A stretch of DNA of 53,541 nucleotides, taken from Rhodobacteraceae bacterium (ex Bugula neritina AB1) (GTDB lineage Bacteria; Pseudomonadota; Alphaproteobacteria; Rhodobacterales; Rhodobacteraceae). Positions within the stretch are counted from its first letter, which is position 1. Each line of letters starts with the position of its first letter. The DNA is taken from contig MDLF01000075.1 of the NCBI GenBank assembly GCA_001730095.1, positions 1 through 53,541 on the forward strand, written 5' to 3'. The position numbers and the translations under genes are program-made. The notes beneath the pieces were generated by a model, which worked only from the letters and a program-made list of their open reading frames with translations, was not told the DNA's origin and made no database searches. Positions 1 through 53,541 of this stretch are shown here, one piece after another.

Positions 1-38
1 CGTTCTCCCAGTGATAGTTGCGTGTAAACGGCTCCCAT
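1..38 (-). mobile_element. IS30-type transposase, first 13 codons only
   Basis: Read on the minus strand, an ATG at 38-36 opens a frame MGAVYTQLSLGER that runs off the left edge. IS30-family transposases typically begin with a very similar M-G-x-x-Y-x-Q-L-S-L-x-E-R segment. An AGGAGA ribosome binding site lies just upstream (46-51 on the plus strand, read in reverse). Only 13 residues are visible, so the family call rests on this one motif. The terminal inverted repeat of the element should lie between about 45 and 100, but I cannot fix it. Confidence 0.55.
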
Positions 39-46
39 GCCAGGAT

Positions 47-81
47 CTCCTATTAAATAACGCATTGTTTTCTAATAGGAG
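47..81. repeat. 9-bp inverted repeat upstream of the IS30-type gene
   Basis: CTCCTATTA at 47-55 is matched exactly by TAATAGGAG at 73-81, with a 17-base A/T-rich loop. It sits between the IS30-type start and the IS5 relic. It could be a hairpin in the transposase leader or part of the junction between two elements. Confidence 0.5.
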
Positions 82-93
82 TCGCACTTCAAA

Positions 94-431
94 GTAGCGC
101 TCACAAACGAAGCGGTTCGATCCTCAAAGTATTTGGGCCGTGCCCTGTGGCGGAACCTGATCGGGTACCACCGCCGGAGCCGCGTCGAGATATGAGGAGG
201 ATCAGAAAAGGGTCCGGGGGCTCCTTTTCCGACGATTGAATGCATTGTGTGAAACTGCCTGGTCAGCGCCTGTCGGCGCGCGACGTCGACCGTCAGCTTG
301 CGGAGAGCCAAATCCGTGCCGCGATCCTGAACGGCTTCACAGCTCTTGGCATACCCCATACCGTGGCAGTAGGCTAAATCGGTCCGGGGGAAGGGGAAGA
401 CCGTCCCCAGGCCGATTTGTGCAACAAAGCC
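94..431 (+). mobile_element. Decayed 3' end of an IS5-family element
   Basis: The plus strand keeps two pieces of an IS5-type transposase C-terminus. Residues from NEAVRSSKYLGRALW through GYHRRSRVE are coded at 106-192. Residues from MHCVKLPGQRL through ALGIPHTVAVG are coded at 240-374, with a TAA at 375. In related transposases these two stretches are almost contiguous (RVETK-MHCVKL). Here about 47 bases with in-frame stops separate them, so the gene is broken. At 411-431 the sequence CCGATTTGTGCAACAAAGCC matches the right-end inverted repeat I recall for this group (GGCTTTGTTGCACAAA in reverse). The 5' part of the element is missing. The family assignment is from memory of homologues. Confidence 0.7.
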
Positions 432-956
432 TGGTTGGCCCAGAAGACCAACTTTGGATTCTAGGAGACTTTGCCTTTGGTTCCAAAGCCGCTGTTGTTC
501 ACCATGATGAGCGGGTAGTGTTGTTCCAGAGGGGCTGGCAGTGGGCCGCGAAGAGTACATGGCTCCGGCGTCAGGTGAAGATTGAAATTCATCCGCAGAA
601 TTGTTGGTTTTCGGGGGACTTCAGGCCGCCTCTGTTTTCAATGAGGGCATGATCGGTCAGGAATGCCCCGGTCACAAGATGGTCAGGTGGCAACAGGGCC
701 TGGTGGCGCTGCCCCAAGGCAATGTGCCGCGGACGATACATCCGCCGGACCAATTACGCGGATCCATTATGAAACTATGGCCGCGAAACAGCGGTGCTAC
801 CCGTGGAAATGTCCAATCGTGAAATGGGTGCTTTTTATCGGGGTATGGCTGCGCAATAACTGTGAAAATGACAAATGAGCATATTACAAACACCGGTGTC
901 ATGATCTGCGGCGGCCTAGGGTCGGGTAGGGGATACCTATGTCGGGGGATGACTGT
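432..956. other. Gene-free stretch between IS relic and ugd
   Basis: I see no convincing gene in these 525 bases. Open frames exist on both strands but their translations are low in complexity, rich in Arg, Pro and Gly, and resemble no family I know. The last 100 bases, which are richer in A and T, probably hold the promoter for ugd, but no clear -35/-10 pair stands out. The stretch may be decayed mobile-element or surface-polysaccharide DNA. Confidence 0.5.
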
Positions 957-2123
957 ATGAAAATCGCGGTTGCAGGATTGGGTTATGTCGGGATGTCGAA
1001 TGCGGTGCTTCTGGCACAGAAGCATTCGGTTGTGGCCATCGACATATCTGAAACGCGGGTGCAGATGGTGAACAGCCGTCAGTCCCCGGTTGCCGATGCT
1101 GACCTTGAGGATTTCCTGGCCAACCGCGTGCTGGACTTGCAGGCCACAACGGATCCAGCCGCGGCTTATGGGGATGCGGAATATGTGATTGTGGCCACCC
1201 CGACCAATTATGATCCCAGGCACAATAATTTTGACACCTCCAGCGTCGAGGCGGTGATCCGGCAGGTCATTGATATGAACCCGCAGGCCACCATCGTTAT
1301 CAAATCGACGATCCCCGTTGGCTTTGTCAGGGAGATCCGCCGCGACCTGGGAGCCGATCAGGTGATTTTCTCCCCCGAGTTCCTGCGCGAAGGCCAGGCG
1401 CTGTATGATAATCTGCATCCCAGCCGTATCATCGTCGGTGAACGTTCGGAGCGTGCGCGGGTTTTTGCGGAATTGTTGCTGGAGGGCGCGGCGGACCAGG
1501 ATGTCGAGGTTCTTTTCACTGATCCAGATGAGGCAGAGGCCGTAAAACTGTTTGCCAATACATATCTTGCCATGCGGGTGGCGTTCTTCAATGAGTTGGA
1601 CAGCTATGCGATGGCCGGCGGCATGGATACGCGCCAGATCATCGAAGGCATCAGCCTGGATCCGCGCATCGGCAGCCATTACAATAATCCGTCCTTCGGT
1701 TATGGCGGCTATTGCCTGCCCAAGGACACCAAGCAGCTCCTGGCCAACTATAACCATGTGCCGCAGAATCTGATCGGCGCCATTGTCGATGCCAACCGTA
1801 CCCGCAAGGATTTCCTGTCCGATCAGATCCTGATGACCGGCGCCCGGGTCGTCGGCATCTTCCGGCTGGTGATGAAGGCGGGCAGCGACAATTTCCGCCA
1901 GTCGTCCATTCAGGGCATCATGAAACGGCTGAAGGCCAAAGGGATTGAAGTCATCGTCTATGAGCCGGTGCTGGATCAAGAGGACTTCTTCCGCTCCCGT
2001 GTGGTGCGGGACCTGCAGTATTTTAAGGATAACTGCGATCTGATCGTAGCCAACCGCCTGACCGACGAGATCCGGGACGTCGAAGACAAGGTCTTCACCC
2101 GCGATCTCTTTGGCGGTAATTGA
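957..2123 (+). CDS. ugd: UDP-glucose 6-dehydrogenase
   Basis: Oxidises UDP-glucose to UDP-glucuronate with two NAD+, in the cytoplasm, supplying uronic acids for capsule, exopolysaccharide or LPS. The N-terminal Rossmann motif GLGYVG is at residues 7-12. The catalytic cysteine is Cys253 in GGYCLPKD, and the family Lys and Asn lie in [11 protein letters not shown] (Lys197, Asn201). I start at the ATG at 957 ([12 protein letters not shown]), which gives 388 residues, the length of the short E. coli-type enzyme. An ATG 18 bases upstream (939) would add six residues that do not fit the family. The epimerase gene starts 43 bases downstream, so the two probably form an operon. Confidence 0.93.
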
Positions 2124-2166
2124 AACCGGTCGAACCAGCCCGGGCTTAAGGATAGGGAAAACCAAC

Positions 2167-3210
2167 GTGCAAACCGTTCTGATCACCGGCTCGGCTGGCT
2201 TTATAGGGTATCATCTCAGCAAATTGCTGCTGGCGCATGGATACCGCGTCGTGGGGCTGGATGCCCTGACGGATTATTACGACGTCTCCTTGAAAGACGC
2301 CCGCCACGCCATGTTGGCAGCGGCGCCTGGTGGGGAGAATTTCACCCCTGTCACCGGCAAGGTCGAAGAACCCGGCCTTGTCATGGAGCTCTTTGAGGCA
2401 CATCGTTTCGACTATGTGGTTCACCTGGCGGCTCAGGCCGGGGTGCGCTACTCGATCGAAAACCCGCGGTCCTATCTCGAAAGCAATCTGGTTGGGTCTT
2501 TTGAGGTTCTGGAAGCGGCCCGAGCGTATCCGCCCAAACACATGCTGCTGGCGTCGACGTCCTCGGCCTATGGTGCCAACACCCGGATGCCGTACCGGGA
2601 GGACCAGCGGGCTGACCACCAGATGTCCTTTTATGCGGCGACCAAGAAGGCCACTGAAAACATGGCGCATTCCTATGCGCATCTGTTTGATCTGCCGGTC
2701 ACGATGTTCCGCTTCTTCACCGTCTATGGACCTTGGGGGCGGCCAGACATGGCGCTGTTCAAATTCACCAAGGCGATCCTCGAAGGCAAGCCGATCGACG
2801 TCTACAATCACGGCGATATGAAACGCGACTTTACCTATGTCGCCGATCTGGTCGAGGCGATCCGCCTTCTGCTGGATGCGGTGCCGGAGCGGCCGGCCGA
2901 TGGCCAAGTGCCCGAAGGGGACAGCCTGTCACCGGTGGCGCCGCACCGGGTGGTCAATATCGGCAATTCGGATTCTGTTCAGCTTACGGACTTCATTGCC
3001 GCCATCGAGAAAGCCACCGGTCTTCCGGCGGTGCGTAACATGATGCCGATGCAGGCAGGGGATGTGCCTGCCACATGGGCGGATGCCAGCCTGCTGAAAT
3101 CCCTTACTGGCTATGCTCCGAAGACGGATGTGGAAACCGGGGTTGCCGCCTTTGTAGACTGGTACCGCGACTACTACCGCCCGAATGAGGCGGCCCGGGG
3201 GGCGAACTGA
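2167..3210 (+). CDS. NAD-dependent epimerase, UDP-glucuronate 4-epimerase type
   Basis: An extended short-chain dehydrogenase that probably converts UDP-glucuronate to UDP-galacturonate, the product of the gene before it. The NAD site TGSAGFIG is at residues 7-14, a catalytic SSAYG / YAATK (YxxxK) pair sits mid-protein, and DFTYVADLVEAI is typical of the UDP-sugar epimerase branch. The GTG at 2167 (VQTVLITGSAGFIG) is preferred because GGATAGGG lies just upstream; an upstream ATG at 2110 overlaps ugd and adds 19 unrelated residues. That gives 347 residues, close to the usual 335-350. Substrate is inferred from sequence type and from the neighbour ugd. Confidence 0.85.
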   Translation: MQTVLITGSAGFIGYHLSKLLLAHGYRVVGLDALTDYYDVSLKDARHAMLAAAPGGENFTPVTGKVEEPGLVMELFEAHRFDYVVHLAAQAGVRYSIENPRSYLESNLVGSFEVLEAARAYPPKHMLLASTSSAYGANTRMPYREDQRADHQMSFYAATKKATENMAHSYAHLFDLPVTMFRFFTVYGPWGRPDMALFKFTKAILEGKPIDVYNHGDMKRDFTYVADLVEAIRLLLDAVPERPADGQVPEGDSLSPVAPHRVVNIGNSDSVQLTDFIAAIEKATGLPAVRNMMPMQAGDVPATWADASLLKSLTGYAPKTDVETGVAAFVDWYRDYYRPNEAARGAN

Positions 3211-3587
3211 CGGCAGGCCACCGGGGCGGCGCGCGGGAGGCTCTGCGGCTGCACTGTTCACAGGTTCCGGGCTTGGCTGTGCTTACGCAGGCAGATGCCC
3301 GCAGGAGCCGGGGGAAGGTCTGGCGGAACCAGCCGCAAAGGGGCTGAACTCAGTCATTGCCACCTTCCGGCGACTCTGCTAAACGCCATCCATCCTGAAG
3401 ACCCCGGATTCGTTTCCGGGGTTGTTACGTTTGTCAGGATACACGAACTCGGGGACCTTCGGGGCCCTACAACACGGCCACCTTAGTAGGGCGTTTCCTT
3501 TGGAAACAAACGGGCAGGGGGCTTTTAACATAGCTGGGCCAAAGACAAGAACCTAAGGCCTGGCACGCTAAACGGAAGACAGAAAGC
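3211..3587. other. Spacer between epimerase and rplB
   Basis: No gene is visible in these 377 bases. They contain a terminator-like hairpin (3401-3422) and a small perfect hairpin GTTTCC-TTT-GGAAAC at 3493-3507. The A/T-rich stretch CTTTTAACATAGC near 3521 precedes rplB. rplB must be expressed from here, but I could not pick a convincing promoter. The usual upstream neighbours rpsJ, rplC, rplD and rplW are not present. Confidence 0.5.
3401..3422 (+). terminator. Hairpin after the ugd-epimerase pair
   Basis: ACCCCGGA (3401-3408) pairs exactly with TCCGGGGT (3415-3422) over a six-base loop. Only a short T-rich tail follows, so it may be an inefficient factor-independent terminator. It lies about 190 bases after the epimerase stop codon. 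Confidence 0.5.
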
Positions 3588-4430
3588 ATGGCACTTAAGT
3601 CGTATAAGCCGACGACGCCGGGCCAGCGTGGGCTGGTTCTGATCGACCGTTCGGAGCTTTGGAAAGGGCGTCCGGTCAAGTCTCTCACTGAGGGTCTGAC
3701 CAAATCGGGCGGCCGGAACAACACCGGACGGATTACTTCCCGCCGCCGCGGCGGCGGCGCAAAGCGTCTCTACCGGATTGTTGACTTCAAACGGAATAAA
3801 TTTGATGTCGCCGCAACCGTCGAGCGCATTGAATATGACCCCAACCGTACTGCCTTCATCGCTCTGGTGAAGTATGACGACGGCGAGCAGGCCTATATCC
3901 TGGCTCCGCAGCGTCTGGCAGTCGGCGATCAGGTCATCGCCTCCGCAAAGGCAGACATCAAGCCGGGCAACGCAATGCCGTTCTCGGGCATGCCGATCGG
4001 TACCATCGTTCACAACATCGAAATGAAGCCCGGCAAAGGCGGCCAGATCGCCCGTGCAGCCGGTACCTACGCTCAATTCGTTGGCCGTGACGGCGGTTAC
4101 GCTCAGATCCGCCTGTCCTCGGGTGAACTGCGCCTGGTGCGTCAGGAATGCATGGCCACCGTTGGTGCCGTGTCGAACCCCGACAACTCGAACCAGAACT
4201 TTGGTAAAGCCGGCCGTATGCGCCACAAGGGCAAGCGTCCTTCTGTGCGTGGTGTCGTCATGAACCCGATCGACCACCCGCACGGTGGTGGTGAAGGCCG
4301 GACCTCCGGTGGCCGCCATCCGGTTACCCCCTGGGGCAAACCGACCAAAGGCAAACGGACCCGCAACAAGAACAAGGCGTCGCAGAAGCTTATCGTCCGC
4401 TCGCGTCACGCCAAGAAGAAAGGCCGCTAA
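3588..4430 (+). CDS. rplB: 50S ribosomal protein L2
   Basis: Universal large-subunit protein next to the peptidyl-transferase centre, needed for subunit association. The 280-residue product begins [15 protein letters not shown] and carries the signature [17 protein letters not shown] near its C-terminus with the conserved His. Length is normal for alphaproteobacteria. It opens the r-protein block rplB-rpsS-rplV-rpsC-rplP; rpsS follows after 3 bases. It is unusual that the upstream neighbours are sugar-nucleotide genes rather than rplW. Confidence 0.98.
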
Positions 4431-4433
4431 TCC

Positions 4434-4712
4434 ATGGCACGTTCCGTATGGAAAGGCCCCTTCGTTGATGCTTATGTCCTGAAAAAGGCCGAAGCAGCGC
4501 GTGAATCGGGCCGCAATGAAGTGATCAAGATCTGGTCGCGCCGTTCCACCATCCTGCCGCAATTTGTCGGTCTGACCTTTGGTGTCTACAACGGCAAAAA
4601 GCACATCCCAGTCAACGTCTCGGAAGACATGATCGGTCAGAAGTTCGGTGAATACTCGCCGACCCGCACCTATTATGGCCACGCCGCAGACAAAAAAGCG
4701 AAGCGGAAGTAA
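4434..4712 (+). CDS. rpsS: 30S ribosomal protein S19
   Basis: Small-subunit head protein that works with S13 near the A site. 92 residues, beginning [14 protein letters not shown] and containing the conserved HIPV / [18 protein letters not shown] region. It lies 3 bases after rplB and 3 bases before rplV, so translation is probably coupled. Confidence 0.98.
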
Positions 4713-4715
4713 GTC

Positions 4716-5096
4716 ATGGGTAAGGAAAAGAATCCCCGCCGCGTGGCAGACAACGAAGCAATGGCAAAACTGCGCATGCTCCGTACCTCCCCGCAGAAAC
4801 TGAACCTGGTGGCTCAGATGATCCGTGGCAAGAAAGTTGAGAAGGCTTTGACCGACCTGACTTTCTCCAACAAGCGGATCGCGCAGGACGTGAAGAAATG
4901 CCTTCAGTCCGCCATCGCGAATGCTGAGAACAACCACAACCTGGACGTCGATGAACTGATCGTCGCCGAGGCATGGGTTGGCAAGAACCTGACCATGAAA
5001 CGCGGCCGTCCGCGTGCCCGTGGCCGGTTCGGCAAAATCCTGAAGCCGTTCGCGGAGATCACCATCAAGGTGCGTCAAGTTGAGGAGCAAGCCTAA
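4716..5096 (+). CDS. rplV: 50S ribosomal protein L22
   Basis: Lines part of the peptide exit tunnel. 126 residues; the body [18 protein letters not shown] and the C-terminal beta-hairpin region with [12 protein letters not shown] are typical, and the latter reaches into the tunnel. There is a short N-terminal extension ([17 protein letters not shown]) common in alphaproteobacteria. Its stop overlaps the start of rpsC (TAATG at 5094-5098). Confidence 0.98.
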
Positions 5097-5806
5097 TGGG
5101 TAACAAAGTTAATCCGATCGGCATGCGCCTGCAGGTGAACCGCACCTGGGACAGCCGTTGGTACGCCGACACCAAGGATTTCGGTGATCTTCTGCTGGAA
5201 GACATCAAGATCCGTGATTTCATCAAGGATGAGTGCAAGCAGGCTGGTATCGCCCGTGTGATCATCGAGCGCCCTCACAAGAAGTGCCGTGTGACCATTC
5301 ACACTGCGCGTCCGGGCGTGATCATCGGCAAGAAAGGCGCAGACATCGAAACCCTGCGCAAGAAGCTGGCGAACATCACCGACAGCGAACTGCACCTGAA
5401 CATCGTTGAAGTCCGCAAGCCGGAACTCGACGCTGCTCTGGTCGGCGAGTCCATCGCACAGCAGCTGGAGCGCCGCGTCTCCTTCCGCCGTGCCATGAAG
5501 CGCGCCGTGCAGAACGCCATGCGCATGGGTGCCCTGGGTATCCGCGTGAACGTTGCGGGCCGTCTCGGCGGTGCGGAAATCGCACGTACCGAATGGTACC
5601 GTGAGGGCCGCGTGCCGCTGCACACCCTGCGTGCCGACATCGATTACGCACACGTCGAAGCCAAGACTGCCTATGGCATCATCGGGATCAAAACCTGGAT
5701 CTTCAAAGGCGAGATCATGGAACACGATCCTGCGGCGCGTGACCGTAAAGCACAGGAAATCCAGGACGGCCCTGCACCTCGTGGTGCTGGTGGCGGTCGT
5801 CGCTAA
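5096..5806 (+). CDS. rpsC: 30S ribosomal protein S3
   Basis: Forms part of the mRNA entry site of the small subunit. 236 residues; the type-II KH domain motif [17 protein letters not shown] sits around residues 72-90, and the C-terminal domain contains [22 protein letters not shown] split across the usual positions. Starts at the ATG overlapping the rplV stop. The C-terminus is a short Gly/Arg-rich tail. Confidence 0.98.
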
Positions 5807-5818
5807 GGAGGATTTGAG

Positions 5819-6232
5819 ATGCTTCAGCCAAAGCGCACTAAATTCCGCAAAATGCACAAGGGCCGGATTCACGGCCTGGCAAAAGGCGGCTCGGACCTGA
5901 ACTTCGGCACCTATGGCCTGAAGGCAACCACCCCTGAGCGTGTGACTGCACGCCAGATCGAGGCTGCCCGTCGTGCCATGACCCGCCACATGAAGCGTCA
6001 GGGTCGTGTCTGGATCCGCATCTTCCCGGATACCCCTGTTACCTCCAAGCCCGTCGAAGTTCGTATGGGTAAAGGTAAGGGTTCCGTGGATTACTGGGCC
6101 TGCAAAGTGAAGCCCGGCCGCGTGATGTTCGAGATCGATGGCGTCAGCGATGAAATCGCCCGCGAGGCTCTGCGCCTTGCTGCGATGAAGCTGCCGGTCA
6201 AGACCCGCGTCGTGGTCCGCGAAGACTGGTAA
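5819..6232 (+). CDS. rplP: 50S ribosomal protein L16
   Basis: Binds 23S rRNA near the A-site tRNA elbow. 137 residues, beginning [16 protein letters not shown], with the MGKGKGS motif near residue 82. GGAGG precedes the start. It is the last gene of this first r-protein block: a strong terminator follows and rpmC, its normal next neighbour, lies almost 2 kb further on. Confidence 0.98.
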
Positions 6233-6312
6233 GCGGCGGCTTTGCCGCCGTGTGCACGCCAGCTGCAGTTGCTTATGCAAAAGCGGCAGGGGCGCATCCG
6301 GTCCTGAAAATC

Positions 6313-6346
6313 AAACCCCTCGCTGAGCAATCAGCGGGGGGTTTTT
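6313..6346 (+). terminator. Strong terminator after rplP
   Basis: A 14-bp stem (6313-6326 with 6331-6344, one G-U wobble) closes on a GCAA tetraloop and runs into TTTTT. It should end the rplB-rplP transcript and separates it from the genes inserted before rpmC. Confidence 0.9.
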
Positions 6347-6349
6347 GTT

Positions 6350-6430
6350 GCAGGAAGCCCGGGGGCTCTGCCCCCGCCGCCGCTGGCGGCTCCCCCGGGG
6401 GATTTGCAACCAGAAAGAAGCAGGGGCTGC
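6350..6430. repeat. GC-rich intergenic repeat with CCAGAAAGAAG motif
   Basis: A palindromic GC-rich block (CCCGGGGGCTCTGCCCCCG and GGCGGCTCCCCCGGGGG) is followed by ACCAGAAAGAAGC. The same ACCAGAAAGAAG string recurs at 23919 and 26992 in gene gaps. It looks like a copy of a dispersed roseobacter intergenic repeat. Confidence 0.55.
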
Positions 6431-6479
6431 CGGGCGGAACTGTCTCGCCAAGGCGGGGCAGCTGGAGTATCAGGGCCGC

Positions 6480-7100
6480 ATGGCCCAGATTGACTCGCTC
6501 TTCGTGACCCGCCTCTACCGCGCGCAACTGTCCGAACACGGACCTTCTGTTGACGCGCAGGAACTGGAAAACTCCTGCCTTGTGATCGCCGGTGACGACG
6601 ACGCGGGCCAGGACTGGTGCGAGGAGAATGGCTATCCCGGCTATACCTCCTATGCGTCGCTGACGGATCTGCCCTGGCGGTTCCCGATCTTTGCGGATCT
6701 GGTGAAATCGCTGGATCTGCATGTGGCAGGCTTTGCCCGGGATCTGGAGCTGGATCTGGATGGCCGCAAGCTGGTGCTGGAGGATCTGTGGATCAATATC
6801 CTGCCCGAGGGCGGCACCCACGCCAGCCACATCCACCCGCATTCGGTGATCTCTGGCACAACCTATGTGTCGATGCCCGAGGGGGCCTCGGCGTTGAAAC
6901 TGGAAGACCCGCGCCATGCGATGATGATGGCGCACCCGCCACGGGTGAAGGACTGTCGGCAGGAGCTGAAGACCTTTGTCTATCAGTCGCCCGCAGTGGG
7001 CGATGTGCTGCTGTGGGAAAGCTTCATCCGCCACGAGGTGCCGCTGAACATGGCAGAGGAAGAGCGGATTTCGGTGAGTTTCAATTACCGCTGGGAGTGA
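6480..7100 (+). CDS. Putative 2OG-Fe(II) oxygenase, TIGR02466 family
   Basis: 206 residues from the ATG at 6480 (MAQIDSLFVTRLYRAQL). The central HASHIHPHSVISGTTYV segment, the later FIRHEV histidine and the arginine in ERISVSFNYRW match the metal- and 2-oxoglutarate-binding pattern of this family, found widely in marine bacteria and phages. Substrate is unknown. CTGGAG lies upstream of the start; an open frame continues upstream but through the repeat, so I do not use it. It sits between rplP and rpmC, in the same direction, after the rplP terminator. Confidence 0.78.
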   Translation: MAQIDSLFVTRLYRAQLSEHGPSVDAQELENSCLVIAGDDDAGQDWCEENGYPGYTSYASLTDLPWRFPIFADLVKSLDLHVAGFARDLELDLDGRKLVLEDLWINILPEGGTHASHIHPHSVISGTTYVSMPEGASALKLEDPRHAMMMAHPPRVKDCRQELKTFVYQSPAVGDVLLWESFIRHEVPLNMAEEERISVSFNYRWE

Positions 7101-7181
7101 GGCCCGGTCCGCAAAGCGGCAATCGCTCCGGGGGAGCGATTGAGGGCCGAACGGGCGGAGCCCTGAAAGCCTGGTCTCCCC

Positions 7182-7529
7182 TTACCACGTCCCCTGTATG
7201 ATGCAGTCCAGCCCGTCGGTTGCCAGATGCCACAGGGCACCCAGCGCCAACGCGCGGATTTTCCAGTTCGGTACCAGCAGCGCTGCAGTGTAGGCAGCAG
7301 CAGCCAGCCCTGAGTGCAACGGGTGAAAGCCGAGGCTGCAGCGGTTCGGGTCGAAGACCGGCGTCGCCAGCAGGTGGTCGGCGTCAATCGCATTCGCCAG
7401 GATCATCAGCCCGGCGGCCATCAGCCAGCGCTTGCGTCCAAAGAAAAGGCGCGCCAGGGCGAAAGGGGCGATGAAATGAAAACCGTAGTGGATCAAGGTG
7501 GGAAGCAGGGTGAACAGGGCAGGCACCAT
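7182..7529 (-). CDS. DUF6122-type small membrane protein
   Basis: 115 residues, mostly hydrophobic with about three to four membrane spans. Conserved polar residues stand out: His in LIHYGFHFIAP, AIDADHLLA, RCSLGFHPLHS and HLATDGLDC. This His/Asp pattern with the FHPLHS motif matches the DUF6122 family as I remember it. The motif resembles metal-dependent membrane hydrolases of the YdjM/LexA-binding kind, but no function is known to me. Minus strand, convergent with the oxygenase gene. Confidence 0.7.
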   Translation of the reverse strand: MVPALFTLLPTLIHYGFHFIAPFALARLFFGRKRWLMAAGLMILANAIDADHLLATPVFDPNRCSLGFHPLHSGLAAAAYTAALLVPNWKIRALALGALWHLATDGLDCIIQGTW

Positions 7530-7576
7530 GGCTAAGGCGGCAGATCCCGTTGCAGAGCCGGATCTGCCGCGCGGGG

Positions 7577-7906
7577 TCAGTTCGTTATCAGCTGGATCGT
7601 CAAAGGTGCGCCGCCGTCGATAATGCCCAGCAGCAGGTCGATGTTTGGATGTGCGCCAGGGCGGTTTCTGGCGTCTTCTGTGTGTTCCGCAAAAACGGCG
7701 ATGCCGTGGGAAGCGGCCTCTGCAGTCAGCGCATCAAAGGTCTGTGCCAGATACTGATACACCGCCAGCGACCCCTGTTTGCCGGGAATGTTGTCGATAT
7801 GGGCCACAACAGTCTGGGAGCCATCCAGAAGTTCAATGCCGGCCAGCCCCTCGATCGGTGGCAGAAGCTGCAGGTTGTCTTTGAAAGATGCGGTCGGCTG
7901 GATCAT
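7577..7906 (-). CDS. DUF2322-like small protein
   Basis: 109 residues from the ATG at 7906 (MIQPTASFKDNLQLLP). Soluble, with the segments GSLAVYQYLAQ, FAEHTEDARNRPG and HPNIDLLLGII that fit the uncharacterised DUF2322 family. An upstream ATG at 7978 would add 24 Arg/Trp-rich residues unlike the family. Transcribed away from rpmC; 47 bases downstream lies the DUF6122 gene, so these two may be cotranscribed. Confidence 0.68.
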   Translation of the reverse strand: MIQPTASFKDNLQLLPPIEGLAGIELLDGSQTVVAHIDNIPGKQGSLAVYQYLAQTFDALTAEAASHGIAVFAEHTEDARNRPGAHPNIDLLLGIIDGGAPLTIQLITN

Positions 7907-8181
7907 TGCCTTGTCCCTTGTGGTGCGGTGAATTGCTGGCTGGCTAGCACCATTTGCCCGCCATCGCCATGGGGGCAAACGCGCAGTCCTCGCCCTGCAA
8001 CCTTACCCTTGCCCCTGTGTCCCATCTCCTCTATAGGGACCCATCGCTTGTCCCTAATCCGCCTCGGATCAGGGTCGGGTGATTCTTTTTTGCCGTGCCG
8101 CTGGGTGCGGTTTGACATAACCCACCAGGTAACAAGGTGACCCTCGGGGCCTTCTGGTGCTTTGGACAAGGAACAAAGGCG

Positions 8182-8382
8182 ATGAACGCCAATGATCTGC
8201 GCGAGAAAACCGTGGATGAACTCCGCGACGCCCTCGCATCCCTGAAAAAAGAGAGCTTCAACCTGCGTTTTCAGCAGGCAACCGGTCAGCTGGAATCGAC
8301 CGCAGGCATCAAGGCGGCCCGCCGCAATGCTGCACGCGTCAAGACCATCCTGAACGAAAAAGCTGCAGCTGCAGCTGAATAA
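8182..8382 (+). CDS. rpmC: 50S ribosomal protein L29
   Basis: 66 residues from the ATG at 8182 ([14 protein letters not shown]), with an AAGGA-type site 12 bases upstream. Short two-helix protein near the exit tunnel, containing [17 protein letters not shown]. It reopens the r-protein series after the three inserted genes; rpsQ follows after 12 bases. Confidence 0.96.
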
Positions 8383-8394
8383 GGAGCTACTCGA

Positions 8395-8625
8395 ATGCCC
8401 AAACGTATCCTGTCTGGCGTCGTGACCTCCGACGCAAACGCACAGACCGTCACCGTTTCCGTTGAGCGCCGCTTTACGCATCCGGTTCTGAAGAAAACCA
8501 TCCGTAAGTCCAAGAAATACCGGGCTCACGATGAAAAGAACGCTTTCAAGATCGGCGACTCTGTACGCATCATCGAATGCGCGCCGAAATCGAAAACGAA
8601 ACGCTGGGAAGTTCTGGAAGCCTAA
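8395..8625 (+). CDS. rpsQ: 30S ribosomal protein S17
   Basis: 76 residues, an OB-fold primary 16S rRNA binder. [19 protein letters not shown] at the start and the [10 protein letters not shown] segment are typical. The GGAGCT site is upstream. A 100-base structured gap separates it from rplN. Confidence 0.97.
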
Positions 8626-8643
8626 GAGTCTCATTCGAGACTC
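8626..8643 (+). other. Perfect hairpin between rpsQ and rplN
   Basis: GAGTCTC (8626-8632) pairs with GAGACTC (8637-8643) over ATTC, starting directly at the rpsQ stop. There is no T-run, so it is unlikely to terminate; it may be a processing or protection element. Confidence 0.5.
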
Positions 8644-8725
8644 CTGGCGACTGGGCTGAAAAGCAAAGTCGAAACCCTGGGGGATCACGCCACGCATCGG
8701 CGCCCCATAGGTCGGGAGAAACCAC

Positions 8726-9094
8726 ATGATCCAGATGCAAACAAATCTGGATGTTGCTGACAACTCCGGCGCTCGCCGAGTTCAGTGCATCAAGGTTCTG
8801 GGTGGCTCCAAGCGTAAATACGCATCCGTAGGCGACATCATCGTCGTCTCGGTCAAGGAAGCCATCCCGCGCGGCCGCGTGAAAAAAGGCGACGTCCGCA
8901 AGGCCGTTGTCGTACGCACCGCCAAAGAAGTCCGCCGCGAAGACGGCACTGCAATCCGTTTTGACCGGAACGCAGCCGTTATCCTGAACAACAACAACGA
9001 GCCGGTTGGTACCCGTATCTTTGGCCCGGTTGTTCGTGAACTGCGCGCGAAAAACTTCATGAAGATCATCTCGCTTGCTCCGGAGGTGCTGTAA
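8726..9094 (+). CDS. rplN: 50S ribosomal protein L14
   Basis: 122 residues, the usual length. [18 protein letters not shown] and the C-terminal LREKNFMKI-like [17 protein letters not shown] are the classic ends of L14. Contacts 16S helix 14 in an intersubunit bridge and is the landing site of ribosome silencing factor RsfS. rplX begins 2 bases after its stop. Confidence 0.98.
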
Positions 9095-9096
9095 CA

Positions 9097-9402
9097 ATGG
9101 CTGCTAAACTCCGCAAAGGCGATAAGGTCATCGTGCTGTCAGGCCGTGACAAGGGCAAAGAAGGCACCATTGCCTCTGTTGACCCGAAAGCCGGCAAGGC
9201 CATCGTCGACGGCGTGAACATGGCGATCCGCCACACCCGCCAGTCGCAAAACGAACAGGGCGGCCGTCTGCCCAAAGCGCTGCCGATCGACATGTCGAAC
9301 CTGGCACTGCTGGACTCCAACGGCAAAGCAACCCGCGTCGGCTTCCGCGAGGAAGACGGCAAGAAGGTCCGCTTTGCGAAAACCACCGGGGAGACTGTCT
9401 GA
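9097..9402 (+). CDS. rplX: 50S ribosomal protein L24
   Basis: 101 residues with an N-terminal KOW motif ([17 protein letters not shown], residues 7-23). An assembly-initiating protein near the exit tunnel. Its stop overlaps the start of rplE (TGATG at 9400-9404), so the two are translationally coupled. Confidence 0.98.
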
Positions 9403-9965
9403 TGGCTGACGCAGCAACCTACACCCCGCGCCTGAAGACCCTCTACAAAGAGACCATCCGTGGCGCTCTGAAAGAGGAATTCGGCTATAAGAACGACATG
9501 ATGCTCCCCAAGCTGGAGAAAATCGTTCTGAACATCGGCTGTGGCCGCGCTGCTGTCAAAGACAGCAAGAAAGCCAAATCCGCACAGGCTGACCTGACCG
9601 CAATCGCGGGCCAGAAGGCTCTGACCACTGTGGCCAAGAACTCCATCGCCGGCTTCCGCGTTCGCGAAGGCATGCCGATGGGCGCCAAGGTGACCCTGCG
9701 CGGCGACCGGATGTACGAATTCCTGGATCGTCTGACCACCATTGCGATGCCCCGTATCCGCGACTTCCGCGGCGTTTCGGGCACCTCTTTCGACGGCCGC
9801 GGCAACTATGCCATGGGTCTGAAAGAGCACATCGTGTTCCCGGAAATCGATTTTGATAAAATCGACGAAGCCTGGGGCATGGACATCGTGATCGCCACCA
9901 CCGCGAAAACCGACGCGGAAGCAAAGGCGCTGTTGAAAGCTTTCAACATGCCCTTCAACAGCTGA
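9402..9965 (+). CDS. rplE: 50S ribosomal protein L5
   Basis: 187 residues, binds 5S rRNA in the central protuberance. Conserved [13 protein letters not shown] and [22 protein letters not shown] segments are present. Starts inside the stop of rplX. Confidence 0.98.
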
Positions 9966-9984
9966 GCGCGGGAAGGATAGAGAC

Positions 9985-10290
9985 ATGGCTAAGAAAAGCA
10001 TGATCGAACGCGAGAAGAAGCGCGAACGCCTGGTGGCAAAATACGCCGCAAAGCGTGCCGAGCTGAAAGAAATCGCGAAAGACGAAAGCCGCCCGATGGA
10101 AGAGCGCTTCAAGGCGCGCCTGAAACTGGCGAAACTGCCGCGCAACTCGTCGGCAACCCGTCTTCACAACCGCTGCCAGCTCACCGGCCGTCCCCATGCT
10201 TACTACCGTAAGTTGAAGGTCAGCCGTATTGCGCTGCGCGAGCTGGGGTCTGCTGGTCAGATCCCCGGCCTGGTGAAATCGAGCTGGTAA
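9985..10290 (+). CDS. rpsN: 30S ribosomal protein S14, zinc-free type
   Basis: 101 residues, the long form lacking the CxxC zinc pair of the short paralogue. The C-terminal [20 protein letters not shown] signature is present with a single Cys. Located in the small-subunit head. An AGGATAG site precedes the start. Confidence 0.98.
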
Positions 10291-10303
10291 GGGAGAGACA
10301 GAT

Positions 10304-10696
10304 ATGAACGATCCTATCGGCGATATGCTCACCCGTATCCGTAACTCTCAGATGCGCGGCAAATCCACCGTCATGACCCCGGCTTCCAAGCTGCGGGCAT
10401 GGGTGCTGGACGTGCTGGCAGACGAGGGCTACATCCGCGGTTATGAGAAGATGACTGGTGAAAATGGTCACCCGGCCATCGAAATCAGCCTGAAATACTT
10501 CGACGGCGAACCTGTTATTCGCGAGCTCAAGCGGGTTTCCAAGCCCGGCCGCCGCGTTTACATGGGCGTCAATGACATCCCGTCGGTCCGTCAGGGCCTG
10601 GGCGTGTCGATTGTCTCCACCCCTAAGGGTGTGATGTCGGACGCAAGCGCACGCGCAGCCAACGTTGGCGGCGAAGTGCTCTGCACCGTCTTCTAA
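10304..10696 (+). CDS. rpsH: 30S ribosomal protein S8
   Basis: 130 residues; starts [16 protein letters not shown] and ends in the conserved [20 protein letters not shown] segment. In E. coli S8 also represses the spc operon by binding its mRNA; whether that holds here cannot be read from sequence alone. Confidence 0.98.
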
Positions 10697-10709
10697 GGAG
10701 GCCTCGCAG

Positions 10710-11243
10710 ATGTCCCGTATTGGTAAAAAACCGGTCGAACTGCCCAGCGGCGTGTCCGCTGCCGTGTCCGGCCAGACCATCGAAGTGAAAGGCCCGAAAG
10801 GCGCCCGCACCTTCACCGCAACCGACGACGTCACTCTGACCGTGAACGACAACGTTGTCACCATCGAGCCGCGCGGCAAGTCCAAGCGTGCCCGTCAGCA
10901 GTGGGGCATGTCCCGCACTCAGGTGGCAAACCTCGTGACCGGCGTGACCCAGGGCTTCAAGAAAGAGCTTGAGATCCAGGGTGTGGGTTACCGGGCTCAG
11001 ATGCAGGGCAACACCCTGAAGCTGAACCTGGGTTACAGCCACGACGTTGATTTCACCGCTCCGGAAGGTGTCACCATCACCGCGCCGAAGCAGACCGAAA
11101 TCGTTGTGGAAGGTATCGACCAGCAGCAGGTGGGCGAAGTGGCGGCGAAAATCCGCGACTGGCGCCGTCCCGAGCCCTACAAAGGCAAAGGCATCCGCTA
11201 CAAGGGCGAGTTTATCTTCCGCAAGGAAGGCAAGAAGAAGTAA
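10710..11243 (+). CDS. rplF: 50S ribosomal protein L6
   Basis: 177 residues from the ATG at 10710 ([15 protein letters not shown]), preceded by GGAGG. Ends with [16 protein letters not shown], the L6 signature. An in-frame upstream start within rpsH is rejected because it lacks family support. Confidence 0.98.
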
Positions 11244-11254
11244 GGACCAGCAAA

Positions 11255-11614
11255 ATGGCAAACAGCAAACGTACCCTGTTTCTGAAGCGCCGGCTGCGCG
11301 TCCGGAACAAGCTTCGCAAAGTGAACGCAGGCCGTCCGCGTCTGTCCGTGCACCGTTCGAACAAGAACATCTCTGTTCAACTGATCGACGATCTGCGCGG
11401 CGTGACTCTGGCAGCGGCGTCGACCCTGGAAAAAGATCTCGGTGTTGTCGGCAAGAACAACATCGAAGCGGCAACCAAAGTGGGTGCAGTGATCGCCGAG
11501 CGCGCAAAAGCGGCTGGCGTGAGCGAAGCCTACTTCGACCGCGGCGGCTTCCTGTTCCACGGCAAGGTGAAGGCTCTGGCCGACGCTGCGCGTGAAGGCG
11601 GCCTGAAGATCTAA
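11255..11614 (+). CDS. rplR: 50S ribosomal protein L18
   Basis: 119 residues; 5S rRNA binding protein with a basic N-terminus ([20 protein letters not shown]) and the C-terminal [20 protein letters not shown] signature. A 131-base gap with two strong hairpins and a promoter-like pair separates it from rpsE. Confidence 0.98.
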
Positions 11615-11623
11615 ATCCCATGC

Positions 11624-11645
11624 GGGCAGCCTTTTGGGGCTGCCC
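11624..11645 (+). other. First hairpin between rplR and rpsE
   Basis: GGGCAGCC (11624-11631) pairs exactly with GGCTGCCC (11638-11645) around TTTTGG, 9 bases after the rplR stop. No T-run follows. With the second hairpin at 11660-11677 it makes a structured leader for rpsE. Confidence 0.55.
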
Positions 11646-11659
11646 CGATGATCCGGGAG

Positions 11660-11677
11660 ACCGGCCTTCGGGCCGGT
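11660..11677 (+). other. UUCG hairpin between rplR and rpsE
   Basis: ACCGGCC (11660-11666) pairs with GGCCGGT (11671-11677) on a TTCG tetraloop, with flanking GAG/CTC bases that can extend the stem around a bulge. Such very stable loops often mark RNA ends or processing barriers. Confidence 0.55.
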
Positions 11678-11689
11678 TCTCACCAAGGA

Positions 11690-11718
11690 TTGACAGAACA
11701 GGCGCCTCCGTCTTACCG
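11690..11718 (+). promoter_or_regulatory. Candidate internal promoter before rpsE
   Basis: TTGACA at 11690-11695 is followed, 17 bases on, by TTACCG at 11713-11718. The -35 is a perfect consensus; the -10 is weak. It could supply extra transcription of rpsE-rpmD. Confidence 0.4.
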
Positions 11719-11745
11719 GACTGCGCCCTATGAAAGGAATGCCTG

Positions 11746-12315
11746 ATGGCAGAACGTGAAAACCGCCGCGGCCCGCGCCGCGACCGTGAAGAGACACCGG
11801 AATTCGCAGATCGCTTGGTCGCGATCAACCGCGTGTCCAAAACCGTAAAAGGCGGCAAGCGCTTTGGCTTTGCAGCTCTGGTTGTCGTTGGCGACCAGAA
11901 AGGCCGCGTCGGCTTTGGCAAGGGCAAGGCGAAAGAAGTGCCCGAGGCGATCCGCAAGGCGACCGAGCAGGCCAAGCGCCAGATGATCCGCGTGCCGCTG
12001 AAAGAAGGCCGCACCCTGCACCACGACATGTCCGGCCGCCACGGCGCCGGCAAGGTTGTGATGCGGACCGCGCCTGAAGGTACCGGTATCATCGCAGGTG
12101 GTCCGATGCGCGCTGTCTTCGAAATGCTCGGCGTCAAAGACGTTGTTTCGAAGTCGATCGGTTCGCAGAACCCCTACAACATGATCCGCGCCACCATCAA
12201 CGGCCTGTCCAAAGAGCAGAGCCCGCGGTCTGTGGCTCAGCGTCGCGGCAAAAAGGTTGCTGACATCCTGCCCAAGCGGGACGAAGCACCGGCAGCTGCC
12301 GAAGCTGAAGCGTAA
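11746..12315 (+). CDS. rpsE: 30S ribosomal protein S5
   Basis: 189 residues; the double-stranded RNA-binding-like domain [20 protein letters not shown] begins near residue 25 and the S5 fold segment [20 protein letters not shown] follows. Works in decoding accuracy at the mRNA entry. Short acidic/Ala C-terminal tail. Confidence 0.98.
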
Positions 12316-12328
12316 GGAGTAGAGACAC

Positions 12329-12517
12329 ATGGCAAAAACTATTGTCGTCAAGCAGATCGGTTCTCCGATCCGCCGCCCCGCCAAACAGCGCGCGACCCTG
12401 GTCGGCCTGGGCCTGAACAAGATGCACAAGACCCGTGAGCTGGAGGATACTCCTTCGGTCCGCGGCATGGTCAACTCGATCCCGCATATGGTTCAGATCA
12501 TCGAAGAGCGCGACTAA
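12329..12517 (+). CDS. rpmD: 50S ribosomal protein L30
   Basis: 62 residues, [20 protein letters not shown] at the start and [16 protein letters not shown] at the end. Last gene of the second r-protein block: a terminator follows and rplO, normally next, lies about 1.6 kb away beyond two DUF1127 genes. Confidence 0.97.
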
Positions 12518-12544
12518 GCCTCTTTTGATGCAGACTTTGGAAAG

Positions 12545-12571
12545 CGCCTCCGGGAAACCGGGGGCGTTTTT
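12545..12571 (+). terminator. Terminator after rpmD
   Basis: A 9-bp stem CGCCTCCGG / CCGGGGGCG (12545-12553 with 12558-12566, one wobble) on a GAAA loop is followed by TTTTT. Ends the rpmC-rpmD transcript. Confidence 0.9.
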
Positions 12572-12678
12572 CGTTTTGACAATCCTGCCGGAACAAGGGG
12601 CGGGTTCTGCGGCAGGGCGGTTAACCTTCTGGCAAGGCCCCTTGCATGGCTTGCATAGCGGGCAGTCCGAACCGTCAG

Positions 12679-12707
12679 TTGTACGACTCAGGCGCCGGGC
12701 CTATTTC
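12679..12707 (+). promoter_or_regulatory. Promoter of first DUF1127 gene
   Basis: TTGTAC (12679-12684), 17-base spacer, TATTTC (12702-12707). The second DUF1127 gene has the same -35 and a near-identical -10 at the same spacing, which supports both calls. The leader would be about 60 bases. Confidence 0.6.
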
Positions 12708-12775
12708 GATGCCACAACAACAGACCAAACACGGACAGCCGGGAATAGGCCCGGCCCGCCAGTACAAGGATCTTA

Positions 12776-12988
12776 ATGATGGCACATGTTATTTCCGCTC
12801 CGGCCGGCCTTTCCCTGACCGCCCGCATCCACGCAGCCTTTGCCGGTGTTGTCGTCTCCTGGATGAAGGCCCGCGACTTCCAGCAGACGTTCAAAGAACT
12901 GGACGCGCTGACCGATCACGAGCTGTATGACATCGGCGTCCGCCGCTGCGACATTGGTGACATCGCGCGCCGGCACGTCTACGGCTAA
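12776..12988 (+). CDS. DUF1127 small arginine-rich protein
   Basis: 70 residues. The C-terminal DUF1127 motif is clear: ELDALTDHELYDIGVRRCDI, then ARRHVYG. Proteins of this class are abundant in alphaproteobacteria. Some have been reported to bind RNA or affect small-RNA turnover and nutrient responses; the role here is unknown. Two adjacent ATGs (12776, 12779) both suit the AAGGA site. It has its own promoter and terminator and a paralogue 266 bases downstream. Confidence 0.85.
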   Translation: MMAHVISAPAGLSLTARIHAAFAGVVVSWMKARDFQQTFKELDALTDHELYDIGVRRCDIGDIARRHVYG

Positions 12989-13051
12989 GAATTCCTTTTC
13001 TCCCGGGCGCTCCTCTCCTCCTCCTCTTGTTGCCCGGGCCAAAGCGCCTCT

Positions 13052-13075
13052 GCCCCTGCCGGGCAGGGGCGTTTT
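13052..13075 (+). terminator. Terminator after first DUF1127 gene
   Basis: GCCCCTG (13052-13058) pairs with CAGGGGC (13064-13070) over CCGGG, followed by GTTTTC. It makes the first DUF1127 gene a single-gene unit. Confidence 0.8.
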
Positions 13076-13150
13076 CTCTTGGCGCAGGGCAGGATCTCTC
13101 ACGCAGTTGTGTTATGCGCCCGCTGCATAGCCGCCAGACCGTAGCATCCG

Positions 13151-13179
13151 TTGTACAGCTGCGCCGCCATCCTTATCTC
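13151..13179 (+). promoter_or_regulatory. Promoter of second DUF1127 gene
   Basis: TTGTAC (13151-13156), 17-base spacer, TATCTC (13174-13179). This is almost the same pair as in front of the first paralogue (TTGTAC-17-TATTTC), while the rest of the two leaders differs. Confidence 0.6.
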
Positions 13180-13254
13180 CGGTTCACTTCAGACGAACAG
13201 ATCAAGCGGCGCGCCAGAGGCACAGTCTGGCAGCGCAGCGAAGGAACAAGAACA

Positions 13255-13470
13255 ATGGCATATTCAACTCTTTCCACACCAGCATCGGCTGGTCTCTTCA
13301 CCCGTTTCCTGAGCGTGGCCTCCGGCCTCTACCGGAACTGGCAGCTGCGGCGCGAATACAGGGCAACCGTATACGCCCTGCGCGCGCTCTCGGCCCGCGA
13401 TCTGGCCGACATCGGGCTCAGCCGCTGCGCCATCCCCGGCGTCGCCCGCGAGCACGTCTACGGCAAGTAA
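13255..13470 (+). CDS. DUF1127 small arginine-rich protein (paralogue)
   Basis: 71 residues from the ATG at 13255 (MAYSTLSTPASAGLF). The C-terminal half YALRALSARDLADIGLSRCA, then VAREHVYGK is a full DUF1127 motif closely matching its upstream neighbour (ARRHVYG / AREHVYGK ending). It is a separate unit with its own promoter and terminator. Longer upstream frames run through the first gene's terminator and are rejected. Confidence 0.87.
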   Translation: MAYSTLSTPASAGLFTRFLSVASGLYRNWQLRREYRATVYALRALSARDLADIGLSRCAIPGVAREHVYGK

Positions 13471-13524
13471 TTTCTCCGGCCGGCTGACGGATCCTCCTCC
13501 CTCTTCGAAAGCCCGGCCCGAAAG

Positions 13525-13553
13525 CGCTCCTGCCATCCGGCGGGGGCGTTTTT
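13525..13553 (+). terminator. Terminator after second DUF1127 gene
   Basis: A 10-bp stem with two wobbles (13525-13534 with 13539-13548, loop ATCC) followed by TTTTT. Confidence 0.8.
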
Positions 13554-14091
13554 GTTTCCTGAGCAAGAAAACACCGCCCGGCTGACAGGCTGTGCACTGC
13601 CCTACTTGATCTTCAAAACCGGGGTCGTCAGACCGTTGCGCCTCCACCGTACGCACCGCCTACGGCGCCTTAACCCACCTCTGGCAATATCATCTCCGGT
13701 CATGATCACCCGCCGGGCCTGACACCCCCGGCACCTGGAACAGGGCTCCGGTCTGGCACCCGGAGCGCGCGATACGCGTATTCGCATGGGGTCACCCCTA
13801 TCCCATCTCCACCCCGGGCGGCGCCGCCAACCTTTAACGGACGGCCAGCAGCGGAACGGACACAGAGTAACAGGCGGCAAGATGTGCAACCGGCAGGGCA
13901 GGGGCCTTGGCGGGAACGTGTCTTGCCAGACATTCTGCGCTTGCACAGGGCAGGTGCCCGCAGGGCTTGATCCCATTCCCCAACCCGTCTATACGCCCCC
14001 GGTGGCGTTCTGCGCCACGGAATCACCAATCAAGAAAAGCCGCGGTTGGCCCATCACGCTTCGGGGGCCACATCCGGCAAGGAGAAGCGAC
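13554..14091. other. Long leader/spacer before rplO
   Basis: No gene is visible between the DUF1127 terminator and rplO (538 bases). It holds the rplO promoter (13967-13995). The 400 bases before that promoter have no family-like frame on either strand and contain GC-rich imperfect repeats. Confidence 0.55.
13967..13995 (+). promoter_or_regulatory. Promoter of the rplO-secY-adk block
   Basis: TTGATC (13967-13972), 17-base spacer, TATACG (13990-13995), about 97 bases before the rplO start. A good match to a housekeeping sigma promoter and the only clear one in the gap. Confidence 0.65.
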
Positions 14092-14562
14092 ATGAAACTT
14101 CACGAACTCAGCGACAATCCTGGCGCCGCCAAGAAACGTACCCGTGTGGCCCGTGGCCCCGGTTCCGGCAAAGGCAAAATGGGTGGCCGTGGTATCAAAG
14201 GTCAGAAATCCCGCTCGGGTGTTTCGATCAATGGCTACGAAGGCGGTCAGATGCCTTTGTACCAGCGTCTGCCCAAGCGCGGCTTCAACAAGCCGAACCG
14301 CAAGGCATACGCCGTTGTGAACCTGGGCCTGATCCAGAAATTCATCGACGCAGGCAAACTGGACGCAGGCAGCATCACCGAAGATTCGCTGATTGCATCC
14401 GGCCTGGTACGTCGCAAGCTGGACGGCATCCGCGTCCTGGCCAAAGGCGAAATCACTGCCAAGGCAACCATCGCGGTCACCGGCGCCTCCAAGGCCGCTG
14501 TTGAGGCCGTAGCCAAGGCTGGCGGCTCTCTGACCGCGGCAAACGCAGCCGCCGCAGAGTAA
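14092..14562 (+). CDS. rplO: 50S ribosomal protein L15
   Basis: 156 residues from the ATG at 14092 ([16 protein letters not shown]) with AAGGAGA upstream. The glycine-rich N-terminus [20 protein letters not shown] is the L15 hallmark. An upstream in-frame start at 13786 would add a 102-residue non-family leader covering the promoter, so it is rejected. Confidence 0.97.
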
Positions 14563-14615
14563 GCGCTTGTGAGCGGCGCCAATGCCGCTTACATAAGCTC
14601 TCGAGTTTTCCCATG

Positions 14616-14651
14616 ACGCCGCCCGAGCCGGAAAACGGTTCCGGGCGGCGT
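14616..14651 (+). other. Strong stem-loop between rplO and secY
   Basis: ACGCCGCCCG (14616-14625) pairs exactly with CGGGCGGCGT (14642-14651), and the inner AGCCG/CGGTT extends it. Only TTT then CC follows, so it is at most a partial terminator; it could set the ratio between L15 and SecY. Confidence 0.55.
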
Positions 14652-14675
14652 TTCCGCTAAAGAAGAGACCTTTTC

Positions 14676-16040
14676 ATGGTATCAGCAGCAGAACAAATGG
14701 CGGCGAACACCAGCTGGGCGGCCCTTGGCAAAGCCACGGATCTGCGCAACCGCATCCTGTTCACTATCGGCCTATTGATCGTCTACCGCCTGGGCACCTT
14801 CATTCCGGTTCCCGGCATTGACGCAGACGCCCTGCGCCAGTTCATGGAACAGGCAGGTCAGGGCATCGGCGGCATGGTGTCGATGTTCACCGGCGGCGCG
14901 CTTGGCCGCATGGGGATCTTTGCCCTTGGCATCATGCCCTATATCTCCGCCTCCATTATCGTTCAGCTTCTGACCTCGATGGTGCCTTCGCTTGAGCAAA
15001 TCAAGAAAGAGGGCGAGCAGGGCCGTAAGAAGATCAACCAGTACACCCGCTACGGCACCGTGGCGCTGGCGACTGCGCAGGCCTATGGGCTGGCGGTGTC
15101 GCTGGAGCAGGGCGATCTGGCCACTGATCCGGGCATGTATTTCCGCATGGCCTGCATGATCACCCTGGTGGGGGGCACCATGTTCCTGATGTGGCTGGGC
15201 GAGCAGATCACCCAGCGTGGCATCGGCAACGGCATCTCGCTGATCATCTTTGTTGGCATCATTGCCGAGGTCCCGGCCTCGATTGCGCAGTTCTTTGCCT
15301 CTGGCCGGTCCGGCGCCATCAGCCCTGCCGTGATCATCGGGGTGATCCTGATGGTGATTGCAGTGATCATGTTTGTGGTGTTCATGGAACGCGCGCTGCG
15401 CAAGATCCACATCCAGTACCCGCGTCGCCAGGTCGGCATGAAGGTCTATGACGGCGGCTCCTCGCATCTGCCGGTCAAGGTGAACCCGGCGGGCGTGATC
15501 CCGGCGATCTTTGCCTCCTCGCTGTTGCTGCTGCCGACCACCATCTCTGCGTTCTCCTCCGGTGCCGCGACCGGTCCGGTGATGTCCTGGCTGCTGGCCA
15601 ACTTCGGCCCCGGCCAGCCGCTGTATCTGTTGTTCTTCGTCGCGATGATCGTGTTCTTTGCCTATTTCTACACGTTCAACGTTTCCTTCAAACCGGATGA
15701 CGTGGCGAATAACCTCAAGAACCAGAACGGCTTTGTTCCCGGTATCCGTCCCGGCAAAAAGACTGCGGAATACATCGAATATGTTGTGAACCGCATCTTG
15801 GTCCTGGGCTCCGGCTACCTGGCGCTGGTCTGCCTCCTGCCAGAGGTGCTCCGCGGCCAATTCGCCATCCCGGTATATTTTGGCGGCACGTCCGTTCTGA
15901 TTGTGGTATCCGTCACTATGGACACAATCCAGCAGGTGCAAAGCCACCTCCTTGCGCATCAGTATGAGGGCCTTATCGAGAAGAGCCAGCTGCGCGGGCG
16001 CAACAAGAAACGGACAAAACGGGGACCCTCTCGCCGATGA
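14676..16040 (+). CDS. secY: Preprotein translocase subunit SecY
   Basis: 454 residues with ten expected membrane spans; the central channel of the Sec translocase in the inner membrane. Seen: [20 protein letters not shown] (TM1), the plug region with [34 protein letters not shown], and the basic cytoplasmic tail [11 protein letters not shown]. In its normal place between rplO and adk; its stop overlaps the adk start (ATGA at 16037). Confidence 0.98.
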
Positions 16041-16684
16041 CCAACATTATCCTCCTTGGCCCGCCTGGCGCGGGCAAAGGTACGCAAGCGCGTTACCTGG
16101 TTGAATCTCGCGGCATGGTGCAGCTCAGCACCGGTGACATGCTGCGGGATGCCCAGACTTCCGGCACCGAAATGGGCAAGAAAGTTGCCGCCATCATGGC
16201 CGAAGGCAAGCTGGTCACCGACCAGATCGTCATCGGCCTGATCCGCGAGAAACTGCGGGAAGGTGCCGAGGGCGGTTTCATCTTTGACGGTTTCCCGCGC
16301 ACCCTGGCCCAGGCCGACGCGCTGGCCAAGCTGCTAGATGAGATGGGCTACAAGCTCGACGCGGTGATCGAGATGCAGGTCGATGACGAGGCACTGGTTG
16401 CCCGCGTCACTGGCCGCTCCACTTGCGGCGGCTGCGGCGAGGTGTATCACGACCAGACCAAACCCTGGCCTGCGGATGGCAATTGCACCAACTGCGGCAG
16501 CACCGACGTAAAGCGCCGGGCGGACGACAATGAGGACAGCCTCAAGACCCGCCTGATGGAATACTACAAAAAGACCTCGCCGCTGATCGGCTACTACTAC
16601 GCCAAGGGCAGCCTGCAGCGCCTGGACGGTCTGGCTTCGATCGAGACCGTCCGCAAGGACATGGCCTGGATCATGGGCGAATAA
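16037..16684 (+). CDS. adk: Adenylate kinase
   Basis: 215 residues; interconverts ATP + AMP and 2 ADP in the cytoplasm. P-loop [10 protein letters not shown] at residues 7-16, the lid with DGFPRT nearby, and a zinc-type LID with two CxxC pairs (CGGC and CTNC), a feature of many long-form bacterial enzymes. Coupled to secY by a 4-base overlap. The cluster is then broken by a minus-strand BLUF gene. Confidence 0.98.
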
Positions 16685-16721
16685 GCCGCTCTACAACTTT
16701 GCGAACTTCGGGGAGGCGGCT

Positions 16722-17138
16722 TTACAGTCGCCTTTCTTGTTCTAGAGCTGTGCGTTTCAGCTCGATCAAGGTCATCTGTTTGATGTCATCACTGCTGTCG
16801 CAAGTCAGGTCCGGTAGCGTTTTCGTCAGCCAGCTCTTACCGCCGGAAAGATCCAGGTAGCCCATCGACCAATCGACGAAACTGCGTTCTGTTGTTTCGT
16901 CCTGCAGTATCTCATGAAATCCAAAATGTCGCTCATCTTCCCGGATTCTGGCAGCAAGGGATCGGATGTGTGGCTCAGGCCCTTCCAGAATCTGCAGGTA
17001 ATCCCAGCCGCTGCGCACCAAAAAACCAGAGATGCTGTTTTCGCTGTTTTGGGGCGCGGCTTGCCGTAGGATGTCGACATCTACAACTGAATAGGGCGGA
17101 AATGCCGCTTTGGATTTGTAAAGAAGCCTTGTAACCAT
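16722..17138 (-). CDS. BLUF-domain blue-light sensor
   Basis: 138 residues from the ATG at 17138 with AGGAGA upstream. Flavin-binding BLUF domain across about residues 2-95 and a short C-terminal extension with no output domain. All key residues are there at the spacing of AppA: Tyr7 (LLYKS), Asn31, Gln49 (YLQILEG), Trp90 and Met92 (DWSMG). It should therefore be photoactive and, like other stand-alone BLUF proteins, signal through a partner protein. No partner is adjacent. It lies antisense between adk and rpsM, inside the ribosomal protein cluster. Confidence 0.9.
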   Translation of the reverse strand: MVTRLLYKSKAAFPPYSVVDVDILRQAAPQNSENSISGFLVRSGWDYLQILEGPEPHIRSLAARIREDERHFGFHEILQDETTERSFVDWSMGYLDLSGGKSWLTKTLPDLTCDSSDDIKQMTLIELKRTALEQERRL

Positions 17139-17247
17139 CAATCACCTTCTCCTACTGTTTTAGTCAGCTTAGCCAAAGCCTTTGACGTTGGCTACATTCT
17201 GATGCGCAGGAGGTTTGCTGTCTTGGCGGCAATGTGCGCCATGCCTG

Positions 17248-17276
17248 TTGACGCGACAATCAATTCCCCCTAGGTA
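17248..17276 (+). promoter_or_regulatory. Promoter of rpsM-rpsK-rpoA-rplQ
   Basis: TTGACG (17248-17253), 17-base spacer, TAGGTA (17271-17276), about 148 bases before rpsM. It restarts transcription after the BLUF gene interruption. Confidence 0.65.
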
Positions 17277-17430
17277 CCCCCATCCCTTCTGGGAATGATT
17301 CCCGGCGGATGGATTCGTCTGTCTGCCTCACCACCTCGAGATGCTGGACCCTCTGGCCACACTGCCACGGTCAAGTGTTGTGAAAAAAGGTTCCGGAGCT
17401 ACGGAACCGCAACGAAAAGGAAAGTGACAC

Positions 17431-17799
17431 GTGGCACGTATTGCCGGCGTTAACATCCCGACTGCAAAGCGGGTTCCCATCGCCCTCACCTACATCACCG
17501 GTATCGGCAACACTTCGGCGAAAGCCATCTGTGAAGCTGTTGGCATCGACGCAACCCGTCGTGTGAACGAACTGTCCGACGCTGAAGTTCTGGCCGTGCG
17601 CGAGCACATCGACGCCAACTACACCGTCGAAGGCGACCTGCGCCGTGAAGTGACCATGAACATCAAACGCCTGATGGATCTGGGCTGCTACCGTGGCCTG
17701 CGCCACCGCCGCAACCTGCCGGTCCGCGGTCAGCGTACCCACACCAACGCTCGCACTCGCAAAGGCCCCGCAAAGGCCATCGCTGGCAAGAAGAAGTAA
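17431..17799 (+). CDS. rpsM: 30S ribosomal protein S13
   Basis: 122 residues from a GTG start ([20 protein letters not shown]) with AAGGAAAG upstream. The C-terminal [20 protein letters not shown] is the S13 signature. Sits in the small-subunit head and contacts the P-site tRNA. rpmJ, often found just before, is not present here. Confidence 0.97.
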
Positions 17800-17814
17800 G
17801 GGAGGGTTTGATCA

Positions 17815-18204
17815 ATGGCACGTGATAAGACACGCGTTAAGCGCAAAGAGCGCAAGAACATCGCCACCGGTGTTGCGCATGTGAACTCGTCGTTCAACAA
17901 TACCAAAATCCTGATCTCTGATGTGCAGGGCAACGCGATCTCCTGGTCGTCTGCTGGCACCATGGGTTTCAAGGGTTCGCGGAAATCCACCCCCTATGCC
18001 GCTCAGATGGCTGCAGAAGATGCAGGCAAAAAGGCACAGGAACACGGTGTGAAATCCCTGGAAGTCGAAGTTCAGGGCCCCGGCTCTGGCCGTGAATCGG
18101 CTCTGCGCGCACTGGCTGCGGTTGGCTTCAACATCACCTCGATCCGTGATGTGACCCCGATCGCGCACAACGGCTGCCGCCCGCCGAAGCGCCGTCGCGT
18201 CTAA
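17815..18204 (+). CDS. rpsK: 30S ribosomal protein S11
   Basis: 129 residues; typical [20 protein letters not shown] and [13 protein letters not shown] segments and a C-terminal [11 protein letters not shown]. Platform protein of the small subunit. A 112-base gap with an imperfect stem (TGGGGCCC / GGGCCTCA near 18220-18247) separates it from rpoA. Confidence 0.98.
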
Positions 18205-18316
18205 TTCGATTTTTTGCTGGGGCCCCGCTTGATTCGCAGGGCCTCAGTGCGTCATTTAAACCTCGGGCGTCCTTGGCCTTCTGGACATGGGGCAAGGACA
18301 GGAATGGAGGGAACGC

Positions 18317-19333
18317 ATGATCCATAAGAACTGGGCAGAGCTGATCAAGCCGGCACAGCTGGAAGTGAAGCCGGGCAATGATCCTGCACGTCAGGCAACT
18401 GTCGTTGCAGAGCCGCTGGAACGCGGTTTCGGCCTGACCCTGGGCAACGCGCTGCGTCGCGTGCTGATGAGCTCGCTGCAAGGCGCCGCCATCACCAGCG
18501 TGCAGATCGACAACGTCCTGCATGAATTCTCGTCTGTTGCGGGTGTCCGCGAAGACGTGACCGACATCATCCTGAACCTCAAGGGCGTGTCCCTGCGCAT
18601 GGAAGTCGAAGGCCCCAAGCGCCTGTCGATCAATGCCAAGGGTCCGGCAGTTGTCACCGCTGGCGACATTGCCGAAACCGCCGGCATCGAGGTTCTGAAC
18701 CGCGATCACGTTGTCTGCCACCTGGACGACGGCGCCGACCTGTTCATGGAACTGACCGTGAACACTGGCAAAGGCTATGTCTCGGCAGAGAAGAACAAGC
18801 CGGAAGACGCACCGATCGGCCTGATTCCGATCGACGCGATCTATTCGCCGGTCAAGAAGGTCTCCTATGACGTTCAGCCGACCCGCGAAGGTCAGGTTCT
18901 GGACTATGACAAGCTGACCATGAAGGTGGAGACCGATGGTTCCATCACGCCTGACGATGCTGTGGCCTATGCCGCCCGCATCCTGCAGGATCAGCTGGGC
19001 ATCTTTGTCAACTTCGACGAGCCGGAATCGGCTGGCCGTCAGGACGAGGACGACGGTCTGGAGTTCAACCCGCTTCTGCTGAAGAAAGTGGACGAGCTGG
19101 AACTGTCGGTGCGTTCGGCAAACTGCCTGAAGAACGACAACATCGTCTACATCGGCGACCTGATCCAGAAGACCGAAGCAGAGATGCTGCGCACGCCGAA
19201 CTTCGGCCGCAAGTCGCTGAACGAGATCAAGGAAGTGCTGTCGGGCATGGGCCTGCACCTTGGCATGGATGTCGAGGACTGGCCGCCGGACAACATCGAA
19301 GATCTGGCCAAGAAGTTCGAAGACAGCTTCTAA
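18317..19333 (+). CDS. rpoA: RNA polymerase alpha subunit
   Basis: 338 residues from the ATG at 18317 ([17 protein letters not shown]) with GGAGGG upstream. N-terminal dimerisation domain ([20 protein letters not shown]) and C-terminal domain that contacts UP elements and regulators ([26 protein letters not shown]). An ATG 30 bases upstream is in frame but adds residues the family lacks. Confidence 0.98.
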
Positions 19334-19340
19334 AAGTTTT

Positions 19341-19362
19341 GAGGAGGGCCTTGGCCCTCCTC
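19341..19362 (+). other. Strong hairpin between rpoA and rplQ
   Basis: GAGGAGGGCC (19341-19350) pairs exactly with GGCCCTCCTC (19353-19362) over a two-base spacer. The tail TTCAATG is not a proper T-run, so it may attenuate or be a processing site. Confidence 0.55.
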
Positions 19363-19472
19363 TTCAATGCCCGGGCCTGCCGGGGACGACATGGGCATCT
19401 GCCCCAAGGTGAGCAGCTGACACGCATCCGCTGCCTGACAAAGCAAAAACGCAGATCAAAAGGACTATCAAA

Positions 19473-19901
19473 ATGCGTCACGCACGTGGTTACCGCCGCC
19501 TGAACCGTACTCATGAGCACCGTAAAGCCCTGTTTTCGAACATGTGCGGCTCGCTGATCGAGCACGAGCAGATCAAAACAACCCTGCCCAAAGCTAAAGA
19601 ATTGCGCCCGATCATCGAAAAGATGATCACCCTGGCGAAACGCGGCGACCTGCACGCCCGCCGTCAGGCCGCTTCCAAGCTGAAAGAGGACAAGGACGTT
19701 GCGAAACTGTTCGAGGTTCTGGGCCCGCGCTACAAGGACCGTCAGGGCGGCTATGTCCGTATCCTGAAGGCCGGCTTCCGTTACGGCGACATGGCTCCGA
19801 TGGCCATCATCGAGTTCGTCGACCGCGACACCTCTGCCAAAGGCGCAGCCGACAAGGCCCGCCTGGCCGCAGAAGAAGCTGCTGTTGAAGCAGAAGAATA
19901 A
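19473..19901 (+). CDS. rplQ: 50S ribosomal protein L17
   Basis: 142 residues; starts [20 protein letters not shown] and contains [20 protein letters not shown]. Acidic/Ala-rich C-terminus typical of alphaproteobacteria. Last gene of the alpha block, ended by the terminator at 19933-19961. Confidence 0.98.
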
Positions 19902-19932
19902 GACGCGCTGAACCTTTAGGTTCATCTGTCTG

Positions 19933-19961
19933 CCCCCGCTCCTCCCGGAGCGGGGGTTTTT
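19933..19961 (+). terminator. Terminator after rplQ
   Basis: CCCCCGCTCC / GGAGCGGGGG (19933-19942 with 19947-19956, loop TCCC) is followed by TTTTT. Ends the ribosomal cluster. Confidence 0.93.
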
Positions 19962-20070
19962 CTTTGCGCTACGGAAGGTTGCTTTGCTGCAAGTTCATCT
20001 TCAAAGCGAAAGGGATTCGTAATTCTCTTCTGTCTTAACTCGTCCATCCGAAAAATCCGGGACAGAAGTG

Positions 20071-22503
20071 ATGGCAAAGAAGAAAACATCCGCAGCCAGG
20101 CGGTTCTCAGTAGCAAATCTCAGTACCAAGGTGAAAATCGTTTCCGTTGCGGTTCTTCCGCTGTTTCTGGTGCTGGGGGTCGGGGTGCTGACCGTCTTCA
20201 ATCTGGGGCGGATGGTTCAGTCCGCCAAGGCGGTGGATCACACACAGGAAATCCTGACCGAATCGCAAACCCTGGCAGAGGCCGCCTCGCAGATGGAGGC
20301 CGGGCTTCGCGGCTATCTTCTGGCCGGACGGGAGGAATATCTGGTGCCTTTTGAGGCGGGCAAAGGCCAGGTTGCTGAAACCCTTGCCAATTTGCGCAGC
20401 CTGGCAGCGGGTGATGCCGAAATGCTCTCCACTCTGGACGAGGCGGAGCAGACCCTGACCGGCTGGCAGGAAAATGTGGCAGCCGGCGCCATCGCACTGC
20501 GCCAGGAAATCGGCGACGCCATGACCATGAACGACATGGCGTCGGAAGTGAAGAAATCCAAGGGTCGGGTCTATTTCGAAAAGTTCCGTACAGAGATCAG
20601 CAGACTCATTGAGGAAGAAGAGGTTGAGCTGAACAACCGCCGCAATACATTTCTGTCACTGGTCAATGCGGGGATTGCCGACCCCAACTATCTGAACACA
20701 TCGCTGCAGGCGGTGGAGCAGACCCATAAGGTGATCAGCCGGGCAAAGGACCTGCTGGCCTCCGCTGTCGACATGGAGACCGGAATGCGCGGGTTCCTGC
20801 TGGCGGGCGACCGGGAGTTTCTTACGCCCTACATGGAAGGCAACAGCCGCTTCAACAAGATCATGGCCGACCTCCGGCTGGCGCTCACAGAAAACTTTAT
20901 GCAGACCAACCGCCTGAACAAAGTGGCAGAGATCATTGAGGAATGGCGCAATGACGTGGTGGTTCCGATGCTTCAGCTGCGGCGGGAGATTGGCAGCGCA
21001 GCCACCATGGACGACATGGCCGATCTGGTCGCTGAGGGCCGCGGCAAGGAGTATTTTGACAGCTTCCGAGCCACTATGGTGACGCTGCAGGCCGCCGGTG
21101 CCGCCAATATGGCTGAACGCCGTGCCGCAGGCGAGGAACTGGGCGCGCAGACCCGCACAATGATCCTCGCAGCCATCGGTGGCGCGATCCTGATCGGCGG
21201 GGCTTTGGCATTTGTCATCGCCACCGGCATTGCCTCTGGTATCCGCCGCATCGTTGTGTCCATGCGTGGCCTGGCAGAAGGCAATAACGCGGTTGAAATC
21301 CAAGGCCAGACCCGCAGCGATGAGGTCGGCGACATGGCCCGTGCGCTGGAGAAATTCCGTGATGAGCTGGTCCGAATGCAGGAGGCGGAGGCTCAGAAAG
21401 CCGAGAGCAAGGACGCCGAACTGGCGGGTGTTGTGCGCCAGCTCAGCGACCGTCTGTCGCGCCTGTCCCACGGTGATCTGACCATCCGCATCGCTGAACA
21501 GTTCCCCGAGGAATACGAGCAACTGCGCGCCGATTTTAACGGCTCGGTCGATAATCTGAATGCCACTGTGCAGAAGGTGATCGAAGCCTCTTCGAGCATC
21601 CGCAGCGGCGCTGCCGAGATCAGCCAGGCCTCTGACGACCTGTCGCACCGCACCGAAAGCCAGGCGGCAACGCTGGAGCAGACGGCCGCCGCCATCGACG
21701 AGCTGACCGCCAGCGTGAAATCCGCAGCCGAGAGCGCCCGCAACGTGGAGAGCACCGTGCGCGAGGCCCGTCAGGAAGCCGAGTCCAGCGGCGAAGTGGT
21801 GCAGGAGGCGGTCACCGCCATGGGCGGGATCGAGGACAGCTCAAAGAAGATCAGTCAGATCATCGGCGTGATCGACGATATTTCCTTCCAGACCAACCTT
21901 CTGGCCCTGAATGCAGGCGTCGAGGCCGCCCGCGCAGGCGAGGCGGGCCGCGGCTTTGCAGTGGTGGCCTCCGAGGTGCGGGCGCTGGCGCAGCGGTCGT
22001 CAGATGCGGCAATGGAAATCAAGACGCTGATTTCCGACAGCTCCAGACAGGTGGATCAGGGGGTCGATCTGGTCGGCCGGGCCGGCGAGGCGCTGCACTC
22101 CATCGTCGGCCGCGTCAGCCATATCTCGCAGCTGGTCTCGGACATCGCCGAAGGAGCAGAGGAGCAGTCCACTGGCCTTCATGAAATCAACACCGGCGTC
22201 ACCCAGCTGGATCAGGTGACCCAGCAGAATGCCGCCATGGTCGAGGAAGCCACCGCAGCGGGCCACTTGCTGAACAGCGATGCGATGAAGCTCACCGATC
22301 TGGTGACGCATTTCCAGGTGGACGGCAGTGTCGCTGCAGTGCCGACACCGGCGGCCGCCAAGGCAAAGCCTTCTGCCCACGGAGACAGCGATGGCGGCGG
22401 CGATTGGGGCGCTGATGACTGGGAGGCTGAGGCCGCTCCGGCATCGTCCGCGCCGCCAGCAAATGAAGGCAACGCGGCCCGCGATCTGTGGCAGGATTTC
22501 TGA
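20071..22503 (+). CDS. Methyl-accepting chemotaxis protein, double CHASE3
   Basis: 810 residues from the ATG at 20071. Order: TM1 (about 23-45), two CHASE3-like sensor repeats (about 50-195 and 215-355; each carries a GLRGYLLAGREEYL / GMRGFLLAGDREFL motif), TM2 (about 365-390), HAMP, then the cytoplasmic signalling bundle. The hairpin tip contains [20 protein letters not shown]. It ends in LWQDF, resembling the CheR-tethering pentapeptide, so it can probably be methylated. The ligand is unknown. No che genes are nearby. A second receptor, broken, lies at 52590-53451. Confidence 0.92.
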   Translation: MAKKKTSAARRFSVANLSTKVKIVSVAVLPLFLVLGVGVLTVFNLGRMVQSAKAVDHTQEILTESQTLAEAASQMEAGLRGYLLAGREEYLVPFEAGKGQVAETLANLRSLAAGDAEMLSTLDEAEQTLTGWQENVAAGAIALRQEIGDAMTMNDMASEVKKSKGRVYFEKFRTEISRLIEEEEVELNNRRNTFLSLVNAGIADPNYLNTSLQAVEQTHKVISRAKDLLASAVDMETGMRGFLLAGDREFLTPYMEGNSRFNKIMADLRLALTENFMQTNRLNKVAEIIEEWRNDVVVPMLQLRREIGSAATMDDMADLVAEGRGKEYFDSFRATMVTLQAAGAANMAERRAAGEELGAQTRTMILAAIGGAILIGGALAFVIATGIASGIRRIVVSMRGLAEGNNAVEIQGQTRSDEVGDMARALEKFRDELVRMQEAEAQKAESKDAELAGVVRQLSDRLSRLSHGDLTIRIAEQFPEEYEQLRADFNGSVDNLNATVQKVIEASSSIRSGAAEISQASDDLSHRTESQAATLEQTAAAIDELTASVKSAAESARNVESTVREARQEAESSGEVVQEAVTAMGGIEDSSKKISQIIGVIDDISFQTNLLALNAGVEAARAGEAGRGFAVVASEVRALAQRSSDAAMEIKTLISDSSRQVDQGVDLVGRAGEALHSIVGRVSHISQLVSDIAEGAEEQSTGLHEINTGVTQLDQVTQQNAAMVEEATAAGHLLNSDAMKLTDLVTHFQVDGSVAAVPTPAAAKAKPSAHGDSDGGGDWGADDWEAEAAPASSAPPANEGNAARDLWQDF

Positions 22504-22576
22504 GGTCCGCCGCCAGGCACAGTCAAAGGCCCTCTCGCGCTGAGGGCCTTTGCAGTTCGGGCAGGGGAATTCAGGG

Positions 22577-22605
22577 GTGACAGCCTCCCGAATCTCCGCT
22601 AGCGT
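22577..22605 (+). promoter_or_regulatory. Promoter of the DAHP synthase leader
   Basis: GTGACA (22577-22582), 17-base spacer, TAGCGT (22600-22605). Transcription would begin about 7 bases later, at or beside the A of the leader-peptide ATG (22612). That would make the leader message nearly or fully leaderless. Confidence 0.5.
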
Positions 22606-22611
22606 CCGCGT

Positions 22612-22689
22612 ATGACCCGTAGCTATGCCGCATTCTGGTATTTCTTTTATCCGCGCCACATGGCGGACGGAGGGGTCAGCGCATTCTGA
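22612..22689 (+). CDS. Aromatic leader peptide for DAHP synthase
   Basis: A 25-codon frame whose centre reads F-W-Y-F-F-Y (codons 8-13, 22633-22650), with another Tyr at codon 5 and Phe at codon 25. Six consecutive aromatic codons in such a short frame, followed by a factor-independent terminator and then DAHP synthase, is the pattern of a transcription-attenuation leader. Ribosome stalling there would report low Phe, Trp or Tyr charging. It is too short for routine gene callers. No good Shine-Dalgarno lies upstream, consistent with leaderless translation. Confidence 0.8.
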   Translation: MTRSYAAFWYFFYPRHMADGGVSAF

Positions 22690-22722
22690 GCTAAGATATC
22701 GGAACGCATCAGGATACCACCA

Positions 22723-22751
22723 ACCGCCCGCAGCCCGCAGGCGGTTTTTTT
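22723..22751 (+). terminator. Attenuator terminator before DAHP synthase
   Basis: ACCGCC (22723-22728) pairs with GGCGGT (22740-22745) and is followed by seven T (22745-22751), 45 bases before the DAHP synthase start. The 5' arm CCGCC (22724-22728) can also pair with GGCGG at 22662-22666 inside the leader frame, just after the aromatic codons. That would be the antiterminator when a ribosome stalls on those codons. Confidence 0.8.
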
Positions 22752-22796
22752 GTATCCGTCGCAGCGCCAGGGGCCTCCCGCCAAGGAAACAGACAG

Positions 22797-23876
22797 ATGA
22801 CACCGCAGACCGAAAACCTTCGCATTACCGCCATGCAGGAACTGATCTCCCCCGAAGACCTTGCGTCGCAGATGCCGTGCACGGCGGCGGCCACGGATAC
22901 TGTCTTGGCCAGCCGCACGGCCATTCAGGACGTGCTGCACGGCCGCGATGGGCGCGTTGTTGCGGTGGTCGGCCCCTGTTCGATCCACGACCCCAAGGCA
23001 GCAATGGAATACGCCGAACGGCTGGCGCCGCTGCGCGCGCGCCTGTCTGGCCAGCTGGAAATCGTCATGCGGGTCTATTTCGAAAAACCCCGCACGATCT
23101 CGGGCTGGAAAGGGCTGATCAACGACCCCGGCCTCGACAACTCTTTTTGCATCAACGAAGGGCTGGGGCTGGCGCGCCGCCTGTGCCTGGACATCAACGC
23201 CCTGGGCCTGCCGGTCGGGACGGAGTTCCTCGATACTGCGGTGCCGCAATATATCTCCGACCTGATCGCCTGGGCCGCCATCGGCGCCCGCACCACCGAA
23301 AGCCAGATCCACCGCGAAATGGCCTCGGGTCTCAGCTGCCCGGTGGGCTTCAAGAACGGCACCCGCGGCAATGTGCAGATCGCGGTGGATGCAGTGCGCT
23401 CTGCCGCCCATCCGCATCATTTCATGGCGCTGGCCAAATCGGGCCGCGCCGCGATTGCCGCCACCAGCGGCAACCCGGACTGCCACCTGATCCTGCGCGG
23501 CGGTGGCGGCACCAACTATGACGCGGCCTCGATCGATGCGGCCTGCAAACTGGCGGAAAAGGACGGCATCCGCGGCCATGTGATGATCGACGCCAGCCAC
23601 GCCAACAGCGGCAAGGACCCGATGCGGCAGCCTGCGGTCCTGCGCGACGTGGCGGGGCAGATCGCCGGCGGCGACACCCGTATCACAGGCGTGATGGTGG
23701 AAAGCCATCTGGTGGCGGGCCGTCAGGATCTCGGCAGGGGGGCGCTGACCTACGGCCAGTCCATCACCGATGGCTGCCTGGGCTGGGAGGACACCGTGGC
23801 AGAGCTGGAACATCTGGCCGATGCGGTTGCCGAACGCCGTGTGCATGCGGCGCAAAAGGCTCTGGCCGACGCCTGA
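22797..23876 (+). CDS. 3-deoxy-7-phosphoheptulonate synthase (DAHP synthase), type I
   Basis: First step of the shikimate pathway: phosphoenolpyruvate + erythrose 4-phosphate to DAHP, in the cytoplasm. 359 residues, the AroF/AroG/AroH-like class. Seen: VVGPCSIHDP (metal-binding Cys), MRVYFEKPRTISGWKGLIND, GTEFLDTAVPQY, SCPVGFKNGT and HVMIDASHANSGKD, all family signatures. GGAAACAGAC precedes the ATG at 22797. Which feedback type (Phe, Tyr or Trp) it is cannot be told from here. Its regulation by the leader/attenuator upstream is inferred from sequence. Confidence 0.95.
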   Translation: MTPQTENLRITAMQELISPEDLASQMPCTAAATDTVLASRTAIQDVLHGRDGRVVAVVGPCSIHDPKAAMEYAERLAPLRARLSGQLEIVMRVYFEKPRTISGWKGLINDPGLDNSFCINEGLGLARRLCLDINALGLPVGTEFLDTAVPQYISDLIAWAAIGARTTESQIHREMASGLSCPVGFKNGTRGNVQIAVDAVRSAAHPHHFMALAKSGRAAIAATSGNPDCHLILRGGGGTNYDAASIDAACKLAEKDGIRGHVMIDASHANSGKDPMRQPAVLRDVAGQIAGGDTRITGVMVESHLVAGRQDLGRGALTYGQSITDGCLGWEDTVAELEHLADAVAERRVHAAQKALADA

Positions 23877-23955
23877 AGCTGCCATGGCGGCAGGGGCCTC
23901 CGCGATCGCGTCTTCGGACCAGAAAGAAGAGCCTGCTTCTTTCTGGTCTAAAGTA

Positions 23956-23999
23956 CCCCGGGGTGAATTGGCCGTCAGGCCAAGAGGGGCAGCGCCCCT
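23956..23999 (+). repeat. Dispersed intergenic repeat, copy A
   Basis: The stretch begins CCCCGGGGTGAATTGGCC and ends GAGGGGCAGCGCCCCT, which forms a small AGGGGC-AGC-GCCCCT hairpin. An almost identical 44-47 base unit recurs at 36991-37037. Just upstream (23919-23947) ACCAGAAAGAAG and its partial mirror CTTCTTTCTGGT flank it. Confidence 0.75.
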
Positions 24000-24089
24000 C
24001 CGCCCCTGGTGGCGCAGAGGCTTGCCTCCAGCCTTGCAATCCGGGCCGGTCCCCCGCATATCCTGCACATAGCAACAAACGGAGCCCGC

Positions 24090-25508
24090 ATGATCCGACC
24101 AGCCCTGATGTCCTTGGCCCCGTGTTTGGCCTTCTGTCTTGCCCTGCCCGTGCTGGCCCTGTCGGCCACCGCCGAGACCCGGGTGCCGCAAAGCCAGGCA
24201 GAGATTGCGCTGGGGTTTGCACCGCTGGTAAAAGAGGCGTCTCCGGCGGTTGTGAACATCTACGCCAAGGTGGTGCGCCAGGTGCAGCAGCGCCGCCGCT
24301 CTCCTTTCATGAACGATCCGTTCTTTGATGACTTCTTTCGCGGTTTCGCCAAGCCGCAGCCGCGGGTTGAAAACTCGCTTGGCTCCGGGGTGATCCTGTC
24401 GGCGGACGGCATCGTGGTGTCCAATTACCATGTGGTTGGCAGCGCCACCGAAATCCGTGTGGTGACTGCTGACCGGCGCGAATACAACGCCCGGGTGATC
24501 CTGGGCGACAAGGCCAGCGATCTGGCGATCCTGCAGTTGGAAAACGCTGGCGAGCAGCCCTATCTGCAGCTGCGCAACAGCGATGAGGTCGAGGTCGGTG
24601 AGCTGGCGCTGGCCATCGGCAACCCTTTTGGGGTCGGGCAGACTGTCAGTAGCGGCATCATTTCCGGCCTTGCGCGCACCGGCATGGGGGCTGGCGCAGG
24701 CTTTGGCTATTACATCCAGACCGACGCGCCGATCAATCCGGGCAACTCCGGCGGCGCGCTGATTGATGTGAATGGCGATCTGATTGGCATCAACACCCGC
24801 ATCCTGTCCCGCTCCGGCGGCTCCAATGGCATCGGATTTGCAATCCCTGCCAATCTGGTCAAACAGTTTGTGGAGCAGGCCAGGACCGGCGCAGAGGAGT
24901 TCCAGCGCCCCTGGGCCGGCATGGCCGGGCAGCCGGTGGATGCGGATCTGGCTGCCTCGATGGGCATGGATCTGCCGGAAGGCATGGTGATCTCTGACCT
25001 GCACCGGGCCAGCCCCTTTGCCAAAGCCGGGTTCCAGGTCGGCGACGTGATTACCCATGTGGACGGGGAAGTGGTGAATTCGCCCTCCGAGATGGTGTTC
25101 CGCATGTCGGTCTCGGGCCTTGGCGGAACGGCCGGGATCACCCGTCTGCGCGGGGCTGAGAGGACCGTGGTCGAGGTGCCGATGATCACTGCGCCGGACC
25201 AGCCGCCTGCCGATCCGGTGCAGCTGGATGAGCGGGCCGCGCTGCCCGGTCTGACCGTGGCACAGATCAATCCGCAGGTCATTGCCCGTCTGGGCTTGCC
25301 GCTGTCGGCAGAAGGGGTGGTGGTTACCGACCCCGGCCCCTATGCCGGGAACGGCGGGCTGCAAAGGGGTGATCAGCTGCTGGCGGTAAACGGCCAGCGG
25401 ATTGGCAGCACCGGTGATGTCCAGGCTATTCTGTCGGACAGCGGACGCTGGGTCCGGCTGGAACTGAACCGGCGCGGCCAGCGGGTCGCCCTGCGGTTCC
25501 GGCTCTGA
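24090..25508 (+). CDS. HtrA/DegP-type periplasmic serine protease
   Basis: 472 residues from the ATG at 24090. Signal peptide (about 1-29, ending TATA-ET or nearby), trypsin-like domain with His114 (SNYHVVG), Asp144 (ASDLAIL) and Ser220 (NPGNSGGAL), then two PDZ domains (about 275-365 and 385-470, RASPFAKAGFQVGDVI and GLQRGDQLLAVNGQR). Expected to be a periplasmic quality-control protease/chaperone. It follows DAHP synthase after 213 bases that include the dispersed repeat, so it is probably a separate unit. Confidence 0.93.
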   Translation: MIRPALMSLAPCLAFCLALPVLALSATAETRVPQSQAEIALGFAPLVKEASPAVVNIYAKVVRQVQQRRRSPFMNDPFFDDFFRGFAKPQPRVENSLGSGVILSADGIVVSNYHVVGSATEIRVVTADRREYNARVILGDKASDLAILQLENAGEQPYLQLRNSDEVEVGELALAIGNPFGVGQTVSSGIISGLARTGMGAGAGFGYYIQTDAPINPGNSGGALIDVNGDLIGINTRILSRSGGSNGIGFAIPANLVKQFVEQARTGAEEFQRPWAGMAGQPVDADLAASMGMDLPEGMVISDLHRASPFAKAGFQVGDVITHVDGEVVNSPSEMVFRMSVSGLGGTAGITRLRGAERTVVEVPMITAPDQPPADPVQLDERAALPGLTVAQINPQVIARLGLPLSAEGVVVTDPGPYAGNGGLQRGDQLLAVNGQRIGSTGDVQAILSDSGRWVRLELNRRGQRVALRFRL

Positions 25509-25627
25509 GCCCGCGCATCGGAGAGGCCGCCGCAGCGGCACGGGAAGGGGCGGCATTGCCTCCTCTTGGCGTGTATTTCACAGGGCCGCCTGCGCGGGCC
25601 AGCTGCAGCAAATGCGAGGGGTAACAT

Positions 25628-26932
25628 ATGGCAGATCTGTTTGATGCAGGCCCTGGCCACAGCCGCCAACCGCTGGCTGCTGCATTGCGGCCACGGTCGC
25701 TGGATGAGGTGATCGGGCAGCCGGCGCTGACGGCAGAGGGCTCCATCCTGCGGCGCCGGATTGCCGCCGATCAGCTGGGCAGCATCGTGCTTTACGGGCC
25801 GCCGGGCATCGGCAAGACCTCGATTGCGCGCGCTGTCGGCGGAATGTTGGGCAAGGAATTCCGCCAGCTGCATGCGACGCGGGCCGGGGTCAAGGACATC
25901 CGCCAGCTGGCCGATGAGGCACGGATCCGGCCGCTGCTGATCTTTGTCGACGAGGTGCATCGGTTCTCGGCGACGCAGGCGGATGATCTGTTGGCAATCT
26001 GCGAAGAGGGCACCGCCGATTTTATCGGAGCGACAACGCAGAATCCCTATACCGCACTGCCCAAGGCTTTGGTGTCCCGCTCCACGATCCTGAAGCTGGA
26101 GCCGATTTCGATTGAGGATATGGAAGAGGTACTGAACCGCGGGCTGCGGCAGCTGGCCGGGGGCGGAGTTGAAGTTCAGCTGACAGCGGCGCAGAAACGC
26201 CTGATTGCCGGGCGTTCGGGCGGGGATGCGCGCCGGGCGCTGACAACACTGGAAAGCCTTGCCATCGGGCATGAGGGCGGTGCGGTCAACGTCACGGATG
26301 CCATGCTGGAGGAGGCCTACAGGGCAGCGCCTGTCAATCATGACCGCTCTGGCGATCAGCATTATGATGTCATTTCAGCCTTCATAAAATCAATGAGAGG
26401 CGGCGATCCGGATGCGGTGCTTTACTGGCTGGCACGGCTGATACATGGCGGTGAAGACCCGCGGTTCATTGCCCGCCGGATCATGATCCAGGCGTCCGAG
26501 GACGTAGGGCTGGCGGATAATTCGGCGCTGCAGACAGCGGTGGCGGCGGCGCAGGCCCTGGAGATGGTCGGCCTGCCGGAAGCGCAGATCATCCTGTCCC
26601 ATGCGGCGCTGCATGTGGCGCGCGCGCCCAAGTCCGGCTCGGCCAACAGCGGCATTGCAGCGGCTTTGGCTGCTGTGGCCAGCGAGCCGCCGGCGCCGGT
26701 GCCGCTGCATTTGCGGGACACCCATTATCAGGGCGCGCAGGAGCTGGGCCATGGCGGTTACCGCAGCCCGCATAAAGATGCCCTCGGCTGGGTCGATCAG
26801 CCCTATGCGCCGGGAGTGGAGCCAGGCCGGTTTTACCAGAGCGACGCGCGCCTGTCGCCGACCTTTGAGAAGCGGGCGGATGACTATTGGGAGCGGCTGA
26901 CCGGCCGCCCGGTGCCCAAACGGTTCGGATGA
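25628..26932 (+). CDS. rarA: Replication-associated recombination protein RarA (MgsA)
   Basis: 434 residues; AAA+ clamp-loader-like ATPase acting at stalled forks. Walker A GPPGIGKT (about 57-64), Walker B LLIFVDEVHRF, sensor region GATTQNPYTALPKAL, and the C-terminal tetramerisation part with HYDVISAFIKSMRGGDPDAVLYWLAR split across its usual site. Starts MADLFD with GAGGGG upstream. It heads a same-strand group with crcB, the rluC-type gene, the HAD gene and ATP12. Confidence 0.95.
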   Translation: MADLFDAGPGHSRQPLAAALRPRSLDEVIGQPALTAEGSILRRRIAADQLGSIVLYGPPGIGKTSIARAVGGMLGKEFRQLHATRAGVKDIRQLADEARIRPLLIFVDEVHRFSATQADDLLAICEEGTADFIGATTQNPYTALPKALVSRSTILKLEPISIEDMEEVLNRGLRQLAGGGVEVQLTAAQKRLIAGRSGGDARRALTTLESLAIGHEGGAVNVTDAMLEEAYRAAPVNHDRSGDQHYDVISAFIKSMRGGDPDAVLYWLARLIHGGEDPRFIARRIMIQASEDVGLADNSALQTAVAAAQALEMVGLPEAQIILSHAALHVARAPKSGSANSGIAAALAAVASEPPAPVPLHLRDTHYQGAQELGHGGYRSPHKDALGWVDQPYAPGVEPGRFYQSDARLSPTFEKRADDYWERLTGRPVPKRFG

Positions 26933-26940
26933 CGCCATGA

Positions 26941-26964
26941 GCGGCTTTCCCGCAGGAAAGCCGC
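26941..26964 (+). other. Perfect hairpin after rarA
   Basis: GCGGCTTTCC (26941-26950) pairs with GGAAAGCCGC (26955-26964) over CGCA, 8 bases after the rarA stop. No T-run follows. The repeat motif AACCAGAAAGAAGC lies 27 bases further on (26991-27004). Confidence 0.55.
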
Positions 26965-27069
26965 GGCCTCCGGCGGGGGTATTGGGAACCAGAAAGAAGC
27001 GGCAGCTCTGCATGCGGTGCAACGCGGGCAAAACTTGACATCTCAGCCTGCGCCGGCGACAGGACGGGG

Positions 27070-27450
27070 ATGATTTTTTCGGTTTCCATGGTCGCGCTGG
27101 GTGGCGCTGTTGGGGCGGTGTGCCGCTATCTGGCCGGGCTGGGTATCATCCGGGTCCTGGGGCATCATGATTTCCCGGTGGCGATCCTGACAGTGAATAT
27201 CCTCGGCTCCTTTCTGATGGGGATGTTTGTGACAGTGGCTGCCCTGCGGGACCTGACGTGGCTGAGCCCCTTGGTGATGACTGGCCTTCTGGGCGGGTTC
27301 ACCACTTTCTCGGCGTTCTCGCTGGAGACCGCCAACCTGATCGAGCGCGGCGCCTTCGGGCAGGCGGCGCTGTATGTAGCTTTGTCCGTGGGCCTGTCGG
27401 TCGGCGGATTGTTTCTGGGCCTGATGGCCGCAAGGGGAGTGTTCGCATGA
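27070..27450 (+). CDS. crcB: Fluoride exporter CrcB/Fluc
   Basis: 126 residues, four membrane spans, forming a dual-topology dimeric fluoride channel in the inner membrane. Family residues: GGAVGAVCRYL near the start, TVNILGSFLMG (pore Asn) and GGFTTFSAFSLE (Phe box and Thr/Ser). I see no fluoride riboswitch upstream. Its stop overlaps the start of the pseudouridine synthase gene (ATGA at 27447). Confidence 0.95.
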   Translation: MIFSVSMVALGGAVGAVCRYLAGLGIIRVLGHHDFPVAILTVNILGSFLMGMFVTVAALRDLTWLSPLVMTGLLGGFTTFSAFSLETANLIERGAFGQAALYVALSVGLSVGGLFLGLMAARGVFA

Positions 27451-28493
27451 GCGGCGTTCAGATGATTACCGTCAGCGAAGACGATGGCGGCCAGCGCATT
27501 GACCGCTGGCTGCGGCGGCTGTTTCCGCATGTGAACCAGGGCCGCATCGAAAAGATGTGCCGCAAGGGGGAGCTGCGGCTGGACGGCGGCCGCGTCAAGG
27601 CGAGTAGCCGCGTCGAGGCGGGGCAGGTGGTGCGGGTGCCGCCGCTGGCGGACAGCGATCTGAAGCCTGCTGCGCCGCGCGAGATGAAGATCTCGGACGC
27701 CGATGCCCGGATGATTCAGGATTGCGTTATTTACCGGGATGATGATGTCATCGTGCTGAACAAGCCTGCGGGCCTGGCAGTGCAGGGCGGCTCTGGCACC
27801 ACCAAACATGTGGATGGTCTGGCCGAGGCGCTGAAGTTCGGGCTGGAGGACAAGCCCAAGCTGGTCCACCGGATCGACAAGGATACCTCGGGCATTCTGG
27901 TGTTGGCGCGCAACCGCAAGGCCGCGCAGGGGCTGACTGCTGCCTTTCGCCACAAGAACACCCGCAAGATTTACTGGGCGCTGGTTGCGGGCGTGCCGAC
28001 GCCCTATCTGGGAGAGATCAAGAACGGGCTGGTGAAGGCGCCGGGCCATGGCAAATCCGGCGAAGGCGAGAAGATGATCAACGTGCATCCGCACGACATC
28101 GACGACACATATGGCGCCAAACGGGCGCATACGCTTTATGCCACGTTGTATCGGGTCGCCTCTCGTGCGGCCTGGGTGGCGATGGAGCCGATCACCGGGC
28201 GCACCCATCAGCTGCGGGCGCATATGTCCGGCATGGGCCATCCGATTGCAGGCGACGGCAAATATGGCGGTTCGGGCCAGGAGAACCTGGGCGACGGCTG
28301 GGGCGCGCAGTTTGGTGGGGTGATCTCGAAGAAGCTGCACCTGCATGCCCGCCGGATGGTGTTTGAGCATCCGGTCACGCAAAAGCAGGTGTCCGTGGTT
28401 GCGCCGCTGCCGGAGCATATGAAGGAAAGCTGGGACACTTTCGGCTGGAGCGAAGACCTGGCCGCCGATGATCCGTTTGAGGACCTGAAGTGA
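27447..28493 (+). CDS. RluC-type 23S rRNA pseudouridine synthase
   Basis: 348 residues from the ATG at 27447. N-terminal S4 RNA-binding domain (QRIDRWLRRLFPHVNQGRIE) and the RluA-family catalytic motif HRIDKDTSGILVLAR with the nucleophilic Asp. The later EPITGRTHQLRAHM is also typical. E. coli RluC modifies 23S positions 955, 2504 and 2580; target identity here is inferred. Coupled to crcB upstream, and its stop overlaps the GTG of the next gene. Confidence 0.9.
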   Translation: MSGVQMITVSEDDGGQRIDRWLRRLFPHVNQGRIEKMCRKGELRLDGGRVKASSRVEAGQVVRVPPLADSDLKPAAPREMKISDADARMIQDCVIYRDDDVIVLNKPAGLAVQGGSGTTKHVDGLAEALKFGLEDKPKLVHRIDKDTSGILVLARNRKAAQGLTAAFRHKNTRKIYWALVAGVPTPYLGEIKNGLVKAPGHGKSGEGEKMINVHPHDIDDTYGAKRAHTLYATLYRVASRAAWVAMEPITGRTHQLRAHMSGMGHPIAGDGKYGGSGQENLGDGWGAQFGGVISKKLHLHARRMVFEHPVTQKQVSVVAPLPEHMKESWDTFGWSEDLAADDPFEDLK

Positions 28494-29158
28494 GCGCAGA
28501 GCTGCGGCTGATCCTGTTTGACGTCGACGGAACCCTGGTGGACAGCCAGGGGGCGATCACCGGCGCGATGGCCGAGGCCTTTCAGGGCGCCGGTCTGGAG
28601 GTGCCTGCCCGCGAGGCGATCCTGTCGATCATTGGCTTGTCGTTGCCTCTGGCCATGACGGAACTGGCGCCGGGTCAGGACGCGGCAACGCTGGCGCGGC
28701 TGGTGGAAGGGTACAAGTCCTCATACATGCTGGCGCGTGAAGCTGCGGGCGCGGCGCATTCGCCGCTGTACCCCGGCACGCAGGAGATGCTGGCGGAGCT
28801 GCATGAGGTGCCGGAGTATCTGCTGGGGGTTGCCACCGGTAAATCCCAACGCGGGGTTGATGCGCTGATCAAGGCGCATGAGCTGAACTGTTTTGTCACC
28901 CGGCAGGTGGCCGACCATCACCCGTCCAAACCGCATCCGTCGATGGTGCTGACCGCGATGGCGGAGACCGGGGTGGCGCGTGAGAGCACCGTGATGATCG
29001 GCGACACGCGGTTTGACATTGAAATGGGGCGTGCAGCAGGTGTGACCACCATCGCCGTGCCCTGGGGCTATCATCCGGCAGACACATTGGGCGCCGACTA
29101 TCTGATCCGCGATTTCGCGGAGCTGCGTCCGCTGCTGGCAGAAATCTGGAAGGGTTAG
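28490..29158 (+). CDS. HAD-superfamily phosphatase, phosphoglycolate phosphatase-like
   Basis: 222 residues from a GTG that overlaps the upstream stop (GTGA). HAD motif I FDVDGTLVDS with the nucleophile Asp, motif III Lys in HHPSKPHPSM, motif IV MIGDTRFDIEMG. The alpha-helical cap between motifs I and II marks the class-I PGP/Gph-like group. Exact substrate is not readable. Three bases before the ATP12 gene. Confidence 0.88.
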   Translation: MSAELRLILFDVDGTLVDSQGAITGAMAEAFQGAGLEVPAREAILSIIGLSLPLAMTELAPGQDAATLARLVEGYKSSYMLAREAAGAAHSPLYPGTQEMLAELHEVPEYLLGVATGKSQRGVDALIKAHELNCFVTRQVADHHPSKPHPSMVLTAMAETGVARESTVMIGDTRFDIEMGRAAGVTTIAVPWGYHPADTLGADYLIRDFAELRPLLAEIWKG

Positions 29159-29161
29159 AAT

Positions 29162-29866
29162 ATGAGCGGCTGGGCGCAGAAGCGGTTCTGGAAAGAGGTT
29201 GCCGTTGCGGAAACCGCAGAGGGGTTCGCGGTGGAGCTGGACGGGCGGCGTGTTAAGACCCCGGCCAAGGCGCCGCTGGCGGTTCCGACCCGGGCCATGG
29301 CCGAGGCAATTGCTGCGGAATGGGATGCCCAGACCGAATCAGTTGACCCGAATTCAATGCCCTGCACCCGGTCTGCCAACGCTGCCATAGACAAGGTGAC
29401 ACATCAGCACAGCGAAGTGGCGGCGATGCTGTCTGAGTACGGCGACAGTGATCTGTTGTGCTACCGGGCCGGTTCCCCGGTTGAACTGGCCGCCCGGCAG
29501 GCCGCTGAATGGGATCCGGTTCTGGACTGGGCAGAGGCCCATCTGGGCGCCCGTCTGGAGCTGCGGATCGGGGTTCTGCACCAGCCGCAGCATGCGGATG
29601 CTCTGGCAGTTCTGGCCGAGAAAACCCGGTCGATGACTTCGTTCCAGCTGGCCGCATTTCACGACCTGGTAGGCATTTCAGGCTCTTTGATACTTGGGTT
29701 TGCTGCCGCATATGGCTGGCGCAGCGCGGATGAAATCTGGCAGCTGTCGCGGCTGGACGAACGCTGGCAGGAAGAGCAGTGGGGCGAGGACGAGGACGCC
29801 CAGGCTGCGGCCGAGGTCAAGCGGCAGGAATTCCTGCATGCCAAGCGATTCTACGATTTCTCCTGA
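29162..29866 (+). CDS. ATP12-family F1-ATPase assembly chaperone
   Basis: 234 residues beginning WAQKRFWKEVAV. Segments GFAVELDGRRVKTPAKAPL, AIAAEWDAQ, MPCTRSANAAID and DSDLLCYRA match the ATP12 family, which in mitochondria protects the F1 alpha subunit before assembly. In alphaproteobacteria a role in F1 assembly is presumed. Last gene of the rarA-started series; a 231-base gap follows. Confidence 0.92.
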   Translation: MSGWAQKRFWKEVAVAETAEGFAVELDGRRVKTPAKAPLAVPTRAMAEAIAAEWDAQTESVDPNSMPCTRSANAAIDKVTHQHSEVAAMLSEYGDSDLLCYRAGSPVELAARQAAEWDPVLDWAEAHLGARLELRIGVLHQPQHADALAVLAEKTRSMTSFQLAAFHDLVGISGSLILGFAAAYGWRSADEIWQLSRLDERWQEEQWGEDEDAQAAAEVKRQEFLHAKRFYDFS

Positions 29867-30097
29867 CCTGATAGGAAATTACTTATCCACAGCCTGGACG
29901 GAAATAATATTCTGCGCAGACTCGGTTTGTGCGGAATTCGTACGTCGAAATTCCCGATACCGCCCTTGACGTTTGCAGAATAATGCGCCCAAACTCAGCC
30001 ACGAATTAGGGGAGGACCCTTCTTCAGTCTCAGACACGGCGGGGGATCGCCGGAGTATAAGAACCGCCGAATGGCGGGCTATCAGGAAGAGGTAAAA

Positions 30098-31114
30098 ATG
30101 AAAAAAACCATGATTTTGGGCGCAATGGCCTTTGCCGGTCTTGCGGCTGGCGCAGCTTCTGCCGGCACGCTGGACGACGTGAAGGCCCGCGGCAAGCTGA
30201 ACTGCGGCGTGACCACCGGCCTAGTTGGGTTTGCGGCCCCGAATGCGAATGGGGAATGGGAAGGCTTTGACGTTGCCGTCTGCCGTGCTGTGGCTGCAGC
30301 TGTGCTGGGTGACTCAACCGCCGTGGAATTCGTGCCGACCACCGGCAAGACCCGCTTTACCGCGCTGGCGTCGGGTGAAATCGACATGCTGGCCCGTAAC
30401 ACCACCTGGACTTTCAGCCGCGATGTCGACCTGAAATTCGAATTCGTCGGTATTAACTACTATGACGGTCAGGGCTTCATGGTTCCGAAAGAGCTGGGCG
30501 TGTCCTCGGCCAAGGAACTGGACGGCGCAACCGTCTGCATCCAGACCGGCACCACCACCGAGCTGAACCTGGCGGATTTCTTCCGCTCCAACAACATCTC
30601 TTATGAGCCGGTTCCGGTTGAAACCAACGCCGAAGCACAGCAGCAGTATCTGGCTGGCGCATGTGACGTCTATACCACCGACGCATCCGGCCTTGCATCA
30701 ACCCGCGCAACCTTTGACGATCCTGCCAGCCATGCGATTCTGCCGGAGATCATCTCCAAAGAGCCGCTGGGCCCGCTGGTCCGTCATGGCGACCACGAAT
30801 GGGGCGATGTTGTCCGCTGGACCCTGAACGCGATGATCGCGGCCGAAGAGCTGGGCGTGACCTCTGCGAATATCGGCGAAATGGCTGCTGGCACCGACAA
30901 CCCGGAAATCAACCGTCTGCTGGGTGCCGAAGGCACTCTGGGCGAGATGCTGGGCCTGTCGGCTGACTGGGCCAAGAACGCAATTGCGTCCCAGGGCAAC
31001 TACGGCGAAGTCTTTGCCAAGAACATTGGCGAAGACTCCCCGGTTGGTCTGGCCCGTGGCCTGAACGCTCAGTGGACCGAAGGTGGTCTGCTGTACTCTC
31101 CGCCGTTCCGCTAA
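30098..31114 (+). CDS. bztA: Amino-acid ABC transporter substrate-binding protein (BztA/AapJ type)
   Basis: 338 residues from the ATG at 30098 with AAGAGG upstream. Signal peptide MKKTMILGAMAFAGLAAGAA (cleavage after ASA). Periplasmic type-II binding fold; LNCGVTTGLVGFAAPN and RFTALASGEIDMLARNTTWT are typical of the glutamate/glutamine/aspartate/asparagine binding proteins. First gene of a four-gene transporter; a strong hairpin after its stop may raise its level over the permease genes. Confidence 0.93.
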   Translation: MKKTMILGAMAFAGLAAGAASAGTLDDVKARGKLNCGVTTGLVGFAAPNANGEWEGFDVAVCRAVAAAVLGDSTAVEFVPTTGKTRFTALASGEIDMLARNTTWTFSRDVDLKFEFVGINYYDGQGFMVPKELGVSSAKELDGATVCIQTGTTTELNLADFFRSNNISYEPVPVETNAEAQQQYLAGACDVYTTDASGLASTRATFDDPASHAILPEIISKEPLGPLVRHGDHEWGDVVRWTLNAMIAAEELGVTSANIGEMAAGTDNPEINRLLGAEGTLGEMLGLSADWAKNAIASQGNYGEVFAKNIGEDSPVGLARGLNAQWTEGGLLYSPPFR

Positions 31115-31127
31115 ACTAACCTACGGG

Positions 31128-31156
31128 AAGGGCGCAGGAGTTTCCTGCGCCCTTTT
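31128..31156 (+). terminator. Intra-operon stem-loop after bztA
   Basis: A 12-bp perfect stem AAGGGCGCAGGA / TCCTGCGCCCTT (31128-31139 with 31143-31154, loop GTT) runs into TTTT. It probably stops or trims most transcripts so that the binding protein is made in excess of the membrane parts. Confidence 0.75.
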
Positions 31157-31239
31157 CCTATCTGAAAATAGCTCCGGCCAGCTGCGGAGCGGGGACAACC
31201 CCGCCAGGATAGAATGCCGGAGCCAGGGGATCACAATAT

Positions 31240-32472
31240 ATGTCAACGTTGACTGACCCGCCGAACGAAAGTTTTCGGCTGTCTATGCTTATCAACGACA
31301 CCCGCTACCGTTCACTGACTTTTCAGGTGATAGCGGCTGTCATCCTTGCTCTGTGCATCTGGTATCTTGGAAACAACCTGATCCAGAACCTCCGCGCCGC
31401 CGGGCTTAACATTTCGTACAATTTCCTCAGCGACTCGTCCGGTTACGATATCAACCAGCGTCTGGTTGAATATGACAGCCAGTCCAGTCACGCCAAGGCC
31501 GCTCTGGTCGGCCTGCTGAACACGTTGCTGGTGGCTTTCCTGGCGTGCATAACCGCGACAGTGTTCGGGGTTGTTGCCGGGGTTCTGCGCCTGTCCAACA
31601 ACTGGCTCGTCTCCAAGCTGATGGCGTTTTATGTCGAGATCTTCCGGAATATTCCGGTGCTGATCTGGATCATCATCATCTTTACCATCATGACGGCGGT
31701 GCTGCCGGGGCCGCGGGCTTTCCGCGGTGATAATGCGACGTCCAGCATGCTGTTCGACGCCTTTGCCTTTACCAACCGCGGCATTTACACGCCGATGCCC
31801 TGGTTCGAGCATGGTCTCTTTGCCAGCGCGTCCATGAACTGGCTGCTGGTGATCGCTGGTTTTGTCGGCTCATGGTTCGCAGCGCGTCGGATCAACATCT
31901 GGGCCAACCAGAAACAGGAAGCCACGGGTATCCGGCCCAAGACCACGGCGCTGATCCTCGCCGCTTGGCTGGTGCCGTTCCTGGTGCTGATGCTGGTGAT
32001 GGGGCTGAGCTGGGAATACCCCGAGCTGAAGGGTTTTAACTTCAAGGGCGGCATCAAGATCGGCGGTCCGCTGATCGCGCTGTGGTTTGCCCTGTCGATT
32101 TACACCGGTGCCTTTATCGCCGAGAACGTCCGTGCGGGCATTCAGGCGGTTTCCAAAGGCCAGACCGAAGCGGCTTCGGCCCTGGGCCTGCGTCCGGGCA
32201 AAGTGATGAACCTGGTGGTTCTGCCGCAGGCGCTGCGGGTGATCATCCCGCCGCTCATCTCCAACTTCCTCAACATTACCAAGAACTCCTCGCTGGCGAT
32301 TGCCGTGGGCTATGCGGATATCACCGCAACTCTGGGTGGGATCACCCTGAACCAGACCGGCCGCGCCATTGAATGTGTTCTCCTCCTGATGCTGTTCTAT
32401 CTGACCGCTTCGCTGACCATTTCGATGGTTATGAACGTCTACAACGCATCAGTTAAGTTGAAGGAGCGCTGA
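31240..32472 (+). CDS. bztB: Amino-acid ABC transporter permease (first of two)
   Basis: 410 residues. A hydrophobic N-terminal span, the family-specific inserted periplasmic segment, then the permease domain with EAASALGLRPGKVMNLVVLP (EAA loop contacting the ATPase). Pairs with the next gene as a heterodimer in the inner membrane. Three bases separate the two genes. The four-gene order binding protein, two long permeases, ATPase matches bztABCD of Rhodobacter and aapJQMP of rhizobia; the permease lengths fit Bzt better. Confidence 0.93.
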   Translation: MSTLTDPPNESFRLSMLINDTRYRSLTFQVIAAVILALCIWYLGNNLIQNLRAAGLNISYNFLSDSSGYDINQRLVEYDSQSSHAKAALVGLLNTLLVAFLACITATVFGVVAGVLRLSNNWLVSKLMAFYVEIFRNIPVLIWIIIIFTIMTAVLPGPRAFRGDNATSSMLFDAFAFTNRGIYTPMPWFEHGLFASASMNWLLVIAGFVGSWFAARRINIWANQKQEATGIRPKTTALILAAWLVPFLVLMLVMGLSWEYPELKGFNFKGGIKIGGPLIALWFALSIYTGAFIAENVRAGIQAVSKGQTEAASALGLRPGKVMNLVVLPQALRVIIPPLISNFLNITKNSSLAIAVGYADITATLGGITLNQTGRAIECVLLLMLFYLTASLTISMVMNVYNASVKLKER

Positions 32473-32475
32473 GAC

Positions 32476-33774
32476 ATGAGTGATCAGAAAACCAACTCCA
32501 TCGCTTTTGTTGCTGATGGGACCATCCCGCCGTCGCCGCCGCCTGCGGGCGAAACCGGCCCGGTCAAATGGCTGCGCGAAAACCTGTTTTCCAATGCGGT
32601 GAACTCCGCCCTGACCATTGCAGCTTTGCTGGTGATCTATGTCATCCTCAGCAAGACCCTGCCGTGGCTGCTGAATGGGGTGTGGACCACCAATTCGCTG
32701 GCAGAATGCCGCGAAGTGCTGCAGGGCAAAACCGGGGCCTGTTTCTCGGTTCTGACCGAACGCTGGAACCAGTTGCTGTATGGGTTCAAATACCCGGGTG
32801 ATCAGTACTGGCGCCCGAATCTGGCTCTGGTGCTGTTGCTGGTGGCGATTGCGCCGGTGCTGTTTTTTGACCTGCCGCGCAAACTTCTGGCCTTTACCGC
32901 AATCTACCCCTTCCTGGCCTTCTGGCTGATCTGGGGCGGCACCATTCTGGCGCCGATCGTGGCGCTGCTGGGCTTTGCCGCGGGCGCATTTGTGTTCCAG
33001 ACTTACGGCAAGAGCAGCTTTGCAATCGGCTTCTTCGGAGCCATTGTTGCGGCCTTTGCCGTGTGGCTAATTGGCGGCGCGCTGATCCCTGACGGGGCAT
33101 CGGACAACGCCATGCTGCAGGCGGTGCCATCGCGCGATCTGGGCGGTTTCATGCTGAACCTGATGCTCGGCGTGACCTGTGTGTCGCTGTCGCTGCCCTT
33201 GGGCATCGCGCTGGCACTGGGGCGTCAGTCGGACATGCCGCTGATCAAGTGGATCTGTGTGGTCTTCATTGAATTTGTGCGCGGCGTGCCGCTGATCACC
33301 CTGCTGTTCGTGGCATCGGTGATGCTGGCCTACTTCTTCCCGCCGGAAAGCACCGTCGACCTGTTCCTGCGCGTGGTGATCATGATCACCATGTTCTCGG
33401 CAGCCTATATCGCCGAGGTGATCCGCGGCGGCCTGGCAGCCCTGCCGAAGGGACAGTATGAAGCGGCTGACAGCCTTGGCCTGGATTACCCCCAGGCAAT
33501 GCGGCTGATCATCCTGCCGCAGGCGCTGAAGATCTCCATTCCGGGCATCGTGAACGTGGCTGTTGGCCTGTTCAAGGACACCACCCTGGTTTCGGTCATC
33601 TCGATGTTCGACCTGGTGGGCATGATCCGCGGCCCGATCCTCGCCTCCACTGAGTGGAACGGGGTCTATTGGGAGCTTCTGGGCTTTGCTGCGCTTCTGT
33701 TCTTCGTCGTCTGCTACGGCATTTCTCAATACTCACAGTGGCTCGAGCGCCGTCTCGCCACCGATCACCGTTAA
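32476..33774 (+). CDS. bztC: Amino-acid ABC transporter permease (second of two)
   Basis: 432 residues. Cytoplasmic Pro-rich N-terminus, about seven to eight spans, and a C-terminal permease domain with EAADSLGLDYPQAMRLIILP. Partner of the preceding permease. The middle region with FAAGAFVFQTYGKSSFAIGF holds extra spans not found in short His/Glu-type permeases. Confidence 0.93.
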   Translation: MSDQKTNSIAFVADGTIPPSPPPAGETGPVKWLRENLFSNAVNSALTIAALLVIYVILSKTLPWLLNGVWTTNSLAECREVLQGKTGACFSVLTERWNQLLYGFKYPGDQYWRPNLALVLLLVAIAPVLFFDLPRKLLAFTAIYPFLAFWLIWGGTILAPIVALLGFAAGAFVFQTYGKSSFAIGFFGAIVAAFAVWLIGGALIPDGASDNAMLQAVPSRDLGGFMLNLMLGVTCVSLSLPLGIALALGRQSDMPLIKWICVVFIEFVRGVPLITLLFVASVMLAYFFPPESTVDLFLRVVIMITMFSAAYIAEVIRGGLAALPKGQYEAADSLGLDYPQAMRLIILPQALKISIPGIVNVAVGLFKDTTLVSVISMFDLVGMIRGPILASTEWNGVYWELLGFAALLFFVVCYGISQYSQWLERRLATDHR

Positions 33775-33786
33775 GGAGTTCAACAT

Positions 33787-34578
33787 ATGTCTGAACTTAT
33801 GTCCGACCGTCAAATCGACCGCTCCAAGATGCAGGTAAGCGACGAGGTCGCTATTGAAATCAATGGGATGAACAAGTGGTACGGCTCCTTCCACGTGCTG
33901 CGTGACATCAATCTGACCGTCAACCAGGGCGAGCGGATTGTTATCGCGGGCCCGTCGGGTTCCGGCAAATCCACCCTGATCCGCTGTCTCAATGCGCTGG
34001 AAGAGCACCAGCAGGGCAAGATCGTGGTGGACGGCACCGAATTGTCCAATGACCTCAAGAACATCGACAAGATCCGTTCCGAGGTTGGCATGGTGTTCCA
34101 GCACTTCAACCTGTTCCCGCATCTGACCATTCTGGAGAATTGCACCCTGGCACCGATCTGGGTCCGCAAGACACCCAAGAAGGAAGCCGAAGAGCGGGCG
34201 ATGCATTTCCTGGAAAAAGTGAAAATCCCGGAGCAGGCCCACAAATACCCGGGCATGCTGTCGGGTGGCCAGCAGCAGCGTGTGGCCATCGCGCGCTCGC
34301 TTTGCATGATGCCGCGCATCATGCTGTTCGATGAACCCACATCGGCGCTCGACCCTGAGATGATCAAGGAGGTCCTGGACACCATGATCGAACTGGCCGA
34401 GGAAGGCATGACCATGCTGTGCGTGACCCACGAGATGGGCTTTGCCCGTCAGGTGGCGAACCGGGTGATCTTTATGGATGCAGGCCAGATCGTCGAACAG
34501 AACGAGCCGGAAGAGTTCTTCAACAACCCCAAGAGCGACCGGACCAAACTGTTCCTGAGCCAGATCCTGGGCCACTGA
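33787..34578 (+). CDS. bztD: Amino-acid ABC transporter ATP-binding protein
   Basis: 263 residues. Walker [10 protein letters not shown] (55-63), Q-loop [12 protein letters not shown], signature [13 protein letters not shown], Walker [14 protein letters not shown] and the switch His in [10 protein letters not shown]. Drives uptake of glutamate/glutamine/aspartate/asparagine-type substrates by family analogy. Two N-terminal Met (33787, 33799) are possible starts; the first is used because AAGGAGTT precedes it. A terminator follows. Confidence 0.95.
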
Positions 34579-34601
34579 AGCAGCGGCCTCACGAAACCAA
34601 G

Positions 34602-34629
34602 AAGGCCGGGCGCAGTGCCCGGCCTTTTT
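34602..34629 (+). terminator. Terminator after the bzt operon
   Basis: AAGGCCGGGC / GCCCGGCCTT (34602-34611 with 34617-34626, loop GCAGT) followed by T's. Confidence 0.92.
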
Positions 34630-34660
34630 CGTTCTGGATGTCTTGGTCAAACCATCCTGA

Positions 34661-35113
34661 TCAGGCGTGGCTGGCAAAAACTACGGTGCTGCCATCGGCC
34701 AGGATCAGCAAGCTGTCAAACGCCTCGCGCTCTTCGCCCATCTCCATCCCCGGTGATCCGATCGGCATGCCCGGCACGGTCAACCCCAATGCCACAGGCT
34801 GTTCCGCCAGCAGCCGCAGGATGTCGCCTGCCGGCACATGGCCTTCGATCACATAGGCCCCGGCCATCGCCGTGTGGCAGGAGGCCAGATCGCCACCGAC
34901 GCCCAGCCGGTCCTTCATCGCCCACAGCTCCTCATCCGGCACATCGCGCAGGTCGGTTTTGAAACCGGCAGCGGCCAGGTGATCCGCCCAGGCAGAGCAG
35001 CAGCCGCAGCTGGGTGACTTCATGATGCGGATGGTTTGTGCTGCCGTGGCGAACCCCGGCAGTGCGGAGAGGGGGAGGGCGGCTGCGGCAAGCAGCAGGG
35101 AACGGCGGTGCAT
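34661..35113 (-). CDS. DUF411 metal-binding periplasmic protein
   Basis: 150 residues from the ATG at 35113 (MHRRSLLLAAAALP), with a signal peptide ending near ATAA. The DUF411 motif SPSCGCCSAWADHL gives Cys36, Cys38 and Cys39, then DLASCHTAMAGAY and GMPIGSPGMEMG follow, rich in Met and Cys as expected for a copper site. Family members are often linked to copper resistance. A longer start at 35167 would spoil the signal peptide. Faces the bzt operon tail to tail. Confidence 0.87.
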   Translation of the reverse strand: MHRRSLLLAAAALPLSALPGFATAAQTIRIMKSPSCGCCSAWADHLAAAGFKTDLRDVPDEELWAMKDRLGVGGDLASCHTAMAGAYVIEGHVPAGDILRLLAEQPVALGLTVPGMPIGSPGMEMGEEREAFDSLLILADGSTVVFASHA

Positions 35114-35224
35114 GATGATCTCCAGTCCTGACAGGTGATGTCCTATGTCCTGCAGAAATCTAGCCATGGTCCGCCGCAGCGGCCAGCGCCCTCCTGCGCG
35201 GGATGCGCCAGAATGCCGCAGGGG

Positions 35225-35722
35225 TTACTCGCCCAGCAGTTCCCGCGGCACGGCAAAATCGATCACCTTGCCGCTGCTCCAGCTCAGTTCCCGCCAGCTG
35301 CTGATATCGAATTCAGCCACCAGCGTGGCGCCGGTCGGGTAGTCGTCGAACCGCGAATGCTCTGGCGGGCTGGACACGATGGTATGGGCAAAGGCGGCAA
35401 TCCCGGGATTGTGGCCGACCAGCATGATCCGTTTGTGCTCCGCCTCGCTCAGAACTTTGAACATGATATCCGAATTGGCGTGGTACAGGCGCTCGGTAAA
35501 AGTTGTCGGCACGCCCAGTTCCATCAGCTCACAGGTCTCGCGGGTGCGCTGAGATGAAGAAGAGATCACTTGATCCGGCAGGTAGCCGCATTCGCGCATC
35601 CATGCGGCGATGGCGGGCGCAGAGCGGCGTCCGCGCTTGTTCAGCGGGCGGGCGTGATCGCTGGGTACAGTTGTGTCCCAGGAAGATTTGGCGTGGCGGG
35701 TCAGGATCAGGGTGCAGGTCAT
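35225..35722 (-). CDS. SixA-type histidine phosphatase
   Basis: 165 residues. Phosphohistidine-forming motif LTRHAKSSW (Arg9, His10) and the second His in VGHNPGI place it in the branch-2-like SixA group of histidine phosphatases, which remove phosphate from phosphohistidine or small molecules. Starts in the stop codon of the upstream ferredoxin gene (one-base overlap), so the two are coupled. Confidence 0.87.
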   Translation of the reverse strand: MTCTLILTRHAKSSWDTTVPSDHARPLNKRGRRSAPAIAAWMRECGYLPDQVISSSSQRTRETCELMELGVPTTFTERLYHANSDIMFKVLSEAEHKRIMLVGHNPGIAAFAHTIVSSPPEHSRFDDYPTGATLVAEFDISSWRELSWSSGKVIDFAVPRELLGE

Positions 35723-36420
35723 TACGGGTGAAAATGCCTCATGTGGTGTGCGGTTTGTTCCGGGTCGCGGCGGGCAGTGCGGCTTAGCGGGCAGGCCAGC
35801 CGTGCAAGGCAGCCACCGGTCATGCAGCCGGCGCCTGCGCTGGTGTCGAGATAGCCGTGGCAGGCTGCCAGATCGTAGGGGCCTCCGTCGGCCAATGCGC
35901 CTGCAGGGCAGGTGCTGAGGCAGGGGCGAGAGGGGCAGCTGCGGCAGGGGGACTCTGCCAAAAGTGCAGGGGGAATGTCAAACTCCTGTGTAAAATGAAG
36001 CGCCCCCCGCAAAGATACCATCATTCCGGTCTCATCATGCACCAGCATCTGTGACGGTGATGTGAAAAACCGCCCCGACGCCAGCGCCCAGTTGATGAAA
36101 GGCGTATAGGGCGGGCCGCCAAAGGGGAAATAGGCGGTGGCCCCCCATGCGTCCGCCAACGCCCCGATGACGCGCTCCGACCAGCTGTCTATCGGGTCCG
36201 GAATGCCGCCAAGATGTTCCGGCGATGCCCTGAACAGCGGCCAGAAATCCGCATTGGTGCCCAGCAGCAGCAGGGTGCCGCCCTGCAGCGCCTGAACCGG
36301 CTGGCGGGCTGGGTGCAGCGCGCCATGGATGGACAGCCCGGCCCCTGCGGCGGCGGTTGCCAGGGCGGTGTAAGACGGCGCGTTGCGGCATTGGGCGTCA
36401 GGCTTGGCGGTCTGGCTCAT
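35722..36420 (-). CDS. Ferredoxin-like protein with eight cysteines
   Basis: 232 residues. The first 150 have no named domain that I recognise. The C-terminal part carries two cysteine quartets: Cys159, 162, 167, 171 (SPCRSCPSRPCLSTCPAGAL) and Cys187, 199, 204, 210 (GCMTGGCLARLACP). The order recalls the two-cluster ferredoxin domain of QueG. The spacings are wider, however: x2-x4-x3 and x11-x4-x5 instead of the classic x2-x2-x3. A redox role is inferred. Upstream of, and overlapping, the SixA-like gene. Confidence 0.72.
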   Translation of the reverse strand: MSQTAKPDAQCRNAPSYTALATAAAGAGLSIHGALHPARQPVQALQGGTLLLLGTNADFWPLFRASPEHLGGIPDPIDSWSERVIGALADAWGATAYFPFGGPPYTPFINWALASGRFFTSPSQMLVHDETGMMVSLRGALHFTQEFDIPPALLAESPCRSCPSRPCLSTCPAGALADGGPYDLAACHGYLDTSAGAGCMTGGCLARLACPLSRTARRDPEQTAHHMRHFHP

Positions 36421-36624
36421 GGGGGGCGTCCCTGGCAGGTGGCATGGCAGAGCCTAACAGCCGCCTGCTGCGCAGCGGAGGTGAAAAGCGTCCCACTCTG
36501 TTCTGCCCGCGTCTTCCAACCGGCATCTTCCTGCCTGCGGCGAGCCCTGCCGGGGCATGCAGGTTGGACCTTCCAGCATTCTGCTGGCAGCCGGTCTGTA
36601 ACTTCCGCCCCAGGGAGGGACAGA

Positions 36625-36960
36625 ATGCCAAGATTTACCGTGACCGGGCACTACACGCCTTCTGCAATGAAGGCGATGATCGAAAACCCCAGCGACCGCG
36701 AGGCCGCTGCGCGGGGGCTTGCTGAGGCGGCAGGCGGTACCTTGGAGAGCGTCTATCTGACCACCGGGGACCAGGATTTTGCCATCAAAGTCATGATTGA
36801 CGACATCAGTGGCCTGCTGGCGGGCCTGTTGGCAACCGGCGCCAGCGGTACCGTCTGCAACCTCCGGACCATGCGCGCCGTCACCTCCGATGCGTTTACG
36901 GAGATCCAGAAGAAGGCCGGGGGCATCGCGGCCGCCTATAGGACACCGGGGGGCCGATAG
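36625..36960 (+). CDS. GYD-domain protein
   Basis: 111 residues from the ATG at 36625 (MPRFTVTGHYTPSAMKAMIE), with GGAGGGA upstream. The small ferredoxin-like alpha/beta fold of GYD proteins is suggested by FTVTGHYTPSAMKAM, ESVYLTTGDQDFAIKVMID and the C-terminal LRTMRAVTSDAFTEI. Function is unknown. Long upstream in-frame codons run antisense through the ferredoxin gene and are not counted. Confidence 0.78.
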   Translation: MPRFTVTGHYTPSAMKAMIENPSDREAAARGLAEAAGGTLESVYLTTGDQDFAIKVMIDDISGLLAGLLATGASGTVCNLRTMRAVTSDAFTEIQKKAGGIAAAYRTPGGR

Positions 36961-36990
36961 AGGCATCCCTTGTTCATCTGGCTGAAAATA

Positions 36991-37037
36991 TCCCGGGGTG
37001 AATTGGCCCCGGCAGGGCCAAGAGGGGCAGCGCCCCT
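36991..37037 (+). repeat. Dispersed intergenic repeat, copy B
   Basis: Second copy of the unit at 23956-23999 (TCCCGGGGTGAATTGGCC ... GAGGGGCAGCGCCCCT). Here the terminal AGGGGC-AGC-GCCCCT hairpin is followed by TTT, so this copy could end transcripts from the GYD gene; argB converges from the other side. Confidence 0.75.
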
Positions 37038-37060
37038 TTTGACCTGTCTGCCCGGGCTTG

Positions 37061-37921
37061 TCAGGCGCGGATCATCGAACCGGCGCCGTGCTCGGTATAA
37101 AGCTCCAGCAGCACGGCGTTCTGCACCCGCCCATCAACAATGATACAGGCGCGCACACCGCCGCGGACCGCGTCCAGCGCGGTTTCGGTTTTGGGGATCA
37201 TGCCGCCGGCGATGACACCGCTGGCGGTCATGTCCTCTACATCTGCGGCTTTCAGTTCGGTCACCACTTCGCCCTCGGCGTTCTTGACACCCGCCACGTC
37301 GGTCAGCAGCAGCAGCCGGTCGGCCTCAAGCGCCTTGGCAATGGCGCCGGCGGCCGTGTCGCCGTTGATATTGTAGGTTTCGCCCTGCCGGCCGGAACCG
37401 ATGGGGGCAATCACCGGGATCATGTTCTTTTCAAACAGCCCATGCAGCACCTTGGGGTCCATTTCCGCCGGCGCGCCGACAAAGCCCAGATCCGGGTCGG
37501 CCTGATCGCAGGTGATCAGGTTGGCATCCTTGCCGGACAGTCCGACCGCGCGGCCACCCTGGCTGTTGATCGCCTGCACGATCCGCTTGTTGACAACGCC
37601 GGACAGCACCATTTCCACCACTTCCATGGTGGCGGCATCGGTCACCCGCTTGCCGTTCACAAATTCTGACTTGATCTGCAGCTTTTCCAGCATCGCATTG
37701 ATCATCGGGCCGCCGCCATGCACGATCACCGGGTTCACCCCCACCTGGCGCATCAGCACGATGTCGCGGGCAAAGGTCTCCATTGCCTCGTCGCTGCCCA
37801 TGGCGTGGCCGCCCAGTTTGATGACGACAATCGCCCCGGCAAACCGCTGGAAATACGGCAGCGCGCTGGAGAGGGTTTCGGCGGTGGCAATCCAATCGCG
37901 GTTCATATTCTGTTTCTTCAT
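37061..37921 (-). CDS. argB: Acetylglutamate kinase
   Basis: 286 residues. Second step of arginine synthesis: phosphorylates N-acetylglutamate. The N-terminal [13 protein letters not shown] nucleotide site, [17 protein letters not shown] and the [14 protein letters not shown] segment are typical of the amino-acid kinase fold. Cyclic-type pathways usually have arginine-inhibited hexameric ArgB; the N-terminal helix needed for that appears to be present. Stands alone, with no other arg gene in the window. Confidence 0.95.
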
Positions 37922-38056
37922 CGCTTGGTGTCCCTTTGACAGGGGGGGTTACGCATTTCTTTGCTTCCTGCCAAGCCAGCTGCGGCATTGTGCCGTTGCA
38001 GCGGCCGGTGCGGGTGGTAGGCTGCCCCCGGATACCACCTTTGACGGAGCTGCGCC

Positions 38057-38785
38057 ATGCGCCAGAAGACCCTCCTGTTGACCGGCGCCAGCCGCGGCAT
38101 CGGCCACGCCACCGTGCGCCGTTTCAATGCCGAGGGCTGGCGGGTGATTACCTGCTCGCGGCAGCCATTTCCGCAGGAATGCCCCTGGGGCGGCGGTCAG
38201 GAAAACCATGTGCAGCTGGATCTATCGGACCCTTCTGACACGATCAACGGGGTGGGTCGTATCCAGGAACTGCTGGACGGCCGGCTGGATGCCCTGGTCA
38301 ACAATGCGGGGATCTCACCCAAGGGACCGGAGGGCGAGCGGCTCAGCACGCTCAACACCGACCTGATGGACTGGGGCAAAGTGTTTCACGTGAATTTCTT
38401 TTCTTCGGTGGTGCTGGCGCGGGGGCTAAAGGATGAACTGGCGGCGGCCAAGGGGGCTGTTGTCAATGTGACCTCGATTGCGGGCAGCCGGGTGCATCCT
38501 TTTGCTGGGGCGGCCTATGCCACCTCCAAGGCGGCGCTGGCGGCGCTGACGCGGGAGATGGCGCATGACTTTGGCCCGTTTGGCGTGCGGGTCAATGCGA
38601 TTGCGCCGGGTGAGGTGGAGACTTCGATCCTGTCGCCCGGCACGGACAAAATCGTCGAAAAGCTGCCGATGCAGCGGCTGGGCCAGCCAGAGGAGGTGGC
38701 CTCAGCCATCTTTTTCCTGTGCTCAGAGGGCAGTTCCTACATCTCGGGTGCCGAGATCGAGGTGAACGGCGCGCAGCACGTTTGA
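38057..38785 (+). CDS. Short-chain dehydrogenase/reductase
   Basis: 242 residues. Classical SDR: TGASRGIG at 9-16, NNAGIS, catalytic Ser in VTSIAGS and YATSK, and C-terminal SSYISGAEIEVNGAQ. NAD(P)(H)-dependent alcohol/ketone oxidoreduction, substrate unknown. Divergent from argB with 135 bases between, and convergent with the PepSY gene. Confidence 0.88.
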   Translation: MRQKTLLLTGASRGIGHATVRRFNAEGWRVITCSRQPFPQECPWGGGQENHVQLDLSDPSDTINGVGRIQELLDGRLDALVNNAGISPKGPEGERLSTLNTDLMDWGKVFHVNFFSSVVLARGLKDELAAAKGAVVNVTSIAGSRVHPFAGAAYATSKAALAALTREMAHDFGPFGVRVNAIAPGEVETSILSPGTDKIVEKLPMQRLGQPEEVASAIFFLCSEGSSYISGAEIEVNGAQHV

Positions 38786-38798
38786 TGGAACGCCTCCC

Positions 38799-38854
38799 GC
38801 CCGTCCCGCCCCCCACGGGGCGGGCGCTTCGCCTCCCACCCCGCCGGGACGGGC
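38799..38854. repeat. Nested inverted repeats between convergent genes
   Basis: GCCCGTCCCG (38799-38808) is matched by CGGGACGGGC (38845-38854). Within it CCCGCCCC (38805-38812) pairs with GGGGCGGG (38817-38824). Placed between the SDR gene and the PepSY gene; may act in both directions, but lacks T-runs. Confidence 0.5.
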
Positions 38855-38872
38855 GCTGCCCTCCGTTCTGCC

Positions 38873-40267
38873 TTAGCTCACCGCGCGTTTCAGCACCGGC
38901 AGGTTACCCAGCAGCAGCACGTCAAAAGCCAGCACCGCCAGCAGCGCCAGACCGGTGAGCGGGAAGGCCAGCGAGACGAGAACGGCGATCAGGGCAGCCC
39001 CTTTCCAGAACGGCATTTCCGCCGGTTCCGGCGGCGCGGCCAAACGGGCGCCCTTGGGGCGGCGTTTGACCCACATCACCAGGCCGGAGACGCAGACAAA
39101 GATGACGGAAAGGCAGAACACCACGTTCAGAAGGAAGCTCCAGGTGCCCATCAGACCCATGTGGAAGGGGATGCTGACGGCCATTGCCTTGCCGGCCCAG
39201 GAATAGTCCTGGTATTTCACATCCGCCAGAATCTTGCCGCTGTACTGGTCCACATGCACGGTGCGGTCGATAAAGGGGCTGTCGCCGTCGCCGCTCATGC
39301 TGTCGCGGTTGAGGGTCCAGACGCCTGTGTCGCCGCCGGGGTAGGCGAGACGGAAACGGCCCTCCATGCCCAAGCGCCGGCCCAGGGCAATCAGGCTGGA
39401 GGCATCCACGTCTGCGCCCTCTGCCACGCCGGTGATCCCGGTGTCCGAGCCAGAGGCAGGCATCGGGGTCTGTTCCAGCGCCCAGGGCACGTCGTTGGTA
39501 TGCCCGTGGTTCATGCTGGCGTGGATGTCGTCCGACAGGGGCACGTTGTCCCATTTTGCTGCCGGAAAGGTGCTCCAGGCCTGCATCATCTGGCCGCCCC
39601 AGATGCCGGTCCACGAAAGACCAGAGAGCAGAAAGATCACCAGGATGGCCGACATCCAGAAGCCGGTCACCGCATGCAGGTTCTTCCACAGGGCCCGGCC
39701 GCGCGCGCGGAAATTCGGGATCAAGGCGCTGGCCGCATTGCCGCGCGGCCACCACAGGTAAAGCCCGGTCAGCACCAGCACGATGCCAAGGCCCGCGGCA
39801 ATCTCGATCAGCCGATCGCCGGTGTCGCCGATCAAGAGGGTGGAATGGATGTTGTCGGCCAGATCGTACCAGCCTGCGCGGCGGTCCCAGACCTTGATGA
39901 CTTCGCCGGTGTATTGGTCGATGGCGACCAGACGCTGGCCGCCCTCCGTTTTCACCCGGAACACGGCGGCCAGATCCGGCGCCTTGGGGCCGATCCATTC
40001 GGCGATGGTGCCGGGCTGGGCTGCCAGAACGGCGGCCTCCTGCGCGGGGAGGCTCAGTTCGGCTGCGCCCTGGGTCACGGCGATTTTTTCACCGTCGCGG
40101 CCGTCAAACTGGGTGATGAACATCATCATCAGGCCGGTCACTGCCAGCATGATCAGAAAAGGGATCACGAAGAGGCCGGCGTAAAAGTGCCAGCGCCATA
40201 CGGCGAAGTAGAATTTCTCGGAAAGCGGGCGCGACTGGCCCGCGGATTGCGGTTGGCTGGTTGCCAT
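38873..40267 (-). CDS. PepSY-domain inner-membrane protein (PiuB-like)
   Basis: 464 residues. Four membrane-span pattern of PepSY_TM proteins: WRWHFYAGLFVIPFLIMLAV near the N-terminus, HAVTGFWMSAILVIFLLSGL mid-protein, then the span around WSFLLNVVFCLSVIFVCVSG, and a final hydrophobic pair. PepSY segments (RLVAIDQYTGEVIKV; RTVHVDQYSGKILADV) lie in the periplasm. Family members often accompany TonB-dependent iron uptake, sometimes as ferric-siderophore reductases. No TonB receptor is visible here. Downstream of the DUF2946-like gene on the same strand. Confidence 0.85.
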   Translation of the reverse strand: MATSQPQSAGQSRPLSEKFYFAVWRWHFYAGLFVIPFLIMLAVTGLMMMFITQFDGRDGEKIAVTQGAAELSLPAQEAAVLAAQPGTIAEWIGPKAPDLAAVFRVKTEGGQRLVAIDQYTGEVIKVWDRRAGWYDLADNIHSTLLIGDTGDRLIEIAAGLGIVLVLTGLYLWWPRGNAASALIPNFRARGRALWKNLHAVTGFWMSAILVIFLLSGLSWTGIWGGQMMQAWSTFPAAKWDNVPLSDDIHASMNHGHTNDVPWALEQTPMPASGSDTGITGVAEGADVDASSLIALGRRLGMEGRFRLAYPGGDTGVWTLNRDSMSGDGDSPFIDRTVHVDQYSGKILADVKYQDYSWAGKAMAVSIPFHMGLMGTWSFLLNVVFCLSVIFVCVSGLVMWVKRRPKGARLAAPPEPAEMPFWKGAALIAVLVSLAFPLTGLALLAVLAFDVLLLGNLPVLKRAVS

Positions 40268-40338
40268 TGGGTCTCTCCATATCGGAACAGGGCCGGGCGC
40301 GCGGGGCGCCGGCGAAAATGTCAGGTGTGTTCAGAACG

Positions 40339-40704
40339 TCAGGAGAGCGCGGGCGGGCCGCGTGCATCATAGCGCCAGTGAAAGCCGGCGGTGCGATGGG
40401 TAAAGGCTTCACGCGACCAGCGGTCGCTGAGAGGCAGGTTGAGATCCAGGTCAATCAGGCTGTCCGGCAGCAGCGCAACCGCGCCGAGGGCCGCAAACGG
40501 GCAGCTGCGGTCCTCCATCTGCTCAGCCGGGGTATGCGTGTCATCGCCGCCCAGATCAACCCAGGTTTCCACCGGGCCGCTGCCGGTGCAGATCACCAGG
40601 AGCACCTTGCCGTCCTGCACCGGGGCTGGCATCCAGCCGGATGGGATCAGCCCGGCCACAGCCAGGGCGATCACAACCAGCAGAGAGGGCAGGCGGCGCA
40701 GCAT
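40339..40704 (-). CDS. DUF2946-like small secreted/membrane protein
   Basis: 121 residues from the ATG at 40704. Hydrophobic N-terminus (LPSLLVVIALAVAGLIPSGW), then LLVICTGSGPVETWVD and CPFAALGAVALLP. The ICTG and CPFA cysteine pair and the position next to a PepSY gene resemble DUF2946 proteins found near metal-uptake loci. It overlaps nothing, but begins 6 bases before the engB stop, reading the same direction. Function unknown. Confidence 0.6.
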   Translation of the reverse strand: MLRRLPSLLVVIALAVAGLIPSGWMPAPVQDGKVLLVICTGSGPVETWVDLGGDDTHTPAEQMEDRSCPFAALGAVALLPDSLIDLDLNLPLSDRWSREAFTHRTAGFHWRYDARGPPALS

Positions 40705-40709
40705 GATGA

Positions 40710-41357
40710 TTACAGCCCGGCGATGATCGACCGCAGGGTGGCGATACCGTCGCCCTTCTCGGACGAGGTCAGCACGATTTCGGGATAGGCGGCGGGGTGT
40801 TTGGCCAGTGCGCCCTTCACCTGCTCCAGCACCTGGGCACGGTCCTTTTCCTTGACTTTGTCGGCCTTGGTCAGGACGCATTGGAACGTCACGGCGGAGC
40901 TGTCCAGCAGCTTCATGATCTCTGCATCCACGGCCTTCACGCCATGGCGGCTGTCGATCAGCACAAAGGCGCGGCGCAGGTTCTGGCGGCCTGACAGGTA
41001 GCGTTTCAGCAGTTTCTGCCACTGTTCCACCACCTTGAGCGGTGCATTGGCATAGCCATAGCCCGGCAGGTCGACCAGATACAGCTCAGGGCCTTGGGTG
41101 AAAAAGTTGATTTCCTGGGTGCGGCCCGGCGTGTTGGAGGCGCGCGCGATGCCCTTGGTGCCGGTCAGCGCGTTGATCAGGCTCGACTTGCCGACGTTGG
41201 AGCGGCCGGCAAAGCAGACCTCCAGCCGGTCGGCGTCTGGCAGGCCGTTCATCGCGACCACACCTTTCAGGAATTCCGTCTCGCCGGCAAACAGCTTGCG
41301 GCCATTTTCGGCAGAGAGATCGTCCGGCGTTTCGGCCAGGGAAAATTGCATTTGCAT
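40710..41357 (-). CDS. engB: Ribosome biogenesis GTPase EngB/YsxC (YihA)
   Basis: 215 residues from the ATG at 41357, which overlaps the MOSC stop (TGATG). TRAFAC-class small GTPase: G1 GRSNVGKSS, G3 DLPGYG, G4 TKAD. Needed for late 50S assembly. Part of the yidC-MOSC-engB series with overlapping ends, common in alphaproteobacteria. Confidence 0.95.
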   Translation of the reverse strand: MQMQFSLAETPDDLSAENGRKLFAGETEFLKGVVAMNGLPDADRLEVCFAGRSNVGKSSLINALTGTKGIARASNTPGRTQEINFFTQGPELYLVDLPGYGYANAPLKVVEQWQKLLKRYLSGRQNLRRAFVLIDSRHGVKAVDAEIMKLLDSSAVTFQCVLTKADKVKEKDRAQVLEQVKGALAKHPAAYPEIVLTSSEKGDGIATLRSIIAGL

Positions 41358-42109
41358 CACAGCACCTTTACCGCGTCGCCCAGGCGGATTTCACCGCCGC
41401 GCACCACTTCGGCGTAAACCGAGAAATCCTGGTGGCCCCAAGTGTCCTTGAGGGTCTTAAGCGTATCGGCGTCGCGTTCGCCGGTTTCGGGGTTGGCGGT
41501 GGTTGCCAGGCAGCGCACCACCCGTTCGCGCACCGCAAAGACGGCGGCACCGATCTGAACCTCGCGGCCCAGCCAGGTGTTTTCGGCCCAGGGTTCATCC
41601 AGATCAAACCAGATGTTGCCGCGCCAGCGCAGGGGCGAAAGAGAGTGACCGATAGCCTGTTCCACCGCGCGGTGAGAAGCCAGGTTGCATAGGGTGACCG
41701 AGGGAAAGTCGGTATCGGTCATGCCGCGGCCGGGCACCCGGACAATATGGGACGACGCGGCACGGTTTTCCGGCAGCAGCGGCTTTCCCCAATCGAGGAA
41801 GCGCTGCAGGTCCGCCGGGTTTTCCGGGTCAAACGTCAGATCCGGCTGCGCGGGGTGGCGCAGTGTCAGCTGACCGCTGGCATCGTCCAGAGCGGCGTTG
41901 ATCGCCATCAGCCCCGGCGCCTTGGAACCGCGGGTGAAATTCTGGCAGGGCACCCATTGGGAACCGTCTGCCGTGGAGGTCTCATGCGCAACCGCCCAAA
42001 CACGGTCGCCGGGCATGGTCTGCCCGGCGATCATGGTGACGCTGTCCAGTGCCTCCCGCCCATGAGATTTGAGCGGGTGGCGCCAGATGTCTGTGACCTC
42101 TGCGGTCAT
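41357..42109 (-). CDS. MOSC-domain protein
   Basis: 250 residues from the ATG at 42109, which overlaps the yidC stop (ATGA). N-terminal beta-barrel (VTDIWRHPLKSHGREALDS) and the MOSC core with VTLCNLASHRAVEQAIG, WRGNIWFD and the conserved Cys in RVVRCLATTANPETGERD. MOSC proteins carry sulfur or bind molybdenum cofactor (MOCOS tail, YiiM); the substrate here is unknown. The coupling of such a gene to yidC and engB suggests only shared expression. Confidence 0.88.
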   Translation of the reverse strand: MTAEVTDIWRHPLKSHGREALDSVTMIAGQTMPGDRVWAVAHETSTADGSQWVPCQNFTRGSKAPGLMAINAALDDASGQLTLRHPAQPDLTFDPENPADLQRFLDWGKPLLPENRAASSHIVRVPGRGMTDTDFPSVTLCNLASHRAVEQAIGHSLSPLRWRGNIWFDLDEPWAENTWLGREVQIGAAVFAVRERVVRCLATTANPETGERDADTLKTLKDTWGHQDFSVYAEVVRGGEIRLGDAVKVL

Positions 42110-43914
42110 TCGTTCTCGGCCTTCGGCTTCTTTTTGAAGCTCGACTTGATATTGCCGAACACGTCCGGCTTGTAGCCGTGGCTGCGCATGATCAGATACT
42201 GCTGGCTGAAGGTGATCGTGTTGTTGGCAATCCAGTAGACCACCAGGCCGGAGGCAAAGCCGCCGAGCATGAACATGAACACCCAGGGCATCCAGGCAAA
42301 GATCATCTGCTGGGTCGGGTCGGTGGGTGCCGGGTTCAGCTTTTGCTGCAGCCACATCGAGATGCCGAGCAGGATCGGCAGGATGCCGATGAAGACCAGC
42401 GCCAGGATGCTTTCCGGAGCCGGGGAGGCAAAGGGCAGCAGGCCGAAGAGGTTCATGATCGACGTCGGGTCCGGCGCGCTGAGGTCCTGGAACGGTCCGA
42501 AGAATGGCGCGTGGCGCAGTTCCAGGGTGACAAAGATCACCTTGTAGAGCGAGAAGAAGATCGGAATCTGGATCAGGATCGGCAGACAGCCCGCAGCGGG
42601 GTTCACCTTTTCCTTCTTGTAGAGTTCCATCATCTCCTTTTGCATCTTCTGGCGGTCGTCGCCGGCGCGTTCCTTGAGCTTCTCCATTTCCGGCTGAAGC
42701 TCTTTCATCTTGGCCATGGAGGCATAGGATTTATAGGCCAGCGGGAACACCAGGATCTTGATCACCACGGTCAGGCCGATGATCGCCCAGCCCATGTTGC
42801 CGATCAGGACGTTCAGATTGTGCAGAAGCCAGAACATCGGCTTGGTCAGGAAGAAGAACCAGCCCCAGTCGATCACGTCCAGGAAGCCCTCGATGCCTGC
42901 CTTCTCGTAGCCGCGGATGGCTTCCCATTCCTTGGCGCCGGCAAACAGTTGGGTGGTGACTTCAGACGTCTGTCCTTCTGCGACCGTCACGGTCGGCAGC
43001 ACGATGTCGGTCTGGTAGATGTCGCGGCGCTCGTCGAATTTGGCGATCGAGCGGAAGCTTTGGCCCGGGGCGGGCACCAGGATGGACATCCAGTAGTGGT
43101 CGGTGAAGCCTGTCCAGCCGTTGGCTTCGACCTGTTTGATGCTGGATTTCGAGCCGTCGCGGGGGTCGGCCTCAAAGTCGGCCATGTCGTCATAGTCGGT
43201 CTCGGCCAGTTCTCCGTCGGTCATACCGGTGAGACCTTCGTGCAGAATGAAGAAATTCTTCAGGTCTGCAGGCTGGCCGTGGCGGGCCAGGGTGCCGTAG
43301 GGCGCCAGCGAAACGGTGCCGCCGGTGGCATTGGCAACCGATTGGGCGACCGAGAACATATAGTTCTCATCGACAGAGATGGTGCGCGAGAAGGTGAGAC
43401 CCTTGCCGTTGTCCCAGCTGAGCGTCACCGGGCTGTCCGGGGTCAGGATGGCGTCTGACGGGGCGGACCAGATAGTATTGGCGCCAGGCACATCGCCCAA
43501 GGTCAGACCGGCGCCCGGTGCCCAGCCATAAAGCGCGTAATAGGCGCCGGCTTCGCCCACGGGCTTCAGCAGTTTGACGATGGGAGAGTTTTCTTCCAGC
43601 GTCTCGCGGTAATCCTTCAGCGACAGATCGTCGATCCGGCCGCCCTGCAGCGAGATGCTGCCGGTGACGCGCGGGGTGTCGATGGCCAGACGCGGCGCTT
43701 GCGGGGCTGTGGCCTGTTCAGCGGCGGTGTCGGCCACCGCATCAGCGCCAGCCGCGCTGGGGGCGGCGGCGGTATCGCCAGCCGGAGCGGTTTCGCTGAC
43801 CGCGGTTTCCGGAGCCTGTTCCGGTTCCGGCGGCGGGAATAAGGTGTACCAGCCCAGGATCACCAGAAAGCTGAGGACTGTTGCGAGAATAAGATTTTTG
43901 TTCTGATCGTCCAT
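42106..43914 (-). CDS. yidC: Membrane protein insertase YidC
   Basis: 602 residues. N-terminal anchor NLILATVLSFLVILGWYTLF, Pro/Ala/Thr-rich linker, large periplasmic beta domain (about 90-360), then the conserved insertase core of five spans with the hydrophilic groove Arg near the MAKMKELQPEMEKLKERAGD loop. Inserts proteins into the inner membrane alone or with SecYEG. It belongs to the rpmH-rnpA-yidD neighbourhood, but an EAL gene and ttcA lie between. Confidence 0.97.
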   Translation of the reverse strand: MDDQNKNLILATVLSFLVILGWYTLFPPPEPEQAPETAVSETAPAGDTAAAPSAAGADAVADTAAEQATAPQAPRLAIDTPRVTGSISLQGGRIDDLSLKDYRETLEENSPIVKLLKPVGEAGAYYALYGWAPGAGLTLGDVPGANTIWSAPSDAILTPDSPVTLSWDNGKGLTFSRTISVDENYMFSVAQSVANATGGTVSLAPYGTLARHGQPADLKNFFILHEGLTGMTDGELAETDYDDMADFEADPRDGSKSSIKQVEANGWTGFTDHYWMSILVPAPGQSFRSIAKFDERRDIYQTDIVLPTVTVAEGQTSEVTTQLFAGAKEWEAIRGYEKAGIEGFLDVIDWGWFFFLTKPMFWLLHNLNVLIGNMGWAIIGLTVVIKILVFPLAYKSYASMAKMKELQPEMEKLKERAGDDRQKMQKEMMELYKKEKVNPAAGCLPILIQIPIFFSLYKVIFVTLELRHAPFFGPFQDLSAPDPTSIMNLFGLLPFASPAPESILALVFIGILPILLGISMWLQQKLNPAPTDPTQQMIFAWMPWVFMFMLGGFASGLVVYWIANNTITFSQQYLIMRSHGYKPDVFGNIKSSFKKKPKAENE

Positions 43915-44058
43915 TTGGGACTGCCACCTCGTGTAGGGAAGGACACGAGGGGTTCAACAGAGCTGGGCCGCAAAGGTCAAGCAGAATCGCGGTGCACCGG
44001 TGCCTTGGACGGTCCCGGTGCGCAAGAAAATCAAAGGAATGAGCCTTTGGGGCGATTG

Positions 44059-45600
44059 TCAGGGCGTCTGGCGGCCTATTGCGGGCGCTTCCTGCAGCTT
44101 GGCTTCATGGGCCGCGATCCAGTCCAGTGTCTGGTCAAACGGCATCGGACGGCCGATGCCGAAGCCCTGCACATGGCCGCAGCCCAGCTGCGCCAGAAGC
44201 GCGTGTTCACCTGCGGTTTCCACCCCTTCGGCCAGAGTGTGGAGATCCAGCCGCTCAGCCATGGTCAGAATGGCAGAAATCAGTTTCTGCTGTTCGGGGT
44301 CCTGATCTGCCTTCATCACAAAACTGCGGTCGATCTTGATGCGGGAGATGTTGAAGCGACGCACCGCAGAGATCGAGGCATGGCCGGTGCCAAAGTCATC
44401 CAGGTCAATCGGGCAGCCCAGTTCGCTGAGGGCAAGGATGTTGCGGGTGACCACATCATCGGGTTGATCCGTCATCACGGTTTCCAGGATTTCCACGCAC
44501 AGGCGGTCGGCCGGCAGGCCGAAACGCTCCAGTTCCCATTTGACACGGCCGGCAAGACCCGGGTTGCGCAGTTCCTGGGTGGCGAAGTTGACACCGACGC
44601 AAGGCACCTGCACCCCGGCCTCGTCCCAGGCCCTGATGGCAACCAGTGCATTATAAAGCATGACCTGGCTCAGCCGGTCCATCAGCCCGGCCTCTTCAAG
44701 CGCCGGCAGGAAAGTCGAGGGCGGGATCAGACCCTGCACCGGGTGCAGCCAGCGGGCCAGTGCCTCAAACCCTGAAACACGGCCAGTATCCGTGCAGATC
44801 TGGGGCTGGAACCAGGCCTGGATCTGGCCGGTTTCCAATGCGGCGGCGGCTTCCTCGCGCAGGTTGCTGCGGGTGCCTGGACTGTTTGGCATATCGGCAG
44901 AGAAGGCGCGGATGCCGCCGGGTCCGTTGCTTTGGGCCTCTGACAAGGCGGTGATTGCGGCTTTGTTCCATTCGGCGCTGGAGCCTGCCGGTGCGCGACT
45001 GTGCTGGCAAAAGCCAATCGAGGAGGTCATGTAGAGGCTGGTTCCGTCCAGCGCCACAGGTTCTTCGGTGGCGGATTGCATCCGCCCGGCCAGTTGAATG
45101 CACAGCTCCAGATCCAATTGCAGTGTTGGCGCCAGGCAAACGGCAAACCGGCTGTCGCCGATACGGGCGATGATGTCATTCTGGCGCAGCGCCGACACGA
45201 TCTGGGCGCCGCAATGCTGCATGACGCGGTCGCCGGCCTCCTGCCCGTGGCGGTTGGTCATTTCCTTGTATTCGTCAAGCTCCACGATGAAAATGGCAGA
45301 GCGCAGGTCGGTGTCCGTGCATTCCTCGCAGATTTTGGCAGCGGCACGTTCAAACCCGTCGCGCAGGATCATGCCGGTCACACTGTCACGCTGGGCATTG
45401 CTGTCGCGCATGCTGAAGCCGCCGGCTGCTGCGAACAGAACCGGCAGGCCCAGTGCGACGGCCACCAGCGCGGCTTCGCCGCCGAGCCAGAAGGTTGCGA
45501 GGGTCAGCGCGGGCAGGAAGGCGAGCAAAGACGGACCCGCAATCGCAGGGGGAAGGGTTTGCCTGACGCGTGCCAAAAAGCCTGAACCCGTATTCATCAT
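44059..45600 (-). CDS. GGDEF/EAL protein: c-di-GMP phosphodiesterase with degenerate GGDEF
   Basis: 513 residues. Two short spans (about 22-62), a GGDEF-like domain (about 70-235) and an EAL domain (about 250-500). In the first, the GGDEF signature is changed to GDSRF (ARIGDSRFAV, 145-154), so cyclase activity is unlikely. The EAL domain keeps its catalytic set: FEALARW (Glu279), EILETV, DDFGTGHAS, KIDRSFV, EGVET and QGFGIGRPM. It should therefore degrade c-di-GMP at the membrane, perhaps with GTP sensing by the dead GGDEF. Inserted between yidC and ttcA, same strand. Confidence 0.92.
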   Translation of the reverse strand: MMNTGSGFLARVRQTLPPAIAGPSLLAFLPALTLATFWLGGEAALVAVALGLPVLFAAAGGFSMRDSNAQRDSVTGMILRDGFERAAAKICEECTDTDLRSAIFIVELDEYKEMTNRHGQEAGDRVMQHCGAQIVSALRQNDIIARIGDSRFAVCLAPTLQLDLELCIQLAGRMQSATEEPVALDGTSLYMTSSIGFCQHSRAPAGSSAEWNKAAITALSEAQSNGPGGIRAFSADMPNSPGTRSNLREEAAAALETGQIQAWFQPQICTDTGRVSGFEALARWLHPVQGLIPPSTFLPALEEAGLMDRLSQVMLYNALVAIRAWDEAGVQVPCVGVNFATQELRNPGLAGRVKWELERFGLPADRLCVEILETVMTDQPDDVVTRNILALSELGCPIDLDDFGTGHASISAVRRFNISRIKIDRSFVMKADQDPEQQKLISAILTMAERLDLHTLAEGVETAGEHALLAQLGCGHVQGFGIGRPMPFDQTLDWIAAHEAKLQEAPAIGRQTP

Positions 45601-45667
45601 TCCCAGACCTTTCGTCTGCAGCCAGTCATTCTGGTTCTGAGACTAAAGCGCTGATATAACCCGGGAG

Positions 45668-46555
45668 TTAACGCAGGTTGGGAATTTCCGGATTTTCTTC
45701 GGTGGATCCACCCTTCTTCAGGTCCAATCCTGCAAAATCGAACAGTTTCGGGTCCAGAAGATGCGAGGGCCGCGCATTCATCAGTGCTCGGAACATCACC
45801 TGGCGGCGGCCCGGCGAATTTGATTCCCACTGGTCCAGGATCTGTTTCACCTGCTGGCGCTGCAGCCCGTCCTGACTGCCGCAGAGATCGCAGGGAATGA
45901 TCGGATAGTTCATCGAGCGCGCGAATTTCTCGCAGTCGGCCTCAGCCACATGGGCCAGCGGGCGGAACACGAACAGGTCGCCTTCCTCATTGACCAGTTT
46001 GGGCGGCATGGTCGCCAGGCGGCCGCCGTGGAACAGGTTCATGAAGAAGGTTTCCAGAATGTCGTCGCGGTGGTGGCCCAGCACCACGGCCGAGCAGCCT
46101 TCCTCGCGGGCAATGCGATAGAGGTTGCCGCGGCGCAGGCGCGAACACAGCGCGCAATAGGTGCGCCCCTGCGGCACCTTGTCGACAACGATGGAATAGG
46201 TGTCCTGATATTCGATCCGGTGCGGCACGCCCATTCTCTCGAGGAATTCAGGCAGCACTGTGGCCGGGAAGCCGGGCTGGCCCTGATCCAGATTGCAGGC
46301 CAGCAGGTCCACCGGCAGCAGCCCGCGCCACTTCAGTTCATAAAGAACCGCCAGCAGGGTATAGCTGTCCTTGCCGCCGGACAGGCAGACCAGCCATTTC
46401 GGCGTGCTGCCGTCTTGGCGGCGCTCCACCATGCCGTATTGGTCGATCGCCTCGCGGGCATAGCGCACGATGCGTTTCCTGAGCTTCTTGAACTCAGTGG
46501 TCGAGGGGGCGCCGGCAAACAGCGGGTGGATTTCGTCCAGATCATCATCAAGCAT
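45668..46555 (-). CDS. ttcA: tRNA 2-thiocytidine synthetase TtcA
   Basis: 295 residues. Adds sulfur to C32 of tRNA using ATP and a [4Fe-4S] cluster. PP-loop SGGKDS at 59-64, cluster-type cysteines Cys134 and Cys137 (YCALC) and Cys222/Cys225 (CDLC), and the [19 protein letters not shown] signature. Ends with an extra C-terminal tail past residue 260. Downstream of yidD by 56 bases. Confidence 0.95.
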
Positions 46556-46611
46556 GGCCGCGCCCTAGCCGAGGATGGGCGTTTTGCCAAGGAAAAAAGG
46601 CGTGGAGGGAG

Positions 46612-46842
46612 TCAGTCCTTGCGCTCTGGTACCGGGTCATAGCCGTCTCCACCAAAGGGGTGGCAGCGCCCGATGCGGCGGGCGGTCAGCCAGGCGCCTC
46701 TGATGGCGCCGTGTTTCTCCAGCGCTTCCAAGGCATAGGCCGAACAGGTGGGCTGGTAGCGGCAGTTGAAGCCGACCCATGGGCTGAACAGCAGCCGGTA
46801 GGCGCGCACAGGCAGGGCAAAGAGACGGGCCAGCGGGGTCAT
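46612..46842 (-). CDS. yidD: YidD membrane protein insertion factor
   Basis: 76 residues. Conserved [20 protein letters not shown] and [16 protein letters not shown] small membrane-associated helper of YidC. In its usual place downstream of rnpA. Confidence 0.95.
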
Positions 46843-46898
46843 GGCGGATAGATAGGGGCAGGGCGCCGCTGTGGCAATGCAGCAGGCTGCGGGGATTG

Positions 46899-47324
46899 CT
46901 ACTGGCCGTGGATTTTCTTCAGCGCATAGATCAGGTCGCGCTTCAGCTCCTCGAGCGGGCGCTGGGCGGTTTCTATGGCGCGGCCGATCAGCACGTAATC
47001 CCAGCCGGGGCGGCCATGGAGGGGCAGAATCATCCGCGCGGCCTCGCGCAGGCGGCGTTTGGCACGGTTGCGGGCCACCGCGTTGCCGACTTTCTTGGAG
47101 CAGGTGAAGCCGATGCGGATACCACCGCTGTCGCGGCGGTCCAGGCCCTGAACCATCATGCCTTTTGTGCCCTGCTTGCGGGCAGGGGGGCGGGCACAGG
47201 CGAGGAAATCACGGCGCTTGGCCATGACGTCCATCTTTTGAGACTCAGGCGCACAAACGGACACCGCCGGAGGCGTGTCCCCTCGGGCAGCGTTGCCGTC
47301 CTTGGGGGCCTCCGGCGGTGTCAT
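46899..47324 (-). CDS. rnpA: Ribonuclease P protein component
   Basis: 141 residues. Protein subunit of the ribozyme that matures tRNA 5' ends. The core [20 protein letters not shown] followed by RRLREAAR is the RnpA signature. It has a long N-terminal extension starting MTPPEAPK, seen in roseobacters; a shorter start at the later Met ([11 protein letters not shown]) is possible. Downstream of rpmH. Confidence 0.95.
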
Positions 47325-47347
47325 GTCCGTCGATGCCGGAACTAAGC

Positions 47348-47482
47348 TTATGCGCTCAGTTCTTTACGACCGCGGGCGCGGCGTGCATTCAGGATCTTGC
47401 GGCCTGCCTTGGTGGCCATGCGCGCACGGAAGCCGTGGCGACGTTTGCGAACCAGGTTCGAAGGCTGATAGGTGCGTTTCAT
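47348..47482 (-). CDS. rpmH: 50S ribosomal protein L34
   Basis: 44 codons from the ATG at 47482 to the TAA at 47350-47348. Starts KRTYQPS after Met, contains KRRHGFRAR and ends GRKELSA, the L34 pattern. First gene of rpmH-rnpA-yidD, with a strong promoter upstream. Its short length makes it easy to miss. Confidence 0.97.
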
Positions 47483-47550
47483 CGCTCCGGTCTCCAAATT
47501 ATCATCGGGTGTGCGGAATCGCCCGCCCGGGGTCTATCTCGAAGCCCGGT

Positions 47551-47579
47551 CTTTAGGAGGGAATGACGGGTAAGTCAAA
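47551..47579 (-). promoter_or_regulatory. rpmH promoter
   Basis: On the minus strand TTGACT (47579-47574), 17-base spacer, TAAAGA (47556-47551), about 69 bases before rpmH. Close to consensus spacing and sequence. Confidence 0.7.
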
Positions 47580-47775
47580 CCCCGCAAGCCGCCTTTTCCG
47601 GGCAATATGCAACATTTCTGCCGAAAACTGCCCCGGGCGGCCTGCCCGGACGCGGCGGCTGTAACATGCACCGGATGATTCTGCCATAAAGCTCACGGAA
47701 ACCGGCGTTGTGATCAAGCGGCTGTGAAACGGGGCTGGCTGCCCTCGCCGCAGGCCCAAATTAGACGTAGCAACA

Positions 47776-48588
47776 ATGGGCATCGATAGAGACGGACTTA
47801 TGAGTGACATGACAGAGACCCCGAAACCCGGTTCGCAGCCCGGAACGGAGACGGCCAGTTCCAAGACTGCCAGTTCGAAATCGGGTGCCGTACGCCACCT
47901 GCCGCTGATTGCAGTGGTGGCCGTTGCCTTGATTGGCGCCATTGTGCTGAAGGATTATCTGACCTTTGACACGCTGCGCGACAACCGCGAGGCGCTGATG
48001 GCGTTCCGGGATCAGAACTATCTGGGGCTCGTGGCGCTGTTCATGGGGATCTATGTCGTGATCGTGGTGTTCTCGCTGCCTGGCGCTGCGGTGGCTTCGG
48101 TGACGGGCGGGTTTCTGTTTGGTCTTGTTTCCGGCACGGCTTTCAATGTGGTGTCCGCCACCATCGGAGCCGCGGGGATTTTCCTGGCGGCGCGCATGGG
48201 GCTGGGGGCGATGCTGACGGCGCGGATGGAATCTGCCGGGGGCCGGGTGCAGATGCTGAAGAATGCGCTGCGCCAGAATGAAATAGAGGTCCTGCTGCTG
48301 TTGCGGCTGGTGCCGGCGGTGCCGTTTTTCGTGGCCAATCTGCTGCCGGCGCTGGTTGGTGTGAAACTCGGCAACTTCCTGTGGACCACCGCAGCGGGGA
48401 TCATTCCGGGCGCCATTGTGTTTACCTGGATAGGCGTGGGTCTGGGCGAAGTGTTTGACCGGGGCGAAGACCCGGATCTGAGCCTGTTATGGGAGCCGCA
48501 TGTGATCGGGCCGATCCTGGGCCTGTGCATTCTGGCGGCAATGCCGATCATCGTGAAATCCGTTCGCAGCAAAAAGAAAGGCGTCTGA
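47776..48588 (+). CDS. TVP38/TMEM64 (VTT-domain) membrane protein
   Basis: 270 residues. Basic/polar N-terminus, TM1 (LPLIAVVAVALIGAIVL), then the VTT/DedA core: FSLPGAAVASVTGGFLFGL, MLKNALRQNEIEVLLLLRLV, PFFVANLLPALVGV and FLWTTAAGIIPGAIVFTWIG. Probably a lipid-scramblase-like or transporter protein; substrate unknown. A start at 47800 (MSDMTETP) is equally possible. Two bases separate it from the oxidoreductase gene. Confidence 0.87.
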   Translation: MGIDRDGLMSDMTETPKPGSQPGTETASSKTASSKSGAVRHLPLIAVVAVALIGAIVLKDYLTFDTLRDNREALMAFRDQNYLGLVALFMGIYVVIVVFSLPGAAVASVTGGFLFGLVSGTAFNVVSATIGAAGIFLAARMGLGAMLTARMESAGGRVQMLKNALRQNEIEVLLLLRLVPAVPFFVANLLPALVGVKLGNFLWTTAAGIIPGAIVFTWIGVGLGEVFDRGEDPDLSLLWEPHVIGPILGLCILAAMPIIVKSVRSKKKGV

Positions 48589-48590
48589 GC

Positions 48591-50009
48591 ATGAGCAGCA
48601 TTACTTGTGATCTCTTGGTGATTGGAGCCGGGTCGGGGGGGCTGTCGGTGGCCGCCGGAGCCAGTCAGATGGGGGCGGATGTTGTCCTGCTGGAAGGGCA
48701 TAAAATGGGCGGCGACTGCCTGAACTACGGCTGTGTGCCTTCCAAGGCGCTGCTGGCCAGCGGCAAGGCCGCCCATATGCAGGCGCATACCCAGGGTTTT
48801 GGGGTGGCGGATCAGGTGCCGCAGGCGGATTATGCGGCCGCCAAGGATCATGTGCAGGCAGTCATCGATACCATTGCGCCGGTGGACAGCCAGGAACGGT
48901 TCGAAGGCTTTGGCGTGCGGGTGATCCGGGAATACGGGCATTTCGTCTCGCCCACCGAGGTCGCGGCCGGTCCGCACCGCATCACGGCGCGGCGGGTGGT
49001 GATTGCCACCGGCTCCTCGCCGCTGGTGCCGCCGATCCCGGGGCTGGACACAGTGCCGTATGAAACCAACGAAACCCTGTTCGAGCTGCGCGAAAAGCCG
49101 GAGCATCTGCTGATCATCGGCGGCGGCCCCATCGGCATGGAGATGGCGCAGGCGCATGTGCGTCTGGGCAGCAAGGTGACCGTGATCGAAGGGATGAAGG
49201 CGCTGGGCAAGGATGATCCAGAGGCCGCTGCTTTGGTGCTGGATCATTTGCGCAAAGACGGTGTTGAGATCGTCGAAGGCGCCATGGTCTCCCGCATTGG
49301 CGGGCAGGCAGGCGCCATTGAGGTCGAAACCCGTGACGGAAGCAGGTTCCACGGCACGCATCTGCTGATGGCGGTGGGGCGCAAGGCCAATATGGGCCGG
49401 TTGAACCTGGCCGCCGCCGGGATTGAAACCCAGGGCAATGGCATCAAGGTGGATGAGAGCCTGCTGACCAGCAACAAAAAAGTATACGCCATCGGCGATG
49501 TGGCCGGCGGGCTGCAGTTTACCCATGTGGCGGGGTATCACGCGGGCATCATTATCCGATCCGCGCTGTTCGGCCTGCCGTCCAAAGCCAGGACCAGCCA
49601 TATCCCCTGGGCGACCTATACCGATCCGGAACTGGCACAGGTGGGGCTGACAGAAGCGCAGGCACGTGACATTTACGGCGTCAAGCTGGAGGTGGCGCGA
49701 TTTGATTACCATCACAACGACCGTGCCATTGCCGAGCGCAAGACCAGAGGCTTCATCAAAGTCATGGTTTTCAAGGGCCGCCCTGTTGGCGTGACGATTG
49801 CCGGCCATCAGGCGGGAGAGCTGATCGGCCTGTGGTCGATGGCCATCGCCAACCGGCTGAAAATGGGTCAGATTGCGGCAATGGTTGCGCCTTACCCCAG
49901 CATCGGCGAAATTAACAAGCGGGCGGCGGGCGCTTATTTTTCCCCGCGGCTGTTCGACAGTGGTTTTGTTAAACGCGCAGTGCGCTTTGTTCAGCGCTGG
50001 ATTTCATGA
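48591..50009 (+). CDS. FAD pyridine-nucleotide disulfide oxidoreductase (Lpd/MerA-like)
   Basis: 472 residues from the ATG at 48591. FAD site LLVIGAGSGGLSVA (9-22), redox disulfide Cys43-Cys48 in GGDCLNYGCVPSKAL, NAD(P) site IIGGGPIGMEMAQA, FAD site YAIGDVAGGLQFTHVA, dimer domain at the C-terminus. The usual HAHPTLSE base motif of dihydrolipoamide dehydrogenase is here VAPYPSIGE: Tyr replaces His, so it is unlikely to be a true dihydrolipoamide dehydrogenase. Joined closely with the TVP38 gene, a pairing I recall as recurrent or fused in other bacteria. Substrate unknown. Confidence 0.87.
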   Translation: MSSITCDLLVIGAGSGGLSVAAGASQMGADVVLLEGHKMGGDCLNYGCVPSKALLASGKAAHMQAHTQGFGVADQVPQADYAAAKDHVQAVIDTIAPVDSQERFEGFGVRVIREYGHFVSPTEVAAGPHRITARRVVIATGSSPLVPPIPGLDTVPYETNETLFELREKPEHLLIIGGGPIGMEMAQAHVRLGSKVTVIEGMKALGKDDPEAAALVLDHLRKDGVEIVEGAMVSRIGGQAGAIEVETRDGSRFHGTHLLMAVGRKANMGRLNLAAAGIETQGNGIKVDESLLTSNKKVYAIGDVAGGLQFTHVAGYHAGIIIRSALFGLPSKARTSHIPWATYTDPELAQVGLTEAQARDIYGVKLEVARFDYHHNDRAIAERKTRGFIKVMVFKGRPVGVTIAGHQAGELIGLWSMAIANRLKMGQIAAMVAPYPSIGEINKRAAGAYFSPRLFDSGFVKRAVRFVQRWIS

Positions 50010-50024
50010 ATTGAAGGCGGCCTA

Positions 50025-51410
50025 ATGCTCAATACGCTCTCGGGCAGATTCCTGATCCTGACCACGGTCTTCGTGATGCTGGCCGAGGTGCTGATCTTTG
50101 TGCCGTCGATTGCGCGGTTCCGCGAAGATTATCTGGCGGACCGGCTTGAGCGGGCGCAGATCGCCTCTCTGGCGCTTTTGGCAGATGACATGCTGGAGAC
50201 CGAGCTGGAAGCGGAGCTGCTGGAAAATGCGGGGGTCTACAATGTGGTGCTGCGCCGCGACGAGATCCGTCAGCTGATGCTGGCCTCGCCCATACCACAG
50301 CAGATCACCGCCACCTACGACCTGCGCATGGCCGGCGCCATGATGCTGATCATGGATGCCATGGCCCGGCTGGTGCGGCCGGAGAATGAAATTATCCGGG
50401 TCATCGGTGCGCCGGTGCGCGAGGCGGGGTTGCTGATCGAGGTGACAATAGAGACCGCGCCCTTGCGGGCCGCCATGATCGACTACGGGGTGCGGATCCT
50501 GATCCTGTCGGCGGTGATTTCGGTCTTTACGGCGGTGCTGCTGTTCATTGCGGTGCGCATCGTGCTGGTGAAGCCGATCAAGGGTGTGGCCGGCTATATG
50601 CAGCGCTACGCGGCGGCCCCGGAGGACGGGCGTGGCATCATCCAGCCCAGCTCCAGCGTGGTAGAACTGCGCGAGGCGGAAGAGGCGCTGATGCAGTTGC
50701 AGACCGAACTGACCCAGGCGCTGAAGCAGCGGGAGCGGCTGGCGCAGCTGGGCGGTGCGGTGGCCAAAGTCAGCCATGATCTGCGCAATATTCTGACCTC
50801 GGCCCAGCTGTTCACCGATCGCATCGAGATGAGCGAAGACCCGCTGGTGCGCCGGTTGGCACCAAAGCTGGTGAATTCGATCACCCGCGCGGTGTCACTG
50901 TGCGAAGGCACCCTGGCTTTCGGCAAGGCAGAGGAGCCGTCACCCACATTTGGTGTGATCTGCCTGCATGAGATCGCAGCCGATATTGCCGAAAGCGAAT
51001 TGCTGGCCGCGGACAGCGATTTGGTAAAGATCATCAACGCGGTGCCCAAGCCGATGATGCTGCGCGCCGATCCAGAGCAGCTGTTTCGCATCGTGCTGAA
51101 CCTGGTGCGCAATGCCCGCCAGGCGATTGCCGCCACTGCCAGGCCAGGGCAGGTCACGGTGGATGCGCAGGAAGAAGCTGATGCCTGGTACATCACAGTC
51201 GCCGACACCGGGCCAGGCCTGCCGCAAAAGGCACAGGACAATCTGTTCACCCCGTTTCAGGGCGGCATCCGCAAGGGCGGCACGGGGCTGGGGCTGGCGA
51301 TTGCTGGCGAGCTGGCCCGCGGCCATGGTGGCAGTGTGACGTTGAAGGAAACCGGCGCCCAGGGCACCGTGTTCGAGATCCGCCTGCCCAAGGGCGACGG
51401 CGCGCTGTAG
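50025..51410 (+). CDS. Sensor histidine kinase
   Basis: 461 residues. TM1 (about 8-29), periplasmic sensor with no domain I can name (30-153), TM2 (about 156-181), then HisKA with His251 (KVSHDLRNIL) and HATPase_c (NLVRNARQAI, DTGPGLP, GGTGLGLAIA). No response regulator gene is next to it, so it is an orphan here. It starts 15 bases after the oxidoreductase gene, so the three genes 47776-51410 may be one operon and its signal may relate to their activity. Confidence 0.9.
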   Translation: MLNTLSGRFLILTTVFVMLAEVLIFVPSIARFREDYLADRLERAQIASLALLADDMLETELEAELLENAGVYNVVLRRDEIRQLMLASPIPQQITATYDLRMAGAMMLIMDAMARLVRPENEIIRVIGAPVREAGLLIEVTIETAPLRAAMIDYGVRILILSAVISVFTAVLLFIAVRIVLVKPIKGVAGYMQRYAAAPEDGRGIIQPSSSVVELREAEEALMQLQTELTQALKQRERLAQLGGAVAKVSHDLRNILTSAQLFTDRIEMSEDPLVRRLAPKLVNSITRAVSLCEGTLAFGKAEEPSPTFGVICLHEIAADIAESELLAADSDLVKIINAVPKPMMLRADPEQLFRIVLNLVRNARQAIAATARPGQVTVDAQEEADAWYITVADTGPGLPQKAQDNLFTPFQGGIRKGGTGLGLAIAGELARGHGGSVTLKETGAQGTVFEIRLPKGDGAL

Positions 51411-51512
51411 CCGGCATCGGCGGCTGTTGCGCCGGAAAGCGACAGCGGCACGGCACTATTTTTGTTTTTGGGGTTGCGACTCCCCAGCGGTATAAGTAAA
51501 CCCCGCCGCAGT

Positions 51513-51589
51513 GGACCGATAGCTCAGCTGGATAGAGTACTTGACTACGAATCAAGGGGTCGGGGGTTCGAATCCTCCTCGGTCCGCCA
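51513..51589 (+). tRNA. tRNA-Arg (anticodon ACG)
   Basis: A 77-base cloverleaf. Acceptor GGACCGA pairs with TCGGTCC, followed by G and CCA. D-arm AGCTCAGCTGGATAGAG is typical. Anticodon stem CTTGA/TCAAG encloses the loop CTACGAA, giving ACG. T-arm GGGGGTTCGAATCCTCC is complete. It reads CGN arginine codons, with A34 normally edited to inosine. CCA is encoded. Confidence 0.97.
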
Positions 51590-52521
51590 CTACCCTATTT
51601 GTCGGGCGACACATAGTTCTGCCATTAGCGACAGAACCTTTCCTTTTTCGTGTCTCCAACATCCCCGCTCGCGCCTCCTGTTCCGCCAGTGGCGAAGCCT
51701 TCCCTGATTTTCACTTCGGAAGACCTCGTGTCTTCCGGAGGGCAAAGCAGGGTGGGCGCAGCCCGGACTGCGGCCGGACGGTGATCTGACACACGGGGCC
51801 GGAGCGGTGAAATTGGGAGGGGCCCGCGCCTGGCGCGGGAGGAACCGGATTTCTCCGTGGAGGCTGACGCGCAGCGGCATCAGAACCCGTGTTCAGATCG
51901 CCGGCCGGATGGCAGGCGGACCAATCAAATGGAAAATGCCGGGGCAGGGGGGAGCGGGCACAGCCCGTCGATGCCCTGCCTCGACTCCTGGGATATGCAA
52001 TCCGCGCACCCCGCGCGGATTTCTACTGTCTTTAGCTGAAGGCGCAGTTGCCCAGGCAAAACAGCCAAGTCCTGCTACGGCAAAAGGGATCGTTACCTTC
52101 TGATGCGGAAACTGGGTAGTTCAAACGACTTGTGGCCGCGGTGGAAAGTGGCTCGGAACGAGACGCCTTCCGCCGCTCCCGGGTCGCAGGGAGTTTGAGC
52201 TGCCCAGGTTCCGTCCGGATGCCGATGCAGTCGGTGTCCGGATAGAGCCTGATCACGAGCTGAAAGCTCGGGATTTGCCCACCCAAGAACGGGCGCTCAA
52301 GACGAGCATGGAAAAGACCCGTACAGCCCGGAGCGGACATAGACACGGCGGCGGGTGCCAAAGATGCTGTCGGTGCAAAATTCCATGGTCACTTTCCCGG
52401 AAGCGGACCCTCGGCAGGGCCGAGCTGCCTCATGTGATGCTGAGGGTCGCACCAAGGGCAGCGGAGCGCAGATTGCGACTCTATCGAATTTCATGTGAAC
52501 CCCTCTTGCCGACACGGCCTG
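51590..52521. other. Gene-free stretch downstream of tRNA-Arg
   Basis: About 930 bases without a recognisable gene. Frames on both strands are short, basic and match nothing I know. No copy of the tRNA 3' end is seen that would mark an integrated element. It may be decayed mobile or accessory DNA, since a pseudogene and an IS follow. Confidence 0.5.
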
Positions 52522-52561
52522 GTAAAACAACGGGCATCTTTTATGATGCCCGTTGTTTTAC
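52522..52561. terminator. Bidirectional terminator of the chemoreceptor pseudogene
   Basis: A perfect 17-bp stem: 52522-52538 matches 52545-52561 in reverse complement, loop TTTTAT. TTTTA follows the GC-rich part on the plus strand and TTGTTTTAC on the minus strand, so it can stop transcripts from both sides. It lies 28 bases after the receptor stop. Confidence 0.85.
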
Positions 52562-52589
52562 TTGATACCTTCACTGCAACTGTCGTTGT

Positions 52590-53451
52590 TCAAAAGTTAT
52601 CCCATCCTTGGGCCACACGAAGCTCTTCCTGCTCGAATGCAGGTTCCGGATAGGAGTTGGATTGATCCGGCTTTCCAGGCCGAGAAACCAGTTCCCGGCC
52701 CTCAGATCCGTCTCTGAACTTGGACACTTCTTGAGTAAGCTGGCCTGCATCATTCGATAGCATCTGGCTGGCTGCCGAAGTTTGCTCCACCATGGCTGCG
52801 TTTTGCTGAGTTACCTGGTCAAGCTGTGATACGCCCTGATTGATTTCCAGCAACGCTGTTGATTGTTCCGAAGCGCCGGTGGCAATTTCCTGAATATGTT
52901 CGGAGATAGTGGCAACGCTCTTAATAGTCTGCTGCAGTTCTTCGCCGGATTTCCCAACAAGGTCGACGCCAGTGACCACTTGTTGGTTGCTCTCGCCTAT
53001 CAACTGTTTGATTTCGCCAGCAGCGTCAGCTGATCGTTGTGCAAGCGCCCGAACTTCAGAAGCAACGACGGCAAAGCCGCGTCCGGCCTCTCCGGCACGT
53101 GCTGCCTCAACCCCAGCGTTCAGTGCCAGAAGATTGGTCTGGAAGGCAATATCATCAATCACGCCGATGATCTTCGAAATCTGCTCTGAAGAGCTTTCGA
53201 TTTTCGCCATAGCGCCAATTGCACTACCCACGACTTCGCCGCTTTGCACAGCAGAAGTTTTAGCTTCAGCCACAATGCCTTCGACCGTCCGAGCGCCCTC
53301 AGCAGATGCTTTCACGGTCGCGGTCAGTTCTTCGATTGCTGCAGCTGTTTCTTCCAAGGTCGCTGCGAAAGATCATTGGCAGATTGTGAAATCTCATCTG
53401 CTGTACGGCCAACCGCCGATGACACTTGCTTCACCGCCGTTATAGACGTGC
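52590..53451 (-). pseudogene. Methyl-accepting chemotaxis protein, truncated and frameshifted
   Basis: Minus-strand C-terminal signalling half of a receptor. The hairpin tip [20 protein letters not shown] is present and it ends in GWDNF, a CheR-tether-like pentapeptide. At about 53364 the frame breaks. Upstream codons read TAVKQVSSAVGRTADEISQS and on to NDLSQR in one frame, and the rest [13 protein letters not shown] in another; the expected RTExQAA between them is missing. A deletion of about 19 bases explains both the gap and the shift. At about 53452 the gene is cut off by an IS element. The sensor domain, membrane spans and HAMP are not in the window. Related to the intact receptor at 20071-22503. 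Confidence 0.9.
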
Positions 53452-53541
53452 TAGGCCGTGTTGACAAAAGGGATTCACAGGCAGCGCTGAACGTGATTCA
53501 AGCTGGTATCTGCGATGGAGACCAGCTTGGCACGAGACCTT
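53452..53541 (+). mobile_element. IS5-family element, left end and first codons
   Basis: From about 53454 the sequence GGCCGTGTTGACAAAAGGG follows a CTAG in the receptor gene. This looks like the inverted-repeat end of IS5-family (IS427-group) elements, which insert at CTAG-like sites. An ATG at 53515 opens METSLARDL, similar to the start of such transposases, and runs off the window. Family call from memory. Confidence 0.65.

Follow-up and report, generated by a model that had tools for sequence, protein, structure and literature searches.

The window, by which we mean the whole 53,541-nt stretch of DNA that was analysed, carries on its forward strand a gene for a type I (AroF/G/H) DAHP synthase of 359 aa (22797..23876), matched by the aroFGH model TIGR00034 at 505.5 bits against a cut-off of 173.2. 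Upstream of this gene and on the same strand is a small reading frame (22612-22689), with its ATG at 22612, its stop codon at 22687-22689 and 25 codons that specify MTRSYAAFWYFFYPRHMADGGVSAF. The first-pass annotation had described a frame of this length with six consecutive aromatic codons in front of DAHP synthase, and did so exactly to the base. The run, Phe-Trp-Tyr-Phe-Phe-Tyr, occupies codons 8-13 (22633-22650; TTC TGG TAT TTC TTT TAT) and is the only one of at least five aromatic codons across the window's six frames; such runs numbered 0.025 on average in 40 first-order Markov copies of the window, and none of six or more occurred. Very probably the element as a whole is a tiny frame of Phe, Trp and Tyr codons combined with a transcription stop signal, which switches the gene on at aromatic shortage. 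About 40 nt past the DAHP synthase stop codon there is also a perfect 13-bp inverted repeat with a 6-nt loop and without a T-run (23917-23948), the inner 11 bp of which have no second occurrence in the genome even with 2 mismatches allowed; this is perhaps the gene's own terminator. Elsewhere in the window (3512-3585, +) lies an L2-Alphaproteobacteria ribosomal protein leader (Rfam RF03142), at 39.5 bits against a gathering score of 37.8.

Between the leader frame and DAHP synthase is a terminator in which AACCGCC (22722-22728) and GGCGGTT (22740-22746) form a 7-bp stem around an 11-nt loop, with seven T at 22745-22751. It had earlier been placed at 22723-22751, correct to within 1 nt, the stem beginning at 22722. 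A generic terminator scan missed it, the 11-nt loop being outside the scan's range of 3-8; in many relatives the loop on this stem is shorter. A further stem, GGATAC/GTATCC, surrounds the terminator in the window, and its conservation in relatives was not apparent by eye. The leader's GGCGG (22662-22666) can pair with CCGCC (22724-22728) of the terminator's 5' arm, just as the first-pass annotation had it, the helix being longer than claimed there and joining 22662-22677 with 22713-22728. We number the pairing segments, all on the forward strand, as segment 1 (UGACCC, 22613..22618), which pairs with 22673-22678 in the minimum-energy fold; segment 2, the 5' arm of the antiterminator with its GGCGG core (22662..22677); segment 3, the 3' arm of the antiterminator, which includes the terminator's 5' arm (22713..22728); and segment 4, the terminator's 3' arm together with the T-run (22740..22751). 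When 22600-22760 is folded as RNA (-59.7 kcal/mol, z -2.73) the terminator is formed and a local hairpin pairs GGCGG with 22654-22657. For 22648-22740, which starts at the final aromatic codon and stops shortly after the terminator loop, leaving the 3' arm incomplete, the minimum-energy structure is the antiterminator, at an energy that is ordinary for such a sequence (z -0.54).

The leader, meaning the frame with its run, is found in 21/21 genomes of the genus and 11/11 of the gene-bearing genomes of the family, the window's own genome entering both counts. It is present at 13 of 14 loci from the class, the fourteenth being cut by a contig end and its leader being found on another contig by a covariance model (R1), and at 76 of the 80 loci that form the best 80 of 589 confirmed matches in the contig collection, from alpha-, beta- and gammaproteobacteria. 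The loci without a leader among these best 80 of 589 (L059, L072, L090 and L091) all have betaproteobacterial names. Within the phylum 66 loci were inspected, 26-odd best matches plus 40 chosen by rank and family, and 36 have the leader (37 passed the filter, one of them, L187, being a chance frame without a terminator); those without it are mostly DAHP synthase matches of about 60% identity or less. These samples overlap, some contig-collection loci coming from genomes that other samples also contain, and the counts take in five leaders (L040, L061, L087, L121 and L122) that were missed by the run filter and recognised by eye. Named hosts comprise roseobacters, Bradyrhizobium, Inquilinus, Phenylobacterium, Massilia, Duganella, Caballeronia, Herbaspirillum, Pseudoxanthomonas and Rhodanobacter. 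Comparison among relatives had been proposed as a check, and both the aromatic run and the two stems are indeed conserved upstream of DAHP synthase. The proposal named Rhodobacteraceae; the element is no speciality of that family, being found also in Bradyrhizobium and in beta- and gammaproteobacteria. By eye, L087, L121 and L122 keep a GGCGG-type segment and a terminator, with aromatic codons that are dispersed and, in L087 and L121, fewer; this may be a loosening of the sensor.

Dereplication kept 112 of 151 leaders, and in 109 of these 112 a script found the terminator, the exceptions being L010 (weak T-run), L064 (misplaced frame) and L187; the script misplaced the starts of L058 and L133 as well. 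The core, that is GGCGG in the leader with CCGCC and GGCGG in the terminator, is exact in 104/109. Counted back from GGCGG in the 95 leaders with a common frame (the reference codon ends in its first G), codons -6, -7, -8 and -9 are aromatic in 94, 93, 90 and 83 of 95, and F, Y and W exchange at all four, codon -8 being W in 41, F in 32 and Y in 17 leaders. In 63/104 leaders 11 nt separate the last aromatic codon from GGCGG. Since these codons remain aromatic while the residue varies, the conserved property is 'aromatic' at a fixed distance from the antiterminator. All three residues occur together in the run of 87 of the 109 leaders, with F and Y only in 21 and F and W only in 1. In the 23 Rhodobacterales leaders the W codon is invariant (23/23), F and Y exchange, and both Phe and both Tyr codons are used.

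The core helices are nearly invariant, and covariation therefore rests on the flanking pairs. In 104 of the 109 leaders with a terminator, pairing with the partner base is seen in 58 against 45.7 expected (0/2000 shuffles) at the position preceding GGCGG, and in 45 against 38.0 expected (1/2000 shuffles) at the position following it. Swap tests over 108 leaders favoured native over swapped partners for 2:3 (z -4.5; reversed decoys -0.2 and -1.2) and likewise for 1:2 (z -4.4), where reversed decoys also reached -2.0 and -2.2 and so show that part of the signal is composition; register shifts between relatives rule out column-wise covariation for the 1:2 hairpin, which has moderate support from these comparisons. 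An alignment of 63 diverse sequences (A3) has 95.2% of terminator cells paired versus 90.5% when shuffled, and its outer terminator pair (135:164) is AU in 41, GC in 20 and GU in 2 of the 63; for the 2:3 helix in the same alignment the margin is small, 79.7% versus 78.0% (3/500). Among the 23 Rhodobacterales the extended 12-pair 2:3 helix is 93.8% paired versus 92.2% shuffled (2/500), with slid versions at 31-47%. Compensatory changes had been anticipated in both stems; they are seen in the terminator and, to a moderate degree, at the flanks, but the near-invariant core offers no informative ones.

A folding model of 103 leaders addressed the position of the ribosome, each leader being folded after removal of everything up to 16 nt from the P site (a textbook footprint) and with the transcript ending at the terminator loop. 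The modelled antiterminator probability is 0.95 when aromatic codons of the run occupy the A site; it drops to 0.72, 0.31, 0.12 and 0.01 at one to four codons past the run, and to 0 once the ribosome has reached the stop codon. The values for the window are 0.84-0.99 (codons 8-13), 0.57 (codon 14), 0.01 (codon 15) and 0.05 without a ribosome. By these modelled values a stalled ribosome would start to encroach on GGCGG close to the end of the run. In the model, ribosomes that stall upstream of the run (in the window, from roughly the fourth or fifth codon onwards) favour the antiterminator almost as well, and the aromatic codons are therefore not distinguished by folding alone. The ribosome-free model gives a mean of 0.44 and a median of 0.22 over all 103 leaders, a mean that makes the untranslated state uncertain in many relatives.

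The leader frame is preceded by a probable promoter, with a -35 element GTGACA (22577..22582, +) 17 nt from a -10 element TAGCGT (22600..22605, +), the latter at -12..-7 if the A of the ATG is +1. In the window this -10 element matches 3/6 consensus bases and the promoter is absent from the list of a generic scan; its placement derives from 57 dereplicated alphaproteobacterial leaders aligned on the script-chosen ATG (L004, L023, L093 and L128 among them). In that alignment TGACA at -35..-31 is among the most conserved blocks (0.49-0.92 bits), followed in conservation by T at -43/-42, and TGAC lies 34-37 nt before the ATG in 40/57. The bases of TAnnnT at -13..-8 reach 0.89, 0.96 and 0.56 bits, and C is at -1 in 50/57. 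The leader ATG follows an SD-like sequence in 2/57 and the DAHP synthase ATG does so in 49/57; the corresponding numbers for the 53 other leaders are 10 and 47. For L004, L023 and L128 an earlier in-frame ATG suits the promoter better than the one chosen by the script, and in some betaproteobacteria a -10-like sequence seems, by eye, to lie farther upstream. The promoter spacing in the window puts +1 on the leader ATG. Together with the C at -1 and the SD counts, this predicts a transcription start at the A of that ATG (22612..22612, +), so that the leader RNA would probably be leaderless, and the predicted promoter of the alphaproteobacterial leaders, placed for a start at this codon, speaks against a start downstream of 22690. 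A published leaderless attenuator is trpL of Sinorhizobium meliloti, as described in PMC7298713 and PMC10117765.

The gene that the leader precedes is itself unevenly distributed. By protein search a type I DAHP synthase is held by 11/198 genomes of the family, 21/21 of the genus, 14/385 of the class and 225/398 of the phylum (each count taking in the window's own genome), and the rarity of the element in Rhodobacteraceae follows from the rarity of this gene there. A class II DAHP synthase is present in 97/100 genomes of the family and also in the window's own genome, within which the type I protein has no second match; the 491 nt upstream of that class II gene hold neither a cluster of three aromatic codons (with at most one other codon between) nor a run of five T. 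A quick tree drawn from 138 proteins gathers the roseobacter-type copies into a single group of 39 rows, and L061 and L117 are marked 'no' there through the run-length filter or a contig end rather than through absence of the element. Three loci from the window's family or near it (L010, L011 and L085) stand apart from the roseobacter-type group, beside L149 and L152 from another family of the class, and each has a leader of its own. Those three would make up a second, separate type I group in or near the family, with a leader that is spelled differently (FYW type). Their separate placement, each with a leader, suggests that gene and leader were acquired together on more than one occasion, in a tree of which many branches are weakly supported. 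In the same tree the DAHP synthases of L016 and L053, from records titled Nocardioides marinus and Mycobacterium sp., fall inside Leisingera and beside Inquilinus; these are probably mislabelled or contaminated assemblies.

Covariance model R1 indicates how closely the element keeps to this gene. Among 376 alphaproteobacterial genomes it gave 13 matches of at least 47 bits, 7 of which belonged to the training set; 12 are directly before the gene, and the thirteenth is at a contig end in a genome whose DAHP synthase gene opens another contig. Some match at E <= 0.01 occurs in 94/376 genomes, those beyond the 13 scoring 33 bits or less. Other targets in alphaproteobacteria were sought in this next tier and rejected: the matches listed are at most 33 bits, many partial and at the terminator end, some full-length. 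One gene holder, G595, whose leader (L124) was in the training set, is not among the matches and may not have been in the genome draw. A second copy in the window's own genome was likewise discarded, the next best R1 match (E 0.016) covering the terminator end only and one full-length match having E 7.6. Among 398 genomes of the phylum R1 gave 58 matches at 1e-5, of which 49 precede a type I DAHP synthase (46 by coordinates; L233, L237 and L238 by eye). The remainder are five copies of Rfam Phe_leader, two matches of similar score and two weak ones (31-35 bits), one of which was read, with no DAHP synthase seen. The five Phe_leader copies (L229-L232 and L235, before pheS- or pheA-like genes) score 39.5-45.2 bits with R1, and the two attenuators may have a layout in common or descend from one ancestor; for all its likeness to Phe_leader, the element is set apart by score, codons and target. 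Searched with Rfam, the window's leader gave no match, Phe_leader (RF01859) being absent among matches to E = 1. On 20 diverse DAHP synthase leader loci RF01859 was below the gathering threshold, and on 11 leader-bearing loci it was absent to E = 1. Membership in another Rfam family was considered and rejected, the only matches to E = 1 in those 11 loci being the sub-threshold isrK, sraL, RNAI, RAGATH-25 (L077) and MEG8_3 (L012); at L077 the sub-threshold sraL (E 0.006) and RNAI overlap the leader and terminator.

We consider it highly probable that a ribosome-mediated transcription attenuator of the trp/phe type controls the type I DAHP synthase, presumably responding to the charging of Phe, Tyr and Trp tRNA. 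The stall-and-antiterminate interpretation offered at first reading is supported by what relatives share, and sequence comparison shows a conserved frame, aromatic register, terminator, alternative helix and promoter placement. We hypothesize that the transcript begins at the leader ATG, give or take one or two nucleotides, and that a ribosome initiates the leader at once. Were charged Phe, Trp or Tyr tRNA short, the ribosome would halt on codons 8-13 with uncharged tRNA, blocking the 1:2 pairing and leaving segment 2 (GGCGG) free, because its front edge would be just short of GGCGG; segment 2 would then capture segment 3 (CCGCC) ahead of the synthesis of segment 4, the terminator would not form, and DAHP synthase would be transcribed. 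With all three tRNAs charged, the ribosome would reach the stop codon and cover segment 2, and the 3:4 terminator would end the transcript near 22751. If the leader were not translated, pairing within 1:2 would let the 3:4 terminator form.

A response to each of Phe, Tyr and Trp is likely. The foremost alternative, somewhat less than an even prospect in our view, is that the same attenuator answers mainly to one amino acid, for example to Phe, or to Trp through its single invariant codon. AroR of Corynebacterium glutamicum, with its Phe-Tyr-Phe leader, is reported to respond to limitation for Phe and not for Tyr (PMC11802643), which shows that a leader can contain Tyr codons without responding to Tyr; the invariance of W in 23/23 Rhodobacterales leaders, among exchanging F and Y, could be read in the same direction, as could the 21/109 leaders that have no W in the run. 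Against a single effector, all three kinds of aromatic codon fill the same four in-register positions, 87/109 runs hold F, W and Y together, and in the model a stall on any aromatic codon leaves the antiterminator open.

It seems unlikely, though a good deal less so than the explanations that follow, that attenuation in cis is joined by an action in trans of the released RNA of about 140 nt, of the leaderless peptide, or of both, as for rnTrpL/peTrpL of S. meliloti. The predicted layout is the same as the one described there, a leaderless frame starting the RNA and a terminator ending it (PMC7298713, PMC10117765), but outside the aromatic run the peptide diverges, as expected if codons alone matter. 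Very improbable is a TnaC-like arrest in which the nascent peptide senses a free aromatic amino acid and uncharged tRNA plays no part: beyond the run the Rhodobacterales peptide is partly conserved (Pro14 in 22/23, Ala18 in 23/23), yet Ala18 is the GCG inside GGCGG and thus under an RNA constraint, residues outside the run differ between groups while GGCGG stays, F, Y and W swap at each of the four best-conserved run positions, and high amino acid would presumably open the gene, the wrong sign for biosynthesis. A chance frame beside the ordinary terminator of the upstream chemoreceptor gene can be dismissed almost entirely: a terminator scan did expect 1.4 terminator-like sites in shuffled copies of the 3-kb region, but recurrence in relatives and the Markov copies rule out a chance short frame, frame, terminator and spacing recur across three classes and, by eye, next to a different upstream gene (L040), and the gene is preceded by 12/13 strong R1 matches in alphaproteobacteria and 49/58 in the phylum.

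Attenuation in response to Phe, Tyr and Trp tRNA, the reading we prefer, draws on familiar parts. The first-pass annotation had contrasted the leader with trp and phe leaders, which it said use a single amino acid; leaders for several amino acids are already known in principle, such as the ilv and thr leaders and AroR before C. glutamicum aroF. AroR shares with our element a leader (Phe-Tyr-Phe) before DAHP synthase, ribosome stalling and a response to Phe (PMC4046766, PMC11802643); it differs in belonging to an actinobacterium and in a short FYF run without Trp in which Tyr is reported inactive, and the likeness drawn here is one of function (PMC11802643). Phe_leader has in common a Phe-rich short frame and a terminator, and R1 finds its five Rfam-confirmed copies, but its codons are Phe-centred and its targets in the gammaproteobacterial matches are pheST and pheA (genes named by eye). 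The trpL/rnTrpL attenuator RNA of S. meliloti begins, like the one predicted here, with the leader ATG, and differs in having Trp codons only and trpE(G) as its target (PMC7298713, PMC10117765). Before Acholeplasma aroF a predicted element, uORFC-13-1, likewise places a terminator and a short frame, the latter containing one or more Phe codons, ahead of DAHP synthase; it is confined to Acholeplasma and environmental sequences (24 in all) (PMC8632094); the same paper cites a hypothesis of attenuation for E. coli aroF. Cis-regulatory RNAs are predicted upstream of Shewanella aroF and aroH, the table entry for aroF citing an attenuator that senses tyr-tRNA (PMC2659441), and putative attenuators are placed upstream of DAHP synthase-tyrA in Vibrio and before hisHb-tyrA of Agrobacterium (PMC1173090). 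The Shewanella and Vibrio cases concern other paralogues, and the accounts of them that were consulted describe no F/W/Y leader (PMC2659441, PMC1173090). Among the papers listed by searches of a mainly open-access literature, none was seen to report an F/W/Y leader upstream of DAHP synthase in proteobacteria; older attenuation surveys may predict it. The mechanism is ordinary, well supported and broad, and as far as checked the element is undescribed in these bacteria and unmatched in Rfam.

On a more far-reaching version our judgement is evenly balanced: that the leader is a three-input OR sensor, in which lack of any one of Phe, Tyr or Trp would, by way of one ribosome on one leaderless mini-mRNA, open the entry gene of the shikimate pathway, and that it is an old part of the gene, moved with it between proteobacterial groups, and an RNA family absent from Rfam. 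E. coli regulates its three DAHP synthases through repressors and through the differing feedback of the three isozymes. In the present case a single gene appears to supply a branched pathway of three products through one RNA switch with codons for all three. The finding predicts regulation of this kind for many DAHP synthases, those of Bradyrhizobium, Burkholderiaceae, Oxalobacteraceae, Lysobacteraceae and roseobacters among others, adds a probable leaderless attenuator beyond trpL, and would provide a clean system for asking how one ribosome integrates several tRNA charging levels.
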